Made by a program: the position numbers and the translations under genes
The notes under the pieces: generated by a model
The model's input: only the letters and a program-made list of their open reading frames with translations
What the model was told of the DNA's origin: nothing
Database searches by the model: none
Part shown: one piece after another, positions 1 to 37,779 of the stretch
Layout: every line of letters starts with the position of its first letter
Position numbering within the stretch: the stretch's first letter is position 1
Source of the DNA: Akkermansia muciniphila
Lineage (GTDB): Bacteria; Verrucomicrobiota; Verrucomicrobiia; Limisphaerales; SIBE01
Reading direction: 5' to 3'
Assembly (NCBI GenBank): GCA_945861765.1
Contig: CAMAWP010000025.1
Location: 1 to 37,779, forward strand
DNA length: 37,779 nt

Positions 1-4
1 AATA

Positions 5-359
5 TGGTGGAGGCGGCGGGAGTTGAACCCGCGTCCTTAGCAAACAAACCAGCCGCGACTACATGCTTAGTCAGAAGAGAGTTTTCTGCTGTGCGATAAC
101 GATCTGACACGATTCGCACGGCCTAGTCCGCATGAAATTTTTTCGGCCAATTGCGCGCGGTCTCCGCAATTAACCTAACCTGCTGTCAGCGTTCGTTCAC
201 CTTAGCAGGTGTCAGGCGACGAACGTCGTGGCGCATTAGGCCGCGAGAGCTAATTCTTGGTTAGCAGTTATTTTTTGGCTCGGTGATTAACGAGGCCAAC
301 GAACCATCCTCGGCATGCCACATCTGGCGCATCTCCCAAGTCGAAACCAGTACGCCCCC
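5..359 (-). ncRNA. ssrA: tmRNA (transfer-messenger RNA)
   Basis: Rescues stalled ribosomes by acting first as alanyl-tRNA and then as a short mRNA that adds a degradation tag. Read on the minus strand, the 5' end begins GGGGGCG followed by the tmRNA signature CTGGTTTCGAC. The 3' end has the T-arm sequence GGTTCAACTCCCGCC and an encoded CCA at 5-7. The 5' GGGGGCG pairs with 3' CGCCTCC over 7 bp with one G-U, which sets the ends at 359 and about 5. A tag frame ending in ALAA-stop lies inside. It is a one-piece tmRNA of about 355 nt, divergent from rpsP. The SmpB partner gene is not in the window. Confidence 0.96.
236..265 (-). other. tmRNA tag-peptide reading frame
   Basis: Minus-strand codons GCT AAC CAA GAA TTA GCT CTC GCG GCC TAA encode ANQELALAA and a stop. 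With the alanine carried by charged tmRNA the tag would be (A)ANQELALAA, the same length and architecture as E. coli (A)ANDENYALAA. The resume codon GCT is inferred from the length, from the preceding ATAACT and from the conserved LAA end. Confidence 0.85.
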
Positions 360-404
360 CTCCAATTGACTTGTAGGATCGTCGATCAAAGTGCCTTCGT
401 CAAG

Positions 405-551
405 TCAGCGGGTAACTTTCAATTCCTCGTGTAAGAAAGGCTTTCGATCAAAAACTAGCACCGCACCCCTCTTCACCTGATCAGGCCATCGCCCATCTCC
501 GACTTCCAAGTCCGTCTTCAACTGCAACCAGGAAAAGTCTGCGATGGGCAT
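405..551 (-). CDS. possible small protein upstream of ssrA
   Basis: A 48-aa frame from an ATG at 549-551 to a TGA at 405-407. The same frame is open upstream to 599, and a TTG at 584 would give 59 aa with a hydrophobic N-terminus (LASPVLAFLLLMPIADF) resembling a signal peptide or membrane anchor. The body is polar and mixed (for example DRKPFLHEELKVTR). I recognise no family and see no clear ribosome binding site. It lies in the same direction as ssrA, about 45 bp upstream of it. It may be a real small exported protein, a gene remnant or chance. Confidence 0.3.
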   Translation of the reverse strand: MPIADFSWLQLKTDLEVGDGRWPDQVKRGAVLVFDRKPFLHEELKVTR

Positions 552-577
552 CAAAAGCAAAAAAGCTAAAACAGGAC

Positions 578-606
578 TTGCCAATCGAGCAAACGGAGCC
601 TAGGCT
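578..606 (+). promoter_or_regulatory. candidate rpsP-operon promoter
   Basis: TTGCCA at 578-583 matches the sigma-70 -35 box at 5 of 6 positions. It is followed after exactly 17 nt by TAGGCT at 601-606, a weak -10 (3 of 6). It lies about 80 bp upstream of rpsP. The -10 region is embedded in a perfect palindrome. The spacing is good but the -10 is poor, so this is tentative. Confidence 0.3.
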
Positions 607-608
607 CC
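595..608. promoter_or_regulatory. perfect 14-bp palindrome in the rpsP leader
   Basis: GGAGCCTAGGCTCC is a perfect inverted repeat. It overlaps the candidate -10 and could be an operator or part of the leader structure. No regulator is known to me for this site. Confidence 0.35.
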
Positions 609-622
609 CCATTCTTTTGCGG

Positions 623-640
623 ACCGCCGAGAATGGCGGT
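623..640 (+). promoter_or_regulatory. hairpin in the rpsP 5' leader
   Basis: ACCGCC (623-628), loop GAGAAT, GGCGGT (635-640) form a perfect 6-bp stem about 50 bp before the rpsP start. There is no U-tract after it, so it is not a typical terminator. It may be leader structure affecting translation of the ribosomal operon. Together with the promoter candidate and the small minus-strand frame it accounts for what I can see in 360-688. Confidence 0.35.
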
Positions 641-688
641 TAGTGAAGAGTTGTAGTTATTCCGCCTCAAAGAGAAGAGATTTTTATT

Positions 689-946
689 ATGGCAGTTAGA
701 ATTCGCATGAAACGCATCGGGACTACGAACACCCCGGTGTTTCGCATTGTTGTGGCGGATAGCCGCAGTCCGCGTGATGGTAAATTTATCGAAGAGTTGG
801 GGACTTATCAGCCCTTAAAAAAGGACAATAACGTCGTGATCGACGTTGAGCGCGCTGAATACTGGATTAGCAAAGGAGCGCAGCCGTCGGATACTGTCTC
901 CAGCTTTCTGAGGAAAGCCAAGAGGGTGCCCGTAGCTGCTGCTTGA
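689..946 (+). CDS. rpsP: 30S ribosomal protein bS16
   Basis: An 85-aa protein matching bS16 over its whole length: N-terminal MAVRIRMKRIGTTNTPVFRI, then VVADSRSPRDGKFIEELGTY, typical of the family. It binds 16S rRNA in the body of the small subunit and is needed for 30S assembly. The start is preceded by a purine-rich AGAGAAGAGA about 8 nt upstream. It is the first gene of a compact plus-strand operon with khpA, trmD and rplS. Its TGA overlaps the next start codon (ATGA-type overlap), so translation is probably coupled. Confidence 0.98.
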   Translation: MAVRIRMKRIGTTNTPVFRIVVADSRSPRDGKFIEELGTYQPLKKDNNVVIDVERAEYWISKGAQPSDTVSSFLRKAKRVPVAAA

Positions 947-1209
947 TGGCTGGTTTAGGGCTTATGCAGGCCTTCTTGGAATACGTGGTGAAAGGGTTAG
1001 TAGAGCGTGCTGACGCCGTGACCATCACCCCGGTGGAGCGCAATGGGCTGACTGTTTACGAGTTGCGTTTGCACCCGACAGATGTCGGCAAGATCATTGG
1101 GCGGCAAGGAACAACGATTCACGCCATTCGGTCCTTGTTGCAAGTTGGCAGTGCCAAGAAAGGCGTGCGTTGCGGAATCGAAATCGTCGAAGAGCGATCG
1201 GATTCCTGA
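946..1209 (+). CDS. khpA: KH-domain RNA-binding protein (KhpA/YlqC family)
   Basis: An 87-aa protein from an ATG at 946 that overlaps the rpsP stop. It is a single type II KH domain with the RNA-binding GxxG loop visible in VGKIIGRQGTTIHAIRSLL (GRQG). The length fits KhpA, an RNA chaperone that works with KhpB/Jag in Firmicutes. Position between rpsP and trmD is the standard location for this family. The rimM gene usually found between khpA and trmD in other bacteria is absent here. The role in this phylum is not established. Confidence 0.9.
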   Translation: MAGLGLMQAFLEYVVKGLVERADAVTITPVERNGLTVYELRLHPTDVGKIIGRQGTTIHAIRSLLQVGSAKKGVRCGIEIVEERSDS

Positions 1210-1277
1210 TCCGTAGGAATTGGTTCAGCGTTGAAGGATTGTTCGCAGCCGAAGAAGCTTAACTTCCTTCAGAGGTC

Positions 1278-1982
1278 ATGAAGATCGATGTGATGACTTT
1301 GTTTCCGGGGATGTTTTCAGGTCCCCTCGATGAAAGCATCATTAAGCGTGCCCGCGATAAGGGTTTGCTGGTATTAGGAATACACAATCTGCGGGACTAT
1401 ACCCATGACCGGCATAAAACGGTGGATGACAAACCGTTCGGGGGCGGGCCGGGAATGTTGCTTAAGCCTGAGCCCCTGTTCGAGGCGGTCGAGAGTTTGA
1501 CGTCCGAACAAACGCATGTCGTGTTGCTAACGCCGTCCGGGCGGCGCTTGAATCAAGCGCTTGTTCGGGATCTGACGCGGCACTCCCATTTGTTGCTCGT
1601 TTGTGGGAGCTACGAGGGATTTGACGAGCGGATTCGAAGCTTGGCGGATGATGAATTGTCGATCGGCGATTATGTTCTGACGAACGGAGCATTGCCCGCG
1701 ATGGTCATAATCGACGCTGTGACTCGATTGTTGCCTGGGGTGCTTGGGGATGAAGAGAGCGTTGTGCAAGAGTCGTTCAGCAACGATCTGCTCGAGTATC
1801 CGCAATACACTCGGCCAGCCGATTTTCGGGGAATGACTGTGCCTGACGTGCTGATTTCCGGGCACCACGCGGAAATTGCCAAATGGCGGCTGGAGCAGTC
1901 CGAATTGCGAACGAGACAGAGAAGACCTGATTTATTGAACCCTATCCGCGGGACGGAAAACGTGCCGCAAACCAAAGTTTAA
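1278..1982 (+). CDS. trmD: tRNA (guanine-N1)-methyltransferase TrmD
   Basis: 234 aa, the usual TrmD length. It methylates N1 of G37 in tRNAs with SAM and prevents +1 frameshifting. Visible signatures are [13 protein letters not shown] at the N-terminus, [28 protein letters not shown] and the trefoil-knot segment [15 protein letters not shown], followed by [13 protein letters not shown]. The loop reads LTNGALPA rather than LSGGELPA, a variant I believe occurs in several phyla. It lies 68 bp after khpA and 3 bp before rplS, consistent with one operon. Confidence 0.97.
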
Positions 1983-1985
1983 ATT

Positions 1986-2354
1986 ATGAGCCAAGCCTTA
2001 TTTGAAAAGATCGAATCTGAACAATATCGCAAAGTCCCAGCTATCTTCGCAGTGGGTGATACGGTGCGTGTCCACACCAAGGTCATTGAAGGCGACAAGG
2101 AGCGAATTCAGATCTTTGCTGGTGTCGTTATCGGACGCCGTGGCCATGGTTTGAACGCTACCTTTACGGTTCGGCGCATAAGCTTCGGCGAGGGTGTAGA
2201 GCGCGTATTTCCGGTCCACTCACCCCGGGTTGACAAAGTGGAAGTTGAACGCCAAGGCGCGGTTCGGCGCGCGAAGCTCACCTACTTGCGCAAGCGCATT
2301 GGCAAACGGGCAGTCACCGTGAAAGAAAAAGTAACCCGCGTAAAGGCTGGTTAA
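1986..2354 (+). CDS. rplS: 50S ribosomal protein bL19
   Basis: 122 aa. It matches bL19 in [30 protein letters not shown] and the [17 protein letters not shown] region. bL19 sits at the 30S-50S interface. The start lies 3 bp after trmD, so translational coupling is likely. A strong intrinsic terminator follows 22 bp after the stop, ending the operon. The C-terminal tail is lysine/arginine rich ([21 protein letters not shown]), normal for the family. Confidence 0.97.
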
Positions 2355-2376
2355 TCTACTCCCATCACGGTTTTCA

Positions 2377-2404
2377 AAAGCGAAGCCGTGGCTTCGCTTT
2401 TTTG
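2377..2404 (+). terminator. intrinsic terminator of the rpsP-rplS operon
   Basis: AAAGCGAAGC (2377-2386), loop CGTG, GCTTCGCTTT (2391-2400) form a perfect 10-bp stem continued by a run of T. It lies immediately after rplS and before the convergent DJ-1-like gene. Confidence 0.9.
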
Positions 2405-2429
2405 TTTGCTCGAATAGGGCTTCCTCTTG

Positions 2430-2990
2430 TTAGCGGTCTTGCCCGTTCAGGCAGCGAAAAATATCTCGGTAAAATTCTGGGTGACTTTGCCAGGTCTGCG
2501 AAGTCACGAACTTGCCATCAATCACGCTTTGACGGTCAATCCACGTCCCGCCGCACGTTTGTAGTTCAGAGCGGACGTTCTTGTAACAGGTCATTTTCCT
2601 TCCTCCTCCAAGACCAGCGGCCAGGAGAATTTGAATGCCGTGGCAGATAGAAAAGATCCATTTCTCAGCACGATGAAATTCCTGGACGATCCTGATCAGC
2701 TTCGCATCGTGGCGCAAAAACTCGGGCGCGCGTCCACCAATCAACATGATTGCCTCGTAGTCGTTCGTCTTGACTCGTGAAATGGCGATATCAGCCTGAA
2801 TGAGATAACCCGGCTTTTCAATGTAAGTGTTCCAGCCAGGCTCAAAGTCGTGAAGCACGCCGTTCAACAATTTCTTTTGTGTGGCCGCGATGACCGGATG
2901 ATAGCCTGCCTCGCGAAAGCGATGTTGCGCGTAAAGAATCTCGAAGGATTCGCCGGCGTCATCTGTAATAATTAAGATTTTCTTGGGCAT
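2430..2990 (-). CDS. DJ-1/PfpI family protein
   Basis: 186 aa with the DJ-1/PfpI fold signatures: N-terminal KKILIITDDAGESFEI (strand plus the conserved acidic residue of the nucleophile elbow environment) and the nucleophile elbow SICHGIQILLAAG with the reactive Cys. The C-terminus keeps GKFVTSQ. Members include glyoxalases, deglycase-like proteins and intracellular peptidases, so the substrate cannot be named. It is the last gene of a minus-strand cluster that starts with the FG-GAP gene. Start ATG at 2988-2990; no strong ribosome binding site is seen. Confidence 0.88.
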   Translation of the reverse strand: MPKKILIITDDAGESFEILYAQHRFREAGYHPVIAATQKKLLNGVLHDFEPGWNTYIEKPGYLIQADIAISRVKTNDYEAIMLIGGRAPEFLRHDAKLIRIVQEFHRAEKWIFSICHGIQILLAAGLGGGRKMTCYKNVRSELQTCGGTWIDRQSVIDGKFVTSQTWQSHPEFYRDIFRCLNGQDR

Positions 2991-3190
2991 AAGTCTGATC
3001 GGTTGCGCGGTGTCGTTGGGGCCATTAGGAAACAGAAAGGTATGAGGGCGGCAAGCAAATCATCGCGCGAGTTCGTCATTGGAACATAGCTGACTTGCGC
3101 TTGAGGCAACTCGCTCCGACTTCTCGCGAATGCGTTCATATTCTCCAGCTCGATGGGATAGTAACCGGGGAGCGATCGCGGGGAATTCAT
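2972..3190 (-). CDS. small overlapping reading frame, doubtful
   Basis: A 72-aa frame whose ATG overlaps the TGA of the haem protein (ATGA arrangement) and whose end overlaps the DJ-1-like gene by 19 bp. That layout suits a translationally coupled gene. However, the protein has no signal peptide, no repeats and no recognisable motif. It may be a small hypothetical gene, the remnant of one, or chance in a 196-bp spacer. Confidence 0.22.
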   Translation of the reverse strand: MNSPRSLPGYYPIELENMNAFARSRSELPQAQVSYVPMTNSRDDLLAALIPFCFLMAPTTPRNRSDLCPRKS

Positions 3191-4413
3191 TGATTGTTAG
3201 GGGCTGTCGTCAGTGGCACTTGCCCAGGGCGACCGAGGTAGTAAATCAAGTCGCGAATTTCCTGATCGTTCAAGAGTTGCAGCAGGCCTTCAGGCATCAT
3301 TGAAACATCGCTTTGTCGCAACGATTTTATCTCGTTGTTAGGAATGACCAAGGTCTCGTTGGCCGTGAGGATGGTCACTGCCTTTTCATCCTGCGCGTTC
3401 GCGATCCCCGTGATGATTCGCTCGTCTTTGGTTTCCAGAGTCGAGGTGCGATACTCGTTCGGAATCACCGCGTTGGGGTCCACGATGTTTTGCAGAATGT
3501 ATTCAAGGTCAGCGCGGTTTGAGCCTGTCAAATCAGGACCAACCTTGCCACCGGCTTCGAATAGTGTGTGGCATTGAACACAGACGCGGGCAAAGACAAC
3601 TCTGCCTCTCGAAGCATCGCCCGGCTGAGAACCGCCCGCTCGGTAAACAGCTCGATATTTCGCAATCTCTTTCTGTTTGTCCGCGTTGCTGTCGCGCGCT
3701 AAACCCCACACCTTTTGCAGTTCCTGGTCGATCTCCGCAATTTTCAGGTTCCGCAACTGGCGCACCACATCCGCCGTCAGATCTTTCGCCGAGACGGAAC
3801 CACTGCCAACCGCAGCCAGCAGCGGCTTCGCGAAGGCGGCGCGCGAGGCCAGAGTGTTGAGAGCATCTCGCTTCTCCGCGGTGGTGAAGGAACTATAGAC
3901 CGCCAAAATAGACGCGGGTGTTTGGGTATCCTCATAGGCCGCCAAGGCGCGAACGGCGGGGGCGCGCAGAGAAATGTCCTTCAACAACTGTTGCAGCAGC
4001 GGGGCGAGCCCAGAATCTTTTGCTCCTAAAAGAGCATCCAGAGCCATGCGCCGGGCGGACAGCTCGGCTGAATTATTGGTCAGAGTTTTCCGAAGCTCAG
4101 TGAGTGCTCGGGTGCTGCCGAAGGTCAAAGAAAGCGATTGTGCATGTGCGCGAATTTCCGCGTTCGCGCTTTGGCCGAGCCTTGTTTCAATCTGTTCCCA
4201 ACCTTTTGGCATCGGCACCTGCCGTTGGCCTTTGAGCCCTTCGCTTAGGCCCTTTAACACATCGAGTTGAAACTGGGGATCGTCGGTTCCATTCAAAACT
4301 TCCACTAAAATGGCTAGGTTGCTGCCAGGCGCCTGGTCCTGAGCCTGGGCTCGACCTAGGATCAACAGCGCCGCCATCAACATGCACACCCAAGGGGTAG
4401 TCGTAGGTTTCAT
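3187..4413 (-). CDS. secreted HEAT-like / c-type haem-binding protein
   Basis: 408 aa. A signal peptide (hydrophobic MLMAALLILGRAQA) is followed by alpha-helical HEAT-like repeats to about residue 240. Then comes the PVC-type haem domain: RGRVVFARVCVQCHTLFEAG with a single CxxCH at 278-282, GPDLTG, and the conserved region through VIPNEYRTSTLETKDERIITG. A candidate distal Met lies in SMMPEG. The family is known from Planctomycetes and Verrucomicrobia, usually next to propeller 'dehydrogenases', as here. A good Shine-Dalgarno (AAAGGAAA) precedes the start. The 41-bp gap to the upstream gene suggests an operon. The redox partner is unknown; periplasmic electron transfer is inferred. Confidence 0.88.
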   Translation of the reverse strand: MKPTTTPWVCMLMAALLILGRAQAQDQAPGSNLAILVEVLNGTDDPQFQLDVLKGLSEGLKGQRQVPMPKGWEQIETRLGQSANAEIRAHAQSLSLTFGSTRALTELRKTLTNNSAELSARRMALDALLGAKDSGLAPLLQQLLKDISLRAPAVRALAAYEDTQTPASILAVYSSFTTAEKRDALNTLASRAAFAKPLLAAVGSGSVSAKDLTADVVRQLRNLKIAEIDQELQKVWGLARDSNADKQKEIAKYRAVYRAGGSQPGDASRGRVVFARVCVQCHTLFEAGGKVGPDLTGSNRADLEYILQNIVDPNAVIPNEYRTSTLETKDERIITGIANAQDEKAVTILTANETLVIPNNEIKSLRQSDVSMMPEGLLQLLNDQEIRDLIYYLGRPGQVPLTTAPNNQ

Positions 4414-4453
4414 CGGTTTCCTTTATCAGCCGGACGCCTCTTGGTTACGCGCT

Positions 4454-6943
4454 CTACTTATCAGCCGCCGCGGTCTTTTCTCCGGAAGCCATTCTCCGGG
4501 CGATGAACTGCCGAACCACAGGGATTTTGGACTTGCCCATCAAAGCGGCGCCGAGTTGCGCGCTTTGCCCGGCGACTGGCTCGGCCGCATACCAATACAT
4601 GAGCGGCAAGTTGTGGTCCTGCGCATCTTCGGCGTGCGAAAGCAAACCTTCCAAGATCTCTGCGCGCTGGTTCACGGGAGTGCGTTGCAGGGCTGAAGCC
4701 AGATAAAGCCGGACGAAAGCAGAAGGGTCACTTTTACTGAGGCGGGCGAATTCTTTCAACACCGCCGCCGAAGGCCTGCGATCTTCCGCCAAGAACTGGA
4801 TGGCCCAGGCGCGGACATATTCACTCGTGTCATGCAGTTGCGCCAACGCGATCTCCTCGGTCAAGCCCGCTGTAGCGCTTAGGGTCCAGAACGCTCGAAG
4901 TTTGCGGCTGACATCAGGATTTTCTTTCAAAATCTTCAGCAACGCCTGGTGGACTTTCGGATTCGCACCGCGTTCTTGGAGTATGCGCCGCGCATGGCGG
5001 ACATACCACTCGTTCTTGTGCAATTGGAGTTGAACCAATTCGATGTCGCTCTTCTTCTGTAAATCGACAGGCGTCCATTTCGCGTTGTCGTAAACTATTT
5101 TGAAGATTCGACCGTTCGAGCGGTCATGGCCGTTGAGGTCGTTGTGATGGCATTGGTTCTTGTCGTACCAGTCGATCATATAGACCGACCCATTCTGGTC
5201 GTAGAGTAAATTGAGGATCTGGGACCACCGGTCGTTGGAATTGATTAAATCTGCTCCATGATGGCCAACGAATCCCGATCCTTTCCGCTCGAGGATATCC
5301 ATGTTAATCCGCTGGCCATGGATGTTGTTCATGAAAGCTCCGTTCCGATATTGCTCGGGCCAACTGTCCCCGAGATAGATCATCAAGCCAGCGTGAGCAT
5401 GGCCCCCGCCGGCGGCATCGGAACGGCCATTCGCAGCGTGCGGCCCTTTCGCTCCGGCATAGTGCAGGTGGTCGGCGATTGTCTTGATATCGTCGTAAAT
5501 GAAAGGATTGATGTGGCCTTGTCCGGCCAGTTGGTGGAAGCGCTCGTGATCGCGTTTTTCATCGAGGGTAATATTGTAATGTTGCCCACCCTGGCGTTCG
5601 TAGCGACCGCCTTGGATCATGTGCCAAAGGTGTGGAATCACACAGGCCTCAATAATACATTGGCCATGTTCATCGAAGTCAACGCCCCACGGATTGCTCG
5701 TGCCTTCAGCGAATATTTCGAACACCTGCTTGGTCGGATGATAGCGCCAAACCGCCGCATCGACTCGCTGGCGTTGATTGGCCGGAGTACCCGGCTTTCC
5801 GACAAGTGAGGGACAGAATACTCCATGACAGCCATAGAGCCAGCCATCGGGTCCCCAGGTAAAAGTATTCAATGTTTCGTGAGTGTCCCGGAGATAATCC
5901 CAACCGTCTAACAGGATCTGCGGCTCTCCATCGGGCTTGTCATCGCCATTTCTGTCCGGGATGAACATCAGGTAGGGCGCGGCGCCAACCCATACACCGC
6001 CAAAGCCGATCTCTAATCCGCTGACCAGATTCAAGTTTTCGATGAACACCGTTCGCTTGTCGAACTTACCATCGCCATCGGTGTCTTCGAAAATAAGAAT
6101 CCGGTCTTTACCCTGTCCTTCGGGAGCGCGACGCGGATAGGTGTAAGCCTCCGCGACCCACAAGCGCCCTCGATCATCGATCGCGAAGGCGATAGGCTGT
6201 TTCACATCGGGCTCTCCGGCGAATAGTTTCGCGGAAAAGCCGGGAGGCAAAGTCATTTCACGCGCCGCCTCTTCTGGGGAAAGGCCCGCAAACTTAACCG
6301 CATCCATGGACGGCATCTCCGCTTGCTTGGCGATCTGGCCTGGGTCGATCGCATTGACGAAAGCCGGCTTGGCAGAGTGGAATTTAAAGTCATCGAAGTT
6401 GCTGTGACCCCATCCGCCAATCTGTTGGTCCATGACCCGAATAAAAATCTCTTTGCCCACATGCGCCTGTAAATCAACCACCACTGGCCGAAGATTTTCC
6501 GTGTCGAACCCTGAGACTTTGAAGAAGACCTGTTGGTTATCGGCACGCGCCAACTCGACTCGGTTGCCTTCGGTCGAGCCGCCCGCGATCAAGAAACTGC
6601 CGTAGGGATGCGTGACTTTGAACGGGACCGAAGTCAGCGTGCCGGTCAAATCATCGCCGCCCTTTTCGTAGGTTCCAATCCAATAGTTTCCCGTGTGATC
6701 GCTCTTCATGTCGCCGCGGCGGCGAATCACGGCGTCTCCTTTGATGGGTTGGTTTTCGAAAGCTTTGCCTACGGCCGTCCAGTCTTTCAGCGTGCCATCT
6801 TCGAAATCGAGGTTCAGAGGCTTGCCGTCTTGTCCAAGAGGTTTGATCCCGGAAGGCGCTTCGGCTGCAAAGATTGTCGATTCAAAAGCAAACCAAAGAG
6901 GGAGACAGGCCAGCCCACAAGCTAATTGTGTTCGTCTTGTCAT
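4454..6943 (-). CDS. PVC-type membrane-bound dehydrogenase-like beta-propeller protein
   Basis: 829 aa from an ATG at 6941-6943, chosen because it gives a signal peptide (MTRRTQLACGLACLPLWFAF). The next upstream in-frame start overlaps the previous gene. Residues of about 40-200 form a jelly-roll-like region (LDFEDGTLKDWTAVGKAF, VELARADNQQVFFKVSGFD). The middle is a propeller with Ca-binding-like DTDGDGKFDKRTVF and DRNGDDKPDGEP, and LPPGFSAKLFAGEP starting the PVC-specific domain. The C-terminus is HEAT-like. The family is often annotated as putative membrane-bound or PQQ-like sugar dehydrogenase; enzymatic activity is generally unproven. Its downstream haem protein may accept the electrons. 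Confidence 0.85.
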   Translation of the reverse strand: MTRRTQLACGLACLPLWFAFESTIFAAEAPSGIKPLGQDGKPLNLDFEDGTLKDWTAVGKAFENQPIKGDAVIRRRGDMKSDHTGNYWIGTYEKGGDDLTGTLTSVPFKVTHPYGSFLIAGGSTEGNRVELARADNQQVFFKVSGFDTENLRPVVVDLQAHVGKEIFIRVMDQQIGGWGHSNFDDFKFHSAKPAFVNAIDPGQIAKQAEMPSMDAVKFAGLSPEEAAREMTLPPGFSAKLFAGEPDVKQPIAFAIDDRGRLWVAEAYTYPRRAPEGQGKDRILIFEDTDGDGKFDKRTVFIENLNLVSGLEIGFGGVWVGAAPYLMFIPDRNGDDKPDGEPQILLDGWDYLRDTHETLNTFTWGPDGWLYGCHGVFCPSLVGKPGTPANQRQRVDAAVWRYHPTKQVFEIFAEGTSNPWGVDFDEHGQCIIEACVIPHLWHMIQGGRYERQGGQHYNITLDEKRDHERFHQLAGQGHINPFIYDDIKTIADHLHYAGAKGPHAANGRSDAAGGGHAHAGLMIYLGDSWPEQYRNGAFMNNIHGQRINMDILERKGSGFVGHHGADLINSNDRWSQILNLLYDQNGSVYMIDWYDKNQCHHNDLNGHDRSNGRIFKIVYDNAKWTPVDLQKKSDIELVQLQLHKNEWYVRHARRILQERGANPKVHQALLKILKENPDVSRKLRAFWTLSATAGLTEEIALAQLHDTSEYVRAWAIQFLAEDRRPSAAVLKEFARLSKSDPSAFVRLYLASALQRTPVNQRAEILEGLLSHAEDAQDHNLPLMYWYAAEPVAGQSAQLGAALMGKSKIPVVRQFIARRMASGEKTAAADK

Positions 6944-6987
6944 AGAGTTCACTCGGTAGCATATACAGGGTAGCGTGCGGATCTTTG

Positions 6988-8316
6988 CTATTTGACCGAG
7001 GGGCTGCCGCCAGCGATAGAGGGTTTCGGTTGGGCTTTTTCCCATTCACTCTTGCTGACCTTTTTCGTGCTGTGCAGAAGAACGAATGTCCCCTTCTTGT
7101 TGCCGACGACCACATCAGGAAGTTTGTCCCCATTCACGTTGCCAGCGACGACCTGAGTTCCAATTCCTGAATCGCCATCAATGAGGTAAGGAACGAAATC
7201 AACGCTCTTGTCCGCGCCACGCACCAGCTTGAACCAATAGAGAACGGCGGCAGCGTTCGGCTCCGCATCGCCGTGTGAACCGTGAGCCCAAAAGCGTTTC
7301 CCGGTGACAATATCTTTGAGGCCGTCTCCGTCCATGTCGATTAGATCGATTGCGTGAAGTTGTGAGAATTGGACGCCGTATTTATTCTCTTTCGGCTCCT
7401 TGTTGACGAACAGATGTTCCTTAAAAGTGATTTCACCGTTAGCCTTCACATTTTCGTACCAAGCCAAGCCGTAGCCATGAGCGGCGATGCTCGTGATGAC
7501 GTCGTTCTCTCCGTCGCCATCCACATCGTAGGCATACATCTGTGCGCCGCCCGTGCCGAAAGTAGCGTTGTGTTTCTTCCATTCGGGATCTCCGGTTAAG
7601 GAGGAGGGTTGTTCCCACCAGCCGTCTTTCTCGAGAAGATCCAGCCTGCCATCGCCATTCACATCGCCAATTCCCATACCGTGGGTGAAGCGTTGCCACA
7701 TGCCTTTTGGAGTGATTCTATGAAACTTCCAAGGGCGCGAAGGATCGCTCCAGTCAGGTTCGGCATAACCAAAGTAACCTCCCGAATTGCAAATGATCTC
7801 GGGCTTTCCATCACCTGTCAGATCCGCGAAGGTGGGCGATTCGTTGTCCGTGACATTCAGGGCAACGTGCTTTTGCCAATGACCTTCGCGGCCTCTTGGA
7901 TTTTCATACCAAGACGATTCCTCGCCAGGAAATCCGAGAATAAGAATGTCGGGCCACTTGTCTTTGTTGAAATCAAAAGTAAACGCTACAAAATTCTTGG
8001 AGTAAGCGTTGTTAGTTCCCATGGCTCCCTCGAACCCCGGGATCGTTTCCTCCGTTCCATTGATCCCTTTGCGCTTAAACGTTTGGGTGGCCGGATAGTA
8101 TTCATGCTTCTTCTTGAAGTCCGGTCCCTCGTACCAATACGGGCCTGACACGATGTCGCTTTTTCCGTCTTGATTAAAATCTCCGAAGTTGGCCCCTTCC
8201 GACCAGAACTGGTCTGTCAGTTGAATCTTCTTAAATGAATGCAACACGTGATCGGCAGCCGAAGCTAAGAACGCACTCGACACGAGAAGGGAAAGAACGA
8301 TGGGAAACTTGATCAT
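6988..8316 (-). CDS. secreted FG-GAP/VCBS repeat protein
   Basis: 442 aa from an ATG at 8314-8316 (an ATG 7 codons upstream is also possible). It has a signal peptide (MIKFPIVLSLLVSSAFLASA) and repeated DxDxDG-type calcium-binding loops: GDFNQDGKSDIV, DFNKDKWPDILI, DLTGDGKPEII, GDVNGDGRLDLL, DVDGDGENDVI, DMDGDGLKDIV, GNVNGDKLPDVVV. These are the FG-GAP units of an integrin-like propeller. No catalytic domain is seen. It is the first gene of the minus-strand cluster, 44 bp before the propeller protein, so probably co-transcribed. Surface binding of a carbohydrate or protein partner is inferred. Confidence 0.87.
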   Translation of the reverse strand: MIKFPIVLSLLVSSAFLASAADHVLHSFKKIQLTDQFWSEGANFGDFNQDGKSDIVSGPYWYEGPDFKKKHEYYPATQTFKRKGINGTEETIPGFEGAMGTNNAYSKNFVAFTFDFNKDKWPDILILGFPGEESSWYENPRGREGHWQKHVALNVTDNESPTFADLTGDGKPEIICNSGGYFGYAEPDWSDPSRPWKFHRITPKGMWQRFTHGMGIGDVNGDGRLDLLEKDGWWEQPSSLTGDPEWKKHNATFGTGGAQMYAYDVDGDGENDVITSIAAHGYGLAWYENVKANGEITFKEHLFVNKEPKENKYGVQFSQLHAIDLIDMDGDGLKDIVTGKRFWAHGSHGDAEPNAAAVLYWFKLVRGADKSVDFVPYLIDGDSGIGTQVVAGNVNGDKLPDVVVGNKKGTFVLLHSTKKVSKSEWEKAQPKPSIAGGSPSVK

Positions 8317-8517
8317 AGGGAATATCTGTGGCAGCAATCGTTCGCACGGTCAAGCCGGATGGTGCGCTTGATTCTGAACTTCTGAACTGGTCTTCATGTC
8401 TGAACTCGATCAAGCTCAGCCCATCATCAAGTCCATTGAAAGAGCACGATTTGGATCCTGACACAACTTATGAACGAAGAATATTTCCATGAAGTTCGCC
8501 CTGTCGCTGGCCATTTA

Positions 8518-9226
8518 CTAGTGCAGTATCTCTGAAGAGTCTTTATTAACTGATTGCTGGTGTGCCAAGGCTTCGCGGGCGCGCTTGATCTTCGCCGGAA
8601 CGGTTTTCCCGTCGGCTTTCCACTCATAGCGCGTTGGTTTTAGATTGCGCTCAGCCAGATACTCCGAAATGGCTGCCGCCAGCTCGCCCACACTCCCAAA
8701 GCTTCCCGGCAAGACCACATCCTCGCTCAAATCCCGGAAGAATCGCTCCACCAGATTCATCCACGAGGCGGAGGTCGGAGTAAAGTGCAGATGAAACCGA
8801 GGACGTTTGGCCAGCCAAGCCCTGACGCGGGGATGTTTGTGGGTGGCGTAATTATCCAGGATGAGATGAATCTCCACTCCCTCGGGGACTTCAGCTTCGA
8901 TTTTCCGCAGAAACTTTAGCCATTCCTGGTGCCGGTGACGCGAGGCGCGCTCAGCAATGATCTTTCCGTTCAGGTAGTTCATTGCCGCAAACAGCGTGAT
9001 GGTGCCGTGGCGGAAATAATCGTGGGTGCGCGTGCAGATGGCTCCCTGCTTCAGGGGCAATCTCGGTTGACCTTGTTCTAAGGGTTGGCACTGGCTCATT
9101 TCTTCACAGCAGAGCACCACCGCCTGTGTGGGTGGATCCAGATAAAGGCCGATCACATCTCAGAACTTCGCTTCAAACTTAGGATCGTTGGAAAGCTTGA
9201 ACGTGCGGGTCAGGTGCGGCTCAGGG
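8518..9226 (-). pseudogene. IS630-family transposase remnant
   Basis: The minus strand encodes the C-terminal two thirds of an IS630-type DDE transposase. A 212-aa open piece (8518-9156) keeps THDYFRHGTITLFAA, the second catalytic region LILDNYATHKHPRV and the third FTPTSASWMNLVERFF. Homology continues upstream in the same frame as PHLTRTFKLSNDPKF but is cut by a TGA at 9160-9162. The N-terminal helix-turn-helix part is absent. The first catalytic Asp, usually in a DEKSQ motif, is Glu here (EEMSQ). Nonsense codon, truncation and the altered catalytic residue together make this a dead element. No terminal inverted repeats were identified. Confidence 0.88.
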
Positions 9227-9330
9227 GAGATTCATGAAGGCGCAGTTAACACAAGAGTACGAGGGTGTGCTCGGTTCGGCGTTGAATCGCGAACTTCGAA
9301 ATCTGAGATTCCACAACCTCTGTTGCTTCT

Positions 9331-10839
9331 ATGACGTTCTATTCAATTCTTCGCAGCAGCTTGCTCCTTGCGCTCAGGTGCGCGTCCCCCTCGGCCAATG
9401 CCCATGACGAACCTGATGCACCGCGGCGTCCCGTGCCGGAGAAAGAAGTTCACCGGCCGAGCGCGCGGCCCGACCGCATCGTGCTCATGTGGACGGACGA
9501 CCCGGCAGTTTCCCAGGCCGTCACGTGGCGGACCGATGTGTCGGTCACACACGCCCTGGCCCAGATTGGTCTGGCGATCGACAAAGCGCAGGTTTCGACC
9601 CGCGAGGTCGAGGCGTGCACGACCGTCCTGGAGACGGATCTCGGCGCGGCGCATTGTCACACGGTCGAATTCCGAGACCTGGAACCAGGCGTCTTTTATG
9701 CCTACCGTGTCGGCGACTCGTTCAATTGGAGCGAGTGGTTCCATTTTCGCACGGCCCGCAGCGAACCGGCGCCGTTTACGTTCCTATACTTTGGCGACGC
9801 CCAGAACGATATCCGCACCCATTGGTCGCGCGTAGTGCGCGAAGCCTTCCGCGAGGCTCCGCGGGCGGCGTTCACACTGCACACAGGCGATCTGATCAAT
9901 CGAGCCCAGCGTGACGCCGAATGGGGCGAGTGGTTTGGTGCGCCAGCATGGGTTAACGCCACCATTCCCGTCGTCACCACTCCGGGAAATCAGGAGTACT
10001 TCAATTTGGGCGCTGGACCGGAAAACGAACGCATCTTGGAAACGAAGACCAACGGCGCGATCAAGGTCAAGGTCGAGTTGGTGAACGAGCGCAATGCCGC
10101 CGACAAGGTAACTGGTTACCGCGTCAAGGCAACACACGCGGATGGACGGACGGCGAACACTTCGTTTGATGCCGAGGGACACTTTAGGAGTGTGGATGCC
10201 GGCTTTACCGGACTTACCGGCTATACCTTGGCCGATTTGATCGAGCGCACCGCGGAAAACCAGCCCTTGCGCGATCGGATTGCCGTTCCTGGCGTGCGCA
10301 CCCTCAGCCGGCATTGGCGGCCGCAATTTGCGTTGCCGGGCCAGGGCCCGCGCGGCCTCGAGGAAAGCGTCTATTATTTCGATTACCAAGGAACGCGGAT
10401 CATTTCGCTGAACTCCAACGAACAACAGGAAACGCAGGGGGCCTGGCTGCGCGGCGTGCTGGTCCGAAACCCGCAGCGCTGGACGATCATCACGTTCCAT
10501 CATCCGATCTTCTCCCCGGCCAAGAAGCGGGACAATCCGCAATTGCGCGAGCAGTGGAAGGCGGTGTTTGACGAATTCAAGGTGGACCTCGTTCTGACGG
10601 GCCACGACCACACCTACGCCCGGAGCGGCGATATGTCGGGCCAGATGCGCGTCGGCACGGCGAACGTGCCCAAGGGCTACAATCAAGTCTATGATCCAAA
10701 GATCGGGACGGTGTACGTGGTATCGGTGAGTGGGCCGAAAATGTACGACCTTTCGAACGACTCATGGGCCGTTCGCACCGCCGAAGACACTCAGCTTTTT
10801 CAGGTGATCAGCATTGACGGCGACAGCCTGCATTTCTAA
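9331..10839 (+). CDS. purple-acid-phosphatase-like metallophosphoesterase, C-terminally interrupted
   Basis: 502 aa with an N-terminal secretion-like sequence, a fibronectin-III-like domain (RIVLMWTDDPAVSQAVTWRTD, residues about 49-140) and a calcineurin-like phosphoesterase domain. Metal-binding motifs are GDAQ (155-158), GDLIN (186-190), FHHP and GHDHTYAR. The usual GNHE motif reads GNQE, with Q221 in place of the His. A secreted phosphomonoesterase or phosphodiesterase role is expected from the family. The reading frame stops at TAA 10837-10839, but a recognisable C-terminal tail continues in the same frame (next entry). No good ribosome binding site is visible. The gene may be a recent pseudogene. 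Confidence 0.8.
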   Translation: MTFYSILRSSLLLALRCASPSANAHDEPDAPRRPVPEKEVHRPSARPDRIVLMWTDDPAVSQAVTWRTDVSVTHALAQIGLAIDKAQVSTREVEACTTVLETDLGAAHCHTVEFRDLEPGVFYAYRVGDSFNWSEWFHFRTARSEPAPFTFLYFGDAQNDIRTHWSRVVREAFREAPRAAFTLHTGDLINRAQRDAEWGEWFGAPAWVNATIPVVTTPGNQEYFNLGAGPENERILETKTNGAIKVKVELVNERNAADKVTGYRVKATHADGRTANTSFDAEGHFRSVDAGFTGLTGYTLADLIERTAENQPLRDRIAVPGVRTLSRHWRPQFALPGQGPRGLEESVYYFDYQGTRIISLNSNEQQETQGAWLRGVLVRNPQRWTIITFHHPIFSPAKKRDNPQLREQWKAVFDEFKVDLVLTGHDHTYARSGDMSGQMRVGTANVPKGYNQVYDPKIGTVYVVSVSGPKMYDLSNDSWAVRTAEDTQLFQVISIDGDSLHF

Positions 10840-10953
10840 GCCCGCACCGCTACGAATCAACTCTAGGATGCTTTTACTTTGAAGAAGCGGAAAGGCGATG
10901 CCAACCAACTCATCGAAGCGTTGCCGCGAGAAAATCGCCGGCCAACCAGTTGA
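10840..10953 (+). pseudogene. stranded C-terminal tail of the phosphatase gene
   Basis: Reading on in the frame of the upstream gene gives ARTATNQL, then TAG at 10864-10866, then DAFTLKKRKGDANQLIEALP and a final TGA at 10951-10953. This fits the tail expected for the family, roughly (E)ARTATGEL(Y)DAFTLKKRKG, with TAA replacing a Glu codon and TAG replacing a Tyr codon. The frame remains intact apart from the two stops, which points to point mutations rather than chance. Confidence 0.7.
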
Positions 10954-11279
10954 ACCTGTCCCGAGGCAGCGGCAGTCTTACTTGGGTTCCCGGCCGAGCC
11001 GGACTATGAATGCCAGTCCCGAGCTTTCAGAACGCATCCGCGGATACATGCCCGTTCGCTTCGGCTTCTCAGAAGTCAACTTTGCTAGTGCGATTCCTTA
11101 AAGATCTGATGTCACGCGATGTCACGGAGATGTTACCAGCCTGAGTTTTAATCGTAGCGTCTCTTGGGGATCCTTAGACCCGGACAACCGCCACAACCCG
11201 CGCAGTTATCCTTGGAGTATTCACATTTCTGCGTGAAATCCCCATCAACTGAGTGAACCAATTTTACTTATTAATTGAT
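10954..11279. other. intergenic stretch without recognised genes
   Basis: About 325 bp between the phosphatase tail and the HAD gene. A 67-aa frame at 10898-11101 is mostly a shadow of the tail. A short direct repeat GATGTCACG occurs twice near 11108-11125. No terminator, RNA gene or clear promoter was recognised. Confidence 0.4.
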
Positions 11280-12203
11280 ATGAAAACAGGCTACTTGATC
11301 GACATGGACGGTGTCATTTACCGGGAGAACCAATTAATTTCTGGCGCTGCCGAGTTCGTCGAAGCCATGAACGCCACCGGCACGCCGTTTCTCTTCCTGA
11401 CCAACAACTCAGCGCCGACACCAGAAGACTTGGCCGTGCGGATGAAGCACCTTGGGATTCCTGGCCTTTCCGCCCGGCATTTCTACACCTCCGCGCTCAA
11501 TACGGCTGACTTCTTGAGTGAGACCCATCCGAACTGCACGGCGTATGTGCTCGGCGAAGGCGGCCTGTTAACAGCTTTGCATGAACGTAAAATTCACAAC
11601 GATGCCATCAGCCCAAGTTACGTTGTCGTTGGCGAGGGTTCAATCTCCGCAGAGAAACTCACGAAGGCTCATGAGTGGATCGAACGCGGTGCGCGCTTGC
11701 TCGCGACCAATCCGGACAACTGGTGTCCCGTCTCGAGCGAAAAGACCCGCCCGGGTGCAGGCGCGGCAGCAGCCTACCTCGAAGCGAGCACCGGTCGGCG
11801 CGCCTATTACCTGGGCAAACCGAACGGATACATGTTCCACCGCGCCCGTGTCAAACTCGCGGAACTCGCCCGCAGAGAGCCGGAAAATGTCGTAATGATT
11901 GGGGACACCATGGAAACCGACATCCGCGGCGCGGTCGAGGTTGGAATGCGCTCGTTCCTGGTTTTAAGCGGCTCTACACGATTAGAAGACGTCGGCGACT
12001 ACGTCTATCAGCCGACGCGAATTTTGGAGAGTGTCGCCGACCTCACGGAGGAGGTAAAAACCGGTGAGACCTCAGACCATCTCACGAGCTCTGCCGTCGC
12101 GAGCAGTGGTTCTTATGCAGCGAAGTCCGGTTACAGGCATCAAACAGATCACCTCGCCTTCCACAAACCACGCCCTCGTCCGGCGATGACCAAGCAGCTC
12201 TGA
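11280..12203 (+). CDS. NagD-like HAD-superfamily phosphatase
   Basis: 307 aa from the ATG at 11280, chosen because MKTGYLIDMDGVIYR is the canonical family start (an upstream GTG at 11253 adds nine residues). HAD motifs: I DMDGV; II FLTNNS; III the Lys in YLGKPNGYMF; IV MIGDTMETDIRGAVEVGM. The C2-type cap lies between II and III. The family includes NagD (UMP/GMP phosphatase) and 4-nitrophenylphosphatase-like enzymes. The recognised domain ends near SVADLTEEV; about 45 further residues, Ser/His-rich, have no counterpart I know and may result from loss of the original stop. Confidence 0.9.
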   Translation: MKTGYLIDMDGVIYRENQLISGAAEFVEAMNATGTPFLFLTNNSAPTPEDLAVRMKHLGIPGLSARHFYTSALNTADFLSETHPNCTAYVLGEGGLLTALHERKIHNDAISPSYVVVGEGSISAEKLTKAHEWIERGARLLATNPDNWCPVSSEKTRPGAGAAAAYLEASTGRRAYYLGKPNGYMFHRARVKLAELARREPENVVMIGDTMETDIRGAVEVGMRSFLVLSGSTRLEDVGDYVYQPTRILESVADLTEEVKTGETSDHLTSSAVASSGSYAAKSGYRHQTDHLAFHKPRPRPAMTKQL

Positions 12204-12442
12204 GCCGAAGCGCCGAACGATGCCCGGGTTTTCGTCCGACCGGCAGCAACGGTGTGGATTTCCGCTCTTCGGAAAATTCGACCGATTGAGGCACGCCTCA
12301 AACTCGCGATCGACGTGGGAACGGCGGAGTGAACCTTTCATTGCTGGACAAACAGATATTTTTCGGAATTGTCACTAAACCTCCACGACTTCGCCTTATG
12401 GCGAGTCCACAATTAGCGCGCTAACGAAAGGAAAACTTAACT

Positions 12443-15400
12443 ATGAAAATTCGAATGAAAATGCTCCCTGCAATTCTCCTGGCGGCCAGCTTGATCTGGA
12501 AGGCGGAGGCCGCAACCAACAACTCCGGACAGCCGCCCGCGTTCATCATGATTGATGTCTGCTCGAACGGCCTGGGCGATCCCGACGGCAGTTTCGACGC
12601 GCCACGTTTCCAACCCGATGTCTTCGATATTGGATTGGACATCGGCGCGGACGGCACCATCGACCGCTGGCTCTCGAAAGAACCGGCGATGTGGTTCGGC
12701 GGTGGCAATAGCGATCAGATCAACCACGCCGCCTGGCGCCGCTTCTATTTCTTCCAACTCGATGAACACACCGGCAAGCAGATGCGCTTGCGCATCGTGG
12801 ATCGGAGCGCCGAATACTACATCGCCATCAACACCATCCGGGTGAACGGAGCGGACGGAAAGGTGGTGCCCAATCCCATTCGCAACGGCTTCTTCGAAGC
12901 CGCCAACGCCTTGGAGGGATGGACGGTCAAAGAAACTTCCGTGGCAGATCCGGCAAAGCTGATCGTCAGTGATCCGACCGGAAAGTACGTGTCCTACGGC
13001 GCGAAATTCTTGTCCACGATGACCAATCCAGAGTCGGGGGACTTCTCAGAAAAGGCCGTGCTGGAATCCGACACATTTACGCTGACGCCGGTGACAAGCT
13101 TCATCTACGGAAACGTTTCGGGCGGTGGGTCTGAATTCGTCAACCTGCCGGGAGCCAACGGCAGCGACAACAAGTCCGGAGTTTACCTCGACCTTGGAAC
13201 GGCGGCGCAAGATCCGAACGGCCAGTACGATCCAGGCAGTGACGTTGCTTTGGAAGGCTTCTGGGGTGGCGCCGCTGGCGGAGGCGCCAACGATTTCGGA
13301 TCAATTTTCATCAACACCAGCGGTCTCGAGGGACGCCGCGCGCAAATCGTCGGTTTCGACGATTCGACGCTTTACCACGTCACGCTGGACGCCTTTCGTG
13401 CCAATTGGGATTGGGAGGAAAAGATCCTGCGCAATGGCGGATTCGATGAAGGCATTCCGACACCGCAGAGTCATCCAAACGCCACGACATGGTTCGACGA
13501 AGTCGGAAATGCCTTGAAGGCTTCGGACCATCCCAGCGGGGCCGTCCCGGGGTGGAAAGTAAATCGCAAAGCTAATGCGACGGGCAACGCCTGGTTCTTC
13601 GATGGCAACGCCCGCAAGGATCACATGTCGGGCCGGACCTTTGTCGGAACCGGCGGAGGGGACCTGACAGGCACGGGTGTTGAAATTCGTTCCGACGTCT
13701 TCGTCATTCAGGCGATTCCAAACGCGACAGAAAATGTCTTCGTTCAATTTGCTTCAGCACAAGGGACGGATCGCACTCGTTATCAAGCCGACGGAAGCGA
13801 CATCGCCTTTGGGCGCGTTGAGTTGATCATTGATGTCAACGGCAACGGGCAATTCGGTGACGCAAGTGACTTCCGATATGTGCAGCGAAACCAAGCCATG
13901 GCGCCCAATCAGAGCAACAGCGGCCGCGATCTTTGGCATCATCCTGAATACCGGTGGTACATTCGACCGGAACACCAAGGCCTCAAGGCGGTCTTCCGCG
14001 CCGAGGATCATTACGGGACCTTCAAGGCGAGCTGGGGATGGCTTTGCATCGATGACCTGTTTGTGTGGGATGGAAAAACCGCACAGCTCGCGTTTCCCAA
14101 CAGCGACTTTGAAAAAGGGACATTGGAAAATTGGACCGCTGAGATTTCCGTTGGTTCAGGTTTCGACACATGGCTCTCGGGTTCCAAGAAGGCCCTGGAC
14201 GCGGGAAAAGTTCAGCACAGCACGATGAATAACCGCAGTGTCGATATTGATGGAGACTATGCAGCCGACACCGCGGCTCGCGAAACCGGAGGCGGAGACA
14301 ATGGCATGGGCGTGCTGACGTCGATGGCGTTCACGTTGCCCAAGCTGGCTTCCACCGGCACACCAGGCGGCAGCACTGGGCAGCCAGGAACTGGCTCTGG
14401 GCCAAAGCTCTTCTTCGAAAACTTTGAAGGTCTAGCGCTTGGACGCAATCTCGATGAGGCTCTCGTGGGCGAGAAAGTGTGGACCAAGAAGGCACCTGCG
14501 GGCTGGTTGGCCGACGACTCGGGCGTTCCGGGCGTGGGCGATAAAGCGCAGGACGGCGTGACGGAGTGGGCCGGCTGGAGTTTTGCTGACAAAAGCTGGT
14601 GGACTCGCACGGCCGGTGATCAACGCCGCTCTGAGTTTCTCTTCGGTCAAGGGGCCGTGATGATTGCGGATCCGGACGAATGGGATGACGCCGGCCACAA
14701 GCAAGGGCTTTTCAATACTTACGTCAGCACACCTCCGATCAACGTTACAGGCCAGGCCGTCAACTCGCTGGTCCTGGCTTTCGATTCCTCCTGGCGACCG
14801 GAAGCTTTCGACGACGGAGCGCCCAGCTTTCCGGTGGGACCGGATGGGGAAAAGACCAATAACCAGACCGGCGTCATCACAGTGTCATTTGACGGCGCTC
14901 GACCGATCGAGGTCCTTCGGTGGGACTCGGATTCCAGCAGCCCTACATATCACGCGGACGGAGACTTTATCAACGAGGCGGTTTTAGTCCCGATCGCGAA
15001 CAGCGCGAACGCCAAGAGCATGGTGGTGAAGTTTGGAATGGAAAAGGCCGCCAACGATTGGTGGTGGGCAGTGGACAACATCGCCATCGGCGTGCCCCCG
15101 TTGGTCACCGGCATCGCCGCTGACGGAGTCAGCTTTTCACTGCGCATTTCCGAGGCCCTGAACAAGAAGGTGGACGAAGCCAAAGGCATCACCATGGAAC
15201 TCGATGGCAAAGCGGTCACGGGTGCGCAAGTGACACGGGACGGTGAACGGATCATGGTGAAATATACGCAAGCGCCCGAAGTCTTCCCGCCGTCTTCCCG
15301 TCACGAGGTCAAGGTCAAATTCACAACCGCCGAGGGCAAGCAAGTGCAAGACACGGCGGAATTTGTCGCGCCGAGCTACACCACGATCAGCGCCACGCCG

Positions 15401-16486
15401 TTGAGCGCCACAGCCACTATCACGGACACGGACTGGCTCACGGTCGATCAGGCCAAGGGAGTGCAACTCGAGTTGGATGGCAAGGCCGTGGCGGCTGCTT
15501 CAGTTGCGCGATCGGACAAACAAGTGCTCGTGCGGTATGCCCAGGCAGATATCTTCGAGTCGAATTCAAAGCACACGCTGAAGCTCACCTTCACTACGGC
15601 GACGGGCAAGCAAATCGTGGACTCGGTGGAGTTCGCCGCGCCGGAATTTACCACGGTGCCGGCGGCGCTGGGAACCGCTCCCGGAACGGGCTCGCAGCCT
15701 GGATTGCGCTGGCGCACTCACCAGTTGGACGCGGCGCGGGGCAACGCGATTGCGCTGGCTGAGCAGCAGTTGGCCGGCAAGCTGGGACCAAGCGTTCACG
15801 ATGCAGGCGCACAAGGAACCGACGGGGTCTTCGCAATTGACTATGTGAATTTCGACCAAGCCTCGGGCGAGGCCGGGAACTTCAAATCATCAGGCACGCC
15901 TCCGCAAAACATCGATGACCTGGCTATTCCAGGAATTCCGGGCATGGCGGGTGACAATAACGTTGCGGGCGAGGCCCGAACGTTTCTGGAGTTTCGCCAG
16001 GCGGGCTTATACACCATGGTCGTGAACAGTGATGATGGATTCCAGGTCTCCACAGGCACGACCAATAATCCAACGCAGTTGGTGCTCGGCCAGCTTGATG
16101 GGGGTCGCGGCGCAGCCGACAGTATCTTCTATTTCAAGGTGGAAAAACCGGGGGTCTATTTCCTGCGCCTGCTTTGGTTCGAGGGAACCGGTGGCGCGAG
16201 CGTCGAATGGTTCACAATCAACGCCGACGGCAGCCGGGCGCTGGTGAACGGCGCTCAACCCGGCGCTCTGAAAGCCTTCCGCGTCCGCACAGTGCCTGAA
16301 CCAGCCGCGCTGCCGCCTCCGGCCAAATCATCCATCGCCTTCCGCAACGGCAAGGTCGAGATTCAATTCACAGGAACGCTGAAGGCGTCCGCAACAGTCG
16401 TTGGACCGTATCAGCCTGTGTCCGGCGCCACTTCGCCTTATCAGGTGACGCCCACCGATTCAGCCAGATTCTTCATCGCTCAGTAG
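12443..16486 (+). CDS. large secreted multidomain protein
   Basis: 1347 aa with a signal peptide (MKMLPAILLAASLIWKAEA) and a clear Shine-Dalgarno (AAAGGA). Its N-terminal ~650 residues contain several jelly-roll-like segments following 'NGGFDEG... W' and 'NSDFEKGTLENWTAE' patterns, typical of CBM-like lectin domains. Near residues 890-1075 there are two similar ~90-aa immunoglobulin-like repeats containing ELDGKAVTGAQV and ELDGKAVAAASV. A PA14-like region follows (VVNSDDGFQVSTG, FYFKVEKPGVYFLRLLWFEG). The C-terminus (GTLKASATVVGPYQPVSGATSPY) is a short motif I associate with verrucomicrobial exported proteins. No enzyme active site is recognised. It has its own terminator. Confidence 0.8.
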   Translation: MKIRMKMLPAILLAASLIWKAEAATNNSGQPPAFIMIDVCSNGLGDPDGSFDAPRFQPDVFDIGLDIGADGTIDRWLSKEPAMWFGGGNSDQINHAAWRRFYFFQLDEHTGKQMRLRIVDRSAEYYIAINTIRVNGADGKVVPNPIRNGFFEAANALEGWTVKETSVADPAKLIVSDPTGKYVSYGAKFLSTMTNPESGDFSEKAVLESDTFTLTPVTSFIYGNVSGGGSEFVNLPGANGSDNKSGVYLDLGTAAQDPNGQYDPGSDVALEGFWGGAAGGGANDFGSIFINTSGLEGRRAQIVGFDDSTLYHVTLDAFRANWDWEEKILRNGGFDEGIPTPQSHPNATTWFDEVGNALKASDHPSGAVPGWKVNRKANATGNAWFFDGNARKDHMSGRTFVGTGGGDLTGTGVEIRSDVFVIQAIPNATENVFVQFASAQGTDRTRYQADGSDIAFGRVELIIDVNGNGQFGDASDFRYVQRNQAMAPNQSNSGRDLWHHPEYRWYIRPEHQGLKAVFRAEDHYGTFKASWGWLCIDDLFVWDGKTAQLAFPNSDFEKGTLENWTAEISVGSGFDTWLSGSKKALDAGKVQHSTMNNRSVDIDGDYAADTAARETGGGDNGMGVLTSMAFTLPKLASTGTPGGSTGQPGTGSGPKLFFENFEGLALGRNLDEALVGEKVWTKKAPAGWLADDSGVPGVGDKAQDGVTEWAGWSFADKSWWTRTAGDQRRSEFLFGQGAVMIADPDEWDDAGHKQGLFNTYVSTPPINVTGQAVNSLVLAFDSSWRPEAFDDGAPSFPVGPDGEKTNNQTGVITVSFDGARPIEVLRWDSDSSSPTYHADGDFINEAVLVPIANSANAKSMVVKFGMEKAANDWWWAVDNIAIGVPPLVTGIAADGVSFSLRISEALNKKVDEAKGITMELDGKAVTGAQVTRDGERIMVKYTQAPEVFPPSSRHEVKVKFTTAEGKQVQDTAEFVAPSYTTISATPLSATATITDTDWLTVDQAKGVQLELDGKAVAAASVARSDKQVLVRYAQADIFESNSKHTLKLTFTTATGKQIVDSVEFAAPEFTTVPAALGTAPGTGSQPGLRWRTHQLDAARGNAIALAEQQLAGKLGPSVHDAGAQGTDGVFAIDYVNFDQASGEAGNFKSSGTPPQNIDDLAIPGIPGMAGDNNVAGEARTFLEFRQAGLYTMVVNSDDGFQVSTGTTNNPTQLVLGQLDGGRGAADSIFYFKVEKPGVYFLRLLWFEGTGGASVEWFTINADGSRALVNGAQPGALKAFRVRTVPEPAALPPPAKSSIAFRNGKVEIQFTGTLKASATVVGPYQPVSGATSPYQVTPTDSARFFIAQ

Positions 16487-16508
16487 CTAGAGCGACGCCT
16501 TCGCCAGA

Positions 16509-16539
16509 AGAGACCGGACCTGTGGTCCGGTCTCTTTGC
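16509..16539 (+). terminator. terminator after the 1347-aa protein gene
   Basis: AGAGACCGGAC (16509-16519), loop CTGTG, GTCCGGTCTCT (16525-16535) form a perfect 11-bp stem about 20 bp after the stop codon, followed by a short T-rich tail. Confidence 0.75.
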
Positions 16540-16599
16540 TGACCCTGAGGGCAGTGCCGCAGTGTTATTCATTCAAGGGAGGTTGTTGTTTGGGAACTA

Positions 16600-16634
16600 A
16601 AAGAGGCCGGACGCACAATCCGGCCTCTTTCTTC
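16600..16634 (+). terminator. second GC-rich hairpin with T tail
   Basis: AAAGAGGCCGGA and TCCGGCCTCTTT form a long stem with a short loop, followed by CTTCT. It lies about 65 bp after the first terminator and about 75 bp before the next gene. Its stem closely resembles the hairpin at 31467-31496. It could be a back-up terminator or a repeated element. Confidence 0.6.
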
Positions 16635-16704
16635 ACTCCACAAGTTGACGCCATTTTCACAGCGCCGCAATCTCTTCGTCACGATGGTGGACTAGGCTGT
16701 CGTG

Positions 16705-17865
16705 ATGAAAATCAAAGCGTCTTTCTCCCCGCGGCCAACCGGCAAGGCCGCTTTCACCTTGATCGAACTGCTGGTCGTGATCGCCATCATCGCCATCCTC
16801 GCGGGCCTGCTTCTGCCAGCGTTGGGCCAGGCGAAGCTCAAGGCCCAGTCGATCAAATGTCTGAACAATCTCCGCCAGCTTGGTCTCTCGTGGGTCATGT
16901 ACGTTCACGACAATGACGACCGTCTTCCGCCGAACAACGGCAACTTGCCGGACGGATTCAACTCCGTGCGGGACCAGCATTACCCGCTTACGTGGGTGGC
17001 CGGATGGCTCGATCGCACACCGGTCTCGGATAACACCAATCAATTTTACCTGATGCGCCGCCATCTTTGGCCTTATCATCAGTCTGCCGCAATCTGGCGT
17101 TGTCCGGGCGATCGCAGCACGTCGCTGCACAATCGGACGGTTCTCCCTCGCGTTCGGAGCGTTTCCATGAGTAATTGGATGAACGGCACAAAACGCAGCG
17201 AATACAATCCGGGGAACAAGTTCACAATTTACACCAAGGCGTCGGAACTGGCCAATCTCGGCCCTTCGAAGATCTGGGTGCTCATTGATGAACGCGAGGA
17301 TAGCATCAACGACGGGTTCTTTCTCGTGGACATGATCGGGTATCCGAATCGTCCGGAGCAGAATTTCCTCTACGATGTGCCCGCCAGCTCTCATGGCGGT
17401 TCCGGCGCGTTGAACTTTGCCGACGGCCATTCGGAGCTCCGCCGCTGGGTCGATCCACGGACCCGCCCGAAGCTCACCGCAACCTCCTCCGCTCAACACC
17501 TCACCACACCGAACAACAAGGATGTCATCTGGCTGCAGGAACACAGCACCGCCGCCCGTTCATGGCTCGCGGCGATAAGCCGTCTCGGCGAGATGTTTCG
17601 CGTGACAGGTCCAGCGACCGTGGAACAAGCGCTGCTAACGGAGCGGATATTGCAGCCAACTAGCTCGCAGCGGCGTGCCGAGCGGATCTCCCAGTGGCGG
17701 ACGCTCCTTTCGCAGCCCCATCTCCTTGAGGAGCTTCACGACCCGATCAGGCCGGTCCGACTGGATGTAGTCGGCGCCCGCTTCCGCGGCGAGTCGCGCA
17801 TAGAACTCTGTGTCGGCTGTCTCCAGGCAGTTCACGAAGGCATGGCAGCCTCCGAGGTGGGCTGA
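16705..17865 (+). CDS. prepilin-like secreted protein (H-x9-DG type)
   Basis: 386 aa. The N-terminal type IV pilin-like signal [20 protein letters not shown] has Ala, not the usual Gly, before the Phe, with the conserved Glu5. The body is the PVC family with [19 protein letters not shown] and the C-terminal motif [21 protein letters not shown]. Family members normally end shortly after a DVIWLQ motif, which is here at about residue 275. The frame runs on for about 110 residues and overlaps the convergent GDPD gene by 231 bp. The extension therefore probably arose by loss of the original stop. A role as pseudopilin-like or surface protein is inferred; none of the family is well characterised. 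Confidence 0.8.
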
Positions 17866-18729
17866 CCGGACTGCTTCCTCCGTCACCGCATGCCAGTCCA
17901 GGTTGATCAACGCGGGCCGCAAATCGCGAATCAAGGCCCGCACCTGTTCGGGGTAATCGGCGGTGGGCCGCAGGCGGATGCCGGGCTCGATGCTGGCCAG
18001 TTCACGGCATCGCTCGTGCGGGCTGCAAAACGTCGAGGCTTCGACCATTTGTGTTTCCCGCACGACGGCGGCAAGCGCTTTCAAGTCCCCTTCTTTAAAA
18101 TCCAAATCCGCATCGATCTTTCCGCGCATGGCTTCGAGCGCTTCGCGCAATGTGGGCACCCGGATCACTTCCGCACTCGCACTGCGGATTTCCAATCGCC
18201 GGATCTGTTCGAGCGTGAGTTCACTCACCATGCCCTTGCCTTTGGTTGTGCGATCCACACGCGTGTCGTGCATCAGCACGAGGTGCCCGTCTTTGGTTTG
18301 CCGAATGTCGATCTCGATCAAGTCCGCGCCGACTTCGATCGCTCTTTGGATTGCGGGCAGTGTGTTTTCAGGGGGTCCCAACAACGCGCCTCCGCGATGC
18401 GCCACGACGCGGACACCGGGCCAGCGATAGGTGGTCACCCAGTCGCCTTCCTTTCCGGCGCGGGCTAGAGAAAGGAGGCGACCATGAACGGCCTGCACAC
18501 GCGCACGCATTCGGATGCCACCGCGTGAGGCGTCCACTCGGAAAACCGGCTCGCCGTCCTCGATCAACATGTTCACCGAGTCGGCCACGGCTCCCGTATG
18601 GAGTTCCGCGACGTGGATCGCTTCGAGTGATGTGATGCTGGGAGCATGTGGCTGAGCCGAGTGGAGCGTGGGTGCCGAGACGAGCGCCCACGGGATCAGC
18701 AGGAGTGAATACAAGCGGCATGATTTCAT
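17635..18729 (-). CDS. secreted glycerophosphodiester phosphodiesterase-family protein
   Basis: 364 aa from an ATG at 18727-18729, which gives a signal peptide ([19 protein letters not shown]). A 90-aa region of unknown function precedes the GDPD TIM barrel. The barrel shows [28 protein letters not shown] (metal/catalytic Glu, Asp and His), DADLDFKEG and [18 protein letters not shown]. GDPDs hydrolyse glycerophosphodiesters to glycerol-3-phosphate and an alcohol. The last ~20 residues and the 3' end overlap the tail of the convergent prepilin-like gene. Export suggests use of extracellular phospholipid head groups. Confidence 0.88.
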
Positions 18730-18806
18730 ATCGAGAAAACCGAAGCTTGGAGAAAAGGCACGTAGGTTGGGAGATCGAACCGAAAGTTTGCCGGCATCGC
18801 CGTTGT

Positions 18807-19577
18807 TTACAACCGCAGTTTCAGTTTGGCGCGCTGAAGCTCCAGCTTTTCCCCAATATCCTCTTGGTAAAAGTAAGCGTCGCGAGAGCCGCCAACATCC
18901 CAACTATGGATGAAGAGCATCTTCTCGAAGCGCATCCAGCTCGCAGACCCGTCCGAGTAGAGCTGATTCCCTCCCACTGGCAAGCGGCCGCTAGCGCCCG
19001 CGCGGTGTTGAGGCATGTCCTTGAATGCTGTATCTCGACCGCTGCCCCATTTGCCGTCAATCTTCATGATTGCATCGGCCGCGAGAACCCAGCCCGGCTG
19101 CGCTTGGCTAAGCTTGACGGGACTGCGCGAAGGGAATGACCCGGCCGGATTCATCCAAGTCCCAATTCCGCCGAAGTATTGGAACCCTATGATCCACTGC
19201 TCGTACTCACGTTCGTACTGCGGAAAAGTGGGACGGTTTGGGCACGTCCAAATGCTGGCCGTCCGGTTGCTTACAGTCAGGCCCAATTGTTGGACAGCGC
19301 GTTCCTCGGGAGGATTGAGAGCGATCTGGACGCTGCCGCCGCGGGCTTCGACGACTTTGTCCTTGTTGTCATCAGCGTAAATATGCATGCCAATGCCGAT
19401 CTGCCGAAGATTGTTCACGCACTTCACGCGCTTGCCTTTTTCCTTGGCGCTGCTCAAAGCAGGCAGGAGCATGCCGGCCAAAATAGCGATGATAGCGATC
19501 ACGACGAGCAACTCGATCAACGTAAAAGCTGCTGGAGAAGGGCGGTGTTGTTGCGGAGAGTTTCTTGGTGTCATCAT
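18807..19577 (-). CDS. prepilin-like secreted protein
   Basis: 256 aa from the first of two adjacent ATGs (19575-19577). N-terminal type IV pilin-like segment [21 protein letters not shown], again with Ala before Phe; then [19 protein letters not shown]. The C-terminal motif is degenerate: [19 protein letters not shown] in place of H-x9-DG. The gene is 77 bp upstream of the GDPD gene in the same direction and probably in one transcript with it. The pairing of a prepilin-like gene with a secreted hydrolase recurs in this window. Confidence 0.85.
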
Positions 19578-19720
19578 AGCGTGATAGAATTTAGAAAGGC
19601 CGACCATCTCCTTTCTACCTTAATCCTCAGGCGGCGCAAGTGACGACTTCGCGTCATTGTTATGGCGATTTGAAGGAGTCGATAATCGTGTCCGTTGTAA
19701 GAATTGACCATTTTTCTTTC

Positions 19721-20995
19721 TCATGATGATTTGGGAGCCGTTGTGGGAAATTTGCGGGCAAAGAGCCAACCCGCACACCCAAAGGCCAGCAGGGACGCAA
19801 TGACAACCACCCAGCTTGTGGCGGTAAAAAATCCAAGGAAATCGCCGTCGGCGCGCCAGACTCTTTTTCCCAACATCACGGCCACGTATCCAAGGTAGCC
19901 CATGGCATCCGCCAGGTACATGAGGTATCCGATGTTCGCGCGCTCACGGGTCAGAGCGATGAATCGCTCGAAAATCGTCGTGTGCACGGCGACGTACGGC
20001 ACATACATCCCCAGGCCGGATACGACCATGAACGCGAAGGGCGACATTTTGCCGGCGTTCAACGCTGACAAGGCCAGGACCACGAGGCCCAACCCTGCCA
20101 TGCACAAGAACAAGGCGAGAAAGAACGCTCGCCGGTTGTCACGAACCAGGCAGACCAAGCCGTTGATCGAGACCACGCCCAGCGCGACCCAAATCTCCGA
20201 CCGTGTGAAAACACCGGGTTGTCCCGTCGTGCCGAGACTTGCCCAAATTTCCGGGGCAAAATCCGCCCGAATGCTTCGCAAAACAGTGATCAGCAGATAC
20301 GCGAGAGTGATCAACCCCAGTCCGACTCCGTGCCGCCGTAACACCGCGAGCCGGTCCCCATGGGTCATGGGAGATCGTTCGGATCTGGCGGCGATGTCGG
20401 CGGCGGACGGCGCGGGGATTTGACGGAGCATCCAGACGAAGCCAGCCAGTGGCAGCACGAACAGGAGTCCCGCCCCAAAGGGCATCCAGCGTTCGGGGAT
20501 GCCGTGGTTCAGGAGCAGAGTGCCAACGGATTTGGTCACGCCATCGGCGAGGATAAAACTGGCGCAGAGTCCTGCCACGAAAGCTTCCGTAAGTCGGCGG
20601 CCCTCGAGAAAGCCCAGCACAAGCCCAAAAACCATCCCGAGGGCCAGGCCGTTGAAAAACAGCCACGCGGCGTTATAGGGCACGGGTGTGATCGCGAAAA
20701 GCAGCAGGGCCAGTTCTGCCATGCCCACCAGGCCAAGAAACATCCAGGCTCGACGCTCTGGTTTCATTTCGGCAATGATTCGAATGCCGACGAACTTGGA
20801 AACCGTGTAACCCAAAACTTGAGCTGTCACCAACCACGCCTTGAAACCGCCGCCCCAGGCTGAATCAGCATAAGCTCCGGCTGTGAATGGCTTGCGGAAA
20901 CCATACATGCAGGCGTAAGAGCCGAACGCCGCCAACATGCACCATATTGAGAGGAACCAACTCGTCTCGAGCCGCTCAGCGATCGGTGCATTCAC
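19721..20995 (-). CDS. MFS-type transporter (DUF5690-like)
   Basis: 424 aa, with a GTG start at 20993-20995. Many hydrophobic segments (for example WFLSIWCMLAAFGSYACMYGF, VVSGLGMYVPYVAVHTTIF, WVVVIASLLAFGCAGWLFA) give about 12 membrane helices. The N-terminus MYGFRKPFTAGAY and region YVPYVAVHTTIFERFIA fit the DUF5690 branch of the major facilitator superfamily. It lies 50 bp downstream of the PhnZ-like gene in the same direction, so a role in uptake of an organophosphonate or its product is an inference from context. A decayed copy of its 3' end occurs at 28114-28164. Confidence 0.82.
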   Translation of the reverse strand: MNAPIAERLETSWFLSIWCMLAAFGSYACMYGFRKPFTAGAYADSAWGGGFKAWLVTAQVLGYTVSKFVGIRIIAEMKPERRAWMFLGLVGMAELALLLFAITPVPYNAAWLFFNGLALGMVFGLVLGFLEGRRLTEAFVAGLCASFILADGVTKSVGTLLLNHGIPERWMPFGAGLLFVLPLAGFVWMLRQIPAPSAADIAARSERSPMTHGDRLAVLRRHGVGLGLITLAYLLITVLRSIRADFAPEIWASLGTTGQPGVFTRSEIWVALGVVSINGLVCLVRDNRRAFFLALFLCMAGLGLVVLALSALNAGKMSPFAFMVVSGLGMYVPYVAVHTTIFERFIALTRERANIGYLMYLADAMGYLGYVAVMLGKRVWRADGDFLGFFTATSWVVVIASLLAFGCAGWLFARKFPTTAPKSS

Positions 20996-21045
20996 AAGGT
21001 GTGGAAAGAATTCGGCGGACGCCAGTTTCCCACGGCCACAGTCTG

Positions 21046-21603
21046 CTACTTCGCGCTTCGCACAAACGGTTCCAGCGTGGTGCGAAACTCCTCGAAGTCC
21101 GGTATGGTCATGTTGGCCACTTTACCCAGATCGTCATAACGCCGGAGCCGCACGGCCGCCTCGTAGTGTGGGTGCCGCTCAAACTCGAGCGCCTCGGCCT
21201 CAGTCATGGGACCACCCTGCAATTGCAGACTTTTACGCGAGGCATCCGAGAGCCCCGCGTGATAGCCGGGTTCCTTCCAGCAAAGATATCGCTTGGCGGT
21301 GACGTGCAGGCGCACTGGTTCGACGACCTCCTCCACAAACAGGCGAGAGAGACCGTTAGCACCAATGTTTTCGTGCCGGGCGTCAACACCCAGATCGGCG
21401 ATGTCTTCGCCGAAATCATGGCAAAGATGACCGTAGTCGTGGAGAAGACAGGCGGCGACGACATGGGGCGCCTCTCCGGCCCGTTGAGCGAAGGTGGCGC
21501 ATTGCAGTGCGTGTTCGATCTCGGTCACGGACTCGCCGTAGTGCCGATGGCCGCGATCGCGGAAGCGGCGGAAGATGTCGTCAATTATCTGGGTCGAATT
21601 CAT
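21046..21603 (-). CDS. phnZ: PhnZ-like HD-domain oxygenase (phosphonate catabolism)
   Basis: 185 aa from the ATG at 21601-21603. It matches the phosphonate-associated HD family: Y22-G-E24 (HYGESVTEIEHALQ, lid Tyr and Glu by analogy with PhnZ), H31, H55-D56, H59 (LLHDYGHL), the RHE at 76-78, and H100 with K104 (RLHVTAKRYL). PhnZ uses a mixed-valence di-iron centre to cleave the C-P bond of 2-amino-1-hydroxyethylphosphonate, giving glycine and phosphate. Other family members act on related substrates. All visible ligands are intact. No phnY hydroxylase gene is seen in this window. Confidence 0.82.
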   Translation of the reverse strand: MNSTQIIDDIFRRFRDRGHRHYGESVTEIEHALQCATFAQRAGEAPHVVAACLLHDYGHLCHDFGEDIADLGVDARHENIGANGLSRLFVEEVVEPVRLHVTAKRYLCWKEPGYHAGLSDASRKSLQLQGGPMTEAEALEFERHPHYEAAVRLRRYDDLGKVANMTIPDFEEFRTTLEPFVRSAK

Positions 21604-21802
21604 GCGCGCCAGCATAGCCCATCTGCCCGCCCTCGAAAGTGAACTTTGTGTAACTTTCCCTACTGACGCGACGTTTGGCCAATCCGACCAGCCGACGCGA
21701 CTGCTGGCGGTGGATTTTTCAAAATCGTCACCTAACTGTCGTTGGATCTCCACCTGGCATAACTACCGTACGCTCCCGATTCGATAAATCGTTATTAACT
21801 CT

Positions 21803-24800
21803 ATGATCGCACAAATGTACCACGACCAATATCCACTACGGCGAGTGCCTTTTGACTCTGAGCATCTCTTTGGGTTCCTTGCGGCGCTGCTTGGTTTTTC
21901 GATGATGAACTCCGCTTCGCTGCACGCGGCTCCCGCCCTGCACAACGTCGCGGCGGCCAACATCAACGTCGTCCAGAATGACACCAGCAACAACGTGGTT
22001 TCGGTGACAGTCACATTTCCACTTTCTATCAACAGTCTCGGCATCCGTTCAGGATCGAGTCGTGGCGATTTCAATCTGCAAGTCGGCGATGACCCGAGTG
22101 ACGACGTGCGCAACGGTGTGCTTATCACCAGCATCTCCCAGAACGGCCGGGACAATGGCGAAACCAATGGCGTCACCTACAGCGCCAGCGCGATCGATGC
22201 CGTTTCAGGAGGCACCGTAACGAATGGATACTGGGTCGTGGTGCAGGACTGCACTTCGAACCGGGGCGAATTTAATGCGAACTGTGCCGCCGCCTACTTT
22301 CCCTACTCGAGTTGGATCGGCGGGTGGGCGCGCAACTCAGGTGCCACCAACGGCGGCCCAAACAACCTCCTCACCGGTTCGGCCAGTTTGGCCTTGGGCA
22401 CGCATTTTGTGGACAACGGCAGCGGCCGATCCACCGTGGACCTGCGGTCGCTCGGCATCGACTCCACCAAAGATGGCGTTCTCCTGGTCACCCATGGAAA
22501 AAACGAAGGCAACTTCTGCTTGTCGCAGGTAAACACCAACGGGACTTGGTCGGTCTTCGTGAAGGACAATTTCGGAAACGGCACTTCTTACGAACAGGAC
22601 CCAGTCGCTTTTGTGTTTGTTCCCCGAACCAACACAACAGTTGTCTCGGGCCGGTTTCAAGGCGACGGCGCACTGCTTCTCAACAGCGGCACAACGCCGG
22701 CTTTTGCGGTGGCCAACACCGCTGTCGGTAAATGGCGTCTGACCATCCCGGGCTACACGCCCACCAATGGCGTGCTGATTGTGTCGGCTGAGGGAGGTCT
22801 CGCTGCCAACAACGACAACGTGGTGAGTTACCAGGCCGATGGCGACGGCTGGATCATCGAGTCGCGCGACATAACAGCCGACGCCGCGCAACCTGTCCCT
22901 GTCCTCGAGACTCCAGCAAACGAGCCGGTCGCTTCGTTTGTGTTCATCCCGGCCGAGGCGCCGGTGATTAAGCCTGCTGGCCCTGGTCACAACGTCGGCG
23001 CCATCGACATCGAAGTCGTCCAGAACGATACGGGCAACACCGCGGACTCCGTTACGCTGACAAATAGGGTTTCCATCAACGGAGTTGGCATGCGCCCAGG
23101 TTCGAGTCGCGGCGATTTTAACTTGCAGATTGGCGATGATCCGAGTGATGACGTGCCAAATGGAGTTCTGATCACTTCAATCACTCAGAACGGCCGAGAC
23201 AATGGCGAAGCCACTGGCCTTAACTACATGGCCGCCGCCATGGACGCCGTTTCCGGAGGCACCATCTCAAATGGATATTGGGTGGTCGTCCAGGACTGCA
23301 CTGCGAACCGGGCCGAGTACAACGCCAACTGTGCCGCCGCATATTTCCCATACTCGACCTGGATCGGCGGATGGGCTCGCAACTCTACAGCCGCCAACGG
23401 CGGACCCAATGACCTCTTCACTGGTTCGGCAGGCATCGTCCTCGGCACACATTTCGCGGGCCTCGGCGGCGGGCGATCCACCGTCGATCTGCGGCCTTTC
23501 GGGATTACTTCGGGGACGGACGGCGTCCTCCTTGTGACGCATGGAAAGAACGAAGGAAACTTCTGCCTCTCGCAAGTGAACACCAACGGCACTTGGTCGG
23601 TCTTCGTAAAGGACAACTTCGGGAATGGCACTTCTTACGAGCAGGACCCAGTCGCCTTCGTGTTCATTCCTCGATCCAACAACTCCGTCATTTCCGGCCG
23701 GTTTCAAGGCGACGGAACCATTCTCGTGCACAACGGTCCGGCTCCAGCCTTTGCCATAACTAACAGCGCGACCGGCACGTGGCGTCTAACGATCCCAGGC
23801 CAAAGCCCCAGCAAGGGTGTGTTGATTCTCTCGTCGGAAGGCGGGCTGAGCGTGAACAACGACAACGTCGTGAGTTATCAGGCCGATGGCGATGGCTGGA
23901 TCATCGAGTCTCGCGACATCACAGCCGACGCCGCGCAGCCGTTGCCCGTCCTCGAAACTCCATTGAATGAGCCAGTGGCCTCCTTCGTGTTCATCCCGGC
24001 GGAAGCGCTTCCGGTAAACAACGAACCTCCTGGTGTCATCGCGGCGCCGTCCGTGCCTCTCACGGTTAAGGAAGGGGCCACGACCAGCTACACTGTAAGG
24101 CTGGCGACCCAGCCCACCGCCAGCGTTGTCATCTCGCCGGCGTCAAGCAATCCCAATGAAGGCACTCTCTCTCCAACCGCGATCACGTTCACACAAGCCA
24201 ATTGGAACACGCCTCAAACCGTGACCCTCACGGGCCAGGATGACTTCGTGGCCGATGGCAACGTGAGCTATTTTGTCACCAACCGCGTGACTTCGACCGA
24301 TGCGCGTTACGCGGCGCTGGTCGTCGCTAAGTTGGGGGCGACCACAGTGGACAACGAAGCATCGCTTTCACTGTCGTCAAAGGCCGCCTTTTATGCTCCG
24401 GGCCAGCCCGCAGTCGGTCTGGACGGCCGGGCAACTATCTATGAACCGGATTCCGCGAATTATGCCGGAGGCTCGCTGACGCTGGCCTTCACCGCCAACG
24501 GTGCCAGTGATGATCGACTGGAAATTCGTAACGAAGGATCGGCAGCCGGACAGATTGGTGTCTCTGGGAGCAACGTGAGCTTTGGCGGAACGGTCATTGG
24601 AACATTTGCTGGCGGAATCGGAACGGCGCCATTGGCCGTGACTTTGAACGCCGCTTCAACCCCAGAGGCGACGCAAGCGTTGCTCCGCGCTGTCACCTAT
24701 CGCAACATGGCTACTACGCCGTCCCTGACACCGCGCACCGTCACGGCGACTCTGGCCGACGGAGTTGGCGGTACCAGCACAGCAACCAGAACCATCCGCG

Positions 24801-26257
24801 TTACGGGGATCCGGCTTTCAGAGTTTCAAGAGGGGACGGACCACGGCTACGGAGTTTACCGTGGCGCGGCGGATATAGCGCTATCCGAGGCAGGTCCCGA
24901 TACCGCGTGGCCTATCGGCCGCACGCCTCCTCCCGCTGAAGGCCTGTTGATTGACTGGCCGGACGGCGGTGTTCCGAATAGTTCACAGGTTTTGTTGCGA
25001 TTCGACAATATCGTCGGCAACGGATCGGGACAGATCCCTGCCGGCGCAGTCGTCGTCTCGGCGGCACTTTTAATCAAGCCGCTCAATCCCGGCGATGGCG
25101 GCACGATGCACCGGATGCTCATTCCTTGGGATGCCACAAACGCCACTTGGAATAGCGTCGGGGGCGGCATTAAACAGGATGACGTACAGTCGCGCACGGC
25201 CTACGATTCCCAAATCGGAGTTGTTGACGGGAGTGGTGCGACGGGCAGCGGCTTCGCCGTCTCGATTGGCGTGACGCCAGACGTGCAGGCTTGGGTCAGC
25301 GGGCAGACAAATTACGGATGGGTTGTCACCGGTTGGCCCTTCAACACGGACGGGACCGGGATCGCTCCATCCGAAGTTGCCGAATTGGATGATCGGCCAC
25401 AGTTGCGCGTCCTCTGGGTGCCCGCAGGAACTGCCAGCCCCACCTTTCGCCAAGGGGCCAACAGTTACAACAGCGCGTTCGACACACGCATTCGCGAGCC
25501 GGAACCGGATGCCGAAGCCTCGGCGCTCGCAGGCATCTTCGTGGACGGCGGGGTAACGACCTCGACCGATCAGGATCATGTTCTGATCCGGTTCGACCAA
25601 ATCATCGGGACGGGTCCCAATCAGATTCCACCGAACGCCCGGGTTCATGCAGCTATGCTCGACCTTGCCAGTGTCATCGGCAACTCGATGGGCGATGGCG
25701 GTCAGTTCTTCGCCATGCTCAAGCCGTGGCAGGATACCACTTCCACTTGGAACACGTGGGTGAACGGAATTCAGGCGGATGGAGTCGAAGCCGCGAAAAC
25801 TCCCACGGTCGAGGCTGGAGTGCCAAGGCTGGAGCCAAATGTCCAAGGCGCTTTCAACTCGTTCGAAGTGACGGCCGATGTGCAGGCTTGGGCCGATGGC
25901 ACGCGCCAAAACTACGGGTGGGCGATTCTGCCGTGGACCGGCGGAACCGATGGATGGGGCTTCGCCACATCGGAAGCTGCGGAGGAAAGGGATCGTCCAC
26001 GGCTCCGAGTCTATTACACGACCGGGGCGCCTCAGCCAGCCGGTCCGATTACTCTGCAATCGCCATCGCGCAGCGGAACGGTGGTGCAAATCCGATTCAC
26101 TGCTTCGGCCGGAAACTATTCGATCCGGCGGGCGGAAACTGTGCCAGGCCCATGGTCCGAAGTCGGGACCGTCACTGTGGGGTCGGACGGCATTGGGATC
26201 TTCAGCGACAATACGGCTCCCGCATCCGCCGCATTTTACCGAGTGGCGTCACGCTGA
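21803..26257 (+). CDS. giant secreted repeat protein with two DNRLRE-like domains
   Basis: 1484 aa with a hydrophobic N-terminal segment and probable signal peptidase site near LHAAP. Order of parts: repeat 1 (about residues 47-395), repeat 2 (about 396-735), a Calx-beta-like region (LTVKEGATTSYTVRLATQP), a cadherin-like region, two DNRLRE/CBM96-like modules (FQEGTDHGYGVYRG ... and FRQGANSYNSAFDTRI ...) ending in DVQAW...YGW, and a short C-terminal module (YSIRRAETVPGPWSEVG). The ~349-aa repeats are unrecognised by me. The protein is probably a surface or extracellular adhesin or matrix protein. It lies between the intact and decayed phosphonate clusters and reads opposite to both. Confidence 0.83.
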   Translation: MIAQMYHDQYPLRRVPFDSEHLFGFLAALLGFSMMNSASLHAAPALHNVAAANINVVQNDTSNNVVSVTVTFPLSINSLGIRSGSSRGDFNLQVGDDPSDDVRNGVLITSISQNGRDNGETNGVTYSASAIDAVSGGTVTNGYWVVVQDCTSNRGEFNANCAAAYFPYSSWIGGWARNSGATNGGPNNLLTGSASLALGTHFVDNGSGRSTVDLRSLGIDSTKDGVLLVTHGKNEGNFCLSQVNTNGTWSVFVKDNFGNGTSYEQDPVAFVFVPRTNTTVVSGRFQGDGALLLNSGTTPAFAVANTAVGKWRLTIPGYTPTNGVLIVSAEGGLAANNDNVVSYQADGDGWIIESRDITADAAQPVPVLETPANEPVASFVFIPAEAPVIKPAGPGHNVGAIDIEVVQNDTGNTADSVTLTNRVSINGVGMRPGSSRGDFNLQIGDDPSDDVPNGVLITSITQNGRDNGEATGLNYMAAAMDAVSGGTISNGYWVVVQDCTANRAEYNANCAAAYFPYSTWIGGWARNSTAANGGPNDLFTGSAGIVLGTHFAGLGGGRSTVDLRPFGITSGTDGVLLVTHGKNEGNFCLSQVNTNGTWSVFVKDNFGNGTSYEQDPVAFVFIPRSNNSVISGRFQGDGTILVHNGPAPAFAITNSATGTWRLTIPGQSPSKGVLILSSEGGLSVNNDNVVSYQADGDGWIIESRDITADAAQPLPVLETPLNEPVASFVFIPAEALPVNNEPPGVIAAPSVPLTVKEGATTSYTVRLATQPTASVVISPASSNPNEGTLSPTAITFTQANWNTPQTVTLTGQDDFVADGNVSYFVTNRVTSTDARYAALVVAKLGATTVDNEASLSLSSKAAFYAPGQPAVGLDGRATIYEPDSANYAGGSLTLAFTANGASDDRLEIRNEGSAAGQIGVSGSNVSFGGTVIGTFAGGIGTAPLAVTLNAASTPEATQALLRAVTYRNMATTPSLTPRTVTATLADGVGGTSTATRTIRVTGIRLSEFQEGTDHGYGVYRGAADIALSEAGPDTAWPIGRTPPPAEGLLIDWPDGGVPNSSQVLLRFDNIVGNGSGQIPAGAVVVSAALLIKPLNPGDGGTMHRMLIPWDATNATWNSVGGGIKQDDVQSRTAYDSQIGVVDGSGATGSGFAVSIGVTPDVQAWVSGQTNYGWVVTGWPFNTDGTGIAPSEVAELDDRPQLRVLWVPAGTASPTFRQGANSYNSAFDTRIREPEPDAEASALAGIFVDGGVTTSTDQDHVLIRFDQIIGTGPNQIPPNARVHAAMLDLASVIGNSMGDGGQFFAMLKPWQDTTSTWNTWVNGIQADGVEAAKTPTVEAGVPRLEPNVQGAFNSFEVTADVQAWADGTRQNYGWAILPWTGGTDGWGFATSEAAEERDRPRLRVYYTTGAPQPAGPITLQSPSRSGTVVQIRFTASAGNYSIRRAETVPGPWSEVGTVTVGSDGIGIFSDNTAPASAAFYRVASR
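21941..22987 (+). repeat. tandem protein repeat, copy 1
   Basis: A 1047-nt unit coding for a ~349-aa domain beginning HNVAAANINVVQNDT and ending near FVFIPAEAP. It shares long identical protein blocks with copy 2, such as HGKNEGNFCLSQVNTNG and DNVVSYQADGDGWIIE, but the DNA differs at many third positions. Confidence 0.9.
22988..24009 (+). repeat. tandem protein repeat, copy 2
   Basis: The second copy of the same domain, beginning HNVGAIDIEVVQNDT and ending FVFIPAEAL. Differences from copy 1 are mainly synonymous in the conserved core and amino-acid changing in loops. Confidence 0.9.
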
Positions 26258-26267
26258 ACGATAGGAA

Positions 26268-26287
26268 CGCGGATGCTCACATCCGCG
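26268..26287 (+). repeat. REP-like palindrome 1
   Basis: CGCGGATG-CTCA-CATCCGCG, preceded by ATAGGAA. Perfect 8-bp stem; same head sequence as the other copies. Confidence 0.85.
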
Positions 26288-26345
26288 AAAAGCTTGGCCG
26301 ATCGGCTGTCGCTAGAAAATTCTGCGGCAGCTTCAATTCAATTTC

Positions 26346-27035
26346 CTAAAGCGCGGATGTGGGCATCCGCGCTCCTATGTAGTGCGAGGCTCGCTTGCCA
26401 TGCTCCCGCCACCAGGCGCTGCTGAAGCGCCATTCCTCCGCTCTGCGCGCGAGGCGAGCCTTCACCGGATTGTTCTCGATGTAGCATATGGCCTTACGGT
26501 AGTGCTCCTGATCGCGTATGTATCGATCTCGATAATCCTCCTGCCAGAGTTGGCCCATCCGGCCAAGCAGGGCGTTGGCTCGTTGGCTCGTGAGGATTTT
26601 CCAACTATGCAGAAGTTTGCTCAACGGCGTCTGCCACATCTCCACCAGCAAGTGCACGTGGTTCGGCATGATAACCCATGCCAGCAAACGACATCGCAAG
26701 CCGTCATCGAACAGGAAAGTGCGCTCAACAGCCTGGGCCACATCTTCCAGACGCAGCAGGCACGAACCGTGTCCTTTGTCGAGATAAGCCTCCAATTCGA
26801 TTTGCTTCTGACGCTCGTCCTCGATTTGAAGCAGATGTTCCCATTCGCTGCGACGTGATGCCGGGAGGGAATCCGCAAGACGCCAGGTCAAGAACTGACG
26901 AAGGCCTGGAGCGTCAAAGTGCGGCAGGTAACCGCGGCTGTGCCAGCCACGAAATCCCTTGGCTTCCTCTTCCGGTGAGACTTGGCAATGCCATTCGCGT
27001 TTGACTTGGATCAGCCGCTGGATATTCGGGTTCAT
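26346..27035 (-). CDS. REP-associated tyrosine transposase (RAYT, Y1_Tnp)
   Basis: 229 aa from the ATG at 27033-27035; the longer frame would read through the upstream REPs. Y1/HUH signatures: the metal-binding His pair in WVIMPNHVHLLVE, and the downstream helix HYRKAICYIENNPVKARL containing the candidate catalytic Tyr. RAYTs nick and mobilise REP hairpins and are usually single-copy and domesticated. The C-terminus is encoded by REP 2. The frame is complete and no key residue is missing. Confidence 0.88.
   Translation of the reverse strand: MNPNIQRLIQVKREWHCQVSPEEEAKGFRGWHSRGYLPHFDAPGLRQFLTWRLADSLPASRRSEWEHLLQIEDERQKQIELEAYLDKGHGSCLLRLEDVAQAVERTFLFDDGLRCRLLAWVIMPNHVHLLVEMWQTPLSKLLHSWKILTSQRANALLGRMGQLWQEDYRDRYIRDQEHYRKAICYIENNPVKARLARRAEEWRFSSAWWREHGKRASHYIGARMPTSAL
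26350..26378 (-). repeat. REP-like palindrome 2
   Basis: On the minus strand: ATAGGAGCGCGGATGCCCAC and ATCCGCGCT, forming a 10-bp stem. It overlaps the last codons of the RAYT gene, whose C-terminus IGARMPTSAL is translated from it. Opposite orientation to copy 1. Confidence 0.88.
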
Positions 27036-27050
27036 CGTTCCTCCTCGGAG

Positions 27051-27070
27051 CGCGGATACCCACATCCGCG
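27051..27070 (+). repeat. REP-like palindrome 3
   Basis: GGAGCGCGGAT-ACCCAC-ATCCGCG: a 7-bp core stem, one mismatch from the consensus (GGATA instead of GGATG). It lies about 15 bp upstream of the RAYT start. Confidence 0.8.
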
Positions 27071-27118
27071 AGCTCGCTTGGGAGAACGTTGTATCCCATC
27101 GCGAAGAAAGTAGCAATA

Positions 27119-27143
27119 CGCGGATGTGGGCATCCGCGCTCCT
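27119..27143 (-). repeat. REP-like palindrome 4
   Basis: On the minus strand ATAGGAGCGCGGATGCCCAC followed by ATCCGCG; an 8-bp core stem, inverted relative to copy 3. It is just downstream of the 3' end of the neighbouring prepilin-like gene. Confidence 0.85.
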
Positions 27144-27156
27144 ATACATCCAGGCC

Positions 27157-27972
27157 TCAGTTCGTTGGCGCCACGCTGTTGCCATCCTGGCTGAGATTGA
27201 TGACCTCGATGTAGCGGTTGCGCTTGATAAATTCGGCGTGGCCGTCGCAGAAGTTCATGCATGTTCCGATCGCGCCATGATTGTCTTCAGGGTCCGGCCA
27301 ATTCCCATGCGTGCTTCCCACCGAACCCGACGTATCGTCACCATCTAACATCAACAGAACTTGTGTGGGACCGGGCACAGCGCCAAGGGCGCCCTTGTAT
27401 GATTTCACCGTGTAGCTCGCGAGAGTCCTTTCGGTTTTTTTGATTCCAGCATCACCCCCGATGACACCCCAGATTTCATAGCTGGTGCCGAACGTCTTTC
27501 GATTGATGGCATTGTTGCAGAGGTCCACCACCACTGGCTGAGTGGTACCCGGTTTCGAGACGGTGTTTGTGCGGATAGTGTTTCGCGTGGAAGGACAGAC
27601 GTAGCTGCCGAACGGCTGGACATACGACGGGTAAAGCCAGCTCGCGTCATCGTCGGTATGGTCGCGGTCGGTTTGCGGATTGATCCGGTTGAAACCGGGG
27701 AGCCAAGAGGGAGCCGTCAAGTGACCATTGAAATCCTGGGCGTAGAGCATGCTGCCCAAACCAAGTTGCTTGAGATTGTTAATGCATCCGATCCTCCGCG
27801 CGCGCTCCTTGGCTTTGGACATCGCCGGAAGGAGAAGCGAGGCGAGAATCGCAATGATCGCTATGACAACCAGAAGTTCGATCAAAGTAAAGCCACGTGT
27901 CCGCTCGACCACGTCCAGCATCCGCCGGCTAATGCGGTTCAAGCCTCGCCGGCCTTTAGTTTTGTGTTTCAT
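27157..27972 (-). CDS. prepilin-like secreted protein (H-x9-DG type)
   Basis: 271 aa. An N-terminal basic leader of ~26 residues is followed by [20 protein letters not shown] with the canonical Gly-Phe cleavage site and Glu5. Then come [21 protein letters not shown], an irregular middle, and the C-terminal [21 protein letters not shown] motif with conserved DG. Unlike the one at 16705 it ends 25 residues after the motif, as expected. It is followed by the REP/RAYT unit and is not obviously in an operon. Transport by a type II secretion/pilus-like machine is inferred. Confidence 0.87.
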
Positions 27973-28113
27973 AAAGCATCCCTCAAAATCGCGAAGATGC
28001 TAAACTGTCTTCTTCGGAAATGACCACGGCAAACCCGCAACATCGGCGTTACAAATACGTGGAGATCCTGGCCGCAGCGACGGATTCCCGCGCAACGTGG
28101 GCCGAGTAATCGT

Positions 28114-28164
28114 TTATGGAAATCCGCGAGCCAAGAGCCAAGCCGCGCATCCTGGAAAGCCTCC
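28114..28164 (-). pseudogene. 3' remnant of a second MFS transporter gene
   Basis: Directly after the phnW stop and in the same frame, the minus strand reads GGFPGCAAWLLARGFP and TAA. This aligns with the end of the intact transporter (LAFGCAGWLFARKFP; 19721-20995). The rest of the gene is missing. It is short, but the protein match and position beside other phosphonate-cluster remnants support it. Confidence 0.65.
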
Positions 28165-28980
28165 TCACCACGGCACTGAGAATGTTTTCACCGTGGTCAT
28201 GCACTGCATGGCCTCAATGACGCCCGCTGTCTCCCCAACGGCCCAGAGCAAGCTCAGCACATCCGGCTCGAAAATTCGTCCGATAGATCCAATTCGAAAC
28301 GTGTCAGTCTGGCTGATCTTCCCGGGATAAATGATCATGTTCTTATCTGCAAGCCGGCGATAGAAGTCTGCGAACTGGAAACTGGAATCCTTGGGAAAAT
28401 GGAATGATGTGATGATGTAGCTTTGGACGTCAGGATCGAGGTAGGGTTGAAATCCTAGACGCTTGATGCCTTCCACCAAGATCGCGTGATTGGTTCGATA
28501 ACGGGCGGCTCGAGGATTTAGGATGCCGGTGGTGGTTTCGCAATGCACCACGATCCCATTCGTGATGCTTGGCTCATCCCGCAGAGCACTTCGAAGGGGA
28601 GCGAGATCCGGCGTTTCATTTTCCGGACTGCGAACCACGGTCACAGCAATTTTCAGGTGTGATGCGATCTGGACGATGCGTTCACCGTAAGCGCCGTTGG
28701 CCAGGACCAGGAGCCGTCCGTCCGGGGGCACCACCGACGCCATGACAGCTTCGACCCCGAACGTGCCGCTTCCTTGCATCAAAATGCTTACAAATCCGCT
28801 ACCAAGGGGCAATCCGGCAATTTCCAGAAGCTTTTCTCGAATACGCCGCACGACTTCGATGAATTCAAAGTGCCACGAACCGGCATCATGTAGCATCGCC
28901 TGCTTCACCAACAGGCTCCTGGTCAATGGACCGGGCCTGAACAGGGTTATGACTTGGGCGGGAGGGAGGTTTGGTTTCAC
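28165..28980 (-). pseudogene. phnW: 2-aminoethylphosphonate-pyruvate transaminase with internal deletion
   Basis: A 271-aa frame (GTG start) clearly related to PhnW: RPGPLTRSLLVKQAMLHDAGSW, LMQGSGTFGVEAVMASVVP, LLVLANGAYGERI, VHCETTTGILNP, then RAARYRTNHAILVEGIKRLGF and FRIGSIGRIF. Intact PhnW is about 365 aa. Between residue 156 (TGILNP) and 157 (RAARY), near 28512, about 95 residues are missing in frame. They include the PLP-contacting Asp (VDAMSSFG region) and the Schiff-base Lys. The product cannot be an active PLP aminotransferase. The flanking halves are well preserved, so the deletion may be recent. Confidence 0.85.
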
Positions 28981-29325
28981 GGTAGAGATTCGGCCTTGGC
29001 AAGACGACGACCCCTTGAATCATTCGCCACGAAGGGAGCCCGAAGTGGAGAAGCATACAAGGGCGAAGGTCCAGCGGACCAAAGCCCGCAAGAAGAGTGT
29101 GTTCAAAAGATGCTCTGATTTGAATTCTTTCAACATAATTTTCCTCTCAGAACTACAGCCATCGGCATTACCCGAAACTCGGCACACACAAATTCTCGAC
29201 ACTTGTCCATTCAAGTGAAGTCATAACCATGCGACAGCCACAGTTGTCACTTGGATTTAACAGCAATGTCATTGTGGGACCGAAACAATTTCACAACCGA
29301 ATGCTTTCATTGCCATGTCAGTCAC
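28981..29325. other. intergenic stretch between phnW and phnZ remnants
   Basis: About 345 bp. A 64-aa minus-strand frame (29020-29214) shows no recognisable domain and no ribosome binding site. It has lower GC than its surroundings. I see no RNA gene or terminator. It may be the scar of lost phosphonate genes. Confidence 0.4.
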
Positions 29326-29499
29326 CCTCCACAAACATTCGGGACAGACGGTTGGCGCCACTGTTTTCGTGCCGGGCATCGACACCTTGGTCGGCGATGC
29401 CTTCGCCGGATCGTGGCAAAGATGACCGTAGTTGTGGAGGAGACAGGCGGCGACGACACGGGGTGCCTCGCCGGCCTGTTGAGCGAAGGTGGCGCATTG
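29326..29499 (-). pseudogene. phnZ-like gene fragment
   Basis: The minus strand reads QCATFAQQAGEAPRVVAACL, then LHNYGHLCHD, and after a one-base deletion in the next frame GEGIADQGVDARHENSGANR. This matches residues about 35-92 of the intact PhnZ-like protein (21046-21603). The HD metal-ligand pair is changed to HN, and both ends of the gene are missing. DNA similarity to 21336-21507 is obvious by eye but far from identical, so it is not a fresh copy. Confidence 0.85.
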
Positions 29500-29540
29500 A
29501 CGGTTTCATTCCCAAGCGACCCGGCAATAGCGAGCGACCG

Positions 29541-30635
29541 TCAGCCCAGTGGAGAAACGCTCACGCGATGCCAGCGGCGCGACTCCGCTTCCGCGAAGGC
29601 CTCGTTCAAGCGCGCCAGCGGCCGCGGCGGGCTGACCAGTTCCGCCCAGGGGTGCGTTTCTTTTTGCTGCGACAGGAACGCGATAGCTGCGTCGAGGTGG
29701 CGTGGCGCGTAGTTGTGGAAACCGCGAATAGTCAGGCAGCGCCGGATGACAGCCTCGCCAGTGATGTTCAATGCGGACTCCGGATGAACCATGCCTACGA
29801 ACGCGTAAAACCCGCCCGAACGCAGGAGTTGAACTCCCTCCGTCACGACCGCCGGAGTACCCGCGACTTCAAAGACCGCGTCGGCTTCCCCGGGACGAAT
29901 GTGCTCGGTGGCCGTTCCGAGCGCGGGCTCACCGCCGAATTCGGCCACCCATTCCAGGCGTTTGAATTCTGTGTCCACGACGATGACGCGAGGCACGCCT
30001 TTGGCGCGGAGCAGAGCGCAGCCGTATAGGCCCAGCAACCCCGCGCCTTGGACAACAGCGAGGCGGCAAGGTCGAGGCAGCGATTCCGTGGCGGCGACCA
30101 TCGTGGCGAGAGCGCAGTTGGCGGGAGCGGCCACGGCATCGGACAACGAGTCTGGCACTCGCACCAGATGCGTTCCCGTGCGAAGCACGATATGGCTGGC
30201 ATAGCAGCCGTTCAGACCGGTGCCATCCTCCAGCCCGGCATGGCCATACTTGAAAAGCCGCGCACACTTCTGCGGCAGATCGAAATCCGCGCAAGCCGGA
30301 CAGGCGCCGCAACTGTCCGTCAGCGTCCAGGTCACGCGTTCGCCTGCGCGCCAATCCGCGCGCCGCACACCCACCGCAACGATGCGGCCCACTCCTTCGT
30401 GGCCGAGAACGCAGGGCGTTGGTTCAACTCTGCGTCCGCCCACCGTGTGCAGATCCGAGCCGCAAATTGTGGCGAGGTCTATTGCGATCAGCACTTCGCC
30501 ATCCGCCAGGCTCGCGGGCAGTGCTCGATCGGTGATGGAGAACGCTTTTCCCGGTCCGTGGAAAATGGCAGCTTTGGCGTCAGGCATTCGATGCGACATG
30601 GGTTGGACAGATCGAGAGGTTTCGCCTTCAATCAC
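29541..30635 (-). CDS. phosphonate-catabolism-type zinc alcohol dehydrogenase
   Basis: 364 aa from a GTG at 30633-30635, supported by AAAGGA seven bases upstream (the nearby ATG is followed at once by TGA). It is a medium-chain dehydrogenase: catalytic zinc Cys in ICGSDLHTVGG, GHEGVGRIVAVG, structural zinc cysteines in SCGACPACADFDLPQKC, and Rossmann GAGLLGLYGCAL. It resembles the clade found in phosphonate operons next to PhnZ-like proteins (TIGR03366 type). The adjacent phnZ and phnW remnants agree. Substrate is unproven. The gene appears intact while its former partners are broken. Confidence 0.85.
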   Translation of the reverse strand: MIEGETSRSVQPMSHRMPDAKAAIFHGPGKAFSITDRALPASLADGEVLIAIDLATICGSDLHTVGGRRVEPTPCVLGHEGVGRIVAVGVRRADWRAGERVTWTLTDSCGACPACADFDLPQKCARLFKYGHAGLEDGTGLNGCYASHIVLRTGTHLVRVPDSLSDAVAAPANCALATMVAATESLPRPCRLAVVQGAGLLGLYGCALLRAKGVPRVIVVDTEFKRLEWVAEFGGEPALGTATEHIRPGEADAVFEVAGTPAVVTEGVQLLRSGGFYAFVGMVHPESALNITGEAVIRRCLTIRGFHNYAPRHLDAAIAFLSQQKETHPWAELVSPPRPLARLNEAFAEAESRRWHRVSVSPLG

Positions 30636-30757
30636 ATAAGAATCCTTTCTCGGAATTCACCTTAAAGTCACGCGGAAACCACTAGTTCGCAACGTCGCCG
30701 ACGCAGGCTGAAGCGAGTGAAACGCTAGCTCTTCAATCAATCGAGCTTTGCCGCGTG

Positions 30758-31426
30758 ATGAACTCCGTCGCTCATCGGCAGATCATGTCGCGGTACTACG
30801 CCTTGCATTCTCGCATCTACGACGTGACGCGCTGGGCATTCCTCTTCGGCCGCGCCGCCATCCTGGACGATCTCGCGCTGCGTCCCGGCGAAACCGTCGT
30901 TGAAGTTGGCTGCGGGACGGGACGCAACTTCAGAAACATTCTCCGCCGCATCGGCCCCCACGGCCGGATTATCGCTGTGGACTGCTCCGAACCAATGCTC
31001 GAGCGATGCTGGAGGCGGATTCGTTCGAACCGATGGAAAAATGTGCATCTGACGGACCAGGAATACGGTTCATACACCGTAACGGCGGGCCACGCCGGCG
31101 TCGTATTGTTTTCATATTCCCTTTCGATGATTCCCCGCTGGAAGGAGGCTCTCATCTGCGCGCATCAGGAACTCGATGCAGGCGGGCGCATCGGGCTGGT
31201 CGATTTTTGCCTGCCCCAGCAACCAACAAAAAGCGCGGCGGCTTTCGCGCGTTGGATGGCCTGCAATCACGTCCAACTTGACCACCCGTATCTTGAAGAA
31301 CTGAACTCGCGCTTCAGCTCCATTGTGTCGAGAGTCGCTCCCGCTTTTGGCGGGCTGTGGTCATTCTACCGATTCGTTGGACGGAAGAAGCTTACGGTTG
31401 GTGTCGAGCACGAGGAAGTAAGGTAA
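30758..31426 (+). CDS. class I SAM-dependent methyltransferase, BtaB-like
   Basis: 222 aa from the ATG at 30758 (a GTG lies one codon before). Motif I VVEVGCGTGRNF, acidic loop IIAVDCSEPMLE and post-motif FSYSLSMIP are typical. The N-terminal region RYYALHSRIYDVTRWAFLFGR resembles BtaB, which methylates diacylglycerylhomoserine to the betaine lipid DGTS, a phosphorus-free membrane lipid. Its partner BtaA is not in this window, so the assignment is tentative. Ubiquinone/menaquinone-type methyltransferases are the main alternative. The gene is divergent from the dehydrogenase and ends in a strong terminator. Confidence 0.75.
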   Translation: MNSVAHRQIMSRYYALHSRIYDVTRWAFLFGRAAILDDLALRPGETVVEVGCGTGRNFRNILRRIGPHGRIIAVDCSEPMLERCWRRIRSNRWKNVHLTDQEYGSYTVTAGHAGVVLFSYSLSMIPRWKEALICAHQELDAGGRIGLVDFCLPQQPTKSAAAFARWMACNHVQLDHPYLEELNSRFSSIVSRVAPAFGGLWSFYRFVGRKKLTVGVEHEEVR

Positions 31427-31466
31427 AGGGTCTCACCAAACGGGATACTGGGTACATCACGACAAG

Positions 31467-31500
31467 AAAGAGGCCGAACTTGCGCTCGGCCTCTTTTTTA
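31467..31500 (+). terminator. intrinsic terminator after the methyltransferase gene
   Basis: AAAGAGGCCGA (31467-31477), loop ACTTGCGC, TCGGCCTCTTT (31486-31496), then further T residues: an 11-bp stem with a U-tract. Its stem is nearly the same as the hairpin at 16600-16634. Confidence 0.88.
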
Positions 31501-31774
31501 GTTTCCAACCAAACACCTTATGCGAGTTAACGCTCACCGATTCCCGAAACGATCCAATGTCATTTAAGTCACGCTTCTGCAACACCAGTGCCAACACAGT
31601 CCCGAGCGGCTTGCCTTGTCGGACTTTGCGCCTCACGGAGTTGTCCCACGGCAGAACACCTAGCACTACAGCGACAGTTTCGTAGCTACGCCTGTGAAGG
31701 CGTGGGACGACTTGCATCGAAGCATCCGTGGCGGAAGTAAATCCACGACCCGTTCGCGGCTCGCGGCCGCGCGA
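31501..31774. other. intergenic stretch with a short hairpin
   Basis: About 275 bp between the terminator and the next minus-strand gene. The perfect palindrome ACGCCT-GTGA-AGGCGT is at 31688-31703. An 86-aa minus-strand frame (31457-31717) overlaps the terminator and has no recognised domain, so I do not call it. No other gene was seen. Confidence 0.4.
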
Positions 31775-32479
31775 TCAAGGATCGATGTCCCGCCGGACCC
31801 AGTTGGCCCGCATGTCGAGGTAAATCTGATTTCGTCCGCCTTTGTCACCGGACCAACCCTTTCTGGGCGGAACACTGCCTCCCACCGACCAGGAGCCGCT
31901 GAACTCCGGCCACCAGGCTTTTTCGAAGAACGGGCACATCAGCCATTCTTCCTCGGAAACGCTGCTGCCACGCTTGACCGCCACGCTTGCGGGAGTTCGT
32001 CCGCGCAGGAACCGGGCTTGCTCGGGATTCAATTCCGCCAGCTTGTCGCTGATATAATTGGCCCAACCTTTTTCGGGCCGGTCCGCGCCGGCTTCTTTCC
32101 ACGGACTGGCGAAATGCATCATCCAGGACTCGTTCGTCTTGAGCGGCGCGTTCGGACACAGCCAAACCCGGACTTCGCCCAGGTAGGGATGCAGCACCGG
32201 CATGAAAGAGTCCATGCCGTTGTAGCGTTTGCCGCCGGAGTTGACCGGCGGGGTCAGTTGCAGATGATCGTCCGCCACCCAAGGCATGAGGTCTTGGTGG
32301 TCGTCCAAATAAATAGTGGTGGCGATGCCGATCTGACGCAGGTTGGACAGACAACTCGTTCGCTTGGCGCGCTCCTTCGCCTGGGCCAGCGCCGGCAACA
32401 ACAGCCCCGCAAGAATCGCAATGATGGCAATGCACACCAGCAGTTCGATCAGCGTAAAGCCCGGTTCGTTCCGTTTCAT
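31775..32479 (-). CDS. prepilin-like secreted protein
   Basis: 234 aa from the ATG at 32477-32479. [25 protein letters not shown] has the Gly-Phe cleavage site and Glu5, with Cys in the hydrophobic stretch. Then [21 protein letters not shown]. In place of the H-x9-DG end there is the diverged [18 protein letters not shown], similar in layout to the protein at 18807-19577 ([15 protein letters not shown]). It starts 23 bp after the phosphoesterase gene 32503-34947 in the same direction, so a shared transcript is likely. The last codons run close to the intergenic hairpin. Confidence 0.85.
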
Positions 32480-32502
32480 GGCGTGCAAGGATAGGCGCGC
32501 CA

Positions 32503-34947
32503 CTAGCGCAAATGAAAGGCACGGACCGGCAGAGGCATTTCCGAATCCGCACCCTTCACGCTTTTCCAAATGATTTCATTGAGCGCGAACATGGGCGTCC
32601 GGTCGTAATCGCTGAAGTCCATCGCCATAGATTCTTGGGCGCCCCAGGCTGAAGCCAGATTGACGGCCTTCACGTCGATGCGCGGCTTTTCGTGGGTGTA
32701 GGGTTCGGAGTTGAGTTCAGCGCCGAACGAGGCATACATCGGCATGGCGGCAGCATCGTGTTGCGTCATCGGCGGCAGCCCCAGAAGCAGTTCCATGGTG
32801 CGGATCATGGATGACGTGGTGTAAAGCGTGGAGTCCACGATGCCGCGGCGGATGTAGGGGCTGATCACCAGGCCGACGGTGCGGCGCGCATCCACATGGT
32901 CCGATCCGTCTTGCGCGTCGTCTTCGATGACAAAGATTGCCGTTTCGTTCCAGTAGCGGCTATGCGAGACGCGATCGACCAGCAGGCCCAGCGCCCAATC
33001 ATTGTTCGCCACGGCCGCGGCGGGTGTGGGCACGCCCGGCCGCGTGCCCTGAGTGTGATCCTCTCCCAGGCTCATCACCACGAAATTGGGAAGGCGTTTG
33101 GCCGCGTTGGTAGAGTCGAAGTTTTTTTCATACTCGTCGAACTCCTCTATGAAAACCTTAACGTTGTCCGTATCGCGCATTCCGGGCAAACGAAACTTGG
33201 GAGAGACGTGACCAATGAGTCCGGCGATGCCACGCGCGGCGTCCATTTGTTCACCACCGCTTACCCGCGCGGCGTACTCGCCGTAGCTGCGATAGGTCAG
33301 CCCCTTGCGGGCCGCCTGGTCCCAGAGATGGCCGGACGACGGAATGTGAGCCGGGGCGGGCGACGCGCGGCTGATGCCGCCGTAGTTGGGAGGCCACAGT
33401 TTCTCATTGAAATCAGTCGCGTAGGCCGAGGTTGACCAGGAGTGTCCGTCCACGCTCACTTCGGCATCACAATAGAGATTGTCCAGGAGCACGAATTCTT
33501 CGGCGATCTTGTGGTGGTTCGGGGTCACTTCCCGTCCGAAAATGGTCAGGCGCGGATCTCCATTGCCTTTGGGGAGATCTCCCAGGACCTGGTCGTAAGT
33601 CCGGTTTTCTTTGATGATGTAAATGACATGCTTGATCGGGGAACCGGCGCCAACTTGCCGTGGAACCACCGATGGCCCCGAGACGGGCGGCCGGGCCTCG
33701 GCCAGCAGGCGGTCGTAGTACGGGGAATTGGCAATGGCTTGCCGCGTATGGGCCGCGATTTCATGCCGCAACTCCCCGAGCGGGATCGCGCTGATGCTGC
33801 CCTGTTGCAGGGATTTCACCGAGCCTCTTCCATCACGCTGGCCGTCGTCCTTCAATGGGCTGCGAGGACCCCGCACATTGGAATAGCCGCCCAGGCCTTT
33901 GCTGGACCCGACGAAGAGGGTCTTTCCATCCGCGCTCACCGAGAGGGCGGATGGATACCAAGCGGTCGGAATGAATCCCATGATTTGCGATTCATCGCGC
34001 TCGCCAACATGGATGACGGCGATGTTATTGTTGTCGGCGTTGGCGACAAAGAGCATCTTTTGGTCTGGATCAAGCGCGAGCGCGTTGGGCGTGGAACCGA
34101 CCGGGGCGCGTGGATGCATCGAGGTTCGCAGCACCTCCATCGCGCGCAGTTCACGAGTGTCGATCACATAGATGGAGTTCTCGTTCCCGCACGCGACGAA
34201 GAGCCTTCCGTCCCGCGAGAGGACCATGTCATTGGGGTTATGGCCGACGGCGATGGTAGCCTTGATCTGGTTCCGGACGGTGTCGATCACACTGACCGAG
34301 CGGCTCGACCAATTTGAGACGAACAGTGTTTCCGCGCTCTCATCCAGCACCACGTCATACGGGCTGATCTCAACCGGAATCTCCGCAACTCGCTCTCGGG
34401 TGTCCGTACGAAAGACGACCACCTCTGAAGGCTGGGCCGATGTGCCGCGGTTAGCCGCATAAAGAATCGGCCGTTTGGGGTGCAACGCCAGACCCGACCA
34501 GTAAATCTCGGTTCCCGGCAAACGATGCTCGAAGCGCGCCACAGGTTCCGGGTCGAGCCGTCCCTCGGCATAGGCAAAGGCATAGATGGGTGCGGCTCCG
34601 GGTTCCCGGCGGCTGGTGACGTTGCCCCCGGACACATAGAGGCGCGCACCGTCCTGGCTCCAGGCAAGCCCAAGCCAGCCGGACTTGAGCGGAATGGTTT
34701 GGCGGATTTCCCAGTCGCCCGGACTGACTACCACCAAGCCGTGCGGGTTGAATCCCGAGTGCAGGCCGATGACGCTGCGTCCGTCAGGCGCCTGCGTGAC
34801 GTTGAGCACGTAGTCCGGCGTGGTCGCGTGCCGACCGACTGGAGTCAGCCTCCAGCCGTTGGGGAGCAGTGTCGTGCCTTCGAAAGCCCCTGGCGTTTGA
34901 CCGAATACGGAGCCTATTCCAATGAGAGACAAAATTAATAGACGCAT
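32503..34947 (-). CDS. secreted YncE-type propeller / phosphoesterase-family protein
   Basis: 814 aa, start ATG at 34945-34947 with AAAGG upstream, signal peptide [16 protein letters not shown]. Residues about 25-380 form a YVTN-type propeller (repeats such as [17 protein letters not shown] and [17 protein letters not shown]). From about 430 it is the phosphoesterase family of the alkaline phosphatase superfamily (PF04185 type): [74 protein letters not shown]-type name: bifunctional YncE/alkaline phosphatase family protein. Substrate unknown; phospholipase C or phosphatase activity is possible. It lies in tandem with a paralogue at 35264. Confidence 0.9.
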
Positions 34948-35063
34948 ACATTGCCTTTTACAGCGGCTGTGCGGAGAACCAAGGGCGCGAGTGAAACAAA
35001 TCGGTGACAGAATCGCGGGGGGGGACGAAATAGCGGCAACGGATCAGTCAACCCTTCTCGATC

Positions 35064-35263
35064 TTACTTCTTTCCCTTGGCTCGCTCCTGCAGCCACCCG
35101 ATAACCGCGCTGTTCGGAATCACGCGCGGTGGCCACACGATCAGGTGAACGTCCTTCTGATAAAACGGCTGAGTGCGCGGATCGACCCAACGCCGGATTT
35201 AGGAACGCCCGTCCGCAAAGTTCGACCCACCCGCGCCGTGGTGCATGTTCGAGGGAATGGCCT
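35064..35263 (-). pseudogene. C-terminal remnant of a prepilin-like gene
   Basis: Minus-strand translation gives AIPSNMHHGAGGSNFADGRS, then TAA at 35199-35201, then [20 protein letters not shown] continuing to GWLQERAKGKK and TAA at 35064-35066. This is the H-x9-DG C-terminus of the family; compare [17 protein letters not shown] in the gene at 16705. The internal TAA stands where a Glu codon is expected. The N-terminal pilin signal is absent; the fragment abuts the stop of the upstream phosphoesterase gene. A dead copy of the prepilin partner. Confidence 0.85.
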
Positions 35264-37779
35264 CTAGTCGTCATCCCTATGACCGCGGACGAACGCTGCA
35301 CGGACGGGCGCAGGCATCGGCGATCCTGGGCCTTTAACGGAGCGCCAGACCACTTCGTTAAGCTGCAGATCATCGGCGGCATCTTCGCGGGCGAAATTCA
35401 TTTTCTCGGACAATTCCCTGCCCCAGGCCTGCGGGCTGTTCCGCTCTTGAAGATTCGCGCGAGGGGTCTCGGCCACGTAAGGACGCGGATCGGATCGCGA
35501 TTGAAAGGAGTTGAACATCGGCATGGCCGCGGCATCAAATTGCGACATGGGCTGCAATCCCAGAATTAATTCGATCGTGCGCAGCATGCTGGCGGTCGAA
35601 TACATCGTCGAGTCCACCGCGCCGCGCCGGCTGTAAGGGCTGATGGCATAGGCAATGGTCCGGTGTGCGTCAATGTGATCGGGACCATTCTGAGCGTCAT
35701 CTTCTACCACGAAGATGGCGGTTTGCGGCCAGAAGCGCGACCGCGAGACGGCTTCAACAACCCGGCCAAAAGCCAGGTCGTTTTCCGCCATAAATGCCGT
35801 GGGCGTTAGCTTGCCGACGCTGGTCCCGGAAGTATGGTCGTTCGGCAGCCGAACGATTTGGAGCCGCGGCATTTCTCCTTCGCGTTCAAAGCGCCCCAAT
35901 TCCGAGATGAAACGATCGGCGCGAGACAAATCGGAGTACTCCATGTCGAAACTGCGAAAGGCCGGATCGAAGTGGCCTTGCAACGATGGGACCAGCGTAA
36001 AGCACGGTTCATTCGTGGTCGCTCCGTTGTTGACGAATTCGCCGTAGCTCCGATAACTCACGCCGGCCTGGCGCGCGCGATCCCAAATATACCCGCCCGC
36101 CGGCTCTGCGATCTTGAACCGGCCTTCGCTGGGATAAGTGTACTTTCCACTCTTATTATGGCCGTAACTCATGGGCCACATCTTTTCGACGAAGTCGGTC
36201 GCATAGGCGCCCACGGACCATTCGTGGCCGTCAGCGCTGACTTCGCTCTCGACATAAAAATTATCCAGCAAGACAAATTCGCGGGCCAGCTTGTGGTGGT
36301 TGGGCGTGATGGCTTCGGGGAACAGGCACAGGCTCGGATCTCCGTTACCCTGCGGCATATCACCGAGGACCTGGTCGTAAGTCCGATTCTCTTTGATGAT
36401 GTAAATGCAGTACCGAATCGGACTGGCCTGGCCGAGCCGGACGGGAATTGGATGGCCCTTGTCCCGCGTCACGCGGTCGGCGGGCGGACGGGGTGGCGAG
36501 CAGCGCAGGCAGCGCTCCGTGTATTCGCGCATGCGTTCGTCGAATTTATCCGCGCCGGGAAGATCGATCACGCTGATGGTGCCTTGAAACAGGCCGCCAA
36601 TGTACTCCTGGACCGAGGCCGGCGGTTCGCGGCCGGGCTGAGGCCCGTATCGGTTTGCTTTCGAGATCACGCCTTTTCCGTTTGCCACGAGCAATCGGCG
36701 TCCGTCCGGCGTCAATCGCACGGAAGTGGGATACCAACCCACGGGAATGAAACCCAGCGAACGGCTTTTCCCCGGCGTAGCGACATCGAAGACAGCGACC
36801 GCATTGATGTTAGCATTCGCCACGAAGAGTCGCGATTCGTCCGGCGAAAGCGCCAGGCTGTTGGGAGTCGATCCAGGAGGTGACGCCGGATCAAGAGCCG
36901 CCGTGAGTTTCTCGATGGTTCGACCGCTTTCGGTGTCGATGACGCTGACGGTGTTGCGATTGGCATTCGCGACGAAGAGGTGGCGTCCCGATCGGCTCAG
37001 AATCATTTCATTCGGATGTTCCTCAGTCGGCCATCGGGTCATCAATTGATCGGTTTTGAGATCGATAACCTGGACGGCGGACTGCGCCCAGAGGCTGACG
37101 TAGAGGCGTTGCCGCGCTTCATCCACGACGCACGCATACGGATAGGGAGCGCGCTCATTCAGCACCTCGAGCAACGCACGGGCGCGCTTGGTGACGGCAT
37201 CGTTATCCACATCGCGCAACGGATCCTGCTCTTGGACTGCCGGGACCAAGCCCGAATCCGCCAACGCGATGTCGCCCAAGGTGCGTTGCGCTTCGAGATC
37301 GACCTTGCTCACCGACTGCGCCAGCAAATTGACGGCCCAGAGTCGTTTTCCATTCTGATCGATCGCCAACCCCGCCGGGACGCCACGCTCTCGAACGTCC
37401 CGGAGCGCGATGGTTCGATGCCCAAAGAGATGGCCGGCGCGAAAATCGAAGACGTGGATCGCTTCGAGGCCGGCACCGCTGGCGTACAGGTGTTCTCCGT
37501 TCCGCGAAAAGACGATCCCATAAAACGACTCGTCCAAATTTGCCCGAGAGACGATCTTGAGCGTCTTCAAGTCCAGGACCGCAATCTCATGAGGTCCATA
37601 ACCACAGTGCAACACCGCCGCGTACTGGCCGTCGGGGTGGACCACAATCTGAACCGGGAAATCTCCGACGACAATCTGGCGCCCCACAGGATTCAACGAC
37701 CATTGGTTGGGAAGCAGCACCGAGCCGTCGGCCCGGGGACCAGGGAATACGCCCGCGCTCGAACGCTCCGCCGGTGTCG
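35264..37779 (-). CDS. YncE-type propeller / phosphoesterase-family protein, 5' end outside window
   Basis: At least 838 aa. The frame is open to the window edge (TPAERSSAGVFPGPRADGSV before the internal GTG at 37720), so the true start and any signal peptide lie beyond 37779. It has propeller repeats (LFVANANRNTVSVIDTESG, LFVANANINAVAVFDV), then the phosphoesterase domain: [74 protein letters not shown]. The middle contains CLRCSPPRPPADRV, absent in the paralogue. Clearly a paralogue of 32503-34947, with the same order of domains. Ends in the acidic-tailed RGHRDDD. Confidence 0.9.
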   Translation of the reverse strand, partial: TPAERSSAGVFPGPRADGSVLLPNQWSLNPVGRQIVVGDFPVQIVVHPDGQYAAVLHCGYGPHEIAVLDLKTLKIVSRANLDESFYGIVFSRNGEHLYASGAGLEAIHVFDFRAGHLFGHRTIALRDVRERGVPAGLAIDQNGKRLWAVNLLAQSVSKVDLEAQRTLGDIALADSGLVPAVQEQDPLRDVDNDAVTKRARALLEVLNERAPYPYACVVDEARQRLYVSLWAQSAVQVIDLKTDQLMTRWPTEEHPNEMILSRSGRHLFVANANRNTVSVIDTESGRTIEKLTAALDPASPPGSTPNSLALSPDESRLFVANANINAVAVFDVATPGKSRSLGFIPVGWYPTSVRLTPDGRRLLVANGKGVISKANRYGPQPGREPPASVQEYIGGLFQGTISVIDLPGADKFDERMREYTERCLRCSPPRPPADRVTRDKGHPIPVRLGQASPIRYCIYIIKENRTYDQVLGDMPQGNGDPSLCLFPEAITPNHHKLAREFVLLDNFYVESEVSADGHEWSVGAYATDFVEKMWPMSYGHNKSGKYTYPSEGRFKIAEPAGGYIWDRARQAGVSYRSYGEFVNNGATTNEPCFTLVPSLQGHFDPAFRSFDMEYSDLSRADRFISELGRFEREGEMPRLQIVRLPNDHTSGTSVGKLTPTAFMAENDLAFGRVVEAVSRSRFWPQTAIFVVEDDAQNGPDHIDAHRTIAYAISPYSRRGAVDSTMYSTASMLRTIELILGLQPMSQFDAAAMPMFNSFQSRSDPRPYVAETPRANLQERNSPQAWGRELSEKMNFAREDAADDLQLNEVVWRSVKGPGSPMPAPVRAAFVRGHRDDD

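Follow-up and report, generated by a model that had tools for sequence, protein, structure and literature searches.

Phosphonate genes of the window

The stretch of DNA analyzed here (37,779 nt, hereafter the window) comes from an assembly deposited as Akkermansia muciniphila (GCA_945861765.1, contig CAMAWP010000025.1, positions 1-37,779, forward strand; GTDB lineage Bacteria; Verrucomicrobiota; Verrucomicrobiia; Limisphaerales; SIBE01). The source genome (G000) comprises 7.27 Mb in 556 contigs and is 96% complete with 5.9% contamination. Two groups of phosphonate genes are present on the minus strand of the window, namely cluster A, an intact phnZ with a DUF5690 gene at 19721-21603, and cluster B, hpnZ with gene relics at 28118-30635. 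Cluster A lies ~7 kb beyond cluster B in the same direction. Cluster B consists, in order, of hpnZ, a 174-bp piece of phnZ, a 345-bp spacer, an open reading frame (ORF, 28165-28980) and a DUF5690-like stretch.

Positions 8400-37779 probably form an accessory region rich in phosphorus-scavenging genes, the phosphonate genes among them. The region also includes a purple acid phosphatase (9331-10839), a GDPD phosphodiesterase (17635-18903) and, in tandem, two paralogs of a beta-propeller/PF04185 phosphoesterase (32503-34947 and 35264-37720). A REP-associated tyrosine transposase (26346-27185) is located between the two clusters, and its flanks (26261-26378 and 27047-27145) carry paired inverted REP-like elements of the GCGGATGTGGGCATCCGCG type that form strong hairpins. 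A tmRNA gene is found at the contig start (5-359, minus strand; Rfam RF00023, 186.6 bits). Prepilin-type genes are scattered in the window (16702-17865, 18807-19607, 27157-27972, and 31775-32569); the two that come directly after clusters A and B were considered as part of one duplication with them, which was rejected because only the conserved N-terminus matches.

The hpnZ gene (29541-30635, minus strand) is intact and encodes a zinc-type alcohol dehydrogenase associated with phosphonate clusters (TIGR03366, E 3.5e-93), in agreement with the initial annotation, which had placed an intact phosphonate-type dehydrogenase here. All columns invariant in seven orthologs are kept. Translation probably begins ~50 bp into the longest ORF, at the ATG of 'MPDAK'. 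The protein scores 312.3 bits against the curated cut-off of 328.1, yet this cut-off was passed by none of the 58 genomes searched, and the orthologs, like this gene, are co-located with phosphonate genes in the same kind of clusters; it is therefore called hpnZ-type here rather than a certified TIGR03366 member. The nearest known copies, 57-65% identical, are from Verrucomicrobiota, within which the HpnZ tree gave the window copy no firm placement, and no plasmid-borne HpnZ was found at E 1e-60. An identity of HpnZ with the NAD-dependent racemase PbfF was rejected, since PbfF is a pfam02826 protein. No characterized HpnZ member was found in the literature searched.

Cluster A contains, as also annotated initially, intact phnZ and MFS genes in the same direction as cluster B. 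The HD-domain phosphonate oxygenase gene phnZ (21046-21603, minus strand) reaches 219.9 bits against the TIGR03276 cut-off of 214.6, and all invariant family columns are present. The DUF5690 gene (19721-20995, minus strand) matches PF18943 over the full profile (1-382 of 382) and above the gathering score (446.7 bits, E 8.5e-134). Contig C21 of the same genome carries, together and intact, phnW, which exceeds the curated cut-offs, phnA (TIGR02335, 510 bits) and phnY (TIGR03250, 657 bits). A further DUF5690 gene of this genome, a distant paralog with 35% identity, is located at the end of another contig (C66, 22299-23516, L147), and genes like it precede phnW in G120 and G072.

Hydrolytic breakdown of 2-aminoethylphosphonate is carried out by PhnW, PhnY and PhnA, and PhnZ performs the oxidative cleavage of (R)-1-hydroxy-2-aminoethylphosphonate (PMC8154272). 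The intact proteins (HpnZ, PhnZ and DUF5690 of cluster A, and PhnW, PhnA and PhnY of C21) would still be fit for 2-aminoethylphosphonate breakdown via PhnW-PhnY-PhnA, and PhnZ would cleave oxidatively a 1-hydroxyphosphonate such as (R)-1-hydroxy-2-aminoethylphosphonate.

Relics in cluster B

The phnZ piece (29326-29499, minus strand) matches window positions 21330-21504, within the intact phnZ, with 86.9% identity across 175 bp (E 2e-55). It keeps 58 of 198 codons (approximately codons 47-104), and both ends of the gene are gone. Alignment of the two copies bore out the lesions described earlier, a one-base deletion causing a frameshift and the change of the metal-ligand HD to HN. Lacking the HD ligands and the full-length fold of TIGR03276, this fragment is a pseudogene and not a PhnZ family member. 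The divergence of the two copies is dS 0.41 and dN 0.064 (57 codons); the fragment is so short that the deeper branches of a tree built from it are not resolved.

The ORF at 28165-28980 (minus strand) had been read as a phnW lacking ~95 residues. That phnW is broken was confirmed, but the ORF is composed of three in-frame pieces, the last of which belongs to another gene. The N-terminal part of phnW (28513-28980) covers TIGR03301 positions 2-143 and the C-terminal part (28228-28512) positions 260-354, the two being joined in frame; thus 116 residues (positions 144-259) are lost, including the SPNKC motif, which carries the PLP lysine of the family. Scores of 259 and 253 bits against cut-offs of 400.8 (TIGR02326) and 360.8 (TIGR03301) place the product outside PhnW, a family that requires a full-length class V aminotransferase with the PLP lysine. 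The third piece (28165-28227), fused in frame to phnW, represents the last ~20 codons of the phosphonoacetaldehyde dehydrogenase gene phnY. It reads GVIEAMQCMTTVKTFSVPW against GVIEAIKCMTTVKTFSLPW in PhnY of C21, each ending at the same stop codon position; 61 bp (28165-28225) align to the C21 gene, and tblastn against the whole window as search space matched PhnY at 28239-28168 (E 8e-7). With only this end of the aldehyde dehydrogenase domain, the piece falls outside PhnY (TIGR03250).

The N-terminal part of the phnW relic shares 74% amino acid identity with PhnW of C21. Between the relic and the C21 gene there are 35, 30 and 124 differences at codon positions 1, 2 and 3, respectively, with dS 1.9 and dN/dS 0.07; for the phnY tail dS is 1.3 (19 codons). 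The low dN/dS indicates that most of the divergence was gathered while the gene was functional and that the erosion is recent. Four columns that are invariant in the other sequences are changed in the relic, the highest count among 31 sequences (next highest, three). These changes, together with the mostly silent divergence, fit a recent loss, and the excess of four over three is slight.

The spacer (28981-29325) has a low G+C content (0.475). It gave no other match in its own genome, C21 included, no tblastx match to any of the fetched loci and nothing convincing by tblastn or blastn, and it contains no relic of DUF5690, AP, phnA or another cluster gene. Beyond the phnY tail, no hpnZ, phnA, phnY or AP relics were detected elsewhere in the window. 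The cluster ends with the probable 3' tail of a DUF5690 (MFS) gene (28118-28152, minus strand), in which 28 of 35 bases equal the 3' end of the intact gene (GCAAWLLARGFP against GCAGWLFARKFP). The earlier reading of this stretch as the tail of an MFS gene gained support, as its score was reached by none of 2000 dinucleotide shuffles and none of 1182 other window segments, but at 35 bp (14 amino acids; E 0.25 against the whole window) the tail is too short to be called more than probable. Its dS of 0.54, from 11 codons only, is in the class of the phnZ pair.

Gene order in related genomes

Two genomes of the same genus also have the phnW-phnA-phnY operon of C21, with protein identities of 93-98% in G001 and 77-79% in G002. 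Neither phnZ nor a close hpnZ match was found in these genomes; the absences in G001 weigh little because it is only 60% complete, compared with 92% for G002. In other related genomes, several arrangements were observed. G013 has AP-phnW-...-phnA-phnY-hpnZ-phnZ-DUF5690 as a single island in one direction, G123 has AP-phnA-phnY-hpnZ-DUF5690-phnW, G045 has hpnZ-phnZ-DUF5690-phnW, G140 and G142 have hpnZ-phnZ-DUF5690, and in G040 phnA-phnY-hpnZ is found at one place and phnZ-DUF5690 at another. DUF5690 directly follows phnZ in cluster A, and the same pair order occurs in G040, G013, G140, G142 and G045.

A search with an HpnZ alignment gave 80 public loci. In 24 of these, all from Verrucomicrobiota, DUF5690 comes after hpnZ and shares its strand, with phnZ between them in 9, absent in 14 and divergent in 1; no phnZ relics were found between hpnZ and DUF5690 in the 14 loci without phnZ. 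Linkage of DUF5690 (PF18943) to hpnZ or phnZ was recorded at L186-L203, L206, L208, L209, L219, L231, L239 and L245, and further at L060, L062, L064, L067, L069 and L142. These gene orders show that in phosphonate clusters of Verrucomicrobiota hpnZ and the uncharacterized DUF5690 gene travel together while phnZ is variable. No paper naming DUF5690 was found in the literature searched; this and the linkage to hpnZ make a role in phosphonate uptake a testable hypothesis, with the DUF5690 MFS family as a candidate phosphonate transporter.

Proposed origin and decay of cluster B

Behind the intact hpnZ, remnants of three, probably four, known cluster genes follow one another on a single strand. 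We consider it highly probable that a redundant island of phnWAY and hpnZ/phnZ/DUF5690 genes collapsed recently, through nested deletions and point changes, to give cluster B. The cluster would once have held intact hpnZ, phnZ, phnW, (phnA) and phnY, and probably the DUF5690 transporter gene. Its phnW-phnY part would be a paralog of the phnW-phnA-phnY operon of the genome, arisen within the genus: in the PhnW tree the relic falls inside the genus as sister to the G000 and G001 genes and apart from G002 (support 99/95), and holding the three intact genus genes together without the relic was weakly rejected by the AU test (p 0.044). The phnZ and DUF5690 parts of cluster B would have their paralogs in the two intact genes of cluster A (19721-21603). 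With intact copies elsewhere, everything in cluster B apart from hpnZ may have been redundant, so that selection lapsed, and a few nested deletions with point changes could have removed most of the cluster, leaving hpnZ intact at its head. The starting point may have been two phnW-phnA-phnY-hpnZ-phnZ-DUF5690 islands, built as in G013 and lying head to tail in tandem or next to each other, from which the order hpnZ-phnZ'-phnW'-phnY'-DUF5690' is obtainable by deletions alone. A phnW-phnY block inserted between phnZ and DUF5690 would give this order as well; the tandem step is not needed for the data, which counts against it. The open frame across both junctions of the ORF (by chance ~1 in 9), the lack of an origin for the spacer, the shortness of the DUF5690 tail and the small size of the excess at invariant columns are also counted against collapse. 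A search for repeats where the deletions end gave nothing convincing. The relatives yielded no cluster half decayed in the same way; the erosion is thus not tracked stepwise, and this too counts against the collapse.

The initial annotation proposed that an ancestral dehydrogenase-phnZ-phnW-MFS operon was duplicated or recombined, the two clusters now keeping complementary parts. Taken as one duplication followed by complementary losses, this would account for phnZ, and probably DUF5690, being present in both clusters. However, the order hpnZ-phnZ-phnW-MFS occurs neither in the clusters of the relatives compared nor in the 80 public loci, where (phnW-)phnA-phnY-hpnZ-(phnZ)-DUF5690 or hpnZ-phnZ-DUF5690-phnW is seen instead; no remnant of hpnZ or phnW was detected in cluster A, where phnZ and DUF5690 are spaced as usual. 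The ages also disagree, the phnW and phnY pieces (dS 1.3-1.9) being much older than the phnZ pair (0.41). The two divergence classes, 0.41-0.54 and 1.3-1.9, thus indicate a mosaic and not one copying event, and B is no copy of A, which makes a single duplication highly improbable. The retention of complementary parts holds insofar as B keeps hpnZ and A keeps phnZ and DUF5690, but the complement of the broken phnW is the C21 operon, outside the window. The description of an operon erosion caught midway was upheld: a second phosphonate cluster is eroding beside an intact partial one.

Could the deletions be mis-joins of strain variants in a metagenome assembly? Such an artefact is compatible with the 556 contigs and 5.9% contamination, with the clean, in-frame joints and with the lack of an orthologous neighborhood in G001 and G002 for the window beyond ~8.4 kb. 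Against it, a divergence of 13-26% separates the relics from all other copies in the genome, and assembly collapse does not explain this (the argument applies to the relics, the deletion joints being a separate matter), and the phnZ relic also bears point changes and a frameshift. Moreover, the contig start (552-2357) is 97% identical to G001 and ~2.4-8.3 kb is collinear with contig C34 of G002, which assigns this end to the genus. Past ~8.4 kb no neighborhood is shared with G002 and the G+C content rises from ~0.53 to 0.56-0.60; this part is best seen as an accessory region, a mis-join being less likely. Overall, an artefact is highly improbable. Instead of a dying gene, the 271-codon phnW-phnW-phnY fusion might be one whose product is expressed and kept by selection for a new role, as its frame is open over both junctions, dN/dS is 0.07, and G114 (C299) likewise has a phnZ shortened in frame by an internal deletion, along with an intact phnZ elsewhere in that genome. 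But the protein has lost a third of its length and its PLP lysine, the changes at invariant columns are the most among the 31 sequences, the adjoining phnZ relic is plainly dead, and a low dN/dS is expected anyway if the deletion is recent. Selection of the fusion is accordingly regarded as extremely unlikely, and it is scarcely credible that this fusion and the G114 deletion reflect a recurring making of shortened phosphonate enzymes with a selected new role.

Read as a recent collapse, the locus is a clear but fairly ordinary gene loss, and a fresh example of operon decay with good internal controls. It offers a roughly datable snapshot of operon loss, with relics of two ages that can be set against intact paralogs of this genome and intact clusters of relatives. 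A parallel is found in G114, where a phnZ (C299, L159, 743-1100) that lacks an internal stretch but stays in frame lies between hpnZ and DUF5690 and the phnZ on C160 is intact. Like cluster B, it is a defective phnZ after hpnZ in a genome with another, intact phnZ; unlike cluster B, it has a single in-frame internal deletion, and the adjoining DUF5690 is intact. Compared with the hpnZ-(phnZ)-DUF5690 clusters of Verrucomicrobiota, the gene content, strand and order hpnZ-phnZ-DUF5690 are as here, but cluster B has phnW and phnY relics between phnZ and the DUF5690 tail, and cluster A is without hpnZ. In a survey of hydrolytic phnWAY clusters, phnZ was present alongside as an accessory gene in 24 of 75 cases (PMC8154272), often adjoining them, and phnW, phnA, phnY and phnZ are likewise found in one genome here. 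This genome differs in that its second set is no longer whole and its intact genes are divided between two places.
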